This document shows, in pieces, positions 1-64,000 of a DNA stretch of 64,000 nucleotides. Source of the stretch: Minwuia sp. GTDB taxonomy: Bacteria > Pseudomonadota > Alphaproteobacteria > Minwuiales > Minwuiaceae. The stretch is from assembly GCA_029210175.1 (NCBI GenBank), contig JARGPL010000019.1, forward strand, positions 1-64,000, in the 5' to 3' direction. Position 1 is the first letter of the stretch; the number at the start of each line of letters is the position of its first letter. The notes below the pieces were generated by a model. It was given only the letters and a program-made list of their open reading frames with translations. It did no database searches and was not told where the DNA came from. The position numbers were made by a program, and so were the translations under genes.

Positions 1-149
1 GACCCGAACCGCTGATTGCGATGACCCGCCAGTTGATGGCGCAGCTTCTCGATCAGGACTGCCTGCGACTTCACCTCGGCCAGCAAAAGTGCCGTGAACT
101 GCCTCAGTTCATCAGGGTCTTCGGGCAGGGATTTATCGATATCCAACAT
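1..149 (-). CDS. tnpC: IS66 transposase TnpC, N-terminal fragment (cut by window edge)
   Basis: Translation from the ATG at 149 gives about 49 residues, with LLAEVKSQAVLIEKLRHQLA followed by GHRNQRFG. That helical segment and the basic RFG motif match the N-terminal leucine-zipper/zinc-finger region of IS66 DDE transposases. The rest, including the catalytic DDE core, lies left of base 1. The gene starts 61 bases after the tnpB stop, in the same direction. Integrity of the transposase, and so whether the element is active, cannot be judged here. Confidence 0.8.
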   Translation of the reverse strand, partial: MLDIDKSLPEDPDELRQFTALLLAEVKSQAVLIEKLRHQLAGHRNQRFG

Positions 150-210
150 GGCCGGATCATAGCAGATCCGCATGTTTGAAGGAATCCCCACCAACCCTTT
201 CAGAGCTGAT

Positions 211-558
211 TTATCCCGCTTTGAGCGGCGTCCAACTGCGTTGTGGCAGACGCCAGTCGATGCCCTCCAGCAGCATCGCCAACTGGGCAGCCGTCAAGGC
301 AATCTTGCCCTCTTTGGCCAACGGCCAGACGAACCGGCCCTTCTCAAGTCGCTTGCTGAACAAGCATGCACCTTGACCATCCCACCAGATGATCTTGATC
401 AGATCGCCGCGACGACCACGGAACACAAACAAGTGGCCCGCAAACGGGTCCTGCTTCAACGTCTGCTCCGCCTGGGCCGCCAAAGTCGTGAACCCGCGCC
501 GCATGTCGGTCACGCCTGCCGCCAGCCAGATACGCGTGTTCGCGGGGACCGGGATCAT
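211..558 (-). CDS. tnpB: IS66 family accessory protein TnpB (Orf2)
   Basis: This 115-residue protein has the hallmarks of IS66 Orf2: an N-terminal [19 protein letters not shown] segment, [13 protein letters not shown] in the middle, and [20 protein letters not shown] towards the end. Length is normal for the family (about 115). TnpB is needed for IS66 transposition but its biochemical role is not established. Its start overlaps the tnpA stop by four bases (ATGA-type), so the two are probably translationally coupled. No damage is visible. Confidence 0.93.
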
Positions 559-965
559 GCTGACAGACCTCGGATAAGTCGAGCCAGTGCTTCAGGGGCG
601 TAGCCACCGATGATCCGCAGGCGGTGACCTCCGGCGATATCGATCTCTATGGCGCTTTGTGCTGGCACCGGATCAGATATCGAAGGCGCGTCATCGGCCA
701 CGGCCCGATCCGCAATCTCAACCGGCAGGAAACGGGGCCTATCAGCCAACACAGCATCAACCGCCATCTCGGGATCGGGCGCCATCTCGGGATCGGGCGC
801 ATATCGGGGATCACGTAACCACTTGAAGATCATATTGGCATTCATCGCGTAGCGCCGCGCAACTTGCGCCACCGAAACACCCGCTGCCGTCGTCTGAAAA
901 CAGATCGACCGCTTCTCTTCATCCGTCCAGAGTCGCCTCGTTCGACGCGCCATTCGCTGCCCCAT
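555..965 (-). CDS. tnpA: IS66 family transposase accessory TnpA (Orf1, HTH)
   Basis: This is a 136-residue protein with an N-terminal helix-turn-helix of the IS3/IS66 Orf1 type ([20 protein letters not shown] then [19 protein letters not shown]). The C-terminus ([20 protein letters not shown]) is typical of IS66 TnpA. Residues in the middle contain an exact APDPEM duplication coded by an 18-base tandem repeat. The first ATG (965) lies inside a perfect 12-bp palindrome arm. A second in-frame ATG at 953 (MARRTRRLW) is a plausible alternative start. It overlaps tnpB by four bases. Confidence 0.9.
763..798. repeat. 18-bp perfect tandem duplication inside tnpA
   Basis: GCCATCTCGGGATCGGGC occurs twice back to back (763-780 and 781-798), followed by a degenerate third copy (GCATATCGGGGATCA). 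In TnpA it adds one in-frame APDPEM hexapeptide between the HTH and the C-terminal part. It looks like slippage; reading frame is kept. Confidence 0.9.
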
Positions 966-993
966 AGTGTCCGCTATCCTAAGCGGACACTAT
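964..993 (-). promoter_or_regulatory. Perfect 12-bp inverted repeat overlapping the tnpA start
   Basis: ATAGTGTCCGCT (964-975) and AGCGGACACTAT (982-993) are perfect complements with a 6-nt loop. On the minus strand the downstream arm ends in the ATG of tnpA. In RNA form the hairpin would bury the first start codon and any ribosome site. This resembles hairpins that keep transposase translation low on read-through transcripts. It could instead be a repressor or TnpA binding site. Confidence 0.6.
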
Positions 994-1003
994 CAATCAC
1001 ACT

Positions 1004-1330
1004 CTACGCGCGGCAGAGCAGCGACACCGGACGCTTACTCGTCACATGGTCCGGGGCACCGTCATTGCGCCCGAAGATCGGGCTGGCGCAGGTCGGACAG
1101 AAGGAACGGGTGACCCGTGTGCCCTGCGATGAAACAAGCTGGTACTGCCGCACCGGCCCCGTCAGCCGGAACCGATCAACCGGGAACATCGCCCCGGTGG
1201 AATGACCGCCCCCGCCGCCGCGCTGGCAGTCGCGACAGTGACAGTGCGCAACGATGACCGGCGATCCGGTGACGCGATACCGAACACCGCCGCAGATGCA
1301 GCCGCCCTCTTGTTGGTCGATATCCGGCAT
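1004..1330 (-). pseudogene. GFA-domain (CENP-V/GFA zinc-binding) gene truncated by IS66
   Basis: The protein begins MPDIDQQEGGCICGGVRYRV and has the GFA cysteine pattern CxC, then HCHCRDC, then FCPTC. These are zinc ligands of the glutathione-dependent formaldehyde-activating enzyme superfamily. After GRNDGAPDHVT, a stretch that is mid-domain in full-length homologs, the frame runs into the IS end and stops after about 11 foreign residues. Native coding is 1039-1330 (about 97 residues of a usual 130-150). The gene starts 7 bases after the pelG stop, so it was probably the last gene of that transcript. Function is likely lost unless the fragment folds. Confidence 0.8.
1039..1046. repeat. Predicted 8-bp target-site duplication flanking the IS66 end
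   Basis: IS66 elements usually duplicate 8 bp of target. The eight bases next to the GTAAGCG end are TCGTCACA. The matching copy should lie at the far end of the element outside the window, so this is a prediction only. Confidence 0.5.
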
Positions 1331-1337
1331 GGTGACC

Positions 1338-2714
1338 TCACACAGATGCGTTGTTCTTCACGAAGGTCAGGAACGGCAGGCGGCCCACATGCCAGGCGCA
1401 GACGCCATAGGCGATGATGAAGGTCAGCAGCGACGCCATGAAGTAGCCGTAGCCATAGTAGGGAAAACCGAGTTCCAGGGTGGCCCAGCTGAACAGGCCA
1501 TTGGTCACCAGGTACAGCACCTGGACTGCCAGCATCACCTTGCGCAGGTCGAAGTAGGCCAGCACGATGCCGACGAACATCAGCAGCACATGGAACAGCG
1601 CACCCAGCACGCCGAAGCGGAAGATGCCCAGTTGCAACGCGGGAATGCCCACTGCCTCGAAAAGGGGTCCGGCGACCAGGATCGCGGTGACGCAGAGACA
1701 GAACTGCAGCACCACCACGTTGCGGGACGCGGCAAGCAGGGAATCGATGATGTTGCGGTGGTTCTCCTCGATCCTCTCGTAGTTCGCATGGTGTTCGATG
1801 TCGCGATAGAACCGCTGATAATGCTCGAAGAACCGGGTTTCGATGTTGACGATGAAGACGGCCATCGCGGGCACGATGGTCAGATAGGCCAGGAACATCG
1901 CGCCATCATAGATCGGGAATGAAACGAAACCGCTTTCCAGCACTTCGCGCTCCGGGGCGCACCACATCACCCACTTGTCGACCCAGATCGCCAGATTGTA
2001 GGCCAGTCCGGCAAGCGCCAGGTCCCAGTACTTGCGGAAATAGCCCAGGAACGCGAAGGGGCGGGTGATGCGGTACGGATATTCGGCGAACACCCGCGCC
2101 ACCAGAGCGAAGAAGATCAGGCCCAGGCCCAGGTTGAAGCCCATCAGGATACCGAAAGCACCCAGCGATCCGGCGAATGCCAGCCCGAAGGCGCCGCCGG
2201 CCATCATGCCGACAAAGAACGCCAGCGTGATGGACTTGTAGTCCTTCAGCGCCGTCAGGAAGACGTTCACCATCCAGATCGATGTCACCAGGAAATAGTT
2301 GATCAGCGCACCGGCAATCATCATCGGCGGAATGTCGACCACGAAAAGGTAGAACGGGACGACGATGAATGCCTGGGTCATCAGTAACAGGAACAGCGCC
2401 GCGATCAGCATGCCTGGTGCTTCGATGACTGCTTTCTTGAAGATCATGTCGGCCAGATAACGGGTCGCGACCAGCAGCACCGGTCCGGACAGCGCCAGGC
2501 TGAAGGCGAAGTTGTAGATCAGGATGATGCGGAACGAGATCAGCTCATCGAGATCCGTGGCATAGATGCCGAAGACATTGATGGAGCCAACGGCCAGGAT
2601 CGTGAAGAGCCACGGACCCGAGGACACGACAGTCGAATGCGCATAGCCCTGCACGATGCCAAGCAGGTCATCGCGGTCGGTCAATCGCCGCAGGGCAAAT
2701 CCGATGCCGGCCAT
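1338..2714 (-). CDS. pelG: Pel exopolysaccharide inner-membrane transporter PelG
   Basis: This is a 458-residue polytopic membrane protein with about 12 hydrophobic segments. It begins MAGIGFALRRL, the typical PelG N-terminus, and continues with the GYAHSTVVSSGPWLFTIL signature. PelG belongs to the MATE/PST flippase-like group and forms the inner-membrane synthase complex with PelD, PelE and PelF that polymerises and exports the cationic Pel polymer. The pelF stop and the pelG start share one base (TGATG), implying translational coupling. Length is normal for the family. It is the last intact pel gene before the IS-damaged GFA gene. Confidence 0.95.
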   Translation of the reverse strand: MAGIGFALRRLTDRDDLLGIVQGYAHSTVVSSGPWLFTILAVGSINVFGIYATDLDELISFRIILIYNFAFSLALSGPVLLVATRYLADMIFKKAVIEAPGMLIAALFLLLMTQAFIVVPFYLFVVDIPPMMIAGALINYFLVTSIWMVNVFLTALKDYKSITLAFFVGMMAGGAFGLAFAGSLGAFGILMGFNLGLGLIFFALVARVFAEYPYRITRPFAFLGYFRKYWDLALAGLAYNLAIWVDKWVMWCAPEREVLESGFVSFPIYDGAMFLAYLTIVPAMAVFIVNIETRFFEHYQRFYRDIEHHANYERIEENHRNIIDSLLAASRNVVVLQFCLCVTAILVAGPLFEAVGIPALQLGIFRFGVLGALFHVLLMFVGIVLAYFDLRKVMLAVQVLYLVTNGLFSWATLELGFPYYGYGYFMASLLTFIIAYGVCAWHVGRLPFLTFVKNNASV

Positions 2715-4252
2715 CAGGCGGCCTCCTCTTCCGCAGCACGGACGCGCCGGCCTTCCGGCAGGGTCTCGTGCGCCATGAAGGTCACGTAGAGATCATGGTA
2801 GATCCGGTCGATCTCCAGCTTGTTGTAGTACTTGCGGACCCGATCCCTGATCGCGACGCGGGCGCGGGCCATGTACTCCGGGTCCTTGATCAGGGCCGCC
2901 AGCTCGCGGGCGGTTTCTGCCGGATTGGACAGGGGTGTGATGGCGCCACCGATACCCAGCGGCGGGTCCTCATGCGGCATGCCGTGCAGCATGTCCCGGC
3001 AGGCGCCGACATCCGTGGACACGGTGGGAATGCCCGCCGCGCCGCCTTCGAGGATCACCAGCGGCTGTGCCTCCGAAATCGAGGTCAGCACCATCACATC
3101 CACCTGCCCCAGGTACTCGGTCAGCTGCACCCGGCCGGTGAAGATGAAATTCTCCTCCAGTTCCAGATGCGCGACCATCTGCAGGCACTCGCGGTAGTAA
3201 TCCTCATCCTCTTCCGTTGGCCCCATCATCAGCGCCTTGATGTCAGGCACTTCGCGGCGCAGCAGCGCGACCGAGCGGATATAGGTCTTGATGTCCTTGA
3301 TCGGCACCACGCGCCCGATCAGGGCGATCGTCGGTTCCTTGTTCGGCGTACGCTCCACCTTCGAATAGCGCTCATAATCGACGCCATTGGGGATGATGCG
3401 CAGCAGTTCCTCCGCTGCACCGTCGCGGCGCTGCAGGTCCTGGTTGCCCGAATAGAGCGTGATGATCTGGTCACAGGCCTGATAGCAGCTGCGGCTGTAG
3501 GCAACGAAGGTATCGATCCAGAGGTCCTTCAGGTCGCGTTTCGGCTTCTCCAGTCCCAGGCTGCCTCCGGGTGCCTCATAGAGCCAGTCAGCCATGGCGA
3601 TCTCGATACGCCGCTCATTGGTATAGATGCCATGTTCCGTCAACAGCACCGGCCGCCCGGTATCCAGCTTCGCACGCGCTGCAAACAACCCCGCGTAACC
3701 AGTTGAAACTGTGTGATAAACCCTTGCTTCCGGCATCGGAGAAAGCAGGATGTTGAACAGCCCGCCGAGCAGTGATCGCCAGGTCCAGAAATAGTCGAGG
3801 AATGAGCTTTCGGGCATGTCATCCTTGTACATGCGCAGCAGCATCTGCCACGCCATTTCGGAATTCAGCAAGGCATCGCGCCCGAATGCCTTCCGCTGCG
3901 GCGTCAATATCCGCAACAGTTGTTTGACGTCGCCCAGATTGCCCCCGGACTGCATGGCCTTCAGGGCCGGTTCCATTTCGGCAAGCAGCCGTTTCAGGCC
4001 GCGCACCTTTCCCGTGCCCGACGGCATCTTCTGCAGGAAGACATGATTGATGCCCCGCACGTTGTCCGGCACCTCATAGCGCCGCTCAGGCGGTGATTCC
4101 CCCGGCATCAGGCTGACGATATGAAATGTCAGGTCGCTTTGTGCGCCCACCAGATCATGCACCCAGCTGGAGACACCACCTGCGACATAGGGGTACGTAC
4201 CCTCCAGAATCAGGCAGACATCCACGGGCTCGAAATGATCAATGCGGGCCAT
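2714..4252 (-). CDS. pelF: Pel polysaccharide glycosyltransferase PelF (GT4)
   Basis: This 512-residue cytosolic GT-B fold enzyme is the predicted polymerase of Pel from UDP-activated amino sugars. The N-terminal VCLILEGTYPYVAGGVSSWV motif is diagnostic of PelF. The C-terminal half carries PNGVDYERYSKV, IALIGRVVPIKDIKTYI and the nucleotide-sugar binding EAQPLVILEGGAAGIPTVST region with the EX7E arrangement of GT4 enzymes. It overlaps the end of pelE by 14 bases and pelG by one. Full length with no defects visible. Confidence 0.96.
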   Translation of the reverse strand: MARIDHFEPVDVCLILEGTYPYVAGGVSSWVHDLVGAQSDLTFHIVSLMPGESPPERRYEVPDNVRGINHVFLQKMPSGTGKVRGLKRLLAEMEPALKAMQSGGNLGDVKQLLRILTPQRKAFGRDALLNSEMAWQMLLRMYKDDMPESSFLDYFWTWRSLLGGLFNILLSPMPEARVYHTVSTGYAGLFAARAKLDTGRPVLLTEHGIYTNERRIEIAMADWLYEAPGGSLGLEKPKRDLKDLWIDTFVAYSRSCYQACDQIITLYSGNQDLQRRDGAAEELLRIIPNGVDYERYSKVERTPNKEPTIALIGRVVPIKDIKTYIRSVALLRREVPDIKALMMGPTEEDEDYYRECLQMVAHLELEENFIFTGRVQLTEYLGQVDVMVLTSISEAQPLVILEGGAAGIPTVSTDVGACRDMLHGMPHEDPPLGIGGAITPLSNPAETARELAALIKDPEYMARARVAIRDRVRKYYNKLEIDRIYHDLYVTFMAHETLPEGRRVRAAEEEAA

Positions 4253-5462
4253 TTGCAGCCAGTGCCTCCTTCAGCTTCGGCAAGACTGCACCTTCACTCA
4301 GGTCCTCATCCTTCGACACGTCGAGGTCCTTCGTCGGATCAACGCCCTGCCAGGCCAGGATCACATCATGCAGCCGCTCGCCGATCGTCGGGTCATTGAG
4401 CAGGTCGTCGCCAAAACCGGCGACGGCATAGCGCAGACGGTCGAAATCGCCGAGATTGAAAACCGCTTCCATGTACCAGGCGATCTCGCTGGGCCGGATG
4501 ACACCGCGCGCAAAGCCCGCTTCGAACCAGCGGGCGGCTTCCTCCAGGCGGCCCGTGCGTACCATCAGCCGTCCGACACCAAGCAAGGCGGCACCCAGGG
4601 TCGGGTCAATCGCCAGGGCGTCGCGATAGCATTGCTCCGCCTTGCGGCGGTTCTCCCCCTGCCGGTCGCCGTCAAGAATGCCGCTGAAGGCGTAATTGTC
4701 GAAATGCGCGGCTACACGCAACTGCGCATCCATGTCTTCGGGGTTGGCCTTGGCCGCCTGCTCCATCTCCATCGCCTTTTCGAGGAACGCATTCTCGATA
4801 CTGGCGGCAGCGGTTGCCGCCTGGACACGGACAGCAGGGTTGGCGTCGGAAAGCGCGGACTGCAGCGCGGGCGCGAACTCCGGGCGGAAGTCGCGCGTCA
4901 GCAGGGAAATGACGGCTCGCTTCTGTTCGATGGAACCGTACTGCAGGACATCGGTGAAGGACGTGACGTTTTCCTGCTTCGCGGAATCAGCCAGACCCCG
5001 CGTCAGCATCTCGTAGAGTTTCTCCGACGGCTCATCGAGATGATCGGGAAACAGCGACGCGTACCATTCCTCGAACGGTGTCGCGTCCCTGCGAAACCGG
5101 ACATAGAGCAGCATCGCCAGCATGGTGCCGAGCGGTCCGAACAAACCAAGAAACAGCGTCGCGACCGCCAGCAGCACGAGGTAGCGTGAATGCCCGCCAT
5201 TGGGCCGTATCTTCCAGGCAGCCAGGGCCACCACGGCAACGACGAAGACATGTGCAAGCGCAGCGGTCCAGGCGGGCAGCAGCGACTGGTGCAGGACAAA
5301 CAGCATCCCGGCCTCTGTCGCGGTCGCAAAGACGCAGAAGAACAGGATGATGTAGGTGGAGCGGCCCGTACGCGTGTCTTCCGCACTGCGCCGTTCCTTA
5401 TCTGCCTCCATCCGATCGAGTTCTGCCGCAAGGGCAGCGGGTGAAAGGGCTGCGCTGCTCAT
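4239..5462 (-). CDS. pelE: Pel synthase complex protein PelE (TM + TPR)
   Basis: This is a 407-residue protein with a short charged N-terminus, a hydrophobic region of several membrane segments at about residues 32-125, and a helical cytosolic remainder. That part holds a HEAT-like ALSDANPAVRVQAATAAAS segment and TPR-like repeats (CYRDALAIDPTLGAALLGVG and following). This layout and the position between pelD and pelF identify PelE, a partner of PelD in the inner-membrane complex. Sequence conservation of PelE is weak, so the name rests partly on synteny. It overlaps pelD by four bases and pelF by 14. Confidence 0.85.
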   Translation of the reverse strand: MSSAALSPAALAAELDRMEADKERRSAEDTRTGRSTYIILFFCVFATATEAGMLFVLHQSLLPAWTAALAHVFVVAVVALAAWKIRPNGGHSRYLVLLAVATLFLGLFGPLGTMLAMLLYVRFRRDATPFEEWYASLFPDHLDEPSEKLYEMLTRGLADSAKQENVTSFTDVLQYGSIEQKRAVISLLTRDFRPEFAPALQSALSDANPAVRVQAATAAASIENAFLEKAMEMEQAAKANPEDMDAQLRVAAHFDNYAFSGILDGDRQGENRRKAEQCYRDALAIDPTLGAALLGVGRLMVRTGRLEEAARWFEAGFARGVIRPSEIAWYMEAVFNLGDFDRLRYAVAGFGDDLLNDPTIGERLHDVILAWQGVDPTKDLDVSKDEDLSEGAVLPKLKEALAANGPH

Positions 5463-6994
5463 CCCCGGCCCGCTCTCAGGATCGGCGTGCCCTGATCCGC
5501 CCCATCCCTTGGCGCATCTTCGGGGCGGGCATACAGCGACTTGGCAACGGCAGTGATGTTGACGCCCTCGATCTCCGCTTCCTTCAGGTAGTGCATTATG
5601 GCGGTGGCAATGTGTTCCGCGACCTCGGCACCGGATTCGTCCGCATTCACGGTGGGCAGGATCAACGCGAACTCGCGACCGGTCTGGCGGTATTCGAACG
5701 CCTGCACCATCGGCGACATATGGTGTTTCACGACATCACCGATGGCCTTGACCACAGCCTGGCGGCGGGACTGGTGAAGCACGTCCACGCCCCCGGCCTT
5801 CAACTGCACGGCTGTCACGTCAAACCCCAGGTTCTCGCCCAGGATCTTCATGAACTTCGAGTGCTGGCGATAGACCGTGTCGCTCAACAGCGTCCGGTCA
5901 TCGTTGAAGTACATGTTGCCCTGCGCCTTGCGGAATCGCCGGGCATTGGCGAATGCCGTGCCCACCCACTCACTCAGGATGCGGAAGTTTTCCAGTGACG
6001 CGACCTGCAGATCGAGGAAGCCAAGCTTCTCGATCTTCAGCATGCCCACGACCTCGCCCGTATCGACGGACGTCAGGGGACCCGCCAGAATGCCTTCCCC
6101 GGCCAGCAGACGTTCATCAGCGGAATTGACCACGGACATGATACGACGGCGACCGACGACTTCCTGGAAAACCGCGGATGAGGAATCAAACACCCGCATG
6201 TAGGTGTCGCTGTCATCCCAGCCGTCGTTCGTCACCGCCTCCAGCACGCTACCGTTCAGCAGGTAGAGCGAGAACTTGGTCGGCTGCATGACGGCGCGGA
6301 CCAGATCGGCAATACCGATCAGAACCTCGCCCGGACCCAACTTCTCGATCGCCTTTGCAGCCTGATAGAGGGTGAAGACGGTCTTCAGCTGACCCGCGAC
6401 CCGAACCTCCAGATGTTCCTTGGTATGCAGCAGCTGTTCATAGGCATTGCTGAGCACCTGTTCGCGCTCGCGCGTGTCGCGCAGATCCTCTGCAAGCTTC
6501 TGGTTCCGCTGCCGCAGGCGTTCGCGCAGCAAGCCGACCATCAGGGCAACGATCAGCCAGAGCAGCGGTTCCGCCGCATACTGCCAGGCGATCAGATAGT
6601 CCTCGTTGTTGAAGGAACTGAAATCTCCGCCAAAGCCGTCACGCAGGGCAACATCGAAGCCGCTTGTCAGCGCATCCTCCAGGATCGGGCCGCCAAGGGC
6701 AGAGCCAAGCGACAGGATGGACGCGAGAAAGGCTGAAACCAGACCTTCGAAAACACCATACTGGACCGAGATCAGGATCACCGGAATCCAGTAGGGGCTG
6801 GGGTTGACCCCGACATAGCCGTCCAGGCCGCCAATCAGGTAATCAACGCTGACCAGCAGAAGCATGATCACAGCGATTTCCAGATAGGCAACGCCCTGCG
6901 CTGACTTCAGGAACCGTGACTCATCCTTCAGGACCGTGCGTGCGGCCTCTTCCTCACCAAACCCCAGAAGCTGTCTTGCTTGTTCCGGCTGCAT
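5459..6994 (-). CDS. pelD: Pel c-di-GMP receptor-type protein PelD, without a visible RxxD I-site
   Basis: The start is placed at ATG 6994 (MQPEQARQLLG), two bases after the pelB stop; a longer frame exists but its extra residues look non-coding. Of 511 residues, about 35-155 hold several membrane segments, 160-200 a coiled-coil, 205-350 a GAF domain, and 360-490 a degenerate GGDEF domain with GREF at 439-442. In characterised PelD the degenerate GGDEF binds c-di-GMP through an RxxD motif just upstream. Here the aligned residues are MVQA (429-432), and no RxxD is seen between 415 and 440. Regulation by c-di-GMP may therefore be altered or lost. Identity is supported by domain order and its place before pelE. 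Confidence 0.88.
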   Translation of the reverse strand: MQPEQARQLLGFGEEEAARTVLKDESRFLKSAQGVAYLEIAVIMLLLVSVDYLIGGLDGYVGVNPSPYWIPVILISVQYGVFEGLVSAFLASILSLGSALGGPILEDALTSGFDVALRDGFGGDFSSFNNEDYLIAWQYAAEPLLWLIVALMVGLLRERLRQRNQKLAEDLRDTREREQVLSNAYEQLLHTKEHLEVRVAGQLKTVFTLYQAAKAIEKLGPGEVLIGIADLVRAVMQPTKFSLYLLNGSVLEAVTNDGWDDSDTYMRVFDSSSAVFQEVVGRRRIMSVVNSADERLLAGEGILAGPLTSVDTGEVVGMLKIEKLGFLDLQVASLENFRILSEWVGTAFANARRFRKAQGNMYFNDDRTLLSDTVYRQHSKFMKILGENLGFDVTAVQLKAGGVDVLHQSRRQAVVKAIGDVVKHHMSPMVQAFEYRQTGREFALILPTVNADESGAEVAEHIATAIMHYLKEAEIEGVNITAVAKSLYARPEDAPRDGADQGTPILRAGRG

Positions 6995-6996
6995 GA

Positions 6997-9285
6997 TCAG
7001 AAACGCACCAGCAGGTGACCACCGAAGCGGGTGAACACGGCGTCGTCGCCCCGGCCTGAGACACGCGAATGTCCGGCACGCAGGCCAAGCTGCCAATCCT
7101 CGTCCATTTCCCAGATCAATTCGCCACCGACGCTCGGCCCGAAACCACCGCCGATGCGGTCCACGGAAAGGCTGGCGAAGGCGTTGTAGCGGACGTCGGA
7201 ACCGATGGCGTCACCAATCGACACGTCCAGCGAATGAAACTCCGTGTCCGTCAACGGCAGCGGGTTGAAGGCAGTGCCATTCGCGTCCCGGCGCGTTTCC
7301 TGTGCGCCGACATAACGACCGCTGAACGTGTAGCCGACGTTCAGGTCCAGCACTTCCCAGGGAACCAGATACCGGACGGAGCCACCCAGATCGAAGGATG
7401 TCGCGGCGGTGTCGATATTGTCGATGCCAAAGCGATTGATGCTCGCTTCGCCCTGCGCGAACCAGCGCCGGGTCAGCTGGTGCTCATGGCGCAACGAAAG
7501 GCTGTCCTGCACTGCGCCATCGACGATCCCCTCGACAAGCTCCCAATAGGACTTGTGGGCAACGCCGCGCAGTGTCGTGCGCGTCTTTGGCGTGCGATAG
7601 TCATACTGCACCGCCAGCCCGGGCGTGCCCGCTCCGGCGAGCAGCGCCACCTCCACATCATGCCCGGGCGCCAGCTCGACCGCGCCATAGATCTCGCCGC
7701 GCTGATGCATTTCACTGACAGCTTCCGTGACACCGCTGACACGCAGCACCTCATCATCGTCCAGCAGGCGGTTCTCCACCCGGAACCCGAACTCCGTGGT
7801 CATCGACGTGATGAAACGTCCACTGCCCACCGTGATCCATTGGGTATCCCCGCCCTCGACAAACTGGATATCGCTGTCGATACGCAACTGGGAGCCAAAC
7901 TCACGGTCCAGCGCCCGTCTTGCCGACGCCAGTTCCCGCCGGTTCGGCTCCAGCGACAGGGCCCGGTCATACAGGCCGACGGCACGCCGCCACGAACCGA
8001 CGCTTTCCTCCAGCGTCGCCAGTTCCACCAGCACATCGGCATTGTCAGGTGCTGTCTTCTGCAGGTCCTGGAGGTCGGTACGCGCGGCATCTGTCTGCCC
8101 CTGGCGTGCCTTCAGGCGGGCCCGCAGCACATCCAGGCGCACATCCTCCGGGCGCTGATCGGCGACGGCTGCCTGCGACCCTGACTCTGCAAGTGTCACG
8201 CGCGTCATGGCCCCGTCATGGCCAACGCCGAAGTCAACCGCGCGATTGGCAACGATCAGCAGACTGTCGTAACCGACGGAAACACTGTTCAGCCAGCCGG
8301 GCAACTGCTCGGCAATGCCTTCGGCAACGGCACTGTCGATGGGTTCCACGAAGCGCAGGACCAACTCACGCGCATACGCCTCGGATGAGACCTCGATCGT
8401 CTTCGGCCAGTGGAAAACGATCTCGGCGCCCGTATGCGTCTTCAGTGTATCGACACGAGGCTGCAGGATCAGGTCCGTCAAGGACCGGCTGACCTGTTCG
8501 ACACTGCCACTGGACGTCACAGGGGCGACATGGCGCCCGCGCAGGCGCAACTGACTGGCGGCCTTCCGGGCCGTGTCATCAAGCTGCGGTGAAGCAATGG
8601 CCATGCGCCCCGGCACCGGTGCCGGGACATCCGGTGCGGCCTCAGCCGTCAGCCGCTCGGGTGTCCGGGAAACCGACACCCGCGAAACAGCGGTGGGCGG
8701 CGTCAGGGAAACCACAGCCGTATCGTTGCGCGCCGGTCGGGACAGGTCTGTCGGCGGATTGAGCGTCACCGCGCCCGCTACCCGGCCCGCACCGTTGTCG
8801 AGCCGGACTGGCAGGGCCGTGATCTCCACGATCAGGACATTGCCTTCCGTCTGAACCGCAAACTGCACGTCGTCGCGCGTGGTGATGGCCAGGGACCGTG
8901 CACGCTTGTCAATACCGGTGACCCAGTTGCCCAACCTCTGCCGCAAGGCACCGACAAACGGGCTGTTGAAATCCTGGTCGAAGGTGAGAACCAGCTGTCG
9001 CGGCCCCTGTGTGACGCTGGCATGAAACGGAACGGGCCATGCCAGTTCGACGCGGGCCAGAGGTCCGAGGTCAGCCGACAGCACCCGCACGAGCGGTGCG
9101 GTCACCGGCGCAGTCTGCCCATGACCCATGGACACCGGCGGCAACACGAGCACAAGCGCCAGCGCGGCAGCAATCGCCGCCGCACGGACACCAGGTTCAG
9201 GCCGTGTTTTACGCCTCAAGATCAACAATCCCTGTCGCCCCGACCAATTCCCCACACGTGCAGAATGCACAACGAAAGCACTCAC
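6997..9285 (-). CDS. pelB: Outer-membrane TPR/beta-barrel export protein, PelB-like
   Basis: This is a 762-residue protein with an N-terminal hydrophobic stretch (AAAIAAALALVLVLPPVS) that looks like a signal peptide. A beta-rich region and a Pro/Thr-rich linker follow, then TPR-like repeats at roughly 385-460 (DNADVLVELATLEESVGSWR). The C-terminal part, about 475-762, alternates like an outer-membrane barrel and ends in LLVRF with the terminal Phe expected for BAM insertion. This matches the scheme of PelB, the Pel exporter, but is much shorter than the roughly 1,190-residue Pseudomonas protein, mainly through fewer TPRs. The start is uncertain: GTG at 9285 has a poor ribosome site, and in-frame TTG codons some 60 bases downstream lie nearer an AGGGA. 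The AT-rich gap 9286-9429 probably holds the operon promoter. Confidence 0.72.
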   Translation of the reverse strand: MSAFVVHSARVGNWSGRQGLLILRRKTRPEPGVRAAAIAAALALVLVLPPVSMGHGQTAPVTAPLVRVLSADLGPLARVELAWPVPFHASVTQGPRQLVLTFDQDFNSPFVGALRQRLGNWVTGIDKRARSLAITTRDDVQFAVQTEGNVLIVEITALPVRLDNGAGRVAGAVTLNPPTDLSRPARNDTAVVSLTPPTAVSRVSVSRTPERLTAEAAPDVPAPVPGRMAIASPQLDDTARKAASQLRLRGRHVAPVTSSGSVEQVSRSLTDLILQPRVDTLKTHTGAEIVFHWPKTIEVSSEAYARELVLRFVEPIDSAVAEGIAEQLPGWLNSVSVGYDSLLIVANRAVDFGVGHDGAMTRVTLAESGSQAAVADQRPEDVRLDVLRARLKARQGQTDAARTDLQDLQKTAPDNADVLVELATLEESVGSWRRAVGLYDRALSLEPNRRELASARRALDREFGSQLRIDSDIQFVEGGDTQWITVGSGRFITSMTTEFGFRVENRLLDDDEVLRVSGVTEAVSEMHQRGEIYGAVELAPGHDVEVALLAGAGTPGLAVQYDYRTPKTRTTLRGVAHKSYWELVEGIVDGAVQDSLSLRHEHQLTRRWFAQGEASINRFGIDNIDTAATSFDLGGSVRYLVPWEVLDLNVGYTFSGRYVGAQETRRDANGTAFNPLPLTDTEFHSLDVSIGDAIGSDVRYNAFASLSVDRIGGGFGPSVGGELIWEMDEDWQLGLRAGHSRVSGRGDDAVFTRFGGHLLVRF

Positions 9286-9429
9286 GCACTTAACTAATGC
9301 AAGATGATGACCAGAATCCTAATCGCATTCCTGACCGAAGTGGTTGAAATAAAACAACACAATTCAGCAATAGGCATGGTCGGACGGGCCATGGCCGAAC
9401 CGGCCACCAGCTGGCACCGTGCCCGTCCG

Positions 9430-10353
9430 TCAGTCGCCACCCCGTCGTCGGGCAACAGTGTCCAGCCAGTTGCCATAGAATGTCCGGGCATTTTCTGACC
9501 ACTTTGCTATGGGCTGGGCGGTGTCATCGTCTCCCGGATAATAGTTCACCGGCAACGCAATCGGCGCGCCGGACGCCTTGTCGCGGTCATATTCGCGCTT
9601 CAACGTGTCAGCGTCATATTCGAAGTGATTGAGCATGTAGACGTGCCCGCGTGCCGGGTCCTCCAGCAGGCAGATACCGGTTTCGTCACTGTCGGCGAGC
9701 ACCTGAAGACCGCTGTCCGCCGGCAGGTCGGCGCGCCGTGTTTCAGAATGGCGTGACACGGGAACATCGAACGGTGTAGTCACGCCGGGAAGCACGGATC
9801 CTTCCTGAAGTACATCATGCGAAAATACTCCGAACCGCTTGGCATTCAACACATGTTTCGGAACACCGTGGAAATGCTTCAGTGCCGCCTGGGCTGCCCA
9901 GCAGATGTTGAAGACCCCCAGCGACCGAGCCCGGGACCAGTCCAGAATCTGCAGCATCTCATGCCAGTAGGGCACATCATCAAACGGCACCTGTTCGACT
10001 GGCGCGCCGGTGATGATCAACCCGTCAAAGGCTGTTTCACGCACCTCGTCGAAACTGCGATAGAACGCGCGCAAATGGTCGATGGGCGTGTTGGCCGATG
10101 AATAGCCATCCTGTCGCGCCCGCTGCATGTAGGCGGTCGTTGCAAACAGCGTGATGACGACGTCGTGGCGCGGGTGTGCCAGCATGCGGATCAGCTGCAG
10201 TTCCGTCGCAACCTTGTCCGGCATCAGATTCAGGATGCCGATATGAAGCGCTTCCGCAGGCGCATCAGCGGCATCATCCACTTCAATCACATCCAGGCCG
10301 CGATCACGCAGTTCCGTCACGCTCGGCAGGTTGCGGGGCAGGAAGAGGGTCAT
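9430..10353 (-). CDS. metAA: Homoserine O-acetyltransferase (MetA family, MetAA type)
   Basis: This 307-residue MetA-fold enzyme acylates L-homoserine at the entry to methionine synthesis. The catalytic triad is visible: Cys151 in FNICWAAQA and His243/Glu245 in HFEYD. Family-wide work links the residue after TGAPV/L to acyl-donor choice: Glu in acetyl-CoA enzymes and Gly in succinyl-CoA enzymes. Here it is Glu120 (TGAPVEQVPF), so acetyl-CoA is predicted. It starts 19 bases after the stop of the upstream P-loop ATPase gene, in the same direction. No SAM riboswitch was recognised upstream. Confidence 0.92.
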   Translation of the reverse strand: MTLFLPRNLPSVTELRDRGLDVIEVDDAADAPAEALHIGILNLMPDKVATELQLIRMLAHPRHDVVITLFATTAYMQRARQDGYSSANTPIDHLRAFYRSFDEVRETAFDGLIITGAPVEQVPFDDVPYWHEMLQILDWSRARSLGVFNICWAAQAALKHFHGVPKHVLNAKRFGVFSHDVLQEGSVLPGVTTPFDVPVSRHSETRRADLPADSGLQVLADSDETGICLLEDPARGHVYMLNHFEYDADTLKREYDRDKASGAPIALPVNYYPGDDDTAQPIAKWSENARTFYGNWLDTVARRRGGD

Positions 10354-10372
10354 TTTCTGTCGCCTCCCCGCC

Positions 10373-11287
10373 TCAGGCTGCGCCAGCGACGCGGCGGTCG
10401 ATGGCGGCAGCGATCAGGTCCACCGCATCTTCGTGATCGCGTATCCCGGCCACATCGGCGGCCTCCACCACGTAGCCATACCGATCAGCGACCGCCTGAT
10501 AGCGGGGAATTCGGTGCTGCCAGAGGCGCGGGAAAACCCATTTCACGAAGTCATCTGGATCAATGTCGTTGACCTGCTCGACCGGCGCAACGGGCAACCC
10601 CCGCCCGGCGCGATAGGCCGGGAAGACCGATCGCAGGAAATCATCGCGATAGAACAGCGGTTTGGGATTGCGCATCGCGGCGGCTTCTATCCGTTGATAA
10701 TCCGCTTCACCGGCACGGATGTAGAGCAGCAGCGTGTGCTCGGCGAGCGTCGCCAGCACCGGGTCTTCCACATCGGGTGACGGGTCGACGATCTCGCAGA
10801 TGCTGCCGGACGCATCGTTGATGAAATTGGGGTAGCCGTATATATCCAGTGCCTTGTGCATGAAGCGCGCGACGTCATGCATGGAGCTGATCTCGCCCTG
10901 CTCATGCAGGTCCTGGCGTTCGCGGAACGCGGCATAGCTCAGACCGCCTTCCTCCGCCCCCGCAGGCGCTGGCCGGCCGATCTTGCCCAGGAATGTGGAA
11001 ATCGGGTCGAGATTCTGCACCGTGATGTTCGAACAGATATAGATCGAATCCGACAGCAGCAGGTTGCGCAGGAACGGCACCTGCATCGCCTGCCGCTTGA
11101 TGTTGTCGAGGATATCCTCCTCCAGGTACTTGGTCCCGATCCGATAGTCGGCGGAATAGTGGAACCAGAGGTCCGTGGGCAGGCGTTCGGCCAGCATGGT
11201 CTTGCCGACCCCGGACATGCCGAGCAGCGTGATGGATTTCTGCGCTGCCTTGCGGAAGGCGTCGCCGGATTCGAAAAACATGTTCAA
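10373..11287 (-). CDS. P-loop ATPase-like protein of unknown function
   Basis: This is a 304-residue soluble protein with a clear Walker A at residues 23-30 (GMSGVGKT). The following region (TDLWFHYSADYRIGTKYLEE) suggests a nucleotide- or kinase-like fold. I know similar proteins as alphaproteobacterial ATPase annotations without a defined role. It lies between a DUF1330 gene (19-base gap) and metAA (19-base gap), all on the minus strand, so the three probably form one transcript. Whether it acts in methionine metabolism is unknown; the gene order alone suggests it. No membrane segment or signal peptide is seen. Confidence 0.7.
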   Translation of the reverse strand: MNMFFESGDAFRKAAQKSITLLGMSGVGKTMLAERLPTDLWFHYSADYRIGTKYLEEDILDNIKRQAMQVPFLRNLLLSDSIYICSNITVQNLDPISTFLGKIGRPAPAGAEEGGLSYAAFRERQDLHEQGEISSMHDVARFMHKALDIYGYPNFINDASGSICEIVDPSPDVEDPVLATLAEHTLLLYIRAGEADYQRIEAAAMRNPKPLFYRDDFLRSVFPAYRAGRGLPVAPVEQVNDIDPDDFVKWVFPRLWQHRIPRYQAVADRYGYVVEAADVAGIRDHEDAVDLIAAAIDRRVAGAA

Positions 11288-11306
11288 TCAGCTCCGAATG
11301 GTCGGA

Positions 11307-11594
11307 TCAGAGACCTTCGACGACGATGAACTGGCCATCAGCGGCACCATCGCGCTCGCTCTTCGCGGCCTGGTACTCGGGTGAGTGATACCAGGTCTTC
11401 GCAGCCTCCATGGAGGCAAAGCGCAGCACGACAACGCGATTCTTTTCCTCCGGTCCTTCGAACGTCGCGACATCACCACCACGGGCAACATATTCGCCCT
11501 GGTACTTGGCGATCGTGGCCGGGGCCAGTGCCTTGTAATTCTCGTACTGTTCGGGGTTCGTGACGTTCACGCGGGCGATGACAAAAGCGCTCAT
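11307..11594 (-). CDS. DUF1330 domain protein
   Basis: This is a 95-residue protein with the DUF1330 ferredoxin-like (dimeric alpha-beta barrel) pattern: an N-terminal strand AFVIARVNVTNPEQYENYK, a central YVARGGDVATFEG strand, and the conserved WYHSPEYQAAKSERDGAADG stretch. Members are small dimers with no firmly assigned reaction. It is the first gene of the probable DUF1330-ATPase-metAA operon. It is divergent from the enoyl-CoA hydratase gene, the two starts being 83 bases apart, so the promoters of both must lie in 11595-11677. Confidence 0.9.
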   Translation of the reverse strand: MSAFVIARVNVTNPEQYENYKALAPATIAKYQGEYVARGGDVATFEGPEEKNRVVVLRFASMEAAKTWYHSPEYQAAKSERDGAADGQFIVVEGL

Positions 11595-11677
11595 GGACTT
11601 GGCTCCCTCGATTCAGTGTGCTGGGCACTGATCTGGTTCAGAGTTGATACTGGACAACAGTTATGGGGGAGGATGCG

Positions 11678-12472
11678 ATGGAATGGAAGTTCTCGACGGT
11701 GGAGAAACAGGGGCGGATCGCCATCGTGCGTCTCGACAGGGGTATCGCGGCCAATCCGCTGTCGCTGGCGACCATGCAGGAACTGACCGCCATCGCACGT
11801 CATCTGGATGAGGATCTGGACGTGTCCGTGGTCGTGCTGACCGGTCGCGCCGACAATTTCTCCATGGGTTTCGACCTGAAGGACCCGGATTCGGTCGCCA
11901 TGCGTACCGCACCGCTGCAGAAACGGCGCAAGCTGCTGCAGACCGGGCCGCGCATGTGCAAGGCATGGGAAGACCTGGAACAGATGACGATCTGCGCCAT
12001 CGAGGGCTGGTGCGTCGGCGGCGGCGCGGCGCTGGCGGTTTCGCTGGACCTGCGCATCATGGCCGAAAGCTCCACCATGTATGTTTCCGAGATCGAGCGG
12101 GGCATGAACATGAGCTGGAATTCGGTGCCGCGTTTCGTGAACCTCTGCGGCCCGGCGAAGTCGAAACGCGCCGTTGTCATGGCAGAGAAGATCAGCGCGG
12201 AGCGGGCGCTGGACTGGGGTCTGGCTGATGAGGTGACGCCAAAGGGCGGTGCCTTCGCCATGGCCATGGAAATGGCGGAGCGCATCGCGTCCCTGCCCCC
12301 GGTTCAGGTGCGCATGTGCAAGCGCGACGTGGACGTGGCCGCCAAGGCCTTGAACCATGCAGTCAGCTTCATGGATCTGGATCAATACGCCCTGACGCAA
12401 ACGTCGGATGACTATCAGGAAGGCGTCGCGTCGTTTCTGGAGAAGCGGCCACCCAACTGGACCGGCGGCTGA
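11678..12472 (+). CDS. Enoyl-CoA hydratase/isomerase (crotonase) family protein
   Basis: This is a 264-residue crotonase-fold protein. The start is taken at ATG 11678 because GGGGGAGG lies five bases upstream; an in-frame ATG at 11663 would put that motif inside the gene. The first oxyanion-hole strand is NFSMGFDLKD and the second is EGWCVGGGAALAVSLDLRI. The residues where hydratases carry catalytic Glu (EIERGMNMSWNSVPRF) are not a textbook match, so the reaction could be hydration, isomerisation or hydrolysis of an acyl-CoA. The SCP2-type thiolase 1.1 kb downstream is on the other strand. Family assignment is firm and the substrate unknown. Confidence 0.88.
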   Translation: MEWKFSTVEKQGRIAIVRLDRGIAANPLSLATMQELTAIARHLDEDLDVSVVVLTGRADNFSMGFDLKDPDSVAMRTAPLQKRRKLLQTGPRMCKAWEDLEQMTICAIEGWCVGGGAALAVSLDLRIMAESSTMYVSEIERGMNMSWNSVPRFVNLCGPAKSKRAVVMAEKISAERALDWGLADEVTPKGGAFAMAMEMAERIASLPPVQVRMCKRDVDVAAKALNHAVSFMDLDQYALTQTSDDYQEGVASFLEKRPPNWTGG

Positions 12473-12561
12473 CAAGGCTTCCGGCCGCAACCCGCACCGA
12501 GAACGCCCCCTGCGCGTTCAAGAGCCAACTGGAACGCAAGCACCTGAGACGTGAAGAGTGG

Positions 12562-12595
12562 TTCCCGGATCGGCGCTCCGCTTGTCCGGGATGAC
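12562..12595. repeat. REP-like palindromic element
   Basis: TCCCGGATCGGCGCTCCGCT followed by TGTCCGGGATGAC forms a stem: CCCGGAT pairs with GTCCGGG, with an inner GCG/CGC pair. It lies in the gap between the crotonase and TauE genes. I recognise the CCCGGATCGGCGCT...TCCGGGATGAC form as a family common in alphaproteobacterial intergenic DNA. The same gap has a second 7-bp inverted repeat, ATTCCGA (12654-12660) / TCGGAAT (12676-12682). Confidence 0.5.
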
Positions 12596-12741
12596 GGTCT
12601 TGAGGGCAGGCGTCATCGGCGGTAGTGATGCCAAACCGGTTGCCCGGGGTCGCATTCCGATCAAGACTCCACGCTTCGGAATCGGACGTCGCCGGACAAT
12701 GGCGTTTTCTGCACGCCCTTTGCCCGGACGGAGATGACAAC

Positions 12742-13551
12742 ATGGAATTTTCAGCCGCCCTGCTGCCCCTCGCCGCCATGCTGGTCGTGACCGGCTGTGT
12801 CGCGGGTGTTCTGGCGGGTTTGCTGGGCGTTGGTGGTGGCATCGTGGTCGTGCCGGTGCTGTATACCTTGCTGGGACAACTCGACATCGACCCGGCCGTG
12901 CGCATGCATGTGGCGGTGGGCACCTCGCTGGCCAGCATTGTGCTCACCTCGATTGGTTCCGCGCGGGCGCATCACAGGCGCGGCGCCGTCGACATCCACC
13001 TGCTCAGGACCTGGGGACCGTTCATCTTTGCCGGATCGATCGCGGGCGTACTGATTGCCAGCCTTGTCAGCGGTGCGGCCCTGTCGATGGTCTTCGCCAT
13101 CGTCGCGCTGTCCGTCGCGGCCTACATGGCCTTCACACCGGCTGATTTTCGCCTGCGGGACCGTCTGCCGGGCGGGGTCGCCGGGGGGGCGTCCGGTTTC
13201 GCCATCGGCGGCACCTCGGCCATGATGGGGATCGGCGGCGGCACACTATGCGTCCCCTATTTCAACGCTTTCGGTTTTCCCGTGCATCGGGCGGTGGGAA
13301 CGGCGTCCGCCATCGGACTGATCATCGCCCTGCCCGCCGCCATCGGCTTCATCGTCTCGGGCTGGGGCATCGCCGCCCTGCCGGAGGCGAGCGTCGGCCA
13401 TGTCAATCTGCTGGGCCTGATCCTGATCGCGCCGTTCGCCACACTGACCGCGCCCATCGGCGCGCGCATCGCCCACGGTCTGAAACCCCGCGCCCTGAAA
13501 CTCGCCTTCGCAGGCTTCCTGTTCGCCACCGCCGTCCGCATGCTGATGTAG
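12742..13551 (+). CDS. TauE/SafE-type sulfite/sulfonate exporter family membrane protein
   Basis: The start is set at ATG 12742 (MEFSAALLPL), preceded by CGGAGATGACAAC; the upstream extension looks non-coding. The 269 residues form about eight membrane helices in two similar halves. Each half carries the glycine-rich motif of the family: AGVLAGLLGVGGGIVVVPVL near the N-terminus and FAIGGTSAMMGIGGGTLCVP in the second half. Members export small sulfur anions or organic acids, and the substrate cannot be read from sequence. It is convergent with the thiolase gene, 16 bases apart. Confidence 0.9.
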   Translation: MEFSAALLPLAAMLVVTGCVAGVLAGLLGVGGGIVVVPVLYTLLGQLDIDPAVRMHVAVGTSLASIVLTSIGSARAHHRRGAVDIHLLRTWGPFIFAGSIAGVLIASLVSGAALSMVFAIVALSVAAYMAFTPADFRLRDRLPGGVAGGASGFAIGGTSAMMGIGGGTLCVPYFNAFGFPVHRAVGTASAIGLIIALPAAIGFIVSGWGIAALPEASVGHVNLLGLILIAPFATLTAPIGARIAHGLKPRALKLAFAGFLFATAVRMLM

Positions 13552-13565
13552 GCCGGGTCCCCGGC
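13552..13565. terminator. Possible short bidirectional hairpin between convergent genes
   Basis: GCCGGG-TC-CCCGGC lies directly after the TauE stop and just before the thiolase stop on the other strand. There is no T-run on either side, so a terminator role is only suggested by position. Confidence 0.3.
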
Positions 13566-13567
13566 TC

Positions 13568-14812
13568 TCAGGTGCCGGGCCCCGCCAGAATGGTGATGGC
13601 GCAGATGGCTTCCTCGAAGCGGTAGACACCGCCACCGTTCTCCGCGATGGCGTGGCGGGCGCCGTCGACCTGCCGTGGGCCGCTCTCGCCGCGCAATTGC
13701 TCGACCAGTTCGGCGATCTGACCAAGGCCGGTTGCCCCGATCGGGTGGCCCTTGGATTCCAGGCCACCAGAGGGGTTCACCGGGATGCGGCCACCGATGG
13801 CCGTCTCCCCGCGTTCCGCCGCACGCCCGCCTTCGCCAAAGGGGACGAGGCCCAGATTCTCGATCTGCTGCACTTCGCCCATGGCGGTGGCGTCATGCAC
13901 TTCCGCCACATCCATGTCTTCCGGACCCAGTCCTGCGAAGGCGTAGGCGCGCTTGGCGGCCCGGCGGGTGATGTGGTTCTCCATATCCTCGGGCTCCCGA
14001 TCAACGCCGGTGCCGAGCAGGGACGCGGCCACGCGCACGGCGCGGGCCTTGCCGATGCGGGCCAGCATGGCGTCCGACACCAGGATCGCCGCCGCGGCCC
14101 CGTCCGAAATGGGCGAGCACATGGGCAGGGTCAGCGGCCAGGACACGGGCCGTGCCGCCAGCACTTCCTCGATGCTGACCGCATTGCGGTACTGGGACTT
14201 CGGGTTGAGGGTGGAGTGTTGATGATTCTTGGCGGCAACGGCAGCGAGATGGCGTTGCGTCGTGCCGAACGTCTTCATGTGGAACTTGGCCCAGCTGGCA
14301 TAGACGTCCATGAAAGGACTGCGCTGGCCATTGGGCAGGTTGGCATCCGCCGGCGGTTCCACCCCCGCCCCCAGGGCATTCAATCGCTCGAAGGTCGCGT
14401 CCCGGTCATGCACGTCTATCGCACCATCGAATATCTCGAAGCTGCGGGCCTTGTCGGCGTGGTACATCTTGTCGGAGCCGACCGCGAGGGCAATGTCGCA
14501 CTGTCCCGCCTTGATGGCGGTGAAGGCGGCGTTGAATGCGGTGGCGGCACTGGCGCAGGCGTTTTCCACATTCACCATCGGTATGCCCTGGAACCCCATG
14601 TCGCGCAGGGCGATCTCTCCCGGCACCAGGTACTGGCCTTCCAGAACGCCCTGCGTGGTGTTGGAAAACCAGGCAGCCTCCACATCCGCCGGCACAAGAT
14701 TGCAATCCGACAAGGCTTCATGCACCGCCCGTGCGGTCAGTTGCTTGACCGACTTGTCCAGATGACGTCCGAACGGCGTCATCCCGATACCCACCACATG
14801 TACGTTCGTCAC
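13568..14812 (-). CDS. SCP2-type thiolase family protein (acetyl-CoA acetyltransferase-like)
   Basis: This is a 414-residue thiolase-fold enzyme of the SCP-x/SCP2 (non-decarboxylating) branch. The nucleophile is Cys86 in NVENACASA, and the C-terminal GHPIGATGLGQ motif with its His is present. The second Cys region is the variable type of this branch (AENGGGVYRFEEA). Such enzymes cleave or form branched or sterol-like 3-oxoacyl-CoA in degradation pathways. They are often encoded next to a DUF35/OB-fold partner, which is absent here. The start ATG at 14812 has a GGAGG in the upstream minus-strand sequence. Substrate unknown. Confidence 0.9.
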   Translation of the reverse strand: MTNVHVVGIGMTPFGRHLDKSVKQLTARAVHEALSDCNLVPADVEAAWFSNTTQGVLEGQYLVPGEIALRDMGFQGIPMVNVENACASAATAFNAAFTAIKAGQCDIALAVGSDKMYHADKARSFEIFDGAIDVHDRDATFERLNALGAGVEPPADANLPNGQRSPFMDVYASWAKFHMKTFGTTQRHLAAVAAKNHQHSTLNPKSQYRNAVSIEEVLAARPVSWPLTLPMCSPISDGAAAAILVSDAMLARIGKARAVRVAASLLGTGVDREPEDMENHITRRAAKRAYAFAGLGPEDMDVAEVHDATAMGEVQQIENLGLVPFGEGGRAAERGETAIGGRIPVNPSGGLESKGHPIGATGLGQIAELVEQLRGESGPRQVDGARHAIAENGGGVYRFEEAICAITILAGPGT

Positions 14813-14864
14813 AGCAAACCTCCCCAGATCGCAGTGTGTTCATCCGTGCCGCGACACACGCGGA

Positions 14865-16199
14865 TCAGCCTGGCACCGTTGCCAGTGCGCCATCCACGGC
14901 ATCGCCCAGCCGTTCCACAAGTATACCGATTTCGTCATCGGAGATGATGAATGGCGGCGCAAGCAGCACATGATCGCCGCTGCGGCCATCAACGCCGCCA
15001 CCGCCGGGATAACAGACAAGCCCCGCATTCTGCGCCAGTCGCTTGATCTTGCCATTGATGCCGAGGGCCGGGTCAAAGGCTTCCTTGCTGTCGCGGTCCT
15101 TCACGATCTCGATGGCCCGGAACAGGCCGCGACCACGAATGTCGCCGATGTGCGGGTTCTGGCCGAACCGCTGATGCAGCGCATCGGCCAGCTTCTCACC
15201 CTTCGCCGCAACATCCGCAACCAACCCGTCGTCCAGCAGGCGCGACAGGACAGCATCCGCCGCCGCTGCCGCCGCCGGATGCCCCATGTAGGTGTGGCCA
15301 TGCTGGAAGAAGCCGGTGCCATCCACGAATGCCTGATAGATGCGCGCGCTGACCACAGCGGCGCCAACAGGCTGGTAGCCCGCGCCAAGCCCCTTGGCGA
15401 TGGCGATGATGTCGGGCACCACACCTTCCTGGTTCGACGTGAACAGCGCGCCGCAACGCCCCATGCCGCACATCACCTCATCAGCGATGAACAGCACGCC
15501 GTGGCGGTCACAGATCTCCCGAATGCGGCGGAAATAGCCCTCCACCGCCGTGACAGCGCCAAGGGTCGCGCCGACCACCGGTTCCGCCACGAAGGCAGCA
15601 ACGGTGTCCGGACCAAGCCGTTGAATCTCGGCCTCCAGCTCATCGGCCATGCGCAGACCATAGTCGATCTCGCTCTCGCCCTCCGCCAGGCCGCGATAGG
15701 CATAGCAGGGGGAGATGTGGGACATCTCGATCAGCAACGGTGCATAGAGGTCGCGCCGGCCGCGATTGCCGCCTGCGGAAAGTGCGCCCAGGGTATTGCC
15801 GTGATAGCTCTGCCAGCGGGCGACGATATGGCGACGCTGCGGCTGACCGATTTCGACAAAGTACTGGCGGGCCATCTTGATGGAAGCCTCGACCGCTTCC
15901 GACCCGCCGGATACCAGATAGACGTGGTCCAGGTCGCCAGGGGCCTCGGCCGCAAGCCGATCGGCGACGCGTTCTGCCGCGTCTGTCGTGAAGAAGCCCG
16001 TGTGCGCAAACGGAAGGGCCTGCATCTGAGCCTGGACGGCGGCGATCACCTTCTGATCCGAATGGCCCAGACAGGAAACAGCAGCTCCACCTGAGCCATC
16101 CAGATAGCGCTTGCCTTCCTTGTCCACGACCCAGCATCCGTCGCCCGAAACGGCAGTCGGGGGGCGAAAGGCTGTGTGGCGCGGAAAAACATGGCTCAT
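14865..16199 (-). CDS. Class III PLP-dependent aminotransferase
   Basis: The start is placed at ATG 16199 (MSHVFPRHTAF), which has GGAGG seven bases upstream; the longer frame adds residues without family resemblance. The 444-residue fold-type I enzyme shows the class III pattern LFIADEVMCGMGRCG (cofactor Asp) and IIAIAKGLGAGYQPVGA with the Schiff-base Lys. This branch includes omega-amino acid:pyruvate, polyamine and diaminobutyrate aminotransferases. It is divergent from a TAXI-TRAP transporter operon, so it may act on the imported compound; that is inference. Full length. Confidence 0.92.
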   Translation of the reverse strand: MSHVFPRHTAFRPPTAVSGDGCWVVDKEGKRYLDGSGGAAVSCLGHSDQKVIAAVQAQMQALPFAHTGFFTTDAAERVADRLAAEAPGDLDHVYLVSGGSEAVEASIKMARQYFVEIGQPQRRHIVARWQSYHGNTLGALSAGGNRGRRDLYAPLLIEMSHISPCYAYRGLAEGESEIDYGLRMADELEAEIQRLGPDTVAAFVAEPVVGATLGAVTAVEGYFRRIREICDRHGVLFIADEVMCGMGRCGALFTSNQEGVVPDIIAIAKGLGAGYQPVGAAVVSARIYQAFVDGTGFFQHGHTYMGHPAAAAAADAVLSRLLDDGLVADVAAKGEKLADALHQRFGQNPHIGDIRGRGLFRAIEIVKDRDSKEAFDPALGINGKIKRLAQNAGLVCYPGGGGVDGRSGDHVLLAPPFIISDDEIGILVERLGDAVDGALATVPG

Positions 16200-16305
16200 G
16201 GCGCATCCTCCAGGGGAACATCTTGTTGTTGCTGGTCCCCACAATGCCCGTCCAACCCGCGATAGGCCAGCGTTAGAGGGCTTGCCTTGCGGCCCGACCA
16301 ATTAT

Positions 16306-16318
16306 CGTCACAATGACG
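16306..16318. promoter_or_regulatory. Small inverted repeat in the divergent promoter region
   Basis: CGTCA-CAA-TGACG lies between the divergent aminotransferase and TAXI genes (gap 16200-16392). It could be an operator half-site pair, but it is short and no regulator gene is adjacent. Nothing else firm was seen in this gap. Confidence 0.25.
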
Positions 16319-16392
16319 CGAGTGTCAGAGCAACCGAGAACGATTGCCTGAGCAGATAATCGCGAAGAGCCAATAACAAGGAGCGAAGAGCG

Positions 16393-17358
16393 ATGAGTTC
16401 AATCAAATTGCTGATGGCTGCTGCGGCAGTTTCCATGTGCGCAACGGCAGCGATGGCGGAAGAGAAATTCGTCACTGTCGGGACCGGCGGCCAGACGGGC
16501 GTTTACTACGTCGTCGGTCAGTCCATCTGCAAACTGGTCAACCGAGACACCAAGACGACCAACCTGAAATGCACCGCGCCGTCCACGGGCGGTTCCATTG
16601 CCAACATCAACGCCATCAAGGGCGGTGACATGGACATGGGTGTGGCGCAGTCCGACTGGCAGTTCCATGGCCTGAACGGCACGTCCAAGTTCTCCGAAAG
16701 CGGTGCGTTCCCGGAAATGCGTGCGGTCTTCTCCGTTCATCCGGAGCCGTTCACCGTGATCGCCCGTGCCGATTCCGGCATCAAGTCGTTTGACGACCTG
16801 AAGGGCAAGCGCGTCAACATCGGCAACCCCGGTTCGGGTCAGCGCGGCACCATGGAAGTCATCATGGGTGCCAAGGGCTGGACGCTGGATGATTTCGCAC
16901 TGGCTTCCGAGCTGAAGTCGGCAGAACAGTCACAGGCACTCTGTGACAACAAGGTCGATGCGATCATCTTCACCGTCGGCCATCCGAACGGCTCGATCCA
17001 GGAAGCCACCACGTCCTGTGAGGCGATCATCGTGCCGGTAACCGGCCCGGCTATCGACAAGCTGGTCAACGAGAACCCCTACTACTCCGCTGCCTCCATT
17101 CCCGGCGGCATGTACAAGGGTTCCGATGCGGACGTGACCACATTCGGTGTGCGCGCGACCTTCGTGTCGTCCACCAACACCGACCCGGACACCATCTATG
17201 CTGTCGTGAAGGCGGTCATGGACAACTTCGACCGCTTCAAGCGCCTGCATCCGGCGTTCGCCAATCTCGACATGAAGGAGATGGTGACGGCAGGCAACTC
17301 GGCGCCCGTGCATGAAGGTGCCGCGCGTTACTACAAGGAAAAGGGTCTGATGAACTAA
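16393..17358 (+). CDS. TAXI-family TRAP transporter solute-binding protein
   Basis: This is a 321-residue periplasmic protein with a signal peptide (MSSIKLLMAAAAVSMCATAA, cut near MAEEKF). The mature N-terminus FVTVGTGGQTGVYYVVGQ is the TAXI signature that replaces the DctP pattern. The body (TAPSTGGSIANINAIKGG and DMGVAQSDWQFHGL) also matches. It captures a solute, often a dicarboxylate or amino acid, for the fused permease encoded 104 bases downstream. GGAGCGAAGAGCG precedes the ATG. The ligand is not predictable from sequence. Confidence 0.95.
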   Translation: MSSIKLLMAAAAVSMCATAAMAEEKFVTVGTGGQTGVYYVVGQSICKLVNRDTKTTNLKCTAPSTGGSIANINAIKGGDMDMGVAQSDWQFHGLNGTSKFSESGAFPEMRAVFSVHPEPFTVIARADSGIKSFDDLKGKRVNIGNPGSGQRGTMEVIMGAKGWTLDDFALASELKSAEQSQALCDNKVDAIIFTVGHPNGSIQEATTSCEAIIVPVTGPAIDKLVNENPYYSAASIPGGMYKGSDADVTTFGVRATFVSSTNTDPDTIYAVVKAVMDNFDRFKRLHPAFANLDMKEMVTAGNSAPVHEGAARYYKEKGLMN

Positions 17359-17376
17359 GCATCAGATTCAGCGTCG

Positions 17377-17408
17377 ACCGCCCGGAATGCCGATGTGTTC
17401 CGGGCGGT
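17377..17408 (+). promoter_or_regulatory. Intercistronic hairpin between TAXI binding protein and permease genes
   Basis: ACCGCCCGGAA (17377-17387) pairs perfectly with TTCCGGGCGGT (17398-17408), an 11-bp stem with a 10-nt loop. There is no T-run after it, so it more likely protects the 3' end of the binding-protein mRNA or causes partial termination. Such hairpins commonly raise binding-protein output over the permease. Confidence 0.65.
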
Positions 17409-17462
17409 ATGCGCCCTGCCAGCAGGTTTTCCTGACCAAGCGTTACCCGAGGGAGACAAGAG

Positions 17463-20204
17463 ATGTCGGACAAAACCGATGCACCACAGAGCAAGGGGCC
17501 AAGCCAGGCCGAACTTGACGAACTGGTCGCCGCCTCTGATACCGGTGGCCGCGCGCCCACCGGCTTCGCTGCAAAGACCATTCTGGGCGTTGCGCTCGCG
17601 TGGTCGCTGTTCCAGCTCTGGTACGCCTCCCCCCTGCCATTCGTTTTCAACTTTGGCGTTTTCAACGATACGGAAGCGCGCTCGATTCATCTTGGCTTCG
17701 CGATGTTTCTCGCGTTCGCCGCATACCCGGCCGAGCGTTCGCCCGTGCAGCTAGGCCTGGGATTTCTGGTCCCCATCGTTGTCGGCATCGCGTTCATGTA
17801 TGGCGCGGAAGGCGACGTGCCGATCTACTTCTTCCCCATTGTTGCCCTGCTGGTCTGCGGCGCCATCGCGCTCGGTTCCCCCAAAGGCCATATTCCGGTC
17901 TGGGAATGGGCGCTGGCTCTGATCGGCACGGCTGCCGGTCTGTACCTCTTCATCTTCTACCGTGATCTGGCAGAGCGGCCCGCCGCGCCGATCATGCAGG
18001 ACATGATCGTTGCCGTCATCGGCCTGACCCTGCTGCTGGAAGCCACACGGCGCGCGCTCGGCCCGGCCCTGATGATCGTTGCGACCGTATTCCTGGTCTA
18101 CACGTTCTTCGGTCGCGACATGCCTTCGATCATCAGCCATCCCGGCTTCTCGCTGTCGGAAGTGGCGAACCACCAGTGGATCACCACGGAAGGTGTCTTC
18201 GGCATCGCGCTGGGGGTATCGACGTCGTTCGTGTTCCTGTTCGTTCTCTTCGGTTCCCTGCTCGACAAGGCCGGGGCGGGCAATTACTTCATCCAGGTCG
18301 CCTTCTCCCTGATGGGTCACCTGCGAGGCGGCCCGGCCAAGGCTGCGGTTGTTTCATCCGCCATGACGGGCCTGATCTCCGGTTCCTCGATTGCGAATGT
18401 CGTCACCACCGGCACCTTCACGATTCCGCTGATGAAACGTGTCGGCTTCTCGTCAGAAAAGGCCGGCGCGGTCGAGGTTGCTTCATCGGTCAACGGCCAG
18501 ATCATGCCCCCGGTCATGGGTGCGGCCGCGTTCCTGATGGTGGAATATGTCGGCATCCCCTACTTCGATGTCGTCACGCATGCATTCCTGCCCGCGGTGA
18601 TTTCCTACATCGCCCTCGTCTACATCGTGCATCTGGAGGCAATGAAGGCCGGCATGGAAGGCCTGCCCCGCAGCTATACGCCAAAGCCCATCGTGCAGCG
18701 GCTGATCGGCATGAGCTTCACCATCGCCGTGATCTGCGCCCTGTCGCTGGTTGTCTATTACGGCATGGGCTGGATACGCCCTGCCTTTGGCGATGCCGCA
18801 GGCTACATCGTCTTCCTGGCGCTTACCCTGGCCTATGTGGCTCTTCTGAAGCTGGCATCCACGGTTCCGCCGCTGAAGATGGAAGACCCGAATGCACCGG
18901 TCACCACCCTGCCGGTTCCCGGCCCGACAATCCGGTCCGGCCTGCACTACATCCTGCCGGTTGTCGTGCTGGTCTGGGCGTTGATGGTCGACCGCCTGTC
19001 GCCGGGCCTGTCCGCGTTCTGGGCGGCTGCCTACATGATCTTCATCCTGGTGACGCAGCGTCCCCTGATGGCGCTGCTCCGGGGCGAGGGCTCCTCGCTG
19101 GCCGCCAATATCGTGGCCGGGTTCACTGATCTGATTGAAGGTCTGATCTCCGGCGCACGCAACATGATCGGCATCGGCATCGCCACGGCGACCGCCGGTA
19201 TCATCGTTGGTGCCGTCAGCCAGACCAGTGTCGGCTCTTCGCTGGCCGATGTCGTGGAAGTGCTTTCAGGCGGCAACATCATCGCCATCCTGTTCCTGAC
19301 CGCGGTCCTGTCCCTGATCCTGGGCATGGGCCTGCCGACAACGGCCAACTACATCGTGGTGTCGGCCCTGCTGGCCCCCGTCATCGTGACCCTGGGACAG
19401 CAGAACGGCCTGATCGTGCCGCTGATCGCGGTGCATCTGTTCGTGTTCTACTTCGGCATCATGGCGGACGTGACGCCACCTGTGGGGCTCGCGTCCTTTG
19501 CAGCGGCAGCCGTGTCGGGCGGTGACCCGATCAGGACCGGTGTCGTGGCATTCTTCTATTCACTGCGCACCGCCGCCCTGCCGTTCCTGTTCATCTTCAA
19601 CACCGAACTGCTGCTGATCGGGGTCGATGTGGTGCAAGGCATATTCGTCTTCATCATCGCGACAACGGCGATGCTGTTGTTCGCGGCGGCAACGCAGGGC
19701 TGGTTCCTGGCCCGCAACAAGATCTGGGAATCCCTGCTGCTGATCCTCGTGGCCTTCACCCTGTTCCGCCCCGGCTACTGGCTGGACATGATCTATCCGC
19801 CCTATCAGGAACGTGAACCTGCCGCGATCTATGAAGCCGCAGCTGCCACCCCTGTGGGCACGCAGATGCGTATCCGCGTGCTGGGCGTGGACGACATCGG
19901 TGACCCGGTCACGTTCGACGCCCTCGTGTCCATCGATACGGATGGCACGGGTGAGGAGCGGATGCAGGGCGCGGGTCTGGCGTTCGCCGAACGGGACGGC
20001 AAGATGTTCATCGACGATGTTGCATTCGGCAGCAAGGCGGTGGAATCGGGTCTCGATTGGGATCAGGAGGTCCTGCAGGTTCTGCAGCCCCTGGAACAGC
20101 CGACCAAGTACCTGATGTTCATTCCAGCATTCTTCGTCCTGTTGCTGGTCATCCTGTTGCAGCGACGGCGGATGCCCGCATCCACCAAAGCTGCAAAAGC
20201 CTGA
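17463..20204 (+). CDS. TRAP transporter fused permease (4TM/12TM) with C-terminal DUF3394
   Basis: This 913-residue membrane protein fuses the small DctQ-like and large DctM-like subunits, as is normal for TAXI systems. The DctM part shows the conserved SSAMTGLISGSSIANVVTTG and GMGLPTTANYIVVSALLAP motifs. After the last transport helices there is a soluble C-terminal region (about 780-880; RPGYWLDMIYPPYQEREPAA onward) matching DUF3394, then a final membrane helix. ATG 17463 follows GAGGGAGACAAG. It works with the upstream binding protein in sodium- or proton-driven uptake. The downstream gene is a universal stress protein 13 bases away. Confidence 0.95.
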   Translation: MSDKTDAPQSKGPSQAELDELVAASDTGGRAPTGFAAKTILGVALAWSLFQLWYASPLPFVFNFGVFNDTEARSIHLGFAMFLAFAAYPAERSPVQLGLGFLVPIVVGIAFMYGAEGDVPIYFFPIVALLVCGAIALGSPKGHIPVWEWALALIGTAAGLYLFIFYRDLAERPAAPIMQDMIVAVIGLTLLLEATRRALGPALMIVATVFLVYTFFGRDMPSIISHPGFSLSEVANHQWITTEGVFGIALGVSTSFVFLFVLFGSLLDKAGAGNYFIQVAFSLMGHLRGGPAKAAVVSSAMTGLISGSSIANVVTTGTFTIPLMKRVGFSSEKAGAVEVASSVNGQIMPPVMGAAAFLMVEYVGIPYFDVVTHAFLPAVISYIALVYIVHLEAMKAGMEGLPRSYTPKPIVQRLIGMSFTIAVICALSLVVYYGMGWIRPAFGDAAGYIVFLALTLAYVALLKLASTVPPLKMEDPNAPVTTLPVPGPTIRSGLHYILPVVVLVWALMVDRLSPGLSAFWAAAYMIFILVTQRPLMALLRGEGSSLAANIVAGFTDLIEGLISGARNMIGIGIATATAGIIVGAVSQTSVGSSLADVVEVLSGGNIIAILFLTAVLSLILGMGLPTTANYIVVSALLAPVIVTLGQQNGLIVPLIAVHLFVFYFGIMADVTPPVGLASFAAAAVSGGDPIRTGVVAFFYSLRTAALPFLFIFNTELLLIGVDVVQGIFVFIIATTAMLLFAAATQGWFLARNKIWESLLLILVAFTLFRPGYWLDMIYPPYQEREPAAIYEAAAATPVGTQMRIRVLGVDDIGDPVTFDALVSIDTDGTGEERMQGAGLAFAERDGKMFIDDVAFGSKAVESGLDWDQEVLQVLQPLEQPTKYLMFIPAFFVLLLVILLQRRRMPASTKAAKA

Positions 20205-20217
20205 ACGGGAGAGCGCC

Positions 20218-20649
20218 ATGTTCAAGAACGTTCTGCTTGCCATCGATCTGAATCACGAAGCCAGCTGGAAGAAGGCATTGCCTGAGGCCGTGGACCTTGT
20301 CCGGGCCTCTGGTGGCACCTTGTATGTGATGACGATCCTGCCTGACTTCGGCATGTCGGTCGTCAGCACATTCTTCCCGAAGGACTTCGAACGGGATGCC
20401 CTGGTCAAGATCCATGCGGACCTGACGGCGTTCGTTGCCGCCAACGTGCCATCCGACATCTCGTCGGAGGCACATCTGGGCCATGGCCATGTCACGGAGC
20501 AGATCCTGACCATGGCTGCGAAGGTGGGCGCTGACGTCATCGTCATGGCATCGCATCCGCCGGATGAACTGCGCGACCTGCTTGTCGGGTCCAACGCGGG
20601 CGGGGTTGTCAATCGCTCGCCGATCAGCGTGCTCGTCATCCGGGGCTGA
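20218..20649 (+). CDS. Universal stress protein (UspA family) associated with a TRAP transporter
   Basis: This is a 143-residue single-domain Usp protein. The N-terminal strand is FKNVLLAIDLN and the ATP-binding C-terminal motif is LVGSNAGGVVNRSPISVLVI, close to the G-2x-G-9x-G(S/T) pattern, so ATP binding is likely. It starts 13 bases after the permease. In Halomonas the ectoine TRAP system has a similarly placed Usp protein, TeaD, that restrains uptake. An analogous regulatory role here is inference from that arrangement. Confidence 0.92.
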   Translation: MFKNVLLAIDLNHEASWKKALPEAVDLVRASGGTLYVMTILPDFGMSVVSTFFPKDFERDALVKIHADLTAFVAANVPSDISSEAHLGHGHVTEQILTMAAKVGADVIVMASHPPDELRDLLVGSNAGGVVNRSPISVLVIRG

Positions 20650-20667
20650 TCAGGTCAATGACGGTGG

Positions 20668-20694
20668 TGGACAGCACCCGACGCGGGGTATATT
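20668..20694 (+). promoter_or_regulatory. Possible sigma-70-type promoter for the amidase-decarboxylase cluster
   Basis: TGGACA (20668-20673) and TATATT (20689-20694) are near-consensus -35 and -10 hexamers, but the spacer is 15 bp and so suboptimal. It sits 38 bases upstream of the nitrilase-family start. Confidence 0.35.
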
Positions 20695-20731
20695 GCGGCG
20701 ATCCCCCATTCCTTCAGGAGTCTTCCTGCTC

Positions 20732-21709
20732 ATGACCCCGTTCGCCATCGCCGGAATCCAGATGCACGTCGCTGCCATGCAGGACAATGTTGAGGGCATG
20801 CGCCACCGTCTGGACGTGCTGATGGCCCGTTTCCCCTGGACGCAGATGGTGTTGTTCAGTGAGCTGGCCCCCTTCGGCCCCCTGCCCCGATTCGCGCAGA
20901 CGTTTCCGAACGCCGTCGAAGACAGCTTCCGCCAGATGGCCATCACGCACGGAATCTGGCTGATTCCCGGTTCGATGTTCGAAAAGACAGCCGACGGGCG
21001 CATCTACAACACGTCCACGGTCATCAACCCGCAGGGTGAGATCGTTTCCCGTTACCGCAAGATGTTCCCGTTCCGGCCCTATGAGACCGAGGTCGAGGGC
21101 GGCACCGAATTCTGCATCTTCGATGTGCCGGAGGTCGGGCGGTTCGGCCTGTCCATCTGCTACGATATCTGGTTTCCGGAGACGACGCGCCAGCTGACCA
21201 GCCAGGGTGTCGAGGTGTTGCTGCATCCGGTCCTGACCGGGACGACGGATCGGGAGGCTGAACTGACCATAGCCCGGGCCACGGCGGCGCAGTTCCAGTG
21301 CTATGTCATCGACGTCAACGGACTGGGTGCCGGTGGCGTGGGCCGGTCCTGCGTCATCGATCCTTCCGCCATGGTGCTGCACCAGTCGGCGGGTCAGGAA
21401 GACATGTTCCCGATCGAGATCGACCTCGATCAGGTACGGCGTCAGCGCGAGAAGGGCCTGAAAGGTCTGGGTCAGGTCCTGAAAAGCTTCCGCGATCGCA
21501 GTGTTGATTTCTCGGTCTATGACCGCAACAGTGGCACCGACGCCTACCTTCACGAACTCGGCCCCCTTAAGATGCCGCAGCAGGTGCAGGGAAAGCCTCC
21601 GATCGCGACTACCGCTGATCCGCGTCTGACGCTTGAGCCGACATCGGCACAGCTCGTTCCGGATGCCATCAATGTGACCCCGCTTGCGGGACGAATAGTG
21701 TCGAGCTGA
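20732..21709 (+). CDS. Nitrilase-superfamily carbon-nitrogen hydrolase (amidase)
   Basis: The start is set at ATG 20732 (MTPFAIAGIQM) because the nitrilase fold begins there; an upstream frame runs back into the Usp gene. The 325-residue protein has the Glu-Lys-Cys triad: Glu44 in LFSELAPFG, Lys110 in YRKMFPFRPYE and Cys143 in GLSICYDIWFPE. The 'Y-R-K-x-x-P-F' form resembles amidases more than true nitrile hydrolases. The last 60 or so residues extend beyond the core. It is the first gene of the decarboxylase/ATP-grasp/C45 cluster, 69 bases before the decarboxylase, and probably trims or forms an amide in that pathway. Confidence 0.9.
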   Translation: MTPFAIAGIQMHVAAMQDNVEGMRHRLDVLMARFPWTQMVLFSELAPFGPLPRFAQTFPNAVEDSFRQMAITHGIWLIPGSMFEKTADGRIYNTSTVINPQGEIVSRYRKMFPFRPYETEVEGGTEFCIFDVPEVGRFGLSICYDIWFPETTRQLTSQGVEVLLHPVLTGTTDREAELTIARATAAQFQCYVIDVNGLGAGGVGRSCVIDPSAMVLHQSAGQEDMFPIEIDLDQVRRQREKGLKGLGQVLKSFRDRSVDFSVYDRNSGTDAYLHELGPLKMPQQVQGKPPIATTADPRLTLEPTSAQLVPDAINVTPLAGRIVSS

Positions 21710-21778
21710 TCGTCGTTGCCGGGCGGAATTCCTGCCTGAGACAATGCCCCTGCGCGGCGCGTAACTGTGGGAGGCAAC

Positions 21779-24574
21779 ATGCCCGATACCGGCGACCACG
21801 CGAAAGCTATTGGCGACCAGGAAAAGAAAGAGTCGATCAACGACTATTACAGCGCTGTTCAATTGCGCACGGACCGCTGGATAGCCCTGCGCGACGCCGT
21901 TGAGGGCCTGACACGGGCCGACGCGAAGACCAGGAAAAAGCTGAATGCCAGGGTCGCCGCGCTGTTCGAATCGCTGGCACCGATCGAGCGTTTCTGGGCC
22001 TTCCCCGGTGCGGCGGCTTTCCAGCAACTGCACCGCATGTTCGACAACGGGGCAACCAACGACCTGATTTTCTCCGTCAAGCGCGTCGTCCGTGCATTGT
22101 CGACCGGTGCCTATCGCCGTCGCAGCGTGCCCCTGTCGCAGCAGGATGGTGACTGGGATGACGTGGAAGATGAATCGACCCTGTCCATCGAAGCCCGCGC
22201 ACTGACCAAGCCGTACTTCGAGGTCCTGATCGTCGACAACCTGACCGATCAGCAGGACAAGTGGCTGCGCAACAGCCTGCAACGCATGCGCCGGACAGAA
22301 GATCCGTTTGTCTATGAACCGGTCGTGGTCCCGTCGCTGGAAGATGCGCTGGTTGCCATCCTGTTCAACCACAACATCCAGTCCGTCGTCGTGCGCCCGG
22401 GGCTGACGCTCAAGAGCGCCGAGGTTCTGCCGCTGCTGAAGAAGCAGCTGAAACGGATCGGTGATTCCGTCGATCTCGATACCCTGGAACCGGAAGTCTA
22501 TGGCCCGGAACTCTGCCGTCTGATCGCCAAGGTGCGACCGGAACTGGACGTCTATCTGGTGACGGAACGTGCGGTCGAGAATATCGCCGGTCTCGACCTC
22601 GGGACCTGCAGGCGCGTGTTCTACAATCAGGAAGACTTCCTGGAACTGCACCTCAACATCATCCGTGGCGTCAATGCGCGCTACAAGACGCCGTTCTTCA
22701 CGGCGCTGAAGGAATATTCCAAGCAGCCGACGGGCGTGTTTCATGCCATGCCGATCAGCCGTGGCAAATCCATCAGCCGCAGCCACTGGATCCAGGACAT
22801 GGGGGCGTTCTATGGCCCCAACATCTTCCTGGCTGAAACATCCGCCACGAGTGGCGGGCTGGACAGCCTGCTGGAGCCGCATGGCCCGATCAAGGAAGCG
22901 CAGGAATATGCGTCTCGCGCATTTGGCTCGAAACAGACGTTCTTCGCCACCAATGGCACATCGACCTGCAACAAGGTCGTCGTGCAGGCGCTGGTGCAAC
23001 CCGGTGACATCGTTCTCGTCGACCGCGACTGCCATAAATCACATCACTACGGCATGGTTCTGGCGGGCGCGCAGGTGGTGTACCTCGACAGCTATCCGCT
23101 CAGCGAATACTCCATGTATGGCGCGGTGCCACTGCGGGAGATAAAGCATCAGCTGCTGAAGCTGAAGGCTGCAGGCAAGCTGGACCGCGTCCGCATGCTG
23201 CTGCTGACCAACTGCACCTTCGACGGCATCGTCTACAACGTGGAACGGGTCATGTCGGAGTGTCTGGCGATCAAGCCCGACCTCGTGTTCCTCTGGGACG
23301 AGGCCTGGTTCGCCTTCGCCCGCTTCGGCCCGACCTATCGCCAGCGTACAGCCATGAACGCCGCCAACAACATGCGCGAGCGGCTGCGTCGCCCGGCGGC
23401 CAAGGCAAGCTATGAAGCGCAGCAGGCCGAGCTTGCCGGTGCCGATGACGAAACCCTGCTCAATACCCGGCTGATTCCGCCACCGACGGCGCGGGTCCGC
23501 GTCTATGCCTGTCAATCGACGCACAAGACACTGACGTCACTGCGGCAGGGGTCGATGATCCATATCAATGATCAGGACTTCAAGGGCGAGGTGGAACAGT
23601 CGTTCCATGAAGCCTACATGACCCATACATCCACCTCCCCCAACTACCAGATCATCGCGTCGCTGGACGTGGGTCGGCGACAGGTGGAGCTGGAAGGGTT
23701 CGAGTTCGTGCAGCGCCAGGTCGAAGCGGCCATGTCGCTGCGTCGTGCCATTTCCACCCACCCGCTGCTGCAGAAGTATTTCAAGGTGCTGACAGCCGGT
23801 GACATGATACCGGAGCAATATCGCGAAAGCGGTGTCACGTCCTATTACGACCCCGAACAGGGCTGGACGGACATCTGGGAATGCTGGGCCAGCGACGAGT
23901 TTGCGCTCGACGCCACCCGCGTGACCCTGGCCGTCGGCGGCACGGGTTGGGACGGCGATACGTTCAAGACCAAGATCCTGATGGACAAGTTCGGCATCCA
24001 GATCAACAAGACGTCTCGCAACACCGTCCTGTTCATGACCAACATCGGCACCACCAGGTCATCGGTTGCGTACCTGATCGAGGTGCTGGTGGAGATCGCG
24101 AACGATCTTGACGATCTGCTGGATGACGCATCGAAGATGGAGCGGCGCGGGTTCGAGAAGCGGGTCAAGAACCTGATGGAAGACCTGCCGCCCCTGCCCG
24201 ACTTCAGCAGGTTCCATGATGCGTTCCGGACCGAAGATGCGCACCAGACGCCGGAAGGCGACATGCGGTCTGCATTCTTCCTGTCCTATGACGAGGACAA
24301 TTGTGACTACCTCGAACTCGATGGCTCCGTGAAGGCGGCCATGGAAACGGGTCGGGATGTCGTGTCCGCTTCGTTCATCATTCCCTATCCACCCGGGTTT
24401 CCCATCCTTGTGCCCGGTCAGGTTATCAGCAAGGAAATCCTCGCCTTCATGCGCGCGCTGGACGTCAGCGAGATCCACGGCTATCGCCCGGATCTCGGAC
24501 TGCGCGTGTTTACCGAGGAAGCACTGGAACGGCACGCAGCCAAGCAACGCGCGATCGCCGGATTGAATTCATAA
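21779..24574 (+). CDS. Large Orn/Lys/Arg decarboxylase-family PLP enzyme
   Basis: The start is ATG 21779, with GGAGG four bases upstream (an in-frame GTG at 21767 precedes that motif). The protein has 931 residues. An N-terminal region of about 320 residues is followed by the PLP fold-type I core of the Orn/Lys/Arg decarboxylase family: ETSATSGGLDSLLEPHGPI, then FFATNGTSTCNKVVVQALV, WDEAWFAFARF with the cofactor Asp, and the Schiff-base Lys583 in STHKTLTSLRQGS. The C-terminal domain ends DLGLRVFTEEAL. This is much longer than the roughly 715-755 residue enteric enzymes. The amino-acid substrate cannot be told from sequence. The ATP-grasp gene starts 11 bases after its stop, so co-translation is likely. 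Confidence 0.9.
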   Translation: MPDTGDHAKAIGDQEKKESINDYYSAVQLRTDRWIALRDAVEGLTRADAKTRKKLNARVAALFESLAPIERFWAFPGAAAFQQLHRMFDNGATNDLIFSVKRVVRALSTGAYRRRSVPLSQQDGDWDDVEDESTLSIEARALTKPYFEVLIVDNLTDQQDKWLRNSLQRMRRTEDPFVYEPVVVPSLEDALVAILFNHNIQSVVVRPGLTLKSAEVLPLLKKQLKRIGDSVDLDTLEPEVYGPELCRLIAKVRPELDVYLVTERAVENIAGLDLGTCRRVFYNQEDFLELHLNIIRGVNARYKTPFFTALKEYSKQPTGVFHAMPISRGKSISRSHWIQDMGAFYGPNIFLAETSATSGGLDSLLEPHGPIKEAQEYASRAFGSKQTFFATNGTSTCNKVVVQALVQPGDIVLVDRDCHKSHHYGMVLAGAQVVYLDSYPLSEYSMYGAVPLREIKHQLLKLKAAGKLDRVRMLLLTNCTFDGIVYNVERVMSECLAIKPDLVFLWDEAWFAFARFGPTYRQRTAMNAANNMRERLRRPAAKASYEAQQAELAGADDETLLNTRLIPPPTARVRVYACQSTHKTLTSLRQGSMIHINDQDFKGEVEQSFHEAYMTHTSTSPNYQIIASLDVGRRQVELEGFEFVQRQVEAAMSLRRAISTHPLLQKYFKVLTAGDMIPEQYRESGVTSYYDPEQGWTDIWECWASDEFALDATRVTLAVGGTGWDGDTFKTKILMDKFGIQINKTSRNTVLFMTNIGTTRSSVAYLIEVLVEIANDLDDLLDDASKMERRGFEKRVKNLMEDLPPLPDFSRFHDAFRTEDAHQTPEGDMRSAFFLSYDEDNCDYLELDGSVKAAMETGRDVVSASFIIPYPPGFPILVPGQVISKEILAFMRALDVSEIHGYRPDLGLRVFTEEALERHAAKQRAIAGLNS

Positions 24575-24585
24575 GGGGGCAGAAA

Positions 24586-26046
24586 ATGCCAAAAAAGGTT
24601 CTCAAGAACATCTCGGAAATCCGTCGGTACTTCCACCGCAATGAATCGCCGATCTATTTCGTTTCCGCGACCAACTTCAACCTGCTCGGCCTTGACGAAT
24701 GGGTAAAGAACTTCAAGTACATCAACTACATCGACTGCTTTGACGGACGGCACCCGAACGTCCTCGTGCCCTCGGAACAGCCGCATGCCGAGTTCCAGTC
24801 GATCGAGGACATCAACAACTACCTGCTGCAGCACAAGGAAGTCACCGACTTCGTTGGTGATCGCCCGGGCAAGCCGCATTTCGTGTTCCTGATGTTTGAC
24901 GAGGAAACCGAACAGCTGGCAAAGAAGCTGGGCGCCAAGGTCTGGTTCCCGAAGGCCAAGCTGCGCAACCGTGTCGACAACAAGATCGAGACCGTGCGGA
25001 TCGGGGACAAGGCTGGCGTGCCGTCCGTTCCCAACACCCTGTCAGTGATCAACGACTGGGACCACCTGTGCAAGGTCGCCGAGAAGGCGAAGCTGGGGGA
25101 TGACTGGGTGCTTCAGTCGGCCTATGGCGATTCCGGGCACACGACGTTCTTCATCAAGTCCGAAGCCGACTACCGCCGCCATGAACATGACATCGTCGGT
25201 CAGGGCGAGATCAAGATCATGAAGCGCATCGTCTGCCGTGGCTCGGCCATCGAGGCCTGTGCCACCAGCCAGGGCACCATCGTTGGCCCGCTGATGACCG
25301 AACTGGTCGGATTCAAGGAACTGACCCCCTACCGGGGCGGCTGGTGTGGTAACGAGATCTTCTCCACCGCCTTCTCCCAGGAGATCCGCGACAAGGCCCG
25401 CCAGCTGACCTTCCAGTTCGGAGAGCAGTTGAAGAAAGAGGGCTATCGTGGCTATTTCGAACTGGATTTCCTGATCGAGGAAAGCACCGGCGAGATCTAC
25501 CTGGGTGAGTTGAACCCGCGCATCACCGGTGCGTCGTCCATGACGAACCATGCCGCGTTCGCGCATGCGGACGCGCCGCTGTTCCTGTTCCATCTGCTTG
25601 AATTCTCCGGCAAGGAATTCGAACTCGATGTAGAGGAACTGAACGCCCGCTGGTCAGATCCGGACATGATCGATTCCTGGAGCCAGATGGTCATCAAGCA
25701 TACTGACGACACGGTCGACATCCTGACAGAAGCCCCGGAATCCGGCATCTACAAGATGCTGGATGACGGGACCGTCGTCTTCGACCGCTTCGACTACCAT
25801 CGCCGTGCGGTCGAAAGTGATCGCGAAGCCTTTTTCCTGCGCATCCTGAAGCCTGGCGATTATCGCTATGAAGGTGCCGATCTGGGCATTCTGGTGACGC
25901 GCGGGCGCTCCATGAACAACCGGTTCCGCCTGACGCCCCGGTCGAAGGACTGGATCGACGGCATCAAGGCCGCTTTCGCGGCGAAGCCGTTGCCGGCAGC
26001 AGAACCGGGGCCGGAGCTTTCCGAACCCGCCTTCAAGATGCTCTGA
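24586..26046 (+). CDS. ATP-grasp ligase-like protein
   Basis: This is a 486-residue protein with an ATP-grasp fold at about 110-345. The lid and nucleotide region shows DDWVLQSAYGDSGHTTFFIK and IKIMKRIVCRG. Mg-binding motifs are GYFELDFLIEE and GELNPRITGASS (Glu308, Asn310, Arg312). No biotin carboxylase subdomains or biotin carrier are present, although automatic annotation often uses that name. ATP-grasp enzymes make acyl-phosphates that are attacked by an amine or thiol, so amide-bond formation using the amine from the upstream decarboxylase is a reasonable guess. AAGGGGGCAGAAA gives a strong ribosome site. Confidence 0.85.
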   Translation: MPKKVLKNISEIRRYFHRNESPIYFVSATNFNLLGLDEWVKNFKYINYIDCFDGRHPNVLVPSEQPHAEFQSIEDINNYLLQHKEVTDFVGDRPGKPHFVFLMFDEETEQLAKKLGAKVWFPKAKLRNRVDNKIETVRIGDKAGVPSVPNTLSVINDWDHLCKVAEKAKLGDDWVLQSAYGDSGHTTFFIKSEADYRRHEHDIVGQGEIKIMKRIVCRGSAIEACATSQGTIVGPLMTELVGFKELTPYRGGWCGNEIFSTAFSQEIRDKARQLTFQFGEQLKKEGYRGYFELDFLIEESTGEIYLGELNPRITGASSMTNHAAFAHADAPLFLFHLLEFSGKEFELDVEELNARWSDPDMIDSWSQMVIKHTDDTVDILTEAPESGIYKMLDDGTVVFDRFDYHRRAVESDREAFFLRILKPGDYRYEGADLGILVTRGRSMNNRFRLTPRSKDWIDGIKAAFAAKPLPAAEPGPELSEPAFKML

Positions 26047-26101
26047 TCGCGGCTGGGGACAGCCGAGAGGAAACGCGACCAAACGGGGGATCACGACAAG
26101 C

Positions 26102-27079
26102 ATGCTGCTAACGTTCCGGGCACGGGCGGAGGCCACGCCAGGCCCTGTCTGGGGCGGGCTGTTCCGCGAATACTGGCCCAACTATCGCAAATGGTGGGCA
26201 AAGTCGGGTTCGGCTGCGCGTCCCACATGGCTGGAAGGCCGGGACGCGATGCGCAAGTACATGCCGGAAATCGTGCCGTTGTACGAGGAACTGGTGGAGG
26301 TCGCGGGTGGCAAGGATGATCAGGCGCGATTCCTGAGCTATTACTGCCCGCCACCCTACCTTTCCGGGTGCAGTCAGGCGATCTGGCCCGGTGGTCGCCC
26401 GGTCCTGGTGCGCAACTACGATTACAGCCCCTACGCTTTCGACAGCGTCGTGCTCCGGACCGAATGGCAGGGGCGCACCGTCATGGGCATGACCGACGGC
26501 CTGTTCGGGCTGGTGGATGGCGTGAACGATGCCGGTCTGGCGGTTTCGCTTACCTTCGGTGGTCGTCAGGTGGTGGGGGATGGCTTCGGCGTTCCACTGA
26601 TCCTTCGCTACATCCTGCAGACCTGCAACACGGCGGATGAGGCCGCGGCCGCCCTGGCCCGCATCCCGACACACATGAGTTACAACGTGACCGCCGTGGA
26701 TGCGAAACGGCAGTATGTAACCGTCCACATGGCGCCGGATCGTCCAGCCATCGTCACCCATGCGGCGGTCGCGACCAATCATCAGGAACGGGTCGAATGG
26801 GCCAGCCACGCCCGTTTCACTGCCACGGTGGAGCGGGAGCGGTTTCTGCTGCAACGCCTGACCCTGCACGTGGAATCAGCCAGCAGATTCGTGTCGGCAT
26901 TCCTGCGTCCGCCACTTTATTCCTTCGCCTTCAACCAGGGTTTCGGCACACTCTACACTGCGGTCTACGAAGGGCGGCAGCGGCGGCTGACCCTGCACTG
27001 GCCCGGCAAGACCTGGAAACTGGAAATGCGGAACTTTCAGGAAGGCAATACATCGGTGCGCTTGCCCGACGTCGCCTGA
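26102..27079 (+). CDS. C45-family Ntn hydrolase / acyltransferase-like protein
   Basis: This 325-residue protein resembles the acyl-CoA:6-aminopenicillanate acyltransferase (peptidase C45) family. The candidate nucleophile is Cys90 in YLSGCSQAIW; the following PVLVRNYDYSP and GLFGLVDGVNDAGLAVSLTF stretches are typical. In that family Cys becomes N-terminal by self-cleavage at the Gly-Cys bond, leaving a small (here 89-residue) and a large chain. Family members form or break amides on small molecules. It lies 55 bases after the ATP-grasp gene and 54 bases before maeB on the same strand. No signal peptide, so it should be cytoplasmic. Confidence 0.82.
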   Translation: MLLTFRARAEATPGPVWGGLFREYWPNYRKWWAKSGSAARPTWLEGRDAMRKYMPEIVPLYEELVEVAGGKDDQARFLSYYCPPPYLSGCSQAIWPGGRPVLVRNYDYSPYAFDSVVLRTEWQGRTVMGMTDGLFGLVDGVNDAGLAVSLTFGGRQVVGDGFGVPLILRYILQTCNTADEAAAALARIPTHMSYNVTAVDAKRQYVTVHMAPDRPAIVTHAAVATNHQERVEWASHARFTATVERERFLLQRLTLHVESASRFVSAFLRPPLYSFAFNQGFGTLYTAVYEGRQRRLTLHWPGKTWKLEMRNFQEGNTSVRLPDVA

Positions 27080-27133
27080 TCAGGTCCTGGATCGACAAAC
27101 AAGAAGCCGCTTGAAACTTGGGGGAACACGACC

Positions 27134-29422
27134 ATGGCCAGCAACATCTCCGATGATCTGAGGTCAGGCGCGCTCGTCTATCACAGCTCGCCGCGTCCGG
27201 GAAAGATCGAGGTCAATCCGATCAAGCCGCTGGGTAACCAGCGCGATCTGGCGCTGGCCTACAGCCCGGGCGTGGCCGCTGCCTGCGAGGCCATTGTCGA
27301 TGACCCGAAGGCTGCGGCACAGATGACGTCCCGCGCCAATCTGGTCGGCGTCATCTCCAATGGCACGGCTGTCCTGGGCCTTGGTGCCATTGGCCCCCTC
27401 GCAGCCAAACCGGTGATGGAGGGCAAGGCCGTCCTGTTCAAGAAGTTCGCCGGGATCGACGTCTTCGATATCGAAATGGACTGCACCGACCCGACCCGCC
27501 TGATCGATGCCATTGCCATGCTGGAACCCACCTTCGGCGGCATCAATCTGGAAGACATCAAGGCGCCGGAATGCTTCGAGGTGGAGGAAGCGCTGAAGAA
27601 GCGCATGGGCATTCCCGTGTTTCATGACGATCAGCATGGCACGGCCATCATCGTCGGTGCCGCAGCGCAGAATGCCATGCAGATCGCGGGCAAGAACCTC
27701 GCTGATGTGAAGATCGTGGCGTCAGGTGCCGGTGCTGCCGCCCTCGCCTGCCTGAACATCCTCGTTTCCCTGGGCGCGAAGCGGGAGAACATCTGGGTCA
27801 CCGACCTGGAAGGCGTGGTCTACAAGGGACGCAAGGTCCTGATGGACCGCTGGAAGTCTGTATTCGAGCAGGATACGGACGCCCGCACGCTGGCCGACGT
27901 CATCGATGGTGCAGATATCTTCCTCGGCCTGTCGGCGGCGGGTGTGCTGAAGCCCGAGATGCTTCAGAAGATGGCCAAGGATCCGCTGGTCCTGGCGCTG
28001 GCCAATCCGACGCCGGAGATCATGCCCGACATCGCGCGGGAGGTCCGGCCCGACATCATGATCTGTACCGGACGTTCCGACTTTCCCAATCAGGTGAACA
28101 ACGTACTCTGCTTCCCCTATATCTTCCGGGGGGCGCTGGATGCCGGTGCCACAGCGATCAACGAAGCCATGAAACTGGCCGCTGTTGCGGCTATTGCCGA
28201 ACTGGCCCATGCCGCACCGTCCGATGTTGCAGCCAAGGCCTACAGCGGTGAATCCGAACTGTTCGGGCGCGGGTCCCTGATCCCCAATCCGTTCGATCCC
28301 CGGCTGATCCTGAAGATCGCGCCTGCCGTGGCACGGGCCGCGGCCGAAAGTGGCGTCGCGACACTGCCGATCGACGACTACGACGCCTATGAGGAGCGAC
28401 TGGAACGTTTCGTCTTCCGCTCCGGCATGATCATGAAGCCGATCTTTTCGCAGGCGAAGGCATCCCCGAAGCGCGTCATCTATGCAGAGGGCGAGGATGA
28501 GCGCGTGCTGCGCGCGGCGCAGGTGGCACTGGAAGAGGGCATCGCCATGCCGATCCTCATCGGGCGGCCGGAAGTCATCAATCAAAGGCTGAAGCGGTTC
28601 GGACTGTCCATCCGACCCGGCACGGACTTCGAGGTCGTGAACCCCGAAAGCGATCCGCGCTACCGCACCTATGTGGATACCTATCTGGAGCGCGCCTGGC
28701 GGCAGGGCGTGACGGCGGACCGCGCACGCACGCTGGTGCGAACCCGAACGACCATCATCGCCACACTTGCCGTGCACCGGGGCGATGCCGATGCCATGAT
28801 CTGTGGCGTTGAGGGACGGTTCGAGCGCCACCTCGACCACATCCGCACCGTCATTGGCCTGGCCGAGACCGCGCGCGACTTCTCCACGATCAGCCTGATC
28901 CTGTTGTCAAAGGGTGCCTATTTCCTGGCGGACACCTACGTGTCCTATGAACCATCGTCGGAAGAGCTGGCGGAAATGGCCATCCTCGCCGCAGGACAGG
29001 TTTCACGGTTTGGTATCACGCCCAAGATCGCCCTGTTGTCGCATTCGTCGTTCGGCAGCCGCAAGACGCCCAGTTCAACGAAAATGCGCGACGCCGTGGA
29101 GCTGATCCGTGCCCGTGTGCCCGAATTGCAGGTAGAAGGCGAAATGCATGGCGACGTGGCACTTGATGAGGCCTATCGCAACCGCACCTTCCCGCTCGCC
29201 AACCTGGCCGGACAGGCCAATATCCTGATCATGCCGAACCTGGACGCATCCAACATTTCCTATCAGCTGATCAAGTTCATGGCCGACGCCCTGCCCGTCG
29301 GTCCGATCCTGGTCGGTGCAGCCAAGCCTGCGCATATCCTGACGCCTTCCGTCACCGCGCGCGGCATCGTCAACATGACGGCCCTGGCGGTGGTGGAGGC
29401 GGGATCAGCGGCACCGCGCTGA
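27134..29422 (+). CDS. maeB: NADP-dependent malic enzyme, MaeB type
   Basis: This 762-residue fusion converts malate to pyruvate and CO2 with NADP. Residues 1 to about 430 are the malic enzyme domain ([28 protein letters not shown]-like core, [15 protein letters not shown], and the nucleotide-binding [17 protein letters not shown]). The remaining part is a phosphotransacetylase-like domain ([29 protein letters not shown]), which in MaeB is regulatory rather than catalytic. Length is standard. GGGGGAACACGACC precedes the ATG. It may belong to the upstream transcript or be a housekeeping neighbour; the 54-base gap does not decide. Confidence 0.96.
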
Positions 29423-29445
29423 AGCCGGCGACTTCGAAACGCCGC

Positions 29446-31791
29446 TCAACTGACCTGCAGCAAGCCGGGCAGTGGCTCATGGGTCGCGGTCATCGTCTCG
29501 ATCTTCGCCACGAGGCCGTCAACACTGAGCGGCTTTGACATGTAGTCGTCCATACCTGCCTGCAGGCATTTCTCGCGGTCACCGATCTGGGCATGGGCCG
29601 TCAGGCCAATGATCGGTGTCCGCGACCAGCCATTGCGGGTTTCCAGGTCACGGATGGCCGTTGCCGCCGCATGACCACCCATCACGGGCATGGACACATC
29701 CATCAGGATCAGCGCCGGGCGGTGCTGGACGAAAGCAGCCACGGCCTCTTCGCCATTGCCGGCCACGAGGGCCTTGCAGCCGGCAATCTGCAGGACGCCG
29801 AGTATCAGTTCCTGATTGACCCGATTGTCCTCTGCAACAAGTACGGTTCGTTCTGGCCCCTTCATTTCCTGGCGCCGCGCGCCCGACAGGTTGAGGGCCG
29901 GCACGCCCTGCCCTGGCTTTACCTGGTCTTGCAACAGGGGCGATGCTTTGGGACGGACCGCAGTCGACCGGCTGAAAATGGTCACCAGCCGATCGTAAAG
30001 CAGGGACGCATTGGCAGGCTTCACCAGATGCCCCTGCACACCCAGATCCATGAAGTTTCCGCCGCTTTCAGGCTGCTCCATGGACGTCAGCATCAGGATC
30101 GGAATACCGCTGAGGCTGTCGGTCGCGTGCAGTGTGCGGGCGACGCCAGCACCGTCCATTCCGGGCATGTTGTAGTCGAGGACTACAAGATCGTACTCGC
30201 GACCGTCCGACATGGCCTTCGCCAGTTCAGCCAGACCGGCAAGACCTGATCCCTCCGCATGCGGCTTCAGCCCCCATGCCGTCAGCTGTTCGGTCAGGAT
30301 TTCGCGGTTGAGCGGATTGTCGTCGATGATCAGCACGCGCTTGCCGTCAACACTGACGGGCACGATCTTGCGCTCCACCTTGCTGCCATCCACCGGCAGA
30401 GCCAGTGTCACGACGAACGTGCTTCCCTTGCCCGGTTCTGATTCCACGGTGATCTGGCCCTTCATCTCGGCAATCAGCATCTTGGCTATGGCCAGACCCA
30501 GCCCGGTTCCGCCCTGACGGCGCGTCGCACTGCCGTCCACCTGAGTGAACTTGTCGAAGATCAGGCTGGTCTGCGATTGGTCCATGCCGATCCCCGTGTC
30601 GCTGACCGTCAGTTCGACCTGCGCCACCTTCCCGGTGCCGTCACCGGTCTCTGCCTGTGCCCGCACATCGATAAGAACATGGCCCGAATCCGTGAACTTG
30701 ACGGCATTGCCAACCAGATTGGTCAGGATCTGCCGTACGCGCCCCGGATCGCCGATCAGCGCCTGCGGCATGTCGGGATCAATCCGGACGATCAGCTCTA
30801 TTCCTTTCTCTTCCGCTTGCGTGGACATGAGCGTGGCTACATCGCTCACGGCCTGCGACATGCGGAACGGTGCAGAAGCCAGTTGCAGCTGCCCGGCATC
30901 GATCTTCGAGAAATCGAGAATGTCATTGATGATCGTCAGCAAAGCCTTGCCCGAACTCGTCACGGTATCCGCGTAGCGTTTCTGGCGCGCATCCAGTTCG
31001 GTCTGCTGCAACAGTTCCGACATGCCCATCATGCCATTGAGCGGTGTCCGGATCTCATGGCTCATGTTGGCAAGGAACTCCGACTTGGCCCGGTCGGCTT
31101 GCTTGGCGCGTTCCGTCTCGATTGCGAGTTCCCGGTTGCGGGATCTCAGATGACGCAGGATCGAACGGATTGCCAAACCAGGCACAAGAAGCAGCAACAG
31201 GATGATGCACGCGATCTGAACACCGAACTGGATGAATTCGGAACGGATGCCGACGGTCGCTTCCGTCTGGTCCACATAGACTTCGGTAATGGCCACGATC
31301 CTGCCATCCCTGATCATCGGTACATAGCTCTCCGTGTATACCTCTGGCCGTTCAGGTCTCGATGACCCGTCTTCGATCTGCGTGAAGGGTCGCCCGGTGG
31401 CAACGATCTCCGCCGCCCTGGCATTGTGATCACCCAGGGATTGCTGAAGAGCCGTGTTGCCTTCAACCAGGTCTTCCGATGAAAGGCGGAGCTTGCCATC
31501 TGGAGAGAACAGCTTGAATCGAAAGACGTTTCCGAATTGCGTGACATCCTTCAGGAAAACCAGTTCTTCCGGGCTGATACTGCCACCGGCAGCGATCTTT
31601 CCTATGCTGGGCAGACGCCCCGAAATGACGCTTGCCCATTCAAGGGAGATTTCTTCCGCCTGATGCGCGACATGCCTGTCAGCTGTCTGCTGAACCAGAA
31701 GCAGTGCCCCGGCCAAGGCGCCAACCGCCAGCAGAACGAAAGCGAGCAGCAGCGCAGGGCCGCTACCCATATACTGAATAGTCCGGTTCAT
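29446..31791 (-). CDS. Hybrid sensor histidine kinase with two receiver domains
   Basis: This is a 781-residue membrane kinase. TM1 spans about 13-33, a periplasmic sensor domain about 35-185, and TM2 about 190-210. A HisKA domain follows with phospho-acceptor His245 in [17 protein letters not shown], then HATPase_c with the [13 protein letters not shown] loop. Two receivers follow, each with an intact acceptor Asp: [11 protein letters not shown] and [11 protein letters not shown], both with a conserved Lys (VKPA, SKPL). No Hpt domain is attached, so signal must leave through a separate Hpt or the final receiver. It is convergent with maeB. The promoter gap (31792-31892) carries a single TTAACC. 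Input signal unknown. Confidence 0.93.
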
Positions 31792-31892
31792 CTGGTCAGG
31801 TTCCGTTCCGTGATTGGCAGGTTATCGCAAACGCGATTCCTGGCTCTCTGGGCGTCGAACCCACCCCGGCACGGGTTAACGTCTGATTGAGG

Positions 31893-33308
31893 TCACGCAG
31901 CCTTTCGAAACAGCTCGCCCGGCACTGGCGCCCGGAAGCTTTCCGTCGTGTAGCGCCAGATGCGGATATCATCGGACCAGTGCTCTTTCGGCAGCCCGGC
32001 CTTGACCTTCAGTCCGTTCAGGAACGCGTCCGCCGTCGGCAATCCTTCCCAGACCTTCGGCAGGAAGGTCCCGCGCTTGTCACCGGACTGCAGGATCAGT
32101 CCGTCGCGGCCTGGTCGCAGCTTCGACTTCAGATCGGATTCCCCGTCGAAGGCCAGTGGTGCCGGGGCGGACAGGACCGATATCTCCAGGTCGGAGTCAC
32201 GGAACTCCGGTACGGTCAATGGCTGGAAGCGCGGATCCTCGAATCCTGCAGAAACGGCATTCCAGGCAATGTCTGTCGCCAGTGGCCGATGCGCCTGCAG
32301 GGACCCGATGCAGCCGCGCAGGCGTCCCTTGCGCTCCACCGTCACGAAGCTGGCGGCAATGGTGCGCAGTTCGTTGGGGAAGGTATCCAGCGAAATTTCC
32401 GGTCGCTTGTTGCGTGCCAGGCGGATGGCGATTGCACGCGCCGCCGTGTTCAGCAGCAGTTGACGGTGCGCATCTGCCAGGCGCGCGGTTTCTGCCGGTT
32501 CCAGCGCCCAGCTGCCATATCCGACAACCCGGTCCTTCGGTCCCGCCGTATCACCGGAATTGCGCACATCCAGTTCGGTCACGCGATAGCCCAGGCGGGA
32601 CACGCATTGCAGCAGACCATTCACCGGTCGGCTGCCGCATGCTTCCTTCGGGCCAAAGCTGCCTGCGGCCATGCGTTCGATCCGCGCCACCGTCTGGCTG
32701 TCGACCCGCCGGGCGGTTTCATAGTCGTGGTAGTGGGAAAGATCGGTGGAAACGATGATCAGCGTCTCCGCTCCGCCCCAAAGCGAGGTCAGAAGGGCCG
32801 CCACCTGATCAGGTGTGGCATCCCCCACAACGATCGGCACCAGACGGAACTGCGGCCCCAGAACCCGCTGCAGGAACGGCAGGTGCACTTCCAGACTGTG
32901 TTCCTCGGCATGGGCATCGTCGCGCACGGCACAACCAGGCTGTCTGGCAAGCGCGTCGATGACAGCGCGATCCAGATGCACGGGCCCGAGCGGCGTCTCG
33001 AATGCATCGACCGATGGCAAGGCAAAGCCGCGGAACGCCACCCGATGCGCCGGGCCCAGCAGGATGACACGGCGAATGCTGTCCATCGCCGGTTGCAGGC
33101 GCTGATAGGCGCTGGCGGCGACTGCGCCGGAATAGACATAGCCTGCGTGCGGGGCGATCAGGGCCTTCGGCGCTGGCAACGGCCCGGCTGCGCGCCTGAC
33201 TGCTGCCGCCAACAGGTCATCCACGCCACGGGCGAGATCCGACGCGTCGCCGGGATAGAACCGTCCGGCGACGGCGGCTGGGCGACTGCTGGGCGCGCCC
33301 GAGGTCAA
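31893..33308 (-). CDS. Fused MEMO (AmmB) - AMMECR1 (AmmA) protein
   Basis: This 471-residue fusion has an N-terminal MEMO1-like domain at about 10-280 (VAGRFYPGDASDLARGVDDL, LIAPHAGYVYSGAVAASAY, LIIVSTDLSHYHDYETA), a dioxygenase-like fold. The C-terminal AMMECR1 domain at about 285-465 carries RLRGCIGSLQAHRPLATDI. In the AmmeMemoRadiSam system these two partner a radical SAM protein; no radical SAM gene is seen in this window. Family roles remain undefined in bacteria. Its start overlaps the stop of the upstream EthD gene by four bases, so the pair is co-translated. Confidence 0.93.
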   Translation of the reverse strand: MTSGAPSSRPAAVAGRFYPGDASDLARGVDDLLAAAVRRAAGPLPAPKALIAPHAGYVYSGAVAASAYQRLQPAMDSIRRVILLGPAHRVAFRGFALPSVDAFETPLGPVHLDRAVIDALARQPGCAVRDDAHAEEHSLEVHLPFLQRVLGPQFRLVPIVVGDATPDQVAALLTSLWGGAETLIIVSTDLSHYHDYETARRVDSQTVARIERMAAGSFGPKEACGSRPVNGLLQCVSRLGYRVTELDVRNSGDTAGPKDRVVGYGSWALEPAETARLADAHRQLLLNTAARAIAIRLARNKRPEISLDTFPNELRTIAASFVTVERKGRLRGCIGSLQAHRPLATDIAWNAVSAGFEDPRFQPLTVPEFRDSDLEISVLSAPAPLAFDGESDLKSKLRPGRDGLILQSGDKRGTFLPKVWEGLPTADAFLNGLKVKAGLPKEHWSDDIRIWRYTTESFRAPVPGELFRKAA

Positions 33309-33688
33309 TTCTGGTGTTCCGCGCCGACGATCACGTGCTCCTGCCCGAACCAGAGCGGGGAATTCGGCAGGTCGATGAACTTCGCCTCGTCCTCCAGCAG
33401 GATCCGGCCCGCTTCACGTGATGCTGGATCAGCGGCCGATGCCTCCAGATCCTCCAGCGATCTCCACCAGAGTTCCGCAACACCATCATAAGGTTCCGGT
33501 GCTTTCCTGACCCTTTGCATCGGCGTGCTCAGGATCGTCTGAATCCCATGAACCTGCACATAGCGGACCATGCGCAATGCGGGTTGATGCGCCCGTACCA
33601 GCGGCGCGTGCTGGTTCAGCCAGTAGTCGTGGAATTCGGCCAGGCTGAGTTCGGGCCGCCGCCTCAGGCAGAACGTGATCTTGTACAT
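33305..33688 (-). CDS. EthD domain protein
   Basis: The start is ATG 33688 with GGAGG nine bases upstream on the minus strand; a much longer frame exists but its N-terminal part antisenses the DUF3237 genes and is not real. The 127-residue product has the EthD dimeric alpha-beta barrel pattern: MYKITFCLRRRPELSLAEFH then DYWLNQHAPLVRAHQPALRM. Family members are accessory proteins in ether, polyketide or aromatic breakdown without a settled reaction. It is translationally coupled to the MEMO-AMMECR1 gene and divergent from the DUF3237 operon. Confidence 0.88.
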   Translation of the reverse strand: MYKITFCLRRRPELSLAEFHDYWLNQHAPLVRAHQPALRMVRYVQVHGIQTILSTPMQRVRKAPEPYDGVAELWWRSLEDLEASAADPASREAGRILLEDEAKFIDLPNSPLWFGQEHVIVGAEHQN

Positions 33689-33802
33689 GGTCGTGCTTCC
33701 TCCCTGCATCCGACACCAGGCCACTATCTGATACCGGACCTGTATCCGACACAATGTCCCCCCTATAGTGAACCAGATTTTGGGGCAGAGGGGGGGAACA
33801 GC

Positions 33803-34264
33803 ATGCAACAGGTTCGGACGGAATTCCTGCTGAAGGCACAGTTCGACGTGCCCGAGATTACCGATGTCGGCAAGACACCAACCGGCAACCGTCGGATCGC
33901 CAGAGTCACCGGTGGCCACTTCGAAGGACCGAAGCTGAAAGGCACCGCCCTGCCCGGTCCCGGTGGTGACTGGCTCAACTTCACCCCCGATGGTGCAACC
34001 CGGCTGGATGTGCGGGTGACGCTGAAAACCGACGACGATGCCCTGATCTACATGACCTATGCCGGGGTCCGGCACGGATCGCCGGAAGTCATGGCGCGGC
34101 TGGCTGCGGGGGAAGAAGTCGACCCGTCCGAGCTCTATTTCAGGATTGCGCCCCGGTTCGAGACAGGCGCAGATCGCTATGACTGGCTGAACCGGATCGT
34201 CTGCGTCGGAACCGGGCATCGCCTGCCCACCGGCCCGGTCTACACCATCTACCAGATCCTTTGA
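33803..34264 (+). CDS. DUF3237 family protein, copy 1
   Basis: The start is ATG 33803 (MQQVRTEF), preceded by GAGGGGGGGAACAGC. The 153-residue protein shows the DUF3237 run GPGGDWLNFTPDGATRLDVR, VTLKTDDDALIYMTYAGVRH and FETGADRYDWLNRIVCVGTG. The fold is a small beta barrel with no proven activity. It is followed 12 bases later by a clear paralog with the same length and the same MQQ start, pointing to tandem duplication. The two sit at the head of an operon with an Ldh2-type dehydrogenase and an HpcH aldolase. Confidence 0.9.
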   Translation: MQQVRTEFLLKAQFDVPEITDVGKTPTGNRRIARVTGGHFEGPKLKGTALPGPGGDWLNFTPDGATRLDVRVTLKTDDDALIYMTYAGVRHGSPEVMARLAAGEEVDPSELYFRIAPRFETGADRYDWLNRIVCVGTGHRLPTGPVYTIYQIL

Positions 34265-34276
34265 GGGGGCGTGACA

Positions 34277-34738
34277 ATGCAGCAGATCAGCTTTGAACAT
34301 CTCTTCGACATCGATATCGCCATCGGTGCCCGGCACGTCATTGGTCGCGGTCCCTTTGGCAATCGTGTGATCGCGGAGGTCACGGAAGGCATTGTGACCG
34401 GGCCGCGCATCAAGGGCGAGGTGATGCCAGGTACCGGCGGGGACTGGGTTCTGATCGGGCAGGACGGCACGTTCTTTCTGGATGTGCGGCTGACCATCAA
34501 GACCGATGACGGCGCATTCGTCTACATGACCTACCACGGCGTCCGGCACGGTTCCCCCGATGTCCTCGCGCGGCTGGACCGTGGCGAGGCCGTGGATCCG
34601 TCAGAGTACTACTTCCGCACCGCGCCCATGTTCGAAACCGGCGATGAACGCTATGCCTGGATGAACCGCATCGTTGCGGTCGGTCTGGGTGACCGTTCAC
34701 CGCGCGGGCCCAGATACAGCGTACATCAGGTCCTTTGA
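34277..34738 (+). CDS. DUF3237 family protein, copy 2
   Basis: The start is chosen at ATG 34277 (MQQISFEH) rather than the in-frame GTG at 34271, because it gives the same 153-residue length and MQQ start as its paralog and a better spaced GAGGGGG. Conserved segments are GTGGDWVLIGQDGTFFLDVR, KTDDGAFVYMTYHGVRHGSP and FETGDERYAWMNRIVAVGLG. Identity with copy 1 is obvious by eye through the second half but low at the N-terminus. It may form a heterodimer with copy 1 (inference). The Ldh2-type gene starts four bases after its stop. Confidence 0.9.
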   Translation: MQQISFEHLFDIDIAIGARHVIGRGPFGNRVIAEVTEGIVTGPRIKGEVMPGTGGDWVLIGQDGTFFLDVRLTIKTDDGAFVYMTYHGVRHGSPDVLARLDRGEAVDPSEYYFRTAPMFETGDERYAWMNRIVAVGLGDRSPRGPRYSVHQVL

Positions 34739-34742
34739 GGCC

Positions 34743-35783
34743 ATGACCGCCCGGCATGATGTGCGTCGCCTGACGCGGTTTGTCGCCAGCCTGTTCGAGA
34801 AGTCGGGCATGGCACCGGATCGGGCGCGTACCGTGGCTTCGCTGCTGATCGACGCCGACATGATGGGCCACGACACCCACGGTCTGAACCTGGCGCCGCA
34901 GTACCTTGCCGCCCTGGCAGCGGGCGAGATGCCTGCAACCGGTGAACCGAAGCACCTGTCCGATACGGGACCAGTCGTGCTGTGGGATGGCCGGTACATG
35001 TCCGGGGTCTGGCTGGTCGATGCCGCGATGGACATGGCGCTGGCGCGCGCGCGGGAATTCGGCCTTTGTGCGGTCGGTATCCGCCGGTCGGGCCATATCG
35101 CCTGCCTGCAGAGCTTTCTGACCAAGGCGACCGACCAGGGGTTTCTGGTCCTGCTGCTGAGTTCCGACCCGGCGGCGAGGGGTGTGGCCCCGCCGGGCGC
35201 GACGGAAGCTGTCTACACACCGAACCCGATCGCCGTGGGCATTCCCACCGAGAAGGACCCTGTTCTGATCGACATCTCCTGTTCCATCACCACCATGGGG
35301 ATGGTCGGGCGCAAGAAGTCAGAGGCAGAGCGATTGCCCGGCGCCTGGCTGGTCGATGCCGACGGAAAGCCGACCGATGACCCGGCGGAGGGCGTTGCCC
35401 TGTTGCCGCTTGGCGGCATCGACAGTGGACACAAGGGTTTTGCACTTGGCCTGATGGTGGAGGCCATGACATCGGCCCTTGGTGGCTTCGGGCGCAAGGA
35501 CGGACCGGAACAGCACGGGGCGTCCGTTACCCTGCTGCTCCTTGACCCCGACGCTTTCGGAGGGCGCGAGGCGTTTGTCGCGGAAACAAGCTTCCTGGCA
35601 GCGGCATGCAGGGCGGCAAACGTGCCGGCGGGTGCTGCACAGGTGCGTATCCCCGGCGCCAGAGGCCTGGCCGCGCGCAGGGACGCGATAGCCAACGGCC
35701 TGACGCTGTATCCCGGCATCATGGAACGACTTGAGGAATGGGCAACGCGACTGGGCGTGAGCACGCCCAGGCCACTGGACTGA
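34743..35783 (+). CDS. Malate/L-lactate dehydrogenase (Ldh2) family oxidoreductase
   Basis: The start is ATG 34743 (MTARHDVRRL), just past the DUF3237 stop, with TTGAGG overlapping that stop. The 346-residue NAD(P)-dependent enzyme belongs to the Ldh2/YlbC/DlgD family: MMGHDTHGLNLAPQYLAAL holds the conserved His, and TPNPIAVGIPTEKDPVLIDI and GHKGFALGLMVEAMT also match. Family substrates include sulfolactate, ureidoglycolate, diketogulonate and malate. With an aldolase next door it probably acts on a 2-hydroxy/2-oxo acid intermediate. Substrate cannot be fixed from sequence. Confidence 0.92.
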   Translation: MTARHDVRRLTRFVASLFEKSGMAPDRARTVASLLIDADMMGHDTHGLNLAPQYLAALAAGEMPATGEPKHLSDTGPVVLWDGRYMSGVWLVDAAMDMALARAREFGLCAVGIRRSGHIACLQSFLTKATDQGFLVLLLSSDPAARGVAPPGATEAVYTPNPIAVGIPTEKDPVLIDISCSITTMGMVGRKKSEAERLPGAWLVDADGKPTDDPAEGVALLPLGGIDSGHKGFALGLMVEAMTSALGGFGRKDGPEQHGASVTLLLLDPDAFGGREAFVAETSFLAAACRAANVPAGAAQVRIPGARGLAARRDAIANGLTLYPGIMERLEEWATRLGVSTPRPLD

Positions 35784-35805
35784 CAAACACTTACTGGAGG
35801 GTGGA

Positions 35806-36564
35806 ATGCGCACGAACAAGGTTCGCGATATCTGGAATGCCGGCGGCAATGTGGTCAACGGCTGGGTGGCTTCGGCCAGTTCCTACACCGCTGAGATCAT
35901 GGCGGCACAGGGGTTCGATTCCGTCGGTGTCGACTTGCAGCACGGGATGATCGACTTCAATCAGGCCGTGGCGATGCTGCAGGCGATCTCGGTGCAGGAG
36001 GCAACGCCGCTGGCACGGATTCCCTGGAACGATCCGACATGGATCATGAAGACGCTGGACGCGGGTGCCCTGGGCCTTGTCTGCCCCATGGTGAACACGG
36101 CGGAAGAAGCGGCACAGTTCGTTGGTGCCAGCCATTATCCGCCCCTCGGGTTCCGCTCTTTCGCCAATGTCCGCGGCCCCCTCTATGCCGGGGCTGACTA
36201 TCGGGCCCGGTCACGGGAACTGGTCGTGACGCTGGCCATGATCGAAACCAAGACAGCGCTGGATAACATCGAGGAGATCGTGCAGGTCGAGGGCCTGGAC
36301 GCGGTCTACATCGGCCCTTCCGATCTGGCCATCGGGCTTGGTCACGAACCGGTCGGTGACCCGACAGAGCCGGAAGTCCTTGAGGCGATTGCCCACATCC
36401 GGCGCGTGGCGGAGGCTGCGGGGGTCATGCCGACCATCCATACGGCGGGTGGCGATCACGCCAAACGCTGCTTTGGTGAAGGCTTTCGTCTCTGCACGCT
36501 GGCCAATGAACTGCGTTTCATCATGGATGGCGCTCAGCTGCAGATCAGCAAGGCCCGTGCCTGA
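35806..36564 (+). CDS. HpcH/HpaI-type class II aldolase
   Basis: This is a 252-residue TIM-barrel aldolase. Visible family motifs are GFDSVGVDLQHGMIDFNQA (with the metal-side Asp and catalytic His), ARIPWNDPTWIMKTLDAGAL, VTLAMIETKTALDNIEEI (metal-binding Glu) and AVYIGPSDLAIGLG (metal-binding Asp region). Such enzymes split 4-hydroxy-2-oxo acids into pyruvate or oxaloacetate and an aldehyde. It follows the Ldh2-type gene by 22 bases with TGGAGGGTGGA as ribosome site, closing the DUF3237-DUF3237-dehydrogenase-aldolase operon. The operon looks catabolic for a hydroxy/oxo acid. Confidence 0.93.
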   Translation: MRTNKVRDIWNAGGNVVNGWVASASSYTAEIMAAQGFDSVGVDLQHGMIDFNQAVAMLQAISVQEATPLARIPWNDPTWIMKTLDAGALGLVCPMVNTAEEAAQFVGASHYPPLGFRSFANVRGPLYAGADYRARSRELVVTLAMIETKTALDNIEEIVQVEGLDAVYIGPSDLAIGLGHEPVGDPTEPEVLEAIAHIRRVAEAAGVMPTIHTAGGDHAKRCFGEGFRLCTLANELRFIMDGAQLQISKARA

Positions 36565-36600
36565 ACGGACTGACAGTTGAGGCAATCGACGCTGGCCGGA

Positions 36601-37521
36601 TCAGAAGATCGATAATCCGGTCAGCGTCGTGAACTTCTCCAGCGCGATGCTGCCGACCAGCGAATTGCCTTGCGGGCTCAACCCCGGTGACCAGACCGCG
36701 ACGGACAGTTGTTGCGGCGCAATGGCGATGATGCCGCCGCCGACGCCGCTCTTTCCCGGCAGCCCGACATGGAAGGCGAAATCCCCCGAGGCGTCATAGT
36801 GACCGCACGTCATCATGACCGCGTTGATGCGACGTGCCCTGCGTTCCGGGACAACCTGGCGGCCTGACACGGGATCGACCCCGCGATTGGCAAGATAGAG
36901 CATCGCCCGCGACAGCCCCTTGCAGGACATTTCCAGCGCGCACTGATGGAAATAGACGTGCAGAACGTCTTCCGGCGGGTTCTGCAGGTTCCCGAAACTG
37001 CGAATGAAATTGGCCAGGGCCGCATTGCGGAAACCTGTTTCGCGCTCCGACGCGGCAACGCGGCCATCGATCCGCACCGGTTCGCCATCTGCCATTTCAG
37101 TGGCGAATTCCAGGATTGCCGCCACAGCGCCGTCGCGACCATGGCGGCTGATCAGAACATCGGTGGAGATCAGGGCACCGGCGTTGATCAGCGGATTGCG
37201 GGGGATACCGTTTTCATGCTCCAGCTGCACCAGCGAGTTGAAGGGATCACCTGATGGCTCCCGCCCCGACCGGGCCCAGAACGCATCCCCCAATATTTCG
37301 AGCGCCAGAGTCAGGCTCATGACCTTGGTGACACTCTGCAGGGAAAAGGGCTGTTCGGCCTGGCCTACGGTGAAACACGCCCCGTCCACAGTGACCACGG
37401 ACATGCCGAAGCCGTCAGGATCCACCTCTGCCAACGCAGGGATATAGTTGGCGACCCTGCCGGAGCCGCGTTCGGGCTCCACGGCTTCGGCCACCTGTTT
37501 CAGTACGGCTGCGTAGTCCAT
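36601..37521 (-). CDS. glsA: Glutaminase A
   Basis: The start is ATG 37521 (MDYAAVLKQVAE), with GGGGACGGG just upstream; the longer frame adds 13 residues lacking family match. The 306-residue serine-dependent glutaminase converts L-glutamine to glutamate and ammonia. It has the beta-lactamase-like Ser63-x-x-Lys66 in LQSVTKVMS, plus NPLINAGALIS and GLPGKSGVGGGIIAI. Length matches E. coli YbaS/YneH. It lies 60 bases after the degenerate receiver gene in the same direction; the gap carries an inverted repeat (37534-37540/37553-37559) just upstream of the ribosome site. Confidence 0.96.
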   Translation of the reverse strand: MDYAAVLKQVAEAVEPERGSGRVANYIPALAEVDPDGFGMSVVTVDGACFTVGQAEQPFSLQSVTKVMSLTLALEILGDAFWARSGREPSGDPFNSLVQLEHENGIPRNPLINAGALISTDVLISRHGRDGAVAAILEFATEMADGEPVRIDGRVAASERETGFRNAALANFIRSFGNLQNPPEDVLHVYFHQCALEMSCKGLSRAMLYLANRGVDPVSGRQVVPERRARRINAVMMTCGHYDASGDFAFHVGLPGKSGVGGGIIAIAPQQLSVAVWSPGLSPQGNSLVGSIALEKFTTLTGLSIF

Positions 37522-37581
37522 GTTCCCGTCCCCTGCTTGCACTTTTTTTCCAGCAAGCACATGGGACCGCGAAAGTCAGCT

Positions 37582-38124
37582 TCATTCGGCAGCATCCATC
37601 TCGTCATCGTCATTGAATTCGAATTCGGAAGAACGGCGTTCCATTCCACCAGGCGCACCGGTGTTGCGGAACCGGCGGCATGGTCCGGCGAAATCATCCT
37701 GATCCACGAAAGGGCGCGGATGCATCGCGATCCACGAAAGTCGATCATAGAGACCACCCGGGGACAATGGCAGGGTCAGCACCATGTTGCTGCCTGCATC
37801 CCGGCATTTGGTCACGGTCCCGATCGATGTATGGCCAAGGGTCATGAGGATGGGGATGTGGCGGGCCGGATTGCGACGATCGGAACGGATAGCCTTGACC
37901 AGTTTTGCGCCCTGTTTTCCGTCGATGTCAAAGTTGACGATCAGAAGGTCGACCATGCCACGCTGGATGATCTTCGAAGCCTGCGCCACATCCTGGGCAT
38001 TGACCACCGGGTCCGCGCCAAAGGATTTCAGGATCGACCGCGTGATCCGGAATGCAGGCTCACACGAATCCGCGACAAGAACCGAAATGTTCTTGAGATT
38101 GATTTCACCCGCCGTACCACTCAT
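37582..38124 (-). CDS. Degenerate receiver-domain protein (pseudo-receiver) with RPFV/GPCRR tail
   Basis: This is a 180-residue CheY-like protein that aligns without gaps to the paralog two genes upstream (38669-39247). Key positions are Asp19, Ser20, Asn64, Thr95 and Leu118. The usual second acidic residue, the phospho-acceptor Asp and the conserved Lys are therefore replaced by Ser, Asn and Leu, and phosphorylation at the normal site is not expected. A C-terminal tail shared with the paralog follows (HPRPFVDQDDFAGPCRRF, then an acidic end). It is the third gene of a signalling operon, 35 bases after the Hpt-like gene. The likely role is phosphorylation-independent binding (inference). Confidence 0.85.
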   Translation of the reverse strand: MSGTAGEINLKNISVLVADSCEPAFRITRSILKSFGADPVVNAQDVAQASKIIQRGMVDLLIVNFDIDGKQGAKLVKAIRSDRRNPARHIPILMTLGHTSIGTVTKCRDAGSNMVLTLPLSPGGLYDRLSWIAMHPRPFVDQDDFAGPCRRFRNTGAPGGMERRSSEFEFNDDDEMDAAE

Positions 38125-38159
38125 CTCGTTCGTCCTCTAATGCCTGTCGGCGTGTGCGC

Positions 38160-38663
38160 CTATGCGGCGCTTCCGGTTGGTTCCGGATAATGGTCCACGA
38201 GTTGCCGCAAGGCATCCATCAGCGGCGTCAGATCACCACTTCCATCACGCTTGAAATCAGGCGTACTGACCAGGCGCAGCGCCTTCAGATGCGTCTGCAT
38301 CGCATGCGGATCGTTCCGCCTGGCCTCAGTGAGGCGGTGCATCAGTTCGCAGAAGCTGTCTGCAACATGGGTGACAGCGTCATATTCGAATGTTGCACCA
38401 AGATTGCGTATCTGGTTGGCAAGATCGTAGGCCTTTTCGCCATTGGGATTCGGAAATGCTTCGTGCCCGGCGGACGCGTCCACCGCTGCCCACAGTTCAC
38501 GCAAGAGACCGTCAGTCCACTCAAGATACTCCGGCTCGAGTTCGGTCACCGCGGACTGACCAGCAAGAATGGCGTCATTCCGTGACATCGCCGGCTTCTG
38601 CTTGGCCATCTGCGAGAAACGTGTTGGCACGATCCTAGCCGTGTTTGTCTTGTTGTCAGGCAT
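38160..38663 (-). CDS. Hpt-like helical protein lacking the phospho-acceptor His (tentative)
   Basis: This is a 167-residue, mostly helical protein without membrane segments. The stretch YDLANQIRNLGATFEYDAVT followed by HVADSFCELMHRL resembles the Hpt helix pair (LAHxLKGxAxxxGxxxL), but Asn83 replaces the active His, Arg86 the Lys and Asn87 the Gly. I base the family call on this pattern and on its place between two receivers; it is not certain. In-frame ATGs at 38609 and 38588 are alternative starts. It begins five bases after the upstream receiver gene. If the call is right it cannot carry a phosphoryl group on His. Confidence 0.6.
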   Translation of the reverse strand: MPDNKTNTARIVPTRFSQMAKQKPAMSRNDAILAGQSAVTELEPEYLEWTDGLLRELWAAVDASAGHEAFPNPNGEKAYDLANQIRNLGATFEYDAVTHVADSFCELMHRLTEARRNDPHAMQTHLKALRLVSTPDFKRDGSGDLTPLMDALRQLVDHYPEPTGSAA

Positions 38664-38668
38664 GATGT

Positions 38669-39247
38669 CTACAACCTTGATACTGGTACTTGGCGAAACT
38701 CTTTCGGATAGGCCTGCACACTGGCCGACGCACTGGCCGCTGCAACTTCTCTCATTCGTCTTTCAATGTGATTTGGCGCGCCATCAGCCTTGAAGCGCCG
38801 ACACGGACCCGCATAGACCTCATGGTCCACGAATGGACGCGGCCGATGGGCAATGACAGCCAGCCGTTCGTAGAGCGCCTTAACGGAAACCGGCTTTATC
38901 ATCACAAGATTGGCCCCGCTGTCCCGACAGCGTCCGACATCGCGTGCGGTCAGATGTCCGCAGGTGATCAGCACGGGTATGTAGCGGGATGGGTGGCTGA
39001 CCGCGCGCCGCAGATCGCGGATGAACTCAGGCCCCTGCCCGTTGCCTAGGAAGTAATCGCATATCAGCACATCGATGCCACCAAACAGCAGCCGGTCCTG
39101 AGCAGCCTGCAGACTGGCGGCATGGTGGATGTATATCGCACCAAACCCCTGCAGGATTGACTGCATCACCCGTCGACCGCCTTCATTCTCGTCCGCGACG
39201 AGGAAGTTGACCTGGGCCAGATTGATTTGCCAGTCCGCGCGCGCCAT
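38669..39247 (-). CDS. CheY-like receiver protein with RPFV/GPCRR C-terminal tail
   Basis: This is a 192-residue receiver protein with intact chemistry: Asp19/Glu20, acceptor Asp64 in LICDYFLGNGQG, Thr95 in LITCGH and Lys118 in MIKPVS. The tail HRPRPFVDHEVYAGPCRRFK is shared with the degenerate paralog downstream and is not a known DNA-binding output. It is the first gene of the receiver/Hpt-like/pseudo-receiver operon. A CtrA-like box (39297-39311) nearly identical to that of fliF lies about 55 bases upstream of its start. A role in motility or cell-cycle signalling is inferred from that. Confidence 0.88.
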   Translation of the reverse strand: MARADWQINLAQVNFLVADENEGGRRVMQSILQGFGAIYIHHAASLQAAQDRLLFGGIDVLICDYFLGNGQGPEFIRDLRRAVSHPSRYIPVLITCGHLTARDVGRCRDSGANLVMIKPVSVKALYERLAVIAHRPRPFVDHEVYAGPCRRFKADGAPNHIERRMREVAAASASASVQAYPKEFRQVPVSRL

Positions 39248-39296
39248 CGCCTGCCATTCCGGGTTTGAACCAGAATTGACAATAGAGTGCGATGCG

Positions 39297-39311
39297 TAAA
39301 GTGATGGTTAA
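39297..39311 (-). promoter_or_regulatory. CtrA-like box upstream of the receiver operon
   Basis: On the minus strand the sequence is TTAACCATCACTTTACG: TTAA, seven bases, TTTA, with one mismatch to TTAA-N7-TTAA. It contains the TTAACCAT octamer typical of alphaproteobacterial CtrA sites and nearly matches the fliF box at 50193-50207. It overlaps the livM stop codon. Confidence 0.6.
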
Positions 39312-40684
39312 CGACGCACTACTTCAGGTAACAATCCCCGGGGGCTGAAACGCATCACCAGCAGCAGGATCAGACCCATGGTGAACAGCCGCATGTGCGC
39401 CGCGCTGTCGAGCAGGTGCAGCCGCAGTGCGTTGTCCTCTGCCAGTCCCGAAGTCACGGTCTGCATCAGCCAGAGGCCCGCCGGTTCAGCCTCGATCCAG
39501 ACAAACCAGATCAGGAACCCGCCCAGCACCGCACCATAGTTGTTGCCCGATCCGCCAACGATGACCATCACCCAGATCAGGAACGTGAAGCGCAGGGGAT
39601 TGTATGTACCCGGCGTAAACTGGCCATCCAGCGTGGTCAGCATCGCGCCGGCAACACCAACAACCGCCGATCCCAGAATGAAGACCTGCAGATGGCGCCG
39701 GGTGACGTCCTTGCCCATCGCGTTGGCAGCGGTTTCATTGTCACGGATCGCGCGCATCATCCGGCCCCAGGGGGACTTCAACGCCCGCTCGCTCAACCAG
39801 AGCACACCGATCAGCACAAGCGTGAACAGCACGACATAACAGAGCTTCACGAAGATCCCGGCACCATCGATGACCAGCTGCTGCAGCATGTCTGCCCGGG
39901 CCGCCGCATCAAGGCCGTCCAGCACACTGCCGTTCAGGCTCTCCACCAGATCCCGGAACCAGGTCGTTTCCTGCAGATCGATCTCTCTTGGCACCGGACG
40001 CGCAAGTCCCGTGACATTCTTCACGCCCCGGGTCAGCCAGTCCTCGTTTTTCAGCATCGCGATGATGATCTCGGAAATCCCGAGGGTCGCGATGGCCAGG
40101 TAGTCGGAGCGCAGTCCCAGGGCGATACGTCCGACGATGAAGGCGGCACCGGCGGCGAATACACCACCGACAGCCCAGGAGAAGATGATCGGCATGCCAA
40201 GGCCACCCAGGTAGCCTGTCTTCGCCGGATCGACGCTCTCGATCGCATCTACTGCCGGGTCAAAGAACGCACGGGCCGCGAAATAGCCGACACCCACGAT
40301 CAGAGCCATGCCGATGATCCGCGCCGGTCCGCGTGGCAGCCGCCGATGCGCGAAGACGGCAACGACAATCGTCGCAATGACCACCCCGAGCGCCGGGAAA
40401 ATGCCCGTGCCGCCAGCCTGCCAGGCCTCCGGCACCGGAGCCTTGGATACCAGCACACCGGCGATGCCACCAAGCGCGGCGAAGCCCATGATGCCGACAT
40501 TGAACAGCCCGGCGTATCCCCACTGGATGTTCACCCCGAGTGCCATGATCGCAGAGATCAGGCAAAGCTGGATGATCGACAGGCTGACCGACCAGGACTG
40601 GCTGAAACCGACCACCAGCAAGGCAATGCCCATGATACCGAACGTGATCAGACCACGCGAACGGGTGGCGTCTCCGGCGCTCAT
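39308..40684 (-). CDS. livM: Branched-chain amino acid ABC transporter permease LivM
   Basis: This is a 458-residue inner-membrane permease with about ten helices. Family motifs are INIQWGYAGLFNVGIMGFAA, SDYLAIATLGISEIIIAML and GRMMRAIRDNETAANAMGKD (the coupling-helix EAA-like loop), then VMVIVGGSGNNYGAVLGG. It is longer than E. coli LivM (425) because of loops at about 85-160 and 230-280. It pairs with LivH, uses LivG/LivF ATPases and receives substrate from LivK. Its start overlaps the livH stop by four bases. It is the last gene of the liv operon. Confidence 0.95.
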   Translation of the reverse strand: MSAGDATRSRGLITFGIMGIALLVVGFSQSWSVSLSIIQLCLISAIMALGVNIQWGYAGLFNVGIMGFAALGGIAGVLVSKAPVPEAWQAGGTGIFPALGVVIATIVVAVFAHRRLPRGPARIIGMALIVGVGYFAARAFFDPAVDAIESVDPAKTGYLGGLGMPIIFSWAVGGVFAAGAAFIVGRIALGLRSDYLAIATLGISEIIIAMLKNEDWLTRGVKNVTGLARPVPREIDLQETTWFRDLVESLNGSVLDGLDAAARADMLQQLVIDGAGIFVKLCYVVLFTLVLIGVLWLSERALKSPWGRMMRAIRDNETAANAMGKDVTRRHLQVFILGSAVVGVAGAMLTTLDGQFTPGTYNPLRFTFLIWVMVIVGGSGNNYGAVLGGFLIWFVWIEAEPAGLWLMQTVTSGLAEDNALRLHLLDSAAHMRLFTMGLILLLVMRFSPRGLLPEVVRR

Positions 40685-41700
40685 ATGACCTTCCCCCTGA
40701 ATATCCCGGTGGGTCTTATCAGCAGGACCACGACAAGGATGATGAAGGAAACCGCGAACTTGTAGTCGGTCGACAGCAACTGCACGAGCGTGTCCGGCGC
40801 CATGTCGTCAGGCAGCAGATAGCGCAGGAACTTCTTGTAGGCGTAAGTGATCGTGACTTCCGAAAAAGCGATCACGAAACCGCCGACGATGGCCCCGAGC
40901 GGTTGCCCGATGCCACCAACGATGGCGGCTGCGAACATGGGCAGCAGAAGCTGGAAATAGGTGAAGGGCTTGAAGCTCTTGTCGAGGCCATAGAGCGTGC
41001 CGGCAATCGCGGCCAGGCTGGCGGCAATGACCCAGGTCACCAGCACCACGCGGTCCGGGTCGATGCCGGACAGCAGCGCCAGGTCCTCATTGTCCGAATA
41101 AGCCCGCATGGACTTGCCCGTCCGCGTCCGTTTCAGGAACCAGAACAGCGCGGCAACAACGATCACCGCGATGATGACGGTCAGCGCCTGCGTCTGGCGC
41201 ACCGCGATGCCTTCGTCGAGGCCGGTGATTTCCTTGAACTCTCGGAACGTGATCAGGAACCGCGCGCCGTCCGCGAAAGACTGGTCATCCGGCCCGATGA
41301 TGAATCGTACGATGCCGTTGAGCATGAACATCACGCCGACAGATGCGATGACGAAGATGATCGGCTTGCTCTTCTGCTTGCGATAGAAGCGAAAGACAGC
41401 CTTGTCCGCGACCAGACTGATCGCAATGGCACCGGCAATGCCGAACGGCAGCGCCAGCAATGCGGTCGGCAGCGGCGCAATGCCGATGCCCCACGACTGA
41501 AACAGCCAGGTGACCAGAATGACCACCATGGTGCCGAATGCCATCAGGTCGCCATGGGCGAAATTGGCGAAACGCAGGATGCCGAATACCAGCGTGATCC
41601 CGAGCGCGCCCAGCGCCAACTGGGAGCCGTAGGCCAACGCTGGCACGACAACGAAGTTGCTGAACAGGGCCAGGGCATTGAGGATATCGACCATCATCAA
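40681..41700 (-). CDS. livH: Branched-chain amino acid ABC transporter permease LivH
   Basis: This is a 339-residue permease with about eight helices. It shows the LivH motifs LALGALGITLVFGILRFANF (then AHGDLMAFG), TGKSMRAYSDNEDLALLSGI (cytoplasmic coupling loop) and AAIVGGIGQPLGAIVGGFVI. It starts with a four-base overlap with livF and ends with a four-base overlap with livM. A hydrophilic insert at about 145-170 is slightly longer than in the E. coli protein. Part of the complete livK-G-F-H-M operon. Confidence 0.95.
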   Translation of the reverse strand: MMMVDILNALALFSNFVVVPALAYGSQLALGALGITLVFGILRFANFAHGDLMAFGTMVVILVTWLFQSWGIGIAPLPTALLALPFGIAGAIAISLVADKAVFRFYRKQKSKPIIFVIASVGVMFMLNGIVRFIIGPDDQSFADGARFLITFREFKEITGLDEGIAVRQTQALTVIIAVIVVAALFWFLKRTRTGKSMRAYSDNEDLALLSGIDPDRVVLVTWVIAASLAAIAGTLYGLDKSFKPFTYFQLLLPMFAAAIVGGIGQPLGAIVGGFVIAFSEVTITYAYKKFLRYLLPDDMAPDTLVQLLSTDYKFAVSFIILVVVLLIRPTGIFRGKVI

Positions 41701-42401
41701 CCCCCGAGGAAGGAACGGCGGACTTCCGGGTTGGCGAGCAATGCCTCCCCCGTGTCCGTGAAACGGTTCTCGCCCGTGACCAGGACGAAGCCCCGGTCGG
41801 CGATGTTCAGGGCCTGTCGCGCATTCTGTTCGACCATCAGGATGGCGATGCCGGTATTGCGGATTTCCAGGATCCGGTCGAACAGTTCATCCATGACAAT
41901 CGGTGACACGCCCGCCGTGGGCTCATCCAGCATCAGCACGCTTGGCTGGGTCATCAATGCCCGGCCGACGGCCACCTGCTGGCGCTGACCACCGGAAAGC
42001 TCCCCCGCAGCCTGCGCGCGCTTCTCGGCCAGGATGGGAAACAGCTCGAACACCTGATCCATCGTCACGCTGATGTCGTCGCGGCGCAGGAAAGCGCCCA
42101 TTTCCAGGTTTTCCTGGACGGTCATGCCCGCGAAGACATTGCTGGTCTGTGGCACGAAGGCCATGCCTTCCTTGACCCGATCCTGCGGCGACAGGGCGGT
42201 GATGTCGCGCCCCCCCAGCCGCACCTGCCCTTCGCGCAGCCCGAGCATGCCGAAAACCGCCTTCATGGCGGTCGATTTGCCCGCGCCGTTCGGGCCGACG
42301 ATGACCGCAATCTCCCCCTTGTCGACCTCGATCGTGCAGCCGCGCAGGATATCTGCCCCGCCATAGCCGCCTGTCATCGCTTCGCCGATCAGGAAACTCA
42401 T
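41697..42401 (-). CDS. livF: Branched-chain amino acid ABC transporter ATPase LivF
   Basis: The start is ATG 42401 (MSFLIGEAMTGGYG), overlapping the livG stop (ATGA); the longer frame reads antisense-like sequence from livG. The 234-residue ATPase has Walker A GPNGAGKSTAMK, Q-loop FVPQTSN, signature ELSGGQRQQVAVGRAL, Walker B VLMLDEPTAGVSP and the H-loop region replaced by the LivF-typical EQNARQAL. LivF and LivG form the ATPase dimer of the transporter. Length matches the family. Confidence 0.95.
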   Translation of the reverse strand: MSFLIGEAMTGGYGGADILRGCTIEVDKGEIAVIVGPNGAGKSTAMKAVFGMLGLREGQVRLGGRDITALSPQDRVKEGMAFVPQTSNVFAGMTVQENLEMGAFLRRDDISVTMDQVFELFPILAEKRAQAAGELSGGQRQQVAVGRALMTQPSVLMLDEPTAGVSPIVMDELFDRILEIRNTGIAILMVEQNARQALNIADRGFVLVTGENRFTDTGEALLANPEVRRSFLGG

Positions 42402-43183
42402 GTGCTGACAGGCTCCGGCTTGTTCTTCAGGCCGGTACCGAGATAGGCCTCGATCACCTGCTCGTTCGATTTCACTTCCTCGGCGGTGCCTTCCGTCAGC
42501 ACCGCCCCCTCGGCCATGACGATGACCGGGTTGCACAGGCGGGAGATGAAATCCATGTCATGTTCGATCATGCAGAACGTGTAGCCGCGTTCCTCATTCA
42601 GTCGCTGGATAGCATCGCCAATGGTGTTGAGCAGCGTGCGGTTCACACCCGCGCCGACCTCATCCAGGAACACGATCCGCGCATCGACCATCATGGTGCG
42701 ACCCAGTTCCAGCAGCTTCTTCTGACCGCCCGACAGGTTGCCCGCCAGTTCCATGGCCACATGGCCCATGTTCAGAAAATCGATCACCCCTTCCGCCTTG
42801 TCGCGGACACGGGCTTCCTCTTCGCGGATCTGACGGCCACGAAACCAGGCTCCAAGCAGATTCTCACCCGTCTGGCCGCCAGGCACCATCATCAGGTTCT
42901 CAAGCACGGTCAGGGTGGAGAATTCGTGCGCGATCTGGAATGTCCGCAGCACGCCCTTGTCAAACAGCTCATGCGGCTTCAGCCCGGTAATGTCCTCATC
43001 CGCCAGGAATACCCGGCCGGATGTCGGCGGAAATGCGCCGGCAATGACATTGAACAGGGTCGTCTTGCCTGCCCCGTTCGGACCGATCAGGCCCGTGATG
43101 GAGCCTTCGGCGATTTCCAGCGTCGCACCATTCACGGCGTGAACACCGCCAAAGCGCTTGTGGACATCATCGACGCGGATCAT
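42398..43183 (-). CDS. livG: Branched-chain amino acid ABC transporter ATPase LivG
   Basis: This 261-residue ATPase is taken from ATG 43183 (MIRVDDVHKRFGG); an in-frame GTG at 43195 would add four residues and cannot be excluded. Walker A is GPNGAGKTTLFN, signature NLSGGQKKLLELGRTM, Walker B IVFLDEVGAGVN, and the H-loop IEHDMDFI. The extended loop between Walker A and the signature is normal for LivG. It is separated from livK by a 108-base gap with a strong RNA hairpin, and overlaps livF by four bases. Confidence 0.94.
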   Translation of the reverse strand: MIRVDDVHKRFGGVHAVNGATLEIAEGSITGLIGPNGAGKTTLFNVIAGAFPPTSGRVFLADEDITGLKPHELFDKGVLRTFQIAHEFSTLTVLENLMMVPGGQTGENLLGAWFRGRQIREEEARVRDKAEGVIDFLNMGHVAMELAGNLSGGQKKLLELGRTMMVDARIVFLDEVGAGVNRTLLNTIGDAIQRLNEERGYTFCMIEHDMDFISRLCNPVIVMAEGAVLTEGTAEEVKSNEQVIEAYLGTGLKNKPEPVST

Positions 43184-43238
43184 GCGCGTCACCACTCATT
43201 CAAAAAAGAGAAAAACAAATCGGCAAACCAGAGGCGGG

Positions 43239-43267
43239 AAGGCCGCGCACGAACGGTGCACGACCTT
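43239..43267 (-). promoter_or_regulatory. Intercistronic hairpin between livK and livG
   Basis: On the minus strand AAGGTCGTGCAC pairs with GTGCGCGGCCTT (12 pairs including two G-U) around a five-base loop. Position between a highly needed binding protein and its ATPase gene suggests mRNA 3' protection or partial attenuation, as with malE-malF type spacers. Confidence 0.6.
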
Positions 43268-43291
43268 CTCCTTGCCCAGTTTCGTTCCAGA

Positions 43292-44479
43292 TCAGCGGAT
43301 CGAGATGGTGGCGAACTTGCCGCCCTTCACTTCCAGTTCCTTGTAGGAACCGGCAGCCTCACCGACCGCGGTCAGCTCGACATTGGTGGCGCCGACATAG
43401 TCGACCTCACCGCCGCTGGACAGGATCTTCAGCGCCTTGGCCAGTTCACCGGGATAGATGCGCTCACCCGGTGCATTGGCAACATCCATCAGCTTCGCCT
43501 GGATGGCCGCGCGATCAGCCGTACCGGCCGCCTGGATCGACAGCATGATCAGCGCCGCGGCATCATAGGACTCACCACGGAACGGACCGTCACCGTCATT
43601 GCCGGCAGCCTTGGAAATCTCCAGGAACTTGGCGGCACCCGGGGTGTCGCTGCCCGGCAGGGTCGCGACTGCGCCGACAAGGCCAGTGCCGATGGAATCG
43701 ATCAGGCTCTGCCCGACCATGCCGTCAGCCATGAAGAACGTTTCATAGGCACCGGTGTCGAGGGACGTCTGGATGATGCCCTTGCCACCCTGATCGACAT
43801 AACCGAAGACGACCAGCGCATCAGCACCGGCAGCGGCGAGCGCCGCGACTTCAGCCGAATAGTCGGCCTTGCCGTCTTCGTGGGCTGCGGTGATCTCGAC
43901 CGTGCCGCCCATGCCCTTGAAGGAGCCGCTGAAGGCATCCGCCAGGCCCTTGCCATAGTCGTTGTTGGTGTAGGAAATGGCGACACTCTTGACGCCGCGC
44001 TCCTTCACGATGGTGGCCAGCACCTGGCCCTGGCGGGCGTCGGACGGGGCAACCCGGAAGAAATAGCCATTGTCCTTGATGGTGGTCAGCGCCGGCGACG
44101 TGGCGGACGGGGACACCATCACCACACCGTTCGGCACGGCGACGTTGTTGGCGATTGCGGTCGTGACGCCGGAACAATCGGCACCGACGATCGCGGCCAC
44201 GCCATCGGACGTGATCAGACGTTCGGCGGCGGCGGTTGCAGCAGCGGCATCCACGCAGGTGGAATCACCGCGAACCGGCGTTACCGTCTCACCGTCCAGC
44301 AGCATCCCGGAATCGGTTACTTCCTTCATGGCCAGCTCGGCACCAGCGGCCATGCCCGGCGTCAGGCTTTCAATCGGCCCGGTGAACCCCATGATGATGC
44401 CGAGCTTGATCTCGGCTGAGGCGGTCGTCGCCGCCAGGGCCATCGCCATCGCGGCGGAGGCCATCATGATCTTGCGCAT
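43292..44479 (-). CDS. livK: Branched-chain amino acid ABC transporter substrate-binding protein LivK-like
   Basis: This is a 395-residue periplasmic binding protein with a signal peptide (MRKIMMASAAMAMALAATTA, cut near SAEIKLG). The mature start IKLGIIMGFTGPIESLTPGM, and VAAIVGADCSGVTTAIANNV with FFRVAPSDARQGQVLATIV, fit the Peripla_BP_6 type I fold. Adjacent ATPases and permeases make it the receptor of the complete Liv system, though such proteins also bind other amides, urea or aromatic acids. It is the first gene of the operon. Confidence 0.93.
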   Translation of the reverse strand: MRKIMMASAAMAMALAATTASAEIKLGIIMGFTGPIESLTPGMAAGAELAMKEVTDSGMLLDGETVTPVRGDSTCVDAAAATAAAERLITSDGVAAIVGADCSGVTTAIANNVAVPNGVVMVSPSATSPALTTIKDNGYFFRVAPSDARQGQVLATIVKERGVKSVAISYTNNDYGKGLADAFSGSFKGMGGTVEITAAHEDGKADYSAEVAALAAAGADALVVFGYVDQGGKGIIQTSLDTGAYETFFMADGMVGQSLIDSIGTGLVGAVATLPGSDTPGAAKFLEISKAAGNDGDGPFRGESYDAAALIMLSIQAAGTADRAAIQAKLMDVANAPGERIYPGELAKALKILSSGGEVDYVGATNVELTAVGEAAGSYKELEVKGGKFATISIR

Positions 44480-44593
44480 TGTATGCTCCCTGATCGAAAA
44501 ACTCCGTGCGTGCAGTTCGCTGTTCGTTGCACGTCACGCTTCACGGACAGAGCTTCACGTTCACGTGGCTCGGGTCAAGCATTTTCCCGTCTG

Positions 44594-45109
44594 TCAGGTG
44601 TCCGGCTCACGCTCCACCGCGCTTGAGTAATGCACGCGCTTGAGGATCAGGTCGATCGTTTCACCATCCGTCGAAAACGGCAGGTCGAAGCTCTCGAAGC
44701 GGATATGACCCTTGTGGGCATGCACCATTTCGCCAAATGCGCGTACCGGCCTGCGGTTCTCGATGATCCAGCGACAAGATCCGACGGCTGTCTCATAGAC
44801 CTCAGGGCCATAGACCTTGTCGAGGTACTGATGGCTCGAATCCCGAGAAAGACCCAGTGCGATATCAGCACCGACAAGTCTGAAACGATACCGTTCCGGG
44901 TCATATTCGACATCGATCAATGCCACCCAGCCAAGATGGCCGCGCAGGTCCGCAGGCGAGAAGTCACGACGGGCCGGCATTTCCCGTTCACCGCGCAGCC
45001 TGTTCCACGTGGCGTGCAAATCCAGCATGGGTTCAAAGTCGAACAGCAACTCAGGGTCGAGGGTCCTGAAAGACGCGTAACCTTTTGCAAATGAATGCTT
45101 TTCAACCAT
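44594..45109 (-). CDS. PAS_5 family protein (single PAS domain)
   Basis: This is a 171-residue soluble protein with the alphaproteobacterial PAS_5 pattern: the LHATWNRLRGEREMPARRDF lead, then FSPADLRGHLGWVALIDVEY, YRFRLVGADIALGLSRDSSH and the C-terminal strand EMVHAHKGHIRFESFDLPFS. No output domain follows. These small PAS proteins are common and numerous in Rhodospirillales, and their ligands and partners are unknown. It is transcribed alone on the minus strand between livK and a GST gene, with its promoter in 45110-45171. Confidence 0.88.
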   Translation of the reverse strand: MVEKHSFAKGYASFRTLDPELLFDFEPMLDLHATWNRLRGEREMPARRDFSPADLRGHLGWVALIDVEYDPERYRFRLVGADIALGLSRDSSHQYLDKVYGPEVYETAVGSCRWIIENRRPVRAFGEMVHAHKGHIRFESFDLPFSTDGETIDLILKRVHYSSAVEREPDT

Positions 45110-45171
45110 TGTGATACGCTAGTACCCCGACACTTGCGCGTCAAAGCAAACTGCGGTCGGGGCGGCGCAGA

Positions 45172-45777
45172 TCAGGTATCCGTGATGGTGACGTACCCCG
45201 GCAGAGCCGCAATCCGGCCGAGCCAGCCGCGGATAGCCGGATAGCCGGAAAGGTCGAAGCCGCCCTGATGCGCAACATGCGTGTAGGCATAGAGTGCCAG
45301 GTCGGCAATGCTCGGCACGCCCGCGACGAAGAAGTCTCGCTGATCCAGGTGCGCTTCCATGACACCCAGAGCGCGATACCCTTCGGACTCGAGTGCCGGG
45401 ATCTGGCTCCGTTGCGCATCCGTGATCGGGCCATGCCGCGCCCAGGCGCGCAGGACGCCTACCTTGGTCTCGTGGCTGTACTGCTCGAAGAACATCCACT
45501 GCAACAGTTCCGCATGCTCCCTTCGACCATCTGGCATGAACGCGGTGCCTTCAGCGAAATACCAGAGCAGGGCGTTCGATTCCCAGAGGTGCGTACCATC
45601 CTCCAGCGCGACAGCCGGAACCTTGCCATTCGGGTTGCGGCGCAGGAATGTCGGGGTCCGGGTTTCGCCGTGAACGGAATCGATCTCCACCCGTTCATAC
45701 GCGATGCCAAGCAGGGCCAGCAGCAGGCGCACCTTGTAGGCGTTTCCTGAATCCGCATTGTCATAGAGTGTCAGCAT
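45172..45777 (-). CDS. Glutathione S-transferase family protein
   Basis: The start is ATG 45777 (MLTLYDNADSGNAYKVRL); the upstream GTG adds nine poorly supported residues. The 201-residue protein has an N-terminal thioredoxin-like glutathione-binding domain (RNPNGKVPAVALEDG with cis-Pro, and LWESNALLWYFAEG with the gamma-glutamyl-contacting Glu-Ser). The helical C-terminal domain has the N-capping PSIADLALYAYTHVA. The catalytic residue near the N-terminus is Ser/Asn type rather than Tyr. Substrate unknown. Confidence 0.9.
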   Translation of the reverse strand: MLTLYDNADSGNAYKVRLLLALLGIAYERVEIDSVHGETRTPTFLRRNPNGKVPAVALEDGTHLWESNALLWYFAEGTAFMPDGRREHAELLQWMFFEQYSHETKVGVLRAWARHGPITDAQRSQIPALESEGYRALGVMEAHLDQRDFFVAGVPSIADLALYAYTHVAHQGGFDLSGYPAIRGWLGRIAALPGYVTITDT

Positions 45778-45881
45778 TCCCTGGTTCCCCCATCCCGGCG
45801 TCACGTTTCGACCGACCTCATCCTCCCCGCCGGATCATGGGCACGACAAACGAGAACTTCTGGGGCGTGCAGAAGATTTCC

Positions 45882-45889
45882 TTAACCAT
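45882..45889 (+). promoter_or_regulatory. TTAACCAT octamer (CtrA half-site) upstream of fliK
   Basis: An exact TTAACCAT lies 177 bases before the fliK start and 117 before the sigma-54 -24 element. The second half-site of a full CtrA box is not present. Rated low because the octamer alone is short. Confidence 0.4.
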
Positions 45890-45962
45890 ACCGTCGGCGC
45901 AAATGACCCGGCAGAATATGCCGGTGGGGTGCCATTGCCTGACCAGCGAAATGCTCGAAATC

Positions 45963-45975
45963 CATCAATTCATTG
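45963..45975 (+). promoter_or_regulatory. IHF-like site upstream of the fliK sigma-54 promoter
   Basis: CATCAATTCATTG matches the IHF consensus WATCAANNNNTTR at all but the first position and lies in an AT-rich tract 31-43 bases before the -24 element. IHF bending at this spot is typical of sigma-54 promoters. Confidence 0.5.
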
Positions 45976-46005
45976 TTTTAATTTGTCTTTTTGAGTTTCC
46001 CAAGG

Positions 46006-46020
46006 TGGCACCGCGCTTGC
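46006..46020 (+). promoter_or_regulatory. Sigma-54 (RpoN) promoter for fliK-flgD-flgE
   Basis: TGGCAC-CGCGC-TTGC matches the -24/-12 consensus TGGCACN5TTGC at every position, with GG and GC ten bases apart. It is 38 bases before the fliK start. The matching activator is very probably the FlbD encoded at 54890-56296. Confidence 0.85.
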
Positions 46021-46058
46021 GAAGTCGTCTGCAAACCAAACCCAGGATCGGGAATGAC

Positions 46059-47513
46059 ATGCAGCCAAACGCACTATTCTCTGCCCCCGTCGGCGCGCCA
46101 CCTGGCGCATTGAAGGCTGGCAAGCCACCAGTTCAGGCACCGGGAGATGCCGGACGTCCGAACGATATCCGGCAGGACCGGAAGGAACCCTCGACCTTTG
46201 CACGGATGGTCAACGACAAGGCCAATCCGTCCGAGGCCCGGAAGTCAGCCGGAACCGAGAAGGCCGACGGTGCGCAGGAGCCTGCAGCGTCCGCCAAAGG
46301 CAAGGACGACGTTGTCGCCCCCGTGTCCGCCAGCGAAGTCGATGCCACGACGGCCAAGGCAGCCGATGGCGCTGAAGTCACGGCTGGAGACACCGAACAG
46401 CCGACTGACGCCCTCCAGTCCGCAAAGACACTGGACGCCGAAATTGATCCGGAAATCAGTGCGCCGGTTCCCGGGGCTGCGCCAGCAGACGTCGTTGCAG
46501 AAGCCGCTACTGTTGACGGTGACGAGGCTGCGATCATTGCCGCAAGTTCTGGCAACAGCGGACAGCAGCAGGCTGTAGCAGAAGGAAGGTCCGGCAGTGA
46601 CGATGCCGATACCCGGATCAGCGGATCACTGTCTGCACAGAACGGCCAGCCCGAAACCATCAAGACGGCCCCGCTGACACCCGACAGCGCACAGTCTGCC
46701 ACACAGTCTGCCACACAGGCAGCCGCACAGGTCGCCGATGTCGCGGCTGAAGCAGCACCGGCACAGCCGAAGACCGATGCGCCCCGGGTCGATCTTGCCT
46801 CGAATGCAAAGCCGGAAGCGGCGAACGCACCTGTGGCAACGACCAGCGACCGGCCAACCGCCTCTGGCCTGACGCCTGACGCCTCTGCCAGGATCGCAGA
46901 GGCTGCGGCGGGCACCGTGACGTCTGCCGGCGATGACACCATGCAGTCGATGCTTCGCCCCAGCACAGCCGCAATGACTGCAACGCCTGCTGATTTCGCG
47001 CAGCCGACGGCGGTGCCGGCCGCTACCGCTCCGCAGGCCATTCAGACCTCTGCCCCCATGCAGACCCTTGCCGCCGCAACGCCCCAGGCGATGGTGCCGG
47101 ATGCGCCCGCCCAGCAGTTGGCAGTTCATGTCACCCGCGCCGCCAAGGAAGGCGCGGACCGGATCGAGATCCAGCTGAAACCCGCTGAACTTGGCCGGGT
47201 CGATGTGAAGATGGAGATCGGTCACGACGGACGGGTCATGGCTGTGGTCAGCGCAGAACGCGCCGACACGCTCGACATGCTGCGTCGCGATGTGCAGCAG
47301 CTGGAACGGGCCCTGACCCAGGCCGGATTCAACACCGACCGCGAAAGCTTCAGTTTCGCCGAGCGTGGCGGCGAAGGCCGTGAGCAGGCGAACGGCGGCG
47401 GCCAGGGCAACGGTGGCGGCGATGTTGCCGACGCTGAAGCAGGTACCGACACCGCCAACCCCACCCCCAGACGCATGGCTTTCGACAAGCCTGGCGTTGA
47501 CGTGAAAGTCTGA
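46059..47513 (+). CDS. fliK: Flagellar hook-length control protein FliK
   Basis: The start is ATG 46059 (MQPNALFSAPVG), 38 bases after the sigma-54 promoter; the longer frame reads back over it. The 484-residue protein has a long, low-complexity Ala/Thr/Pro/Gln-rich N-terminal region of about 340 residues, the flexible ruler. A compact C-terminal Flg_hook domain follows, with RIEIQLKPAELGRVDVKMEI and LRRDVQQLERALTQAGFNTD, ending in a Gly-rich tail. FliK measures the hook and switches export specificity. A short GTCTGCCACACA repeat (about 46694-46715) encodes part of the ruler. flgD starts 11 bases later. Confidence 0.93.
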   Translation: MQPNALFSAPVGAPPGALKAGKPPVQAPGDAGRPNDIRQDRKEPSTFARMVNDKANPSEARKSAGTEKADGAQEPAASAKGKDDVVAPVSASEVDATTAKAADGAEVTAGDTEQPTDALQSAKTLDAEIDPEISAPVPGAAPADVVAEAATVDGDEAAIIAASSGNSGQQQAVAEGRSGSDDADTRISGSLSAQNGQPETIKTAPLTPDSAQSATQSATQAAAQVADVAAEAAPAQPKTDAPRVDLASNAKPEAANAPVATTSDRPTASGLTPDASARIAEAAAGTVTSAGDDTMQSMLRPSTAAMTATPADFAQPTAVPAATAPQAIQTSAPMQTLAAATPQAMVPDAPAQQLAVHVTRAAKEGADRIEIQLKPAELGRVDVKMEIGHDGRVMAVVSAERADTLDMLRRDVQQLERALTQAGFNTDRESFSFAERGGEGREQANGGGQGNGGGDVADAEAGTDTANPTPRRMAFDKPGVDVKV

Positions 47514-47524
47514 GGAGCAAACTG

Positions 47525-48202
47525 ATGGACCTTTCATCCCTTGGGCTGTCAACCCTGCCACAGGTCGGCGGTGCCACAGCGTCCGGCACCAAACTGGCCG
47601 ATGACTTCAACACCTTCCTGACCTTGCTGACAGCTCAGTTGCAGAACCAGGATCCGCTGGAGCCCATGAAGTCGGAACAGTTCACCGATCAGTTGGTGCA
47701 GTTCTCCGGCGTGGAACAGCAGATTGCCACGAACGACAATCTGGAAACCCTGACATCCCTCGGCCTCGCCGGGCAGCAGGGTGCGCTTGTTGGCTTCATC
47801 GGCAAGACCATCGACGGCGTTGGCAACCAGGCCACCCTGTCGGAAGGGATTGCGCGCTGGACCTTCGACCTGGACAACGATGCGGAGAACATCTCCATTC
47901 TCGTCAGCGACCAGAACGGCAAGGCCGTATTCACGACCAAGCTTACCAATCTGGATGCCGGATCGAACCAGTTCGCCTGGGACGGTCGGGACAATTCCGA
48001 CGTCGAGCTGCCGAACGGCGACTACCGCATCTCCATCAGTGCAACAGACGACGACGGCACGTCAGTGCCAGTCACTGTCCGGTCCACTGGCGTGGTCGAA
48101 GGTGTCGAGATCGTCAACGGCGTCGCGCAGTTGCGGGTTGGTGGCAATATCGTGCCGGTCAACCAGGTGACATCCGTATCCGCAACGCCAGCTGCCAGCT
48201 GA
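47525..48202 (+). CDS. flgD: Flagellar hook assembly (cap) protein FlgD
   Basis: This is a 225-residue protein with the FlgD N-terminal motif DFNTFLTLLTAQLQNQDPLE followed by KSEQFTDQLVQFSGVEQQIA. The C-terminal part holds FlgD Ig-like and Tudor-like regions (FAWDGRDNSDVELPNGDYRI). FlgD caps the growing hook and guides FlgE assembly. GGAGCAAACTG precedes the ATG, and the gene lies between fliK and flgE in the usual order. Full length. Confidence 0.96.
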   Translation: MDLSSLGLSTLPQVGGATASGTKLADDFNTFLTLLTAQLQNQDPLEPMKSEQFTDQLVQFSGVEQQIATNDNLETLTSLGLAGQQGALVGFIGKTIDGVGNQATLSEGIARWTFDLDNDAENISILVSDQNGKAVFTTKLTNLDAGSNQFAWDGRDNSDVELPNGDYRISISATDDDGTSVPVTVRSTGVVEGVEIVNGVAQLRVGGNIVPVNQVTSVSATPAAS

Positions 48203-48296
48203 CGCTGCGACCTGAATTGCCGAACCGCCAGAATGTCGGTCGGCCTGAATTTCCAAGGGCAAAAGGCCACCCCTCCCCCATTCGGAGACTAGAACC

Positions 48297-49631
48297 ATGA
48301 GTATCATTGGTGCCCTGCAGTCCGGTGTCTCGGGCCTGAACGCCCAGAGCCAGTCCATGAGCGTTATCGCCAACAACATCTCGAACGTGAATACCGTTGG
48401 CTACAAGGCCAGCCGCGCCGCGTTCTCCACGCTGGTGACCCAGACCGTGGCCGCAACCGGCTTCTCGACCGGCGGTGTCAGGTCGGAATCGCTTCAGCTG
48501 AACGATGTTCAGGGCCTTCTGCAGCAGACGACATCTGCAACGGATATGGCGATCAGCGGCGACGGCTTCTTCGTCGTGAACAATCAGGCAGAGCCGGATG
48601 TGGCAACGGGCCAGTTCCTGTTCACCCGGGCTGGCCAGTTCGTCCCGAACGAGGATGGTGACCTGGCCAATACAGCAGGTCTTTTCCTGCAGGGTTGGCC
48701 GATCAACGAAACCGGTGACATCCCCAGCAACCGAACCGACCTGAATGTACTTGAAACAGTCAACGTCCGCGGTCTGACAGGATCGGCAGAGGCCACGACG
48801 GACATCAACCTCAGGGCCAACCTGCAGGCGACCCAGCCGGTCAATGCCAATGTCGGTGCCTATGTTGCAGGCGACATGGCGGCAGGCAATTTCACCCCTG
48901 ACTTCCAGACCAGCGTTCAGATGTTCGACAGCCAGGGCGGCGTGCGCAACATGACGTTCAGCTACCTCAAGTCGGCGACACCGAACGAGTGGTTTACCGA
49001 AGCCCACGCTGAGCCGATCGCTGACGTTGATATCGCAACCCACCCGAATGGTCTGGTGGCTTCAGGTACCACGGCGTTCAACACCGACGGCACCATGGAC
49101 CTGACAAATTCCAGCGCCGGACTCCGGTCGCTGGCCGTGACCTGGAACACGAACCTGGGCATCGACGACTCGACGCTGGCCGTCAACTACGGCAGTGACG
49201 GTGAAGCCGACGGCCTGAGCCAGTTCAACGGCACCTCGCGCATCATCTCTTCCGACGTCAACGGTGCCGTCTTCGGCGGCCTGGCCGGTGTCCAGGTGGG
49301 CGACGATGGCGTGGTGACGGCCCTGTTCGACAACGGCACGCGCGAAGACATCTTCAAGCTGCCCATCGCCACCTTCCCGAATGCCAATGGACTTGAAGCC
49401 AAGACAGGCAACGCGTTCCTGGCCACGAACGGGTCCGGCGATTTCAGCCTGAATGAGGCCGGAACGGGCAGCGCGGGCGTGGTTGCAGCATCGGCTGTGG
49501 AGGGCTCCACAGTCGATCTGACGCAGGAATTCACGCTGATGATCGAGACGCAGCGGGCGTTCTCCGCCAACGGTCGAATCATCACCACGGCCGACGAGAT
49601 GCTCAATGAACTGGTGAACCTGAAGCGGTAA
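48297..49631 (+). CDS. flgE: Flagellar hook protein FlgE
   Basis: This 444-residue protein forms the hook. The N-terminal flagellar rod/hook motif is SVSGLNAQSQSMSVIANNIS and NVNTVGYKASRAAFSTLV. A middle D1/D2 region follows (TAPVFDSQGG-like FDSQGGVRNMTFSYLKS), and the C-terminal coiled segment is VDLTQEFTLMIETQRAFSAN ending ADEMLNELVNLKR. GGAGACTAGAACC precedes the ATG. A rho-independent terminator follows directly. Last gene of the fliK-flgD-flgE transcript. Confidence 0.96.
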   Translation: MSIIGALQSGVSGLNAQSQSMSVIANNISNVNTVGYKASRAAFSTLVTQTVAATGFSTGGVRSESLQLNDVQGLLQQTTSATDMAISGDGFFVVNNQAEPDVATGQFLFTRAGQFVPNEDGDLANTAGLFLQGWPINETGDIPSNRTDLNVLETVNVRGLTGSAEATTDINLRANLQATQPVNANVGAYVAGDMAAGNFTPDFQTSVQMFDSQGGVRNMTFSYLKSATPNEWFTEAHAEPIADVDIATHPNGLVASGTTAFNTDGTMDLTNSSAGLRSLAVTWNTNLGIDDSTLAVNYGSDGEADGLSQFNGTSRIISSDVNGAVFGGLAGVQVGDDGVVTALFDNGTREDIFKLPIATFPNANGLEAKTGNAFLATNGSGDFSLNEAGTGSAGVVAASAVEGSTVDLTQEFTLMIETQRAFSANGRIITTADEMLNELVNLKR

Positions 49632-49642
49632 GTCGTTGAAAT

Positions 49643-49668
49643 CGGGCGGTTCATGACCGCCCGGTTTT
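49643..49668 (+). terminator. Rho-independent terminator after flgE
   Basis: CGGGCGGT (49643-49650), loop TCATG, ACCGCCCG (49656-49663), then GTTTTC. An 8-bp GC-rich stem plus T-run 12 bases after the flgE stop. Confidence 0.8.
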
Positions 49669-49683
49669 CGTTAACCAAATGAT

Positions 49684-49698
49684 TTAGAAGAAAATTAA
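49684..49698 (+). promoter_or_regulatory. CtrA-like box upstream of sciP
   Basis: TTAG-AAGAAAA-TTAA differs from TTAA-N7-TTAA at one position. A further TTAACC lies at 49671. The region 49669-49740 is AT-rich against its surroundings, which suits a promoter. Confidence 0.45.
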
Positions 49699-49754
49699 AT
49701 GCCCGGCAGTAGTTTCGGACTCGTTCGCAAATACCCACACAAATGGATGCTCCG

Positions 49755-50042
49755 ATGCCAGATCGATACGAAACCAAACCCAGTGTGATCGGGCCAGACG
49801 GCAGGCCGATGACGCTGGATGATCTGCCACCACCGACGACCACCCGCTGGGTGGCCCGACGCAAGGCAGAGGTCGTGATTGCGGTCCGCGGCGGTCTGCT
49901 GACGCTGGAAGATGCCTGTCGGCGCTATACCCTTTCAGTGGAGGAATTCCTGTCCTGGCAACGCGCTGTCGAGCGGCATGGAATGGCCGGCCTGCGCGCC
50001 ACACGCCTGCAGGACTATCGCCCCATGACAGTGTCGAACTGA
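49755..50042 (+). CDS. sciP: CtrA inhibitor SciP (DUF1153)
   Basis: The start is ATG 49755 (MPDRYETKPSVIGPDG), with an in-frame ATG 12 bases upstream. The 95-residue protein is a clear DUF1153/SciP member: MTLDDLPPPTTTRWVARRKA, EVVIAVRGGLLTLEDACRRY and TLSVEEFLSWQRAVERHGMA contain its helix-turn-helix. In Caulobacter SciP blocks CtrA-dependent transcription and is itself under CtrA control. Placement between flgE and fliF puts it within the motility genes that CtrA often governs in this class. The flanking CtrA-like boxes fit feedback control. Confidence 0.93.
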   Translation: MPDRYETKPSVIGPDGRPMTLDDLPPPTTTRWVARRKAEVVIAVRGGLLTLEDACRRYTLSVEEFLSWQRAVERHGMAGLRATRLQDYRPMTVSN

Positions 50043-50192
50043 ACCGACACCGTCCGGTACACCGCGACCCGTGAACGACACCTACATATATCTTCAAGAA
50101 TTGCAGATGACCGGCGCGCAGAAGGCCGCCACCACTTCAGACCTTCGCCACCCGGAAAATATTTCCCACTACCCGGCAATTACTGCCCAGCG

Positions 50193-50207
50193 TTAACCCT
50201 GCCTTTA
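50193..50207 (+). promoter_or_regulatory. CtrA-like box upstream of fliF
   Basis: TTAA-CCCTGCC-TTTA followed by CG, one mismatch from TTAA-N7-TTAA, 72 bases before the fliF start. The receiver operon box reads TTAACCATCACTTTACG against TTAACCCTGCCTTTACG here. In Caulobacter fliF is a direct CtrA target. The rest of the 237-base gap 50043-50279 shows no gene. Confidence 0.6.
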
Positions 50208-50279
50208 CGACCTTGCGCCTACCGTCCGTCTGTCAGCGAGAGCCATCGCTGAATCCAGTACCGACGACGGAGCCCAAAC

Positions 50280-51995
50280 GTGCAGGACATCTTTCGCAAC
50301 CTCGGAGTGACCCGGCTGCTGATCATCGCCGGCATCACGCTGTCAGTCGTTGCCTTCTTCGTCTTCCTTGCCAGTCGTGTCGCCCAGCCCGACATGGCCC
50401 TGCTCTACAAGGACCTGGAGTCACGCGACGCGGGCAACATCGTCGCCATCCTGGAAGATCGCCAGATCCCGTTCGAACTGCGCGGCGACGGCACCGAGAT
50501 CTTTGTCGCCCGTGACCAGGTCGCACGCATGCGCATGGCCGCCGCCGAACAGGGCCTGCCGCTGGGCGGGTCTGTCGGCTATGAAATCTTCGACAATACC
50601 GACGCGCTGGGTACAACGAGCTTTGTCCAGAACGTCAATCTGCTCCGCGCGCTGGAAGGTGAACTGGCCCGGACCATCTCCTCCCTTGACGGCGTGGACG
50701 CCGCGCGGGTTCATCTTGTCCTGCCGAAACGGGAGGTCTTTGCCCGCCAGACGCAACAGCCCAGTGCCTCCATCGTCCTGAAAGTGCGCGGCAATCTTGG
50801 CCGCGACCGGGTCGCCGCCGTGCAGAATCTCGCCGCCGCCGCCGTGCCGGGACTGGAGCCGGCGCGCGTGTCCGTTGTCGACAGCCGGGGCAACCTGCTT
50901 TCCCGCGCACTGGAAGATGGCAACGACTCCCTGACCGCACCGACAGCCCTGCAGGAACTGCGTCTGGGGCACGAGCGCCGCATCAAGCGCGCCGTCGAGA
51001 CCCTGCTGGAGCAGACCATAGGAGCGGGGCGTGTCCGCGCCGAGGTCGCTGCAGAGATCGATTATGACCGTGTCACGACCAATCGCGAGAGCTATGACCC
51101 GGACAGCCAGGTCGTGCGCTCCACCCAGGTGCGTGAAGAACGGTCCAGCACATCGGAAGGCAACCAGCAGGATGCTGTCACTGTCGCCACCAACCTGCCC
51201 GGTCAGGGCGGCGCGCTGGGTGGCGGCGGCGATCAGGTCTCCAATTCCGACGAACTGACCGAAGAAACCGTCAACTACGAGATCACCCGTGAAACGACCA
51301 CTCAGGTTCGCGAGGCCGGGTTGCTGCAGCGAATCTCCGTGGCTGTGCTGGTCGACGGCATCTATGAGCCGAATGCCGAAGGTGTCGCCGAATACCGTCC
51401 GCGCTCTGACGAGGAGATTGCGGAACTTACCCGCGTGGTCCAGTCCGCCGTTGGCTACAGCGAAGACCGGGGCGACACGGTGACGGTCAGCAACCTTCGC
51501 TTTGCCGACATCGATACGGCCTTCGAGGAAGCCGCACCGGAATTCGAGGTTGCGGGCTTCGCCAAGGCAGAAATCCTGCGTATCGCCGAAATCCTGATCC
51601 TGGGCATTGTTGCCTTGCTGGTAATGCTGCTGATCGTGCGCCCGATGCTCAATCGCGTGCTGAATGCAGGCAACATGGACAGCGGCACCGACAGCATAGC
51701 CCTGGCCGGTGGCGGCAATACCGCCCTGGCAGGCATGGGCGGCGGCATGCAGGGCCGGCTCGCAGGCGGTGGTGGCGACATGGGCGCGCTTGGCCACGAT
51801 GGCGGCGGTCTGCCCGCCCTGTCCGACAACCGGTCGGGCGAAACCCCCGTGAAGTCCAGGGAATCCTCTATCGACATCAACCAGGTCGAGGGACGGGTGA
51901 AGGAATCCTCACTCAACAAGATCTCGGAAATCGTCAACAAGCACCCGGAAGAAGCCGTCGCGATCCTTCGCACGTGGCTCTACCAGGACCGCTGA
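50280..51995 (+). CDS. fliF: Flagellar MS-ring protein FliF
   Basis: This is a 571-residue inner-membrane ring protein starting at GTG 50280 with GGAG eight bases upstream. TM1 is at about 14-35, the periplasmic ring-building region carries DMALLYKDLESRDAGNIVAI and NLLRALEGELARTISSLDGV (YscJ/FliF secretin-like fold), and TM2 is at about 432-455. The C-terminal tail (SSLNKISEIVNKHPEEAVAI followed by RTWLYQD) is the FliG-binding motif. It heads the fliF-fliG-fliH-fliN block and is preceded by a CtrA-like box. Confidence 0.97.
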   Translation: MQDIFRNLGVTRLLIIAGITLSVVAFFVFLASRVAQPDMALLYKDLESRDAGNIVAILEDRQIPFELRGDGTEIFVARDQVARMRMAAAEQGLPLGGSVGYEIFDNTDALGTTSFVQNVNLLRALEGELARTISSLDGVDAARVHLVLPKREVFARQTQQPSASIVLKVRGNLGRDRVAAVQNLAAAAVPGLEPARVSVVDSRGNLLSRALEDGNDSLTAPTALQELRLGHERRIKRAVETLLEQTIGAGRVRAEVAAEIDYDRVTTNRESYDPDSQVVRSTQVREERSSTSEGNQQDAVTVATNLPGQGGALGGGGDQVSNSDELTEETVNYEITRETTTQVREAGLLQRISVAVLVDGIYEPNAEGVAEYRPRSDEEIAELTRVVQSAVGYSEDRGDTVTVSNLRFADIDTAFEEAAPEFEVAGFAKAEILRIAEILILGIVALLVMLLIVRPMLNRVLNAGNMDSGTDSIALAGGGNTALAGMGGGMQGRLAGGGGDMGALGHDGGGLPALSDNRSGETPVKSRESSIDINQVEGRVKESSLNKISEIVNKHPEEAVAILRTWLYQDR

Positions 51996-52026
51996 GCAGT
52001 TAACGGAACAGGGCTAGGTCACGGTC

Positions 52027-53040
52027 ATGGCAGTTCTCGACTATCGCAATCTTTCCGGCTCCCAGAAGGCCGCGATCATGATTCTCTCCCTCTCTGACGA
52101 GAGCCTGGCACCGCTTTGGGAAATACTGGACGACGAAGAGGTCAAGGAGATCTCCCAGACCATGGCAAACCTGGGCTCCATCACGTCGGAGACCGTGGAG
52201 CGGCTGTTCGTCGACTTCGCCAACCAGATGTCAGCCGGTGGATCCATCGTCGGCAGCTTCGAAAGCGCCGAACGGCTGCTGGGCAAGTCCCTGCCCCGTG
52301 AACGCGTCGAACAGATCATGGAAGACATTCGCGGCCCCGCCGGTCGGACCATGTGGGACAAGCTTGGCAACGTGAACGAGACTGTTCTGGCGAACTATCT
52401 GAAGAACGAATACCCGCAGACCGTCGCGGTGGTGCTGGCCAAGATCAAGCCCGATCATGCATCCCGTGTGCTGGCTGCCCTGCCGGAAGATTTCGCGCTG
52501 GAAGTCGTGGCGCGGATGCTGCGTATGGAATCGGTGCAGAAGGAAGTCCTCGACAAGGTCGAGGAAACGCTGCGCATCGAGTTCATGAACAACCTGGCGC
52601 GCACCAACCGCCGTGACAGCCACGAGATGATGGCGGAGATATTCAACAATCTCGACCGCCAGACCGAGAACCGGTTCGTGTCCGCGCTGGAGGAACGCAA
52701 CCGCGACTCCGCAGAACGCATCAAGGCGCTGATGTTCACTTTCGAAGACTTGTCGAAGCTGGATCCCGCGGGTGTTCAGACGCTGCTGCGGGTCGTTGAC
52801 AAGGACAAGCTCGGCATGTCGCTGAAGGGCGCATCCGACACACTCCGCGATCTCTTCTTCTCCAACATGTCTGAACGCGCGGCGAAAATCCTGCGCGAGG
52901 ACATGGAAGCCATGGGTCCCGTCCGGCTGCGTGACGTGGAAGCGGCACAGATGGAGATGGTGAATGCTGCCAAGGATCTCGCCCAGAAGGGCGACATCAT
53001 GATGGCAGACAACAAGGGCGACGACGAGTTGGTGTACTGA
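52027..53040 (+). CDS. fliG: Flagellar motor switch protein FliG
   Basis: This 337-residue C-ring protein links FliF to the torque generator. The N-terminal domain has [20 protein letters not shown]. The middle domain carries the EHPQ-like motif as [20 protein letters not shown]. The C-terminal torque helix [20 protein letters not shown] holds the charged residues that face MotA. It starts 31 bases after fliF, and fliH starts one base after its stop. Length matches the family (about 330-340). Confidence 0.97.
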
Positions 53041-53041
53041 C

Positions 53042-53677
53042 GTGGCCGAGAAATTCCTTTTCAATCATGACTTTGACACCGGCCGCGGCAACGCCGTGCG
53101 CAGCCGTGCCAAACCGGAGGTATTCCAGTCCGAAGACGTCAATGCCGCCCGTGCGGAAGGCTTCGCCGAGGGCGAACAACGGGGTCGTGAGCTGGCGGCG
53201 CAGGAGATCGAAGCCGCCGCGTCCTCGACCCTTGGCATGATCGCCAGCGGCATCGATGACTGCCGCATCGCCCTGGATGATCTGGAACGCCAGCAGGGCT
53301 TGGAGGCCGCACAGATCGGCGTGGCCATTGGCCGACGCCTGGCCGAGACGCTGCTTGCCCGCTTTCCCGAAAAGGAAATCGAGAGCCTGATCGTCAACTG
53401 CCTGAAGGAATTGCGCGACGAACCGCGGCTTGTGGTCCGCACTGCCGAAACAGTCGCCGAGAGTCTGCGTGACCGCATTGATCAGATGGCGACCGGGGTA
53501 GGCTTTGCCGGTCGTGTGGTTCTGCTGCCCGATGACACGATGGGACCGCAGGACGCGCGCGTGGAATGGGCTGACGGCGGCGCCAGCCGCGACCATCAGG
53601 CGACAGAAGACGCAATTGCAGAAGCAGTCGACACATTTCTCGACACGCATGAACGCCAGAACGGCGCAATGGAGTAA
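53042..53677 (+). CDS. fliH: Flagellar export ATPase regulator FliH-like protein
   Basis: This is a 211-residue protein from GTG 53042, one base after the fliG stop. The first 30 residues are basic and poorly conserved. A coiled-coil with ARAEGFAEGEQRGRELAAQE (the glycine-containing heptad repeats of FliH) follows, then a C-terminal V-ATPase E-like domain (AQIGVAIGRRLAETLLARFP and EIESLIVNCLKELRDEP). FliH holds the FliI ATPase and docks it at FliN. The fliI gene is not in the window. Identity rests on domain pattern plus position between fliG and fliN. Confidence 0.85.
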   Translation: MAEKFLFNHDFDTGRGNAVRSRAKPEVFQSEDVNAARAEGFAEGEQRGRELAAQEIEAAASSTLGMIASGIDDCRIALDDLERQQGLEAAQIGVAIGRRLAETLLARFPEKEIESLIVNCLKELRDEPRLVVRTAETVAESLRDRIDQMATGVGFAGRVVLLPDDTMGPQDARVEWADGGASRDHQATEDAIAEAVDTFLDTHERQNGAME

Positions 53678-53682
53678 CCCAG

Positions 53683-54039
53683 ATGGCCGACGAGACAGAA
53701 CTCGACCTTGATGAGATGAATGACGACTCGCCAACCGGCAAGGCTGTCGCCACGACAAGAGACAGCGATGACGACGAGGATACGCACCGCACAGCCAGTG
53801 ATCTGGAAACGGTGTTCGACATTCCCGTCCAGGTCTCGGCGGTGCTGGGCCGGTCCCGCATGCAGGTCAGCCAGCTGATGCGTATCGGCAAGGGCGCGGT
53901 CGTTGAACTGGACCGCAAGGTCGGTGAAGCCATCGACATCTACGTCAACAACCGCCTTGTCGCCCGCGGCGAAGTGGTGGTGGTCGATGACCGGTTGGGC
54001 GTGACCATGACGGAAATCATCAAGGGCAATCGCGGCTGA
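53683..54039 (+). CDS. fliN: Flagellar motor switch protein FliN
   Basis: This 118-residue protein has an acidic, disordered N-terminus of about 38 residues and a SpoA domain: VFDIPVQVSAVLGRSRMQVS, then LMRIGKGAVVELDRKVGEAI and DIYVNNRLVARGEVVVVDDR. This is the classic FliN core. FliN forms the lower C-ring and binds FliH. It starts five bases after the fliH stop. Length is normal for the family. Confidence 0.97.
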   Translation: MADETELDLDEMNDDSPTGKAVATTRDSDDDEDTHRTASDLETVFDIPVQVSAVLGRSRMQVSQLMRIGKGAVVELDRKVGEAIDIYVNNRLVARGEVVVVDDRLGVTMTEIIKGNRG

Positions 54040-54086
54040 GCCGCCAGGAGCCATCGAGATGATCCAGGATCGGGGAAACAACTGAC

Positions 54087-54869
54087 ATGTTCGGGCGCTT
54101 TGATTTCGCAACACTGATCGGAATCGTTGCCAGCGTTCTCGTGCTGGGCGGTGCCATCTGGCTGGGCGACGGTTTCCGCGCGTTCCTGAACCTGCCGTCG
54201 CTGCTGATCGTCTTTGGCGGCACCCTGGCCGTCACCCTGATCAGCTATTCCCTCAACGACGTCATTCGCGCGGTTCCGGCGGTGTTTGCGGTGATGTTTC
54301 ATCGTCTGCGTGACCCGTCCGAAGCCGCCATGCTGGCCGTGAAGCTGGCGGACGAAGCACGCCGCCATGGCCACCTGGCCCTGCCCGCGCGTCTGCAGCG
54401 GGAGAGCAACGAGCCGTTTCTGCGCAAGGCGATCCAGCTCGTCGTCGATGATACCCCGACACCTGAGATCGAACGGATCCTGAGCAATGACGTCGGATCA
54501 CAGGTGCAGCGCGAGAAACTGAGCGCGGCCATCCTGCACCGCGCGGGAGAAATCGCACCTGCGATGGGCCTGATCGGCACGCTGCTCGGACTGGTCCAGA
54601 TGCTGGGGCGTCTCGACAACCCCACGGAGATCGGCCCGGCCATGGCGCTGGCGCTGCTCACGACACTCTACGGCGCCATTCTCGCCAACATGGTGCTGCA
54701 CCCCCTTGCGACGAAGCTGGAACACCACGCGGAGGAAGAGGCAACGCTGAACCGCCTCTATGCCGCCGCGGCCCGTTCCATCAGCTGCAAGGAGAACCCG
54801 CGTCATCTCGAGGCGCTGATCAACAGCCTGCTGCCGCCGCTGAAACGCGTCAGCTATTACGCCGCCTGA
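54087..54869 (+). CDS. motA: Flagellar stator MotA/PomA family protein
   Basis: This 260-residue protein has four membrane helices. TM1-TM2 lie at about 7-55 (TLIGIVASVLVLGGAIWLGD, PSLLIVFGGTLAVTLISYSL). A cytoplasmic domain of about 100 residues contains the torque-loop region (ALPARLQRESNEPFLRKAIQ). TM3-TM4 carry APAMGLIGTLLGLVQMLGRL and LLTTLYGAILANMVLHPLAT. The pattern fits MotA/PomA rather than ExbB. No MotB/PomB gene is adjacent or in the window, so the partner is encoded elsewhere. It lies between fliN and flbD. Confidence 0.9.
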   Translation: MFGRFDFATLIGIVASVLVLGGAIWLGDGFRAFLNLPSLLIVFGGTLAVTLISYSLNDVIRAVPAVFAVMFHRLRDPSEAAMLAVKLADEARRHGHLALPARLQRESNEPFLRKAIQLVVDDTPTPEIERILSNDVGSQVQREKLSAAILHRAGEIAPAMGLIGTLLGLVQMLGRLDNPTEIGPAMALALLTTLYGAILANMVLHPLATKLEHHAEEEATLNRLYAAAARSISCKENPRHLEALINSLLPPLKRVSYYAA

Positions 54870-54889
54870 CGCGCAATGGAGAAACCATC

Positions 54890-56296
54890 ATGAGACTTCT
54901 GATTGTCGGTCCCCTGTCCGGACAGTTCGGTGCAGCCAGCAAGATCGCCATCCAGAATGGCGCCAAGGTCACCCACGTGAACACGATCAGCGATGCCCTG
55001 GTGTCGCTGCGTGCGGGGCGCGGCGCTGATCTGGCCATGGTCGATGTCATGCTGGATATCGGCAGCTTCGTCACCCAGCTGGTGACAGAGCACATCAGCC
55101 TGGAGGTCGTGGCGTGCGGTGTCGGCAACGACACGGACGCGGCAGTCCGCGCCATCAAGGGCGGGGCCAAGGAATATGTCCCCCTGCCCCCCGATCCCGA
55201 ACTGATCGCCGCTGTCCTGAAGGCCGTGGCCGACGATGATACGGACCTGTTGTTCCGCGATCAGCGGATGCATGCGGTGATGAAGCTGGCCGATCAGGTC
55301 GCGCCGTCGAACGCCTGCATCATGATCACGGGTGAAAGCGGCACGGGCAAGGAAGTCATGGCCCGCCACATCCATCAGAAAAGCCGTCGCAGCGACAAGA
55401 CGTTCGTTGCCGTCAACTGTGCGGCGATCCCCGACAACCTGCTGGAATCGGAATTGTTCGGCCACGAGAAAGGTGCCTTTACCGGAGCTGTCGCGCGCCG
55501 GGTCGGCAAGTTCGAGGAAGCCGAGGGCGGCACCCTGCTGCTGGATGAAATCAGCGAGATGGACATCCGCCTGCAAGCCAAGCTGTTGCGTGCCATCCAG
55601 GAACGCGAGATCGACCGGGTCGGTGGCTCGAAGCCTGTGAAGGTCGATATCCGCGTCATCGCCACGTCGAATCGCGATCTGGTCGAGGAGGTCCGCAACG
55701 GCAACTTCCGCGAAGACCTGCTGTACCGGCTGAACGTCGTGAACCTGGTGCTGCCGCCCCTGCGGGAACGCAAGGAAGATGTCGGCATGCTGGCAGAACA
55801 TTTCGCGAAGAAGTATGCGGACGCGAATGCAGTTCCGCAGCGCCCCCTGTCCGCCGCCGCCCTGGCCGTACTGAAACGCCATGCCTGGCCTGGCAACGTG
55901 CGGGAACTGGAGAATACGATGCACCGCGCTGTCCTGCTGTCCACAGAAGCCGAGATCGAGGAGAACGCTATCGTGCTGCCGGATGGCAGCCGACCCGCCG
56001 CAACCCAGTCAGCGATCTCGGCCGCCGCGAGTTCTGCCACGGCAGGCAGCATCGGCGGTGTTTCGACCCCGGTCGACGGTGAGGACGCGGAGGCCGCCAA
56101 TCTGGTCGGGCGCACGGTCGCCGAGGTGGAACGGCAGCTGATCCTGGAGACGCTGGACCATTGTCTCGGCAACCGGACCCATGCGGCAAACATCCTCGGC
56201 ATATCCATTCGCACGTTGCGCAACAAGCTGAAGGCCTACACCGAAGACGGCATTCCGGTGCCGGGGCCAGGCGAGATGCGCCGTTACGCGGTCTGA
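54890..56296 (+). CDS. flbD: Sigma-54-dependent flagellar activator FlbD-like
   Basis: This is a 468-residue bacterial enhancer-binding protein. The N-terminal receiver-like domain (1-115) is degenerate: the paired acidic residues are replaced by Gly-Pro (LLIVGPLS) and the conserved Lys by Leu (YVPLPPDP), although Asp52 is present. The AAA+ core has Walker A GESGTGKE, the sigma-54-contacting GAFTGA in GHEKGAFTGA, and Walker B GGTLLLDEIS. A C-terminal Fis-type HTH follows (NRTHAANILGISIRTLRNKL). In Caulobacter FlbD works with FliX rather than by simple phosphorylation. Its likely target here is the fliK promoter at 46006. Confidence 0.93.
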   Translation: MRLLIVGPLSGQFGAASKIAIQNGAKVTHVNTISDALVSLRAGRGADLAMVDVMLDIGSFVTQLVTEHISLEVVACGVGNDTDAAVRAIKGGAKEYVPLPPDPELIAAVLKAVADDDTDLLFRDQRMHAVMKLADQVAPSNACIMITGESGTGKEVMARHIHQKSRRSDKTFVAVNCAAIPDNLLESELFGHEKGAFTGAVARRVGKFEEAEGGTLLLDEISEMDIRLQAKLLRAIQEREIDRVGGSKPVKVDIRVIATSNRDLVEEVRNGNFREDLLYRLNVVNLVLPPLRERKEDVGMLAEHFAKKYADANAVPQRPLSAAALAVLKRHAWPGNVRELENTMHRAVLLSTEAEIEENAIVLPDGSRPAATQSAISAAASSATAGSIGGVSTPVDGEDAEAANLVGRTVAEVERQLILETLDHCLGNRTHAANILGISIRTLRNKLKAYTEDGIPVPGPGEMRRYAV

Positions 56297-56344
56297 TCGC
56301 CAGACACCTGATGAAAAACATCTCCATAGACCGAGGATCATGAC

Positions 56345-58510
56345 TTGAGCGATCAGCTACCGGCAGAACGCGGCAGCACGACACCAGCGACGGGCGGGGC
56401 CGGATCAGGCACCAACAACCCGTTCACGGGGACCGATGCGCTTGGCCTGATGCGTCAGCTTGCGAAGCGCGGCGACATCGCGCTGGCGCTTGGCGTCGTC
56501 GCCATCCTGGTCGTGCTGATCCTGCCGATGCCGGGCTGGCTGCTGGATTTCAGTCTCGCCATCTCGATCACCTTTTCCGTCATGGTTCTGATGACCTGCC
56601 TGTTCATTCAGAAGCCGCTCGAATTCAGTTCATTCCCGACCGTCCTGCTGATCGCGACGATGATCCGCCTTGCCCTCAACATGGCATCGACACGGCTGAT
56701 CCTTTCGGAGGGCCATAACGGTACGGACGCGGCGGGCCAGGTCATCGAGGCCTTTGGCAACTTCGTCATGGGCGGCAACTTCGTCATCGGAATCATCGTC
56801 TTCGCCATCCTGGTGATCGTGAACTTCGTGGTGATCACCAAGGGTTCGGGCCGGATCGCGGAAGTCGCGGCGCGCTTCACCCTGGACGCGATGCCGGGCA
56901 AGCAGATGGCCATCGACGCCGACCTGTCCGCCGGGCTGATCAACGAGGATGAGGCCCGCACCCGTCGTCGGGACCTGGAAGACGAGAGCACGTTCTTTGG
57001 TGCCATGGACGGTGCGTCCAAGTTCGTGCGCGGTGACGCCATTGCCGGTCTGATGATCACGTTCATCAATGTCATCGGCGGCATCATCATCGGTGTTGCA
57101 CAGAATGACATGAGCTTCATGGAAGCCGGTCAGACATACACACTGCTGACCGTCGGTGATGGTCTGGTGTCCCAGATCCCGGCACTGATCGTGTCCACAG
57201 CTGCCGGTCTGCTGGTGTCCAAGGCAGGTGTCTCCGGGTCCGCCGACAAGGCGCTGTTCCGGCAGTTCAGCGGCTACCCCGCATCGCTCGGCATTTCATC
57301 CTTCCTGCTGGTCTGCCTGTCATTGCTGCCCGGCATTCCGCTGATCCCGTTCTGGATCCTCGCAGGTGCTGCCGGTTACGGCGCCTGGGTGCTGTACCGC
57401 AAGGGACAGCGGGAAATCGTGGAGACCGAAGTGGTCGAAGGTGCCATGCCTGACGCCAACGCGGAGCCTGCCGAGCAGCCGATTTCGGAGATCCTGGCCA
57501 TCGACGACCTGCGGCTGGAGATCGGGTACGGCCTGCTGAAACTCGTCGAGGGCGATACCAACGGACCGAAGCTGACCGATCAGATCCGTGCCCTGCGCAG
57601 GCAGATCGCGACCGACATGGGCTTTGTCATGCCCAGCGTCCGTATCCTCGACAACATGCAGCTCGGGGCCAATACCTACTCGATCCGCATCAAGGAAGTC
57701 GAAGCAGGCAGTGGCGACGTGCGCGCAACCAAGCTGATGGTCCTCGACCCCGCTGGCGGCGAAATCGACATGCCGGGCGAAGTCACGACCGAGCCTGCCT
57801 TTGGCCTGCCTGCCAAGTGGGTGGACGAGTCACTGCGCGAGGAAGCCAGCTTCCGCGGGCTGACGGTCGTTGATGCATCCACGGTGGTCACGACGCATCT
57901 GACCGAGGTGCTGAAGGATCACATGCCTGATCTGCTGTCCTATGCCGAGACCAGGAAACTGCTGGACGAACTGCCAGACGCGCACCGGAAACTGGTTGAC
58001 GACCTGATCCCCAGCCAGATATCCGTGTCGGCGATACAGCGCGTGCTGCAGAACCTGCTGGCGGAGCGTGTCTCGATCCGCGACCTGGCAACCGTTCTCG
58101 AGGGTATCTCCGACGCCGTCGGGTTCACCAAGAACGTGAGCCTGATCACCGAACACGTCCGTACCCGGCTCGCCCGTCAGATATGCAACGCCAATCTGAT
58201 GCCGGATGGGTTCCTGCCCCTTGTCACCCTGTCACCCGACTGGGAAAGTGCTTTCGCCGAGGCCCTGACCGGTCAGGGCGAGGAACGCCAGCTTGCCATG
58301 GCGCCCAGCAAGGTTCAGGAATTCATCGGTGCCATTCGCATGACCTATGATCGTCTGGGGCAGCAGGGACAGGATCCGGTCCTGCTGACCAGTCCGGCAA
58401 TCCGGCCCTTCGTGCGATCCATCGTGGAACGCATTCGCGGCGCGACCGTTGTCATGTCCCAGAACGAGGTGCACCCCAAGGTGCGCCTGCGTCAGCTGGC
58501 ACAGGTCTGA
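56345..58510 (+). CDS. flhA: Flagellar export gate protein FlhA
   Basis: This 721-residue protein starts at TTG 56345 with GAGG upstream; no better ATG in frame is seen near the N-terminus. Eight membrane helices lie in the first 330 or so residues, with FSSFPTVLLIATMIRLALNM and the FHIPEP-type cytoplasmic loop including GKQMAIDADLSAGLINEDEA and TRRRDLEDESTFFGAMDGAS. The cytosolic domain (about 370-721) includes VGVINLESRTV-like LGANTYSIRIKEVEAGSGDV. FlhA is the ion-driven core of the export gate. Length is normal. Confidence 0.97.
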   Translation: MSDQLPAERGSTTPATGGAGSGTNNPFTGTDALGLMRQLAKRGDIALALGVVAILVVLILPMPGWLLDFSLAISITFSVMVLMTCLFIQKPLEFSSFPTVLLIATMIRLALNMASTRLILSEGHNGTDAAGQVIEAFGNFVMGGNFVIGIIVFAILVIVNFVVITKGSGRIAEVAARFTLDAMPGKQMAIDADLSAGLINEDEARTRRRDLEDESTFFGAMDGASKFVRGDAIAGLMITFINVIGGIIIGVAQNDMSFMEAGQTYTLLTVGDGLVSQIPALIVSTAAGLLVSKAGVSGSADKALFRQFSGYPASLGISSFLLVCLSLLPGIPLIPFWILAGAAGYGAWVLYRKGQREIVETEVVEGAMPDANAEPAEQPISEILAIDDLRLEIGYGLLKLVEGDTNGPKLTDQIRALRRQIATDMGFVMPSVRILDNMQLGANTYSIRIKEVEAGSGDVRATKLMVLDPAGGEIDMPGEVTTEPAFGLPAKWVDESLREEASFRGLTVVDASTVVTTHLTEVLKDHMPDLLSYAETRKLLDELPDAHRKLVDDLIPSQISVSAIQRVLQNLLAERVSIRDLATVLEGISDAVGFTKNVSLITEHVRTRLARQICNANLMPDGFLPLVTLSPDWESAFAEALTGQGEERQLAMAPSKVQEFIGAIRMTYDRLGQQGQDPVLLTSPAIRPFVRSIVERIRGATVVMSQNEVHPKVRLRQLAQV

Positions 58511-58516
58511 TAGAAC

Positions 58517-59506
58517 ATGCGCATCCGCACCTTCACCGCGCGCACGATGAGCGAGGCCTTGCGAGAGGTCAGGGCGGAGCTGGGTCGTGATGCTGTCATC
58601 CTGGGCAACCGGGATACGGCCAATGGCGTTGAGGTGACGGCAGCGATCGACCCGCAGGATCAGCCCGAAACGTTCCGGATCACTGATCCCGACCTGGGCG
58701 AGAATGTCCTGCCGTTGGGCAATGCCGAAGACGACGACCTGCCGGAAGAGGCCGAGCATCTGCTGCGGGCCATCGCATTCCATGGCGCACCGATCGAGGT
58801 CAATGAGAGGCTCTGTCGCCGCGCGGCTGAGGTCAATGATCCGTCCGTGATGCTGTCGCTTGCTGCGGGGATCGAGGACGTCTTCCGTTTTGCCCCGCTG
58901 GGCCGCCCCAGCGACAATGCGCTGGTGCTGGTCGGCCCGCCGGGTGCCGGCAAGACAATCGTGGCGGCCAAGTTTGCCGTCGAGTCCGTCCTCGCTGGAC
59001 GGCCCCTGAAGATCGCGACAACGGATGTAGAGCGCCCGGGTGGCGAGATGCGACTGATGGAACTGGCGCAGATCCTCGACAACCGGCCTGTGCGTCTGTC
59101 CCCGGGCCGCCGCCTCGAATGGTCCGGCCCACGCATCATCGATACGGAAGGGGTCAATCCGTTCGACGACATCGATATCCAGAAACTGCGGGAAACCATC
59201 GAGATCAATGACGCGGAGCCTGTGCTTGTGCTGCCTGCTGGCGGCGACCCCTATGAATACGAAGACATCGCCCATGTCTTCGCCGAACTGGGTGTGACCC
59301 GTCTGATCGCCACACGCCTGGATACCGCCCGCAGGATCGGCGGTATCATGGCAGCAGCGGCGACCGGATTGAGCTTCGCAGCGGCAGGTGCCTCCCCCGT
59401 CATCGCCGACGGCCTGCATCCCCTGACCCCAAACAGCCTCGCGCGCCTGATCCTGAACGACCCGGATGGCGCTGCGGACCTGGACGAATACAGGAAACTC
59501 GCATGA
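58517..59506 (+). CDS. flhF: FlhF-like SRP-family GTPase, short form with diverged motifs
   Basis: This is a 329-residue protein following flhA by six bases and overlapping flhG by four. The N-terminus MRIRTFTARTMSEALREVRA and ELGRDAVILGNRDTANGVEV is typical FlhF. The NG domain has G1 GPPGAGKTIVAAKF and G4 TRLD, but G2 (DTYR in FlhF) is DVER and G3 (DTAG) is DTEG. The central B-domain is very short, hence the small size compared with the usual 380-450. GTP binding is likely; hydrolysis and dimerisation may differ. FlhF sets flagellar position or number. Confidence 0.85.
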   Translation: MRIRTFTARTMSEALREVRAELGRDAVILGNRDTANGVEVTAAIDPQDQPETFRITDPDLGENVLPLGNAEDDDLPEEAEHLLRAIAFHGAPIEVNERLCRRAAEVNDPSVMLSLAAGIEDVFRFAPLGRPSDNALVLVGPPGAGKTIVAAKFAVESVLAGRPLKIATTDVERPGGEMRLMELAQILDNRPVRLSPGRRLEWSGPRIIDTEGVNPFDDIDIQKLRETIEINDAEPVLVLPAGGDPYEYEDIAHVFAELGVTRLIATRLDTARRIGGIMAAAATGLSFAAAGASPVIADGLHPLTPNSLARLILNDPDGAADLDEYRKLA

Positions 59507-60312
59507 ACGACACCACGATCAGATCCCGTTCGGGCGACCGGGGTACATCCCATCCCGAGGCCATGACCGGGCGCAAGCTGATCACCGTCGCATCCGGCAA
59601 GGGCGGCGTGGGCAAGACCTGGTTTGCCATCACCCTGTCCCATGCGCTGGCCCAGGCCGGGCGCAAGGTCCTGCTGTTCGATGGCGATCTGGGCCTGGCC
59701 AACATCGACATTCAGCTGGGCCTCAACCCCTCGCATGATCTCAGCGAGGCGGTGCTGGGCACCCGCAAGTTCGAGGAGGTGGTGACGAAATCCCCGGATA
59801 CCGGGTTCGACATCGTGGCTGGCCGTTCCGGTTCCGCACGGCTTGCCAATGTCCGCCATGACCAGATCAGCCTGTTGCGCCACGGGTTGCTGGCTGCGGG
59901 GCAGGTCTATGATCATGTGGTTCTCGACCTCGGCGCAGGTGTCGACCGCAGCATCCGCAGCCTCGCCGCGAACACGGGTCCGACCATGGTCGTGACGACG
60001 GAGGAACCGACCGCGATCACGGATGCCTATGCGTTGATCAAGCTGTTGCATGCTGACCGCCCGGGGGGGGATTTCCGGGTTGTTGTCAACTTGTGCCAGG
60101 GCCGGGCGGAGGGGGAGCGGACGTTCGCCAAGCTGGCCACGGCTTGCGAGAATTTTCTGCAAGTCAAACCCCGGCTGGCCGGAATAATACTGCGTGATCC
60201 GAACGTCGGTGACAGCATCCGTCGCCAGACCCCGATGCTGAAACGACACCCGCTCAGCCAGGCCAGCAACGACGTGGCGCGCATCGCCAGGGAACTGATC
60301 GGCGGAAACTGA
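59503..60312 (+). CDS. flhG: MinD/ParA-type ATPase FlhG (FleN/YlxH)
   Basis: This 269-residue P-loop ATPase overlaps flhF by four bases. It has the deviant Walker A GKGGVGKTWFAI, the Walker A' Asp in LLFDGDLGLANIDIQLGL, and YDHVVLDLGAGVDRS. FlhG/FleN controls flagellar number by acting on FlhF or on the master regulator. A C-terminal membrane-targeting helix as in MinD is not obvious. It closes the flagellar cluster, and a sigma-70-like promoter follows for the next unit. Confidence 0.93.
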   Translation: MNDTTIRSRSGDRGTSHPEAMTGRKLITVASGKGGVGKTWFAITLSHALAQAGRKVLLFDGDLGLANIDIQLGLNPSHDLSEAVLGTRKFEEVVTKSPDTGFDIVAGRSGSARLANVRHDQISLLRHGLLAAGQVYDHVVLDLGAGVDRSIRSLAANTGPTMVVTTEEPTAITDAYALIKLLHADRPGGDFRVVVNLCQGRAEGERTFAKLATACENFLQVKPRLAGIILRDPNVGDSIRRQTPMLKRHPLSQASNDVARIARELIGGN

Positions 60313-60343
60313 GCGAAAAACCGGCTCTGCGGCCTCACGCCGT

Positions 60344-60372
60344 TTGCATACGCTTCAGGCAATCGCTATCTA
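60344..60372 (+). promoter_or_regulatory. Putative sigma-70 promoter for the TPR-bamB-der unit
   Basis: TTGCAT (60344-60349), a 17-bp spacer and TATCTA (60367-60372) make a good -35/-10 pair, 42 bases before the TTG start of the TPR gene and outside any coding region. Confidence 0.6.
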
Positions 60373-60413
60373 GTGCGCTGGTGCTTTCCCCAAGATAACA
60401 GCAGGCGGCAGCG

Positions 60414-61067
60414 TTGAGCGACGATCTGATCTTTCGTGAGGTGGACGAAGATGTCCGCCGTGACCGGGCTACCGAGATGGCGCGCCGCTATGGTGGCTAC
60501 GCCATTGGCGCTGTAGTGCTGATTGTTGCGACCACCGTCGCGATTGTCGGCTGGCGCGAGTACACGGCATCCCGGCAACAGGACCAGGGCGCGGCATTCG
60601 AACGCGCGATGGTGCTGCTGGAGGGTGAACGCCCGGCGGAAGCGGCCGAAATCTTCGAGCGACTGGTTGCTGACGGATCGGATGGTTACCGCGCTCTTGG
60701 CGGCCAGCAGGCAGCAGCGGCGCGGGCAGCCGCGGGTGATGAGGCTGGTGCCCTGTCGGCCTATGACCGTATCCGCCAGGACGACGCCCTGCCGCAGGAA
60801 CAGCGTGACCTGGCAGCCATCAAGGCCGCAATGCTGGCGCTTCGCCTGGAAGATGGTGATGCCGCCATCAGCCGATTGCAGCAGGTCCTGAATGCGTCCG
60901 GCCCATTCCGCAACATGGCGCTGGAAGTACAGGCTGCGGCGCATCTGAATGATGGCGATCGCCAGAAGGCTGTCGAGATCCTGACCGCGCTGACCCAGGA
61001 CGCCACGGCGAGCGAGGGCGTGAAGGCCCGTGCGGGTCAGTTCCTGCGGGCGCTTGGGGTCGAATGA
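60414..61067 (+). CDS. Tetratricopeptide membrane protein (YfgM/TPR_21-like)
   Basis: This 217-residue protein starts at TTG 60414, preceded by GCAGGCGGCAGCG. A short cytosolic N-terminus (MSDDLIFREVDEDVRRDRAT) leads to one membrane helix at about 28-50, then helical TPR-like repeats in the periplasm. Orthologs regularly precede bamB and der in alphaproteobacteria, and E. coli YfgM in the same position assists envelope protein folding with PpiD. That role is inferred from synteny and layout. bamB starts two bases after its stop codon. Confidence 0.85.
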   Translation: MSDDLIFREVDEDVRRDRATEMARRYGGYAIGAVVLIVATTVAIVGWREYTASRQQDQGAAFERAMVLLEGERPAEAAEIFERLVADGSDGYRALGGQQAAAARAAAGDEAGALSAYDRIRQDDALPQEQRDLAAIKAAMLALRLEDGDAAISRLQQVLNASGPFRNMALEVQAAAHLNDGDRQKAVEILTALTQDATASEGVKARAGQFLRALGVE

Positions 61068-61068
61068 C

Positions 61069-62406
61069 ATGGGACCCCGTCGCCCCCTGATGCGGCTCGC
61101 GACCGTCGCCCTGCTCTCGTTGGCTCTGACCGGCTGCGACACGGTCAGTGGCTGGTTCTCGACTGAAGAACCCAAGCTGCCGGGTGAGCGAATCTCGATC
61201 CTGGCGCTTGAATCGGCGCTGGAACCGGAGCAGCGCGTGCAGGATCTGGAAGTCATCCTGCCTGCCCCCTTCATCAATGCCGAATGGCCGCAGCAGGCTG
61301 GTACGGCCAATGCCATCATGCAGCACGTCGCTCTGGGTCCGAACCTGAAGAAGGTGTGGACCGCCGATATCGGCGCCGGGGCTGACGGTCAGGAACAGAT
61401 TGTTTCCCGCGCGATGGTGGCGGCTGGTCGCGTTTACACCATGGACGCCCACGCACGCATTTCCGCTTTCAATGCCCGCACGGGTGACCGTGTGTGGCGC
61501 GTCGGTCTGGCCCGCCGGGGCGAGGACCTGGGCGAGGTCGGCGGCGGCATGGCCATTGGTGAAGGCCGCCTGATCGTCGCCACGGCCTATGGCGATGTCT
61601 ATGCGATGGAATTGGCCACCGGTCGTTATTTCTGGCAGACCAAGGTGAATGGTCCCCTGCGGGGCGCGCCGACGGTCGCGAATGGTCGCATCTTCATGCT
61701 GGCGTCGGAAAACCGGCTCTTCGCCCTGGATATCGAGACGGGTGAGGAGCTCTGGCAGCATCAGGGCATCATCGAGGCGGCTGAGCTGATCGGCGCCCCT
61801 GCCCCGTCGTCGTCGGGGCCCTTCGTGCTTGCCCCCTATTCATCCGGCGAACTCTATGCCCTGCGCGCCGACACCGGTCAGGCGTTGTGGTCGGATCAGC
61901 TGGTCCGCGCCCGTCGGGTTACGCCACTGGGTTCGATCAATGACCTGGATGCACAGCCGATCATCGATGGTGACAGGGTCTATGCCATCAGCCATGGCGG
62001 CTATCTGGCGGCCTATGACCTGCGTCAGGGCAATCGGCTGTGGGATCAGGACATGGCCGGCAGCGAGACACCCTGGCTGGCAGGAGAGTTCATCTTCCTG
62101 GTGACCGTGGAGGCCGAGCTGGTGGCCCTGTCGACCCGCGATGGCGGCATTCGCTGGGTCACGCAGATGCCGAAATTCACCAATGTCGAAGACAGCCGTG
62201 GCCGTATCACCTGGGTCGGTCCTGTTCTGGCCGGCGACCGCCTGCTGATTGCCGGCAGCGACGGCACGGTATGGTCCATGTCGCCCTACGACGGTTCGGC
62301 CCTGGGGCGAATCAGGTTTTCTGATCCGATCTCGGTGGCACCTGTCGTCGCCGACCAGACTCTTTACATCATCACGGACGATGGCGACCTCGTCGCCTAT
62401 CGCTAG
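61069..62406 (+). CDS. bamB: Outer-membrane assembly lipoprotein BamB
   Basis: The start is ATG 61069 (MGPRRPLMRL), with an in-frame ATG at 61090 as alternative. The 445-residue lipoprotein has a signal peptide with lipobox LALTGC. An eight-blade beta-propeller of PQQ-like repeats follows, e.g. VYTMDAHARISAFNARTGDR, then VWRVGL, DVYAMELATGRYFW, and LYALRADTGQALWSDQL. BamB helps the BAM complex insert outer-membrane proteins. It sits between the TPR gene and der, the standard alphaproteobacterial and gammaproteobacterial order. Confidence 0.94.
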   Translation: MGPRRPLMRLATVALLSLALTGCDTVSGWFSTEEPKLPGERISILALESALEPEQRVQDLEVILPAPFINAEWPQQAGTANAIMQHVALGPNLKKVWTADIGAGADGQEQIVSRAMVAAGRVYTMDAHARISAFNARTGDRVWRVGLARRGEDLGEVGGGMAIGEGRLIVATAYGDVYAMELATGRYFWQTKVNGPLRGAPTVANGRIFMLASENRLFALDIETGEELWQHQGIIEAAELIGAPAPSSSGPFVLAPYSSGELYALRADTGQALWSDQLVRARRVTPLGSINDLDAQPIIDGDRVYAISHGGYLAAYDLRQGNRLWDQDMAGSETPWLAGEFIFLVTVEAELVALSTRDGGIRWVTQMPKFTNVEDSRGRITWVGPVLAGDRLLIAGSDGTVWSMSPYDGSALGRIRFSDPISVAPVVADQTLYIITDDGDLVAYR

Positions 62407-62418
62407 ATCGGCCCTTCC

Positions 62419-63777
62419 ATGAGCTTCACTGTCGCGATCATCGGCCGACCCAACGTCGGCAAGTCCACCCTGTTCAACAGACTGGTCGGCAAGCGCCTGG
62501 CGCTTGTGGACGACCTGCCCGGTGTCACCCGCGACCGGCGGGAAGGCGAAGGCAGTATTGCCCGCCTGGAATTCCGCGTGATCGACACGGCCGGACTGGA
62601 AGAGGTCTTCGACAACAGCCTGGAAGCACGCATGCGCCAGCAGACGGAGATTGCGCTGTCCGAGGCAGATGTGGCCCTGTTCGTCATTGATGCGCGCGCC
62701 GGTGTCACACCGCTGGATCAGCATTTCGGCGAATGGCTGCGCCGCACCGAGGTGCCGGTCATCGTTGTCGCCAACAAGTGCGAGGGCCGCGCGGGTGATG
62801 GCGGCATCTACGACGCCTTCGGCATGGGGCTGGGCGACCCCATCGCCATCTCCGCGGAGCACGGCGAAGGTCTGGTCGATCTGCATGATGCCCTGCTGCC
62901 CTTTGCCCCCGCCGAAGATCCGGATGTGCGCGAAGACGAAGACCCGGAAAACAAGCCGCTGATGCTGGCCATCGTCGGACGCCCGAACGCGGGCAAATCC
63001 ACCCTGATCAACCGCATCATCGGTGAGGACCGCATGCTGGTCGGACCGGAAGCCGGCATCACCCGTGATTCCATTTCCGTCGACTGGGTGCACGACGGGC
63101 GGGTCATCCGCCTGTACGACACGGCCGGCATGCGCCGGCGCGCCCGTGTGAACCAGAAGCTTGAGAAGCTGGCTGTGGCCGATGGCCTGCGGGCTGTCCA
63201 GTTCGCCGAAATCGTCGTGCTGCTGGTGGACGCGACCCAGCCGCTGGAGCGCCAGGACCTGGTGATCGCCCGCCAGACCGAGGAAGAAGGCCGTGGCCTG
63301 GTCATCGGGATCAACAAGTGGGATCTGGTCGAGGACGGTGCCGAGACCATGGAGGAGATCCGCTACAAACTGGAAACCCAGCTTTCGCAGATCAAGGGCG
63401 TGCCCATCGTGACCCTTTCGGCCCTGAAGGGACGCGGCGTCGACAAGTTGCTGCCGACAGTCCTGAAGGCTGAGAAGGCCTGGAACCTGCGCGTCAGCAC
63501 GGCCCGCCTGAATCGCTGGGTCGAGGACATGACCCGGAAGCATCCGCCGCCGCTGGTCGATGGTCGCCGCTTCAAGATCCGATACGTCACGCAGGTCAAG
63601 GCGCGTCCCCCCACCTTCAGCCTGTTCACATCGTCAGGTGGGCAGTTGCCCGCCGCCTACGAGCGGTATCTGGTGAATGGCCTGCGGGAGACCTTTGGCC
63701 TGCAGGGTGTGCCGATCCGGCTTATGCTGCGCAAGTCCAAGAACCCGTTCGCCACCGAGGATGAAAGACGCAAATGA
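62419..63777 (+). CDS. der: Ribosome biogenesis GTPase Der (EngA)
   Basis: This is a 452-residue double-GTPase. G1 of domain 1 is GRPNVGKSTLFN with DTAGLEE as G3 and NKCE as a variant G4 (usual NKxD). Domain 2 has GRPNAGKSTLIN, DTAGMRRRARV and NKWD. The C-terminal KH-like domain contains RRFKIRYVTQVKARPPTFSL. Der acts in 50S subunit maturation and is essential. It lies 12 bases after bamB and overlaps the following gene by four bases (ATGA). Confidence 0.97.
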   Translation: MSFTVAIIGRPNVGKSTLFNRLVGKRLALVDDLPGVTRDRREGEGSIARLEFRVIDTAGLEEVFDNSLEARMRQQTEIALSEADVALFVIDARAGVTPLDQHFGEWLRRTEVPVIVVANKCEGRAGDGGIYDAFGMGLGDPIAISAEHGEGLVDLHDALLPFAPAEDPDVREDEDPENKPLMLAIVGRPNAGKSTLINRIIGEDRMLVGPEAGITRDSISVDWVHDGRVIRLYDTAGMRRRARVNQKLEKLAVADGLRAVQFAEIVVLLVDATQPLERQDLVIARQTEEEGRGLVIGINKWDLVEDGAETMEEIRYKLETQLSQIKGVPIVTLSALKGRGVDKLLPTVLKAEKAWNLRVSTARLNRWVEDMTRKHPPPLVDGRRFKIRYVTQVKARPPTFSLFTSSGGQLPAAYERYLVNGLRETFGLQGVPIRLMLRKSKNPFATEDERRK

Positions 63778-64000
63778 CCGATGTCGTGGACCTGAAGGAC
63801 CGCCCCCTGCAACGCCACCCCGGCACCAACCGGCGTCTGAGCGTTGTGGAGACGATCCGGACAATCCGCGACAACATCATCGAAGTCTATCCGCCCTATG
63901 TGTTCGACAAGGACTACACGTTCCGGCGCATCGGCTTTCAGCCCTTCATCCTGGTCAACCGCCCTGACTGGATTCACGAAGTTCTGGTCGAAAAGCCAGA
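63774..64000 (+). CDS. Cytochrome P450-like protein, N-terminal part (cut by window edge)
   Basis: From ATG 63774 the frame stays open to the end of the window (about 75 residues): MTDVVDLKDRPLQRHPGTNR, then an amphipathic helix and FDKDYTFRRIGFQPFILVNR followed by PDWIHEVLVEKP. The order 'F-x-P-x-x-x-V-x-x-P-x-x-x-x-x-x-L' is that of the P450 A-helix/beta-1 region in class CYP102/110-like enzymes. The heme-binding Cys loop is off the window, so the call is provisional. It overlaps der by four bases, so it is likely co-translated. Confidence 0.6.
   Translation, partial: MTDVVDLKDRPLQRHPGTNRRLSVVETIRTIRDNIIEVYPPYVFDKDYTFRRIGFQPFILVNRPDWIHEVLVEKP

Follow-up and report, generated by a model that had tools for sequence, protein, structure and literature searches.

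The Cle proteins of alphaproteobacteria, which join a single receiver domain to a C-terminal arginine-rich (ARR) tail, are the closest described counterparts of the locus studied here. The accessible text of Nesper et al. 2017 (PMC5677366) gives the ARR as a tandem [Y/F]XGP[D/E][R/K]R motif with flanking Arg, relaxed in the discussion to [Y/F]XGPX[R/K]R; CleA and CleD are activated by the binding of c-di-GMP, phosphorylation being dispensable, and the key residues are D67, R111 and RR153 in CleA and R113, R156 and R169 in CleD. Receivers in which any of the residues DD, D, T and K is missing are defined as pseudo-receivers in the accessible part of PMC12632262, which calls their activation mechanisms 'a mystery' and counts the His as missing in 0.9% of Hpt domains (90/10,312).

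Hpt proteins and the P1 domain of CheA (PF01627) provide a second point of comparison. A functional Hpt is recognised by a four-helix fold or homology and by a His in an HxxKG context. In AHP6 the phospho-His site is occupied by Asn. The plant AHP6/PHP proteins are unphosphorylatable members of the Hpt family, and their part in a phosphorelay is that of a negative partner (accessible text of PMC12115143).

The window, the whole stretch of DNA that was analysed, comprises 64,000 nucleotides of Minwuia sp., an alphaproteobacterium from the order Minwuiales (assembly GCA_029210175.1, contig JARGPL010000019.1); the source genome (G000) measures 4.09 Mb in 43 contigs. Three minus-strand open reading frames were confirmed in it, transcribed in the order RecA, Hpt-like, RecB with gaps of 5 bp (RecA/Hpt-like) and 35 bp (Hpt-like/RecB). 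An earlier note on this DNA had described a three-gene operon with two paralogous receivers around an Hpt-like protein, with which the reading frames, the Pfam matches and the 41% identity between RecA and RecB agree. The features of the locus are as follows.

39308..43195, minus strand: branched-chain amino-acid ABC transporter genes, upstream and co-directional, syntenic context outside the module (only the livM-like gene was Pfam-checked)
38669..39247, minus strand: RecA, first gene, CheY-like receiver with ARR tail, 192 aa, with D19, E20, D64, C96 and K118 (Pfam, profile alignment to CheY)
38960..38962, minus strand: Cys96 codon of RecA, at the conserved Thr/Ser site, CheY Thr87 (alignment to CheY)
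38756..38839, minus strand: ARR tail of RecA (arginine-rich, c-di-GMP-binding type), residues 137-164, with R137, Y145-x-G-P-C-R150-R151 and E162-R163-R164 (coordinates computed from the ORF start)
38160..38663, minus strand: Hpt-like middle protein (pseudo-Hpt), 167 aa (relatives, family profile, predicted fold)
38415..38417, minus strand: Asn83 codon of the middle protein, at the phospho-accepting His site (family profile column)
38289..38291, minus strand: His125 codon of the middle protein, the second His (family survey)
37582..38124, minus strand: RecB, third gene, aspartate-less receiver with ARR tail, 180 aa, with D19, S20, N64, L96 and L118 (Pfam, profile alignment)
37933..37935, minus strand: Asn64 codon of RecB, phospho-acceptor site (alignment)
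37771..37773, minus strand: Leu118 codon of RecB, conserved Lys site (alignment)
37633..37716, minus strand: ARR tail of RecB, residues 137-164 (coordinates computed from the ORF start)
36601..37560, minus strand: glutaminase gene, downstream and co-directional, probable start nearer 37521, syntenic context outside the module (ORF list, Pfam)

Among the upstream transporter genes are those that we take from their sequence to be livH, livF and livG. A scan gave 3 promoter and 3 terminator sites, where 1.2 and 2.1 were expected; none lies in 39247-39308, and the scan yielded no usable signal. A role in defence was considered and rejected, as PADLOC gave no match at E 0.01.

Both receivers match the Pfam family Response_reg (E 2.3e-11 and 2.3e-10), and no receiver match over the cut-off is found among the NCBIfam matches listed. 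The earlier note had read the letters correctly (D19/E20/D64/T95/K118 in RecA, D19/S20/N64/T95/L118 in RecB, N83 in the middle protein and RPFV...GPCRR in both receivers), but T95, which it took for the conserved Thr/Ser, is not that site. The profile alignment sets CheY Thr87 opposite residue 96. RecA has Cys at this residue and RecB has Leu, so that neither receiver is intact. RecB has lost four of the five active-site residues (S20, N64, L96, L118) and is, by its residues, an aspartate-less pseudo-receiver without an acidic DD2, the D, the T and the K; its structure model is poor (pLDDT 59.2, four-sequence alignment) and is left out of account. RecA classes as a pseudo-receiver through Cys96, since the definition in the accessible text of PMC12632262 needs one of the five residues to be missing. 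The Thr/Ser site is Cys in 6/6 RecA orthologs and the aromatic at the K-3 position is absent, Val115 taking its place. DD2 is Glu20 in the window and in three genomes of the genus (G001-G003) and Pro in two others (G004/G006); because Glu is still acidic, the former fail on the Thr/Ser site alone, and G004/G006 fail on DD2 too.

The earlier description of RecA as the one live receiver is not supported at these positions, although Asp64 and Lys118 are kept. It is linked to the idea that RecA serves as a live phospho-receiver of some kinase, with RecB and the middle protein titrating, scaffolding or reading its phosphorylation state, which we regard as unlikely. D19, the acidic E20, D64 and K118, all present in the window and in G001-G003, speak for such a role; the Cys in every RecA, the missing aromatic and the Pro of G004/G006 speak against it, and none of the genes directly next to the three-gene operon was recognised as a kinase gene.

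The tail common to both receivers, which had been called unusual, corresponds to the published ARR of the Cle proteins. Its first copy reads Y/F-x-G-P-C-R-R in RecA and RecB and fits the relaxed motif, with the flanking R137 in place (accessible text of PMC5677366). By subtraction of 3 from the CleA numbers and of 5 from the CleD numbers, and not by alignment with the Caulobacter proteins, the published Cle positions map to D64 (N64 in RecB), R108, R150-R151 and R164; placed in this way, R108, the alpha4 Arg position, is found in both receivers and the key arginines have the same spacing as in the Cle proteins. Three features count against a c-di-GMP reading: in the first repeat the Asp/Glu of the results-section motif is replaced by Cys, or by Ser in G004/G006; of the second repeat only ERR is left, or ARR in G004/G006; and a C-terminal flanking Asp of the ARR is not evident in RecA and RecB. 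By analogy with the published Cle biochemistry we expect that both receivers bind c-di-GMP, their tails being candidate c-di-GMP-binding modules that would offer each of them a phosphorylation-free input. In RecA and RecB, then, the sequence holds a candidate input, in contrast to the unexplained activation of pseudo-receivers in the accessible text of PMC12632262.

The comparison with the Cle proteins extends to phosphorylation, which is dispensable in those proteins and whose residues are degraded in RecA and RecB. Two differences stand beside it: the Minwuia receivers sit with an Hpt-like gene, a term that occurs 0 times in the main text of PMC5677366, and RecB lacks both Asp and Lys, with Cys for Asp/Glu in the first ARR repeat. 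Of the earlier proposal, it is supported that phospho residues are missing and that their losses are not local, and a scaffold or titration role for the dead parts is plausible; that dead copies titrate the live one becomes the weaker reading, since the tail common to both receivers is of a type already known to bind c-di-GMP.

The same tail bears on another alternative, that the receivers have degenerated to the point of losing c-di-GMP binding too and now form a protein-interaction module with a different input, such as nutrient state. The replacement of the ARR Asp/Glu by Cys/Ser and the weakened second repeat in Minwuia would fit this, as would the transporter and glutaminase neighbours conserved in G001-G003. 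However, both receivers retain the ARR arginines that the Cle mutants had singled out, and G004/G006 do not share these neighbours; we consider the alternative decidedly unlikely.

The window's middle protein by itself has no Pfam Hpt match, and its Hpt identity consequently rests on its relatives, a family-profile match to CheA P1 and the predicted fold; NCBIfam gave nothing for it. Three of ten relatives match PF01627 over the cut-off and five below it, the protein of G004 and one other having no match. The family profile matches CheA P1 structures (1tqg, E 1.5e-5), its top match (1.8e-9) being the designed protein BRIC1. In the AF2 model, built from four sequences, the window protein is all-helical (pLDDT 75.5) with N83 in helix 73-91; the other four AF2 models of the middle protein reach pLDDT 40-58. 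The predicted fold is of the Hpt type, against the other refutation that the earlier note had named: CheA P1 chains take the first five places in the VIA search (Z 13.7-14.6), followed closely by designed bundles at 13.6 and 12.8, helical bundles scoring high in VIA in general. Foldseek found no match below E 0.001, the best one (0.04) being CheA3 P1 with CheY6. Judged by sequence and model, the middle protein resembles an Hpt, most of all CheA P1, and lacks the phospho-accepting His. The fold and homology of a functional Hpt are found, and Asn83 stands where the His in its HxxKG context would be. Indeed, as the earlier note had supposed, a His is expected there: outside the Minwuia operon, 82 of the 97 relatives have His in this profile column. 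AHP6, with Asn at the site, resembles the Minwuia protein; the latter differs in being bacterial and gene-paired with c-di-GMP-type receivers.

A second His of the middle protein, H125 in the window, is kept in 94 of the 97 relatives, with or without the phospho-His. It could be supposed that phosphate is still carried on H125, the relay working at a shifted site, and H125 is indeed invariant in A1 and in 18/18 members of the His-less clade described below (window included). Since it is equally conserved beside an ordinary His, a structural or interface role is more likely; moreover, the HxxKG context belongs to site 83, and the partner receivers of the clade have also lost the DD2 Asp. A shifted relay therefore appears very improbable to us.

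Among named relatives, the operon is carried by two Minwuia MAGs, 'Kordiimonadales bacterium IMCC3096' and a MAG that bears the label uncultured Alphaproteobacteria. The search for RecB took in nine genomes of the family; close matches occur in five of the seven genus members (the window, G001, G002, G003 and G005), and none in G004, G006 and the other two genera. N64 and L118 are kept as a pair in 5/5 RecB, so that Asp and Lys are kept in none of the orthologs, and the 18 clade members are all without the His; the losses thus go beyond a local mutation, the case that the earlier note had named against itself. The His site of the middle protein is occupied by Asn in the window and in G001-G003 and by Gln in G004/G006; in G005 the protein is cut off at the contig end. 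The order transporter-RecA-Hpt-RecB-glutaminase is kept in G001-G003, and in G005 as far as the contig reaches; G004/G006 have RecA-Hpt without RecB and without transporter or glutaminase neighbours.

The three genes are under purifying selection, with dN/dS of 0.06-0.17 against 0.04-0.11 for the glutaminase gene and 0.02-0.07 for livH. In comparisons of the window with the other genomes dS approaches saturation, less so between G002 and G001 (0.56-1.04), where dN/dS is 0.059-0.074 for the three genes, 0.039 for the glutaminase gene and 0.023 for livH. The loss of phospho residues is old and conserved, and the operon with its substitutions exceeds chance, recurring in related genomes under purifying selection. 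In the receiver tree, which took 30 randomly drawn outgroup rows, RecB falls outside RecA of the window and G004/G006 (support 95/79); taken at face value this implies an old duplication with later loss of RecB in G004/G006, on which we do not rely as the branches are long. The source genome also encodes another tandem pair of ARR receivers, which retain phospho-Asp and Lys (G000:C7:22586-23679, L035), and an unlinked Hpt-like protein that has not lost its His (G000:C24:413141-413617, L043).

The profile of Hpt-like relatives has matches in 129 of 289 alphaproteobacterial genomes (E 1e-5). The family survey covered 80 matching regions in addition to an initial 20, one match (G002:C45, L030) being left out, and the 97 proteins are the top-ranked matches outside the Minwuia operon after its six loci were dropped. 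One gene (L125) is broken, with both fragments among the 97; without them His is kept in 81/95. The His-less rate of 15/97 is no fair rival to the published 0.9%, because 3 of the 13 rows of the search profile were themselves His-less and of the Minwuia type. A co-directional ARR receiver lies at most 400 bp away from, or is fused to, 71 of the 97 Hpt-like proteins (16 fused), and among the non-clade genes (clade member L162 left out) 70/96 have one less than 100 bp away or fused, again 16 of them fused. The receiver-ARR-Hpt fusions in a single protein are L045, L123, L136, L137, L140-L145, L149-L152, L158 and L170; Hpt is not in the list of extra domains of ARR proteins given in PMC5677366.

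Within 76 distinct ARR receivers neighbouring Hpt genes, G147, P148 and R150 are found in 76/76 and R151 in 75/76. As these receivers were taken from beside Hpt genes and had to have a match that reached over the tail, the presence of a tail is partly due to selection, the identities within it being unaffected. K118 is kept in 73/76, D64 in 62/75 and all five phospho residues in 60/76. Of 70 scored pairs, 47 have both partners intact; the defect affects only the receiver in 10, only the His in another 10 and both in 3. Loss is thus not the rule of the Hpt-ARR family, most pairs being intact; to judge by these sequences, losses have occurred repeatedly on each side of the relay, with the tail retained. 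The reverse loss, Asn at the phospho-Asp with an Hpt that keeps its His, is seen in nine ARR receivers (L094, L098, L099, L100, L105, L106, L112, L117, L119).

A C-terminal peptide resembling the FliM N-terminus (e.g. SQDEIDSLF), possibly a tethered mimic of the motor docking site, occurs in L042, L107, L121, L133, L162, L173, L174, L176 and L177. A regular expression found it in 5/78 receiver rows, and L046 and L125 were added by eye. The literature searched yielded no mention of the GPDRRR motif or of FliM-like peptides.

The closest outgroup was used as query in 385 genomes, of which 44 had a match at E 1e-9, and order-level searches were added; most of the 44, where read, hold ordinary His-bearing relatives. 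The pseudo-Hpt clade obtained in this way has 18 members from five GTDB families (support 100/99; 32 of 99 outgroup rows drawn at random), although the tree tool warned of long branches meeting at the clade node; the grouping is also favoured by the gene pairing and by a shared IRDL/IRNL-type motif that follows the His site. Its His site is occupied by N, Q, A, S, V, M or R, and by His in 0/18. For the partner receivers the count is 17, as the window, duplicates and the extra loci L182 and L184-L192 are dropped, against 18 in the tree. None of the 17 has the DD2 Asp (67/69 outside the clade) or the K-3 aromatic (56/70 outside), whereas the ARR arginines are complete in 17/17. As the members are related sequences, these losses represent one or few events kept over a long time, and the Fisher value of 4e-16 from the clade/outside survey, which treats kin sequences as independent, is not used as a probability. 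D64 and K118 are kept in RecA and in all 17 clade receivers, which favours a live RecA and which blindness to phosphorylation leaves unexplained. A FliM-like SQxxID peptide ends 5 of the 12 non-Minwuia clade receivers; the seven of family f89 are without it, and it is absent from RecA and RecB.

The genomic context of the clade touches on chemotaxis in part. In two of its genomes, both of family f30, the pair heads a chemotaxis operon: receiver-pseudoHpt-protoglobin MCP-STAS-CheY-like-CheA-CheW-CheR-CheB-CheY-like, divergent from fliG, in G153, and receiver-pseudoHpt-protoglobin MCP-CheY-like-CheA in G307. In G124 a convergent CheR gene lies downstream, the other flanking genes scanned being metabolic or regulatory, and no chemotaxis genes were found among the scanned flanking reading frames of G004, G266, G283, G189 and G209. 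The Minwuia operon lies between transporter and glutaminase genes and not in a chemotaxis cluster, which counts against an action on the motor, as does the fact that such action need not belong to every Cle protein. FliM and GGDEF are present in all nine family genomes; G000 has 12 GGDEF matches, and the N-terminal part of its FliM contains the CheY-binding-like LNQDEIDSLL. A CheA-type (dimerisation-domain) match was obtained in 9 of 13 genomes searched, not in G001, G002, G003 and the clade member G283. The two such matches in G000 would supply a kinase for a live RecA; against that role, G001, G002 and G003 carry the same operon without one. These three genomes do have FliM.

Since the site at which relatives bind c-di-GMP is kept and part of the phosphate-passing machinery is lost, the three proteins probably tune swimming by c-di-GMP in place of phosphorylation. 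The explanation that we prefer, with slightly better than even confidence, is a phosphorylation-independent, c-di-GMP-gated CheY-like module for motor tuning, in which the Hpt-fold protein is a docking partner. Here c-di-GMP, and not phosphorylation, would be the control, binding the arginine-rich tails of the Cle-type RecA and RecB together with alpha4 Arg108. Binding would remodel the alpha4-beta5-alpha5 face such that the receivers attach to the FliM N-terminus, and the FliM-bound receivers would damp or bias the flagellar motor; we infer both FliM as the target and the direction of the effect. The pseudo-Hpt, a CheA-P1-like four-helix bundle that has lost its His, would not carry phosphate but act as a docking or holding partner that holds, sequesters or stabilises RecA and RecB. 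Gene pairing and fusion suggest its contact with the receivers. RecB would be a duplicate in which the phospho-site is completely lost.

More tentatively, and with somewhat less than even confidence, the locus may represent an ancient alphaproteobacterial module that pairs a c-di-GMP-gated CheY-like protein with a permanently dead CheA-P1-like decoy, a phosphorelay partner turned phosphate-free docking subunit. In such a module the input would have passed from phosphorylation to c-di-GMP; in some lineages it would head a chemotaxis operon, and in some the receiver would carry its own FliM-mimic peptide. In Minwuia the module would lie outside a chemotaxis locus and include a second, fully phospho-dead receiver.

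Finally, the loss throughout a clade of the His and of receiver active-site residues, beside fully kept c-di-GMP-type arginines, points to an input that can be tested. The intact pair, the His-less pair and the fully dead extra receiver form a natural series for the reuse of phosphorelay parts. As far as the accessible text of the papers found in our literature search goes, none links an Hpt-type partner to Cle-type motor control; if the proposed mechanism is true, it would tie the two together.
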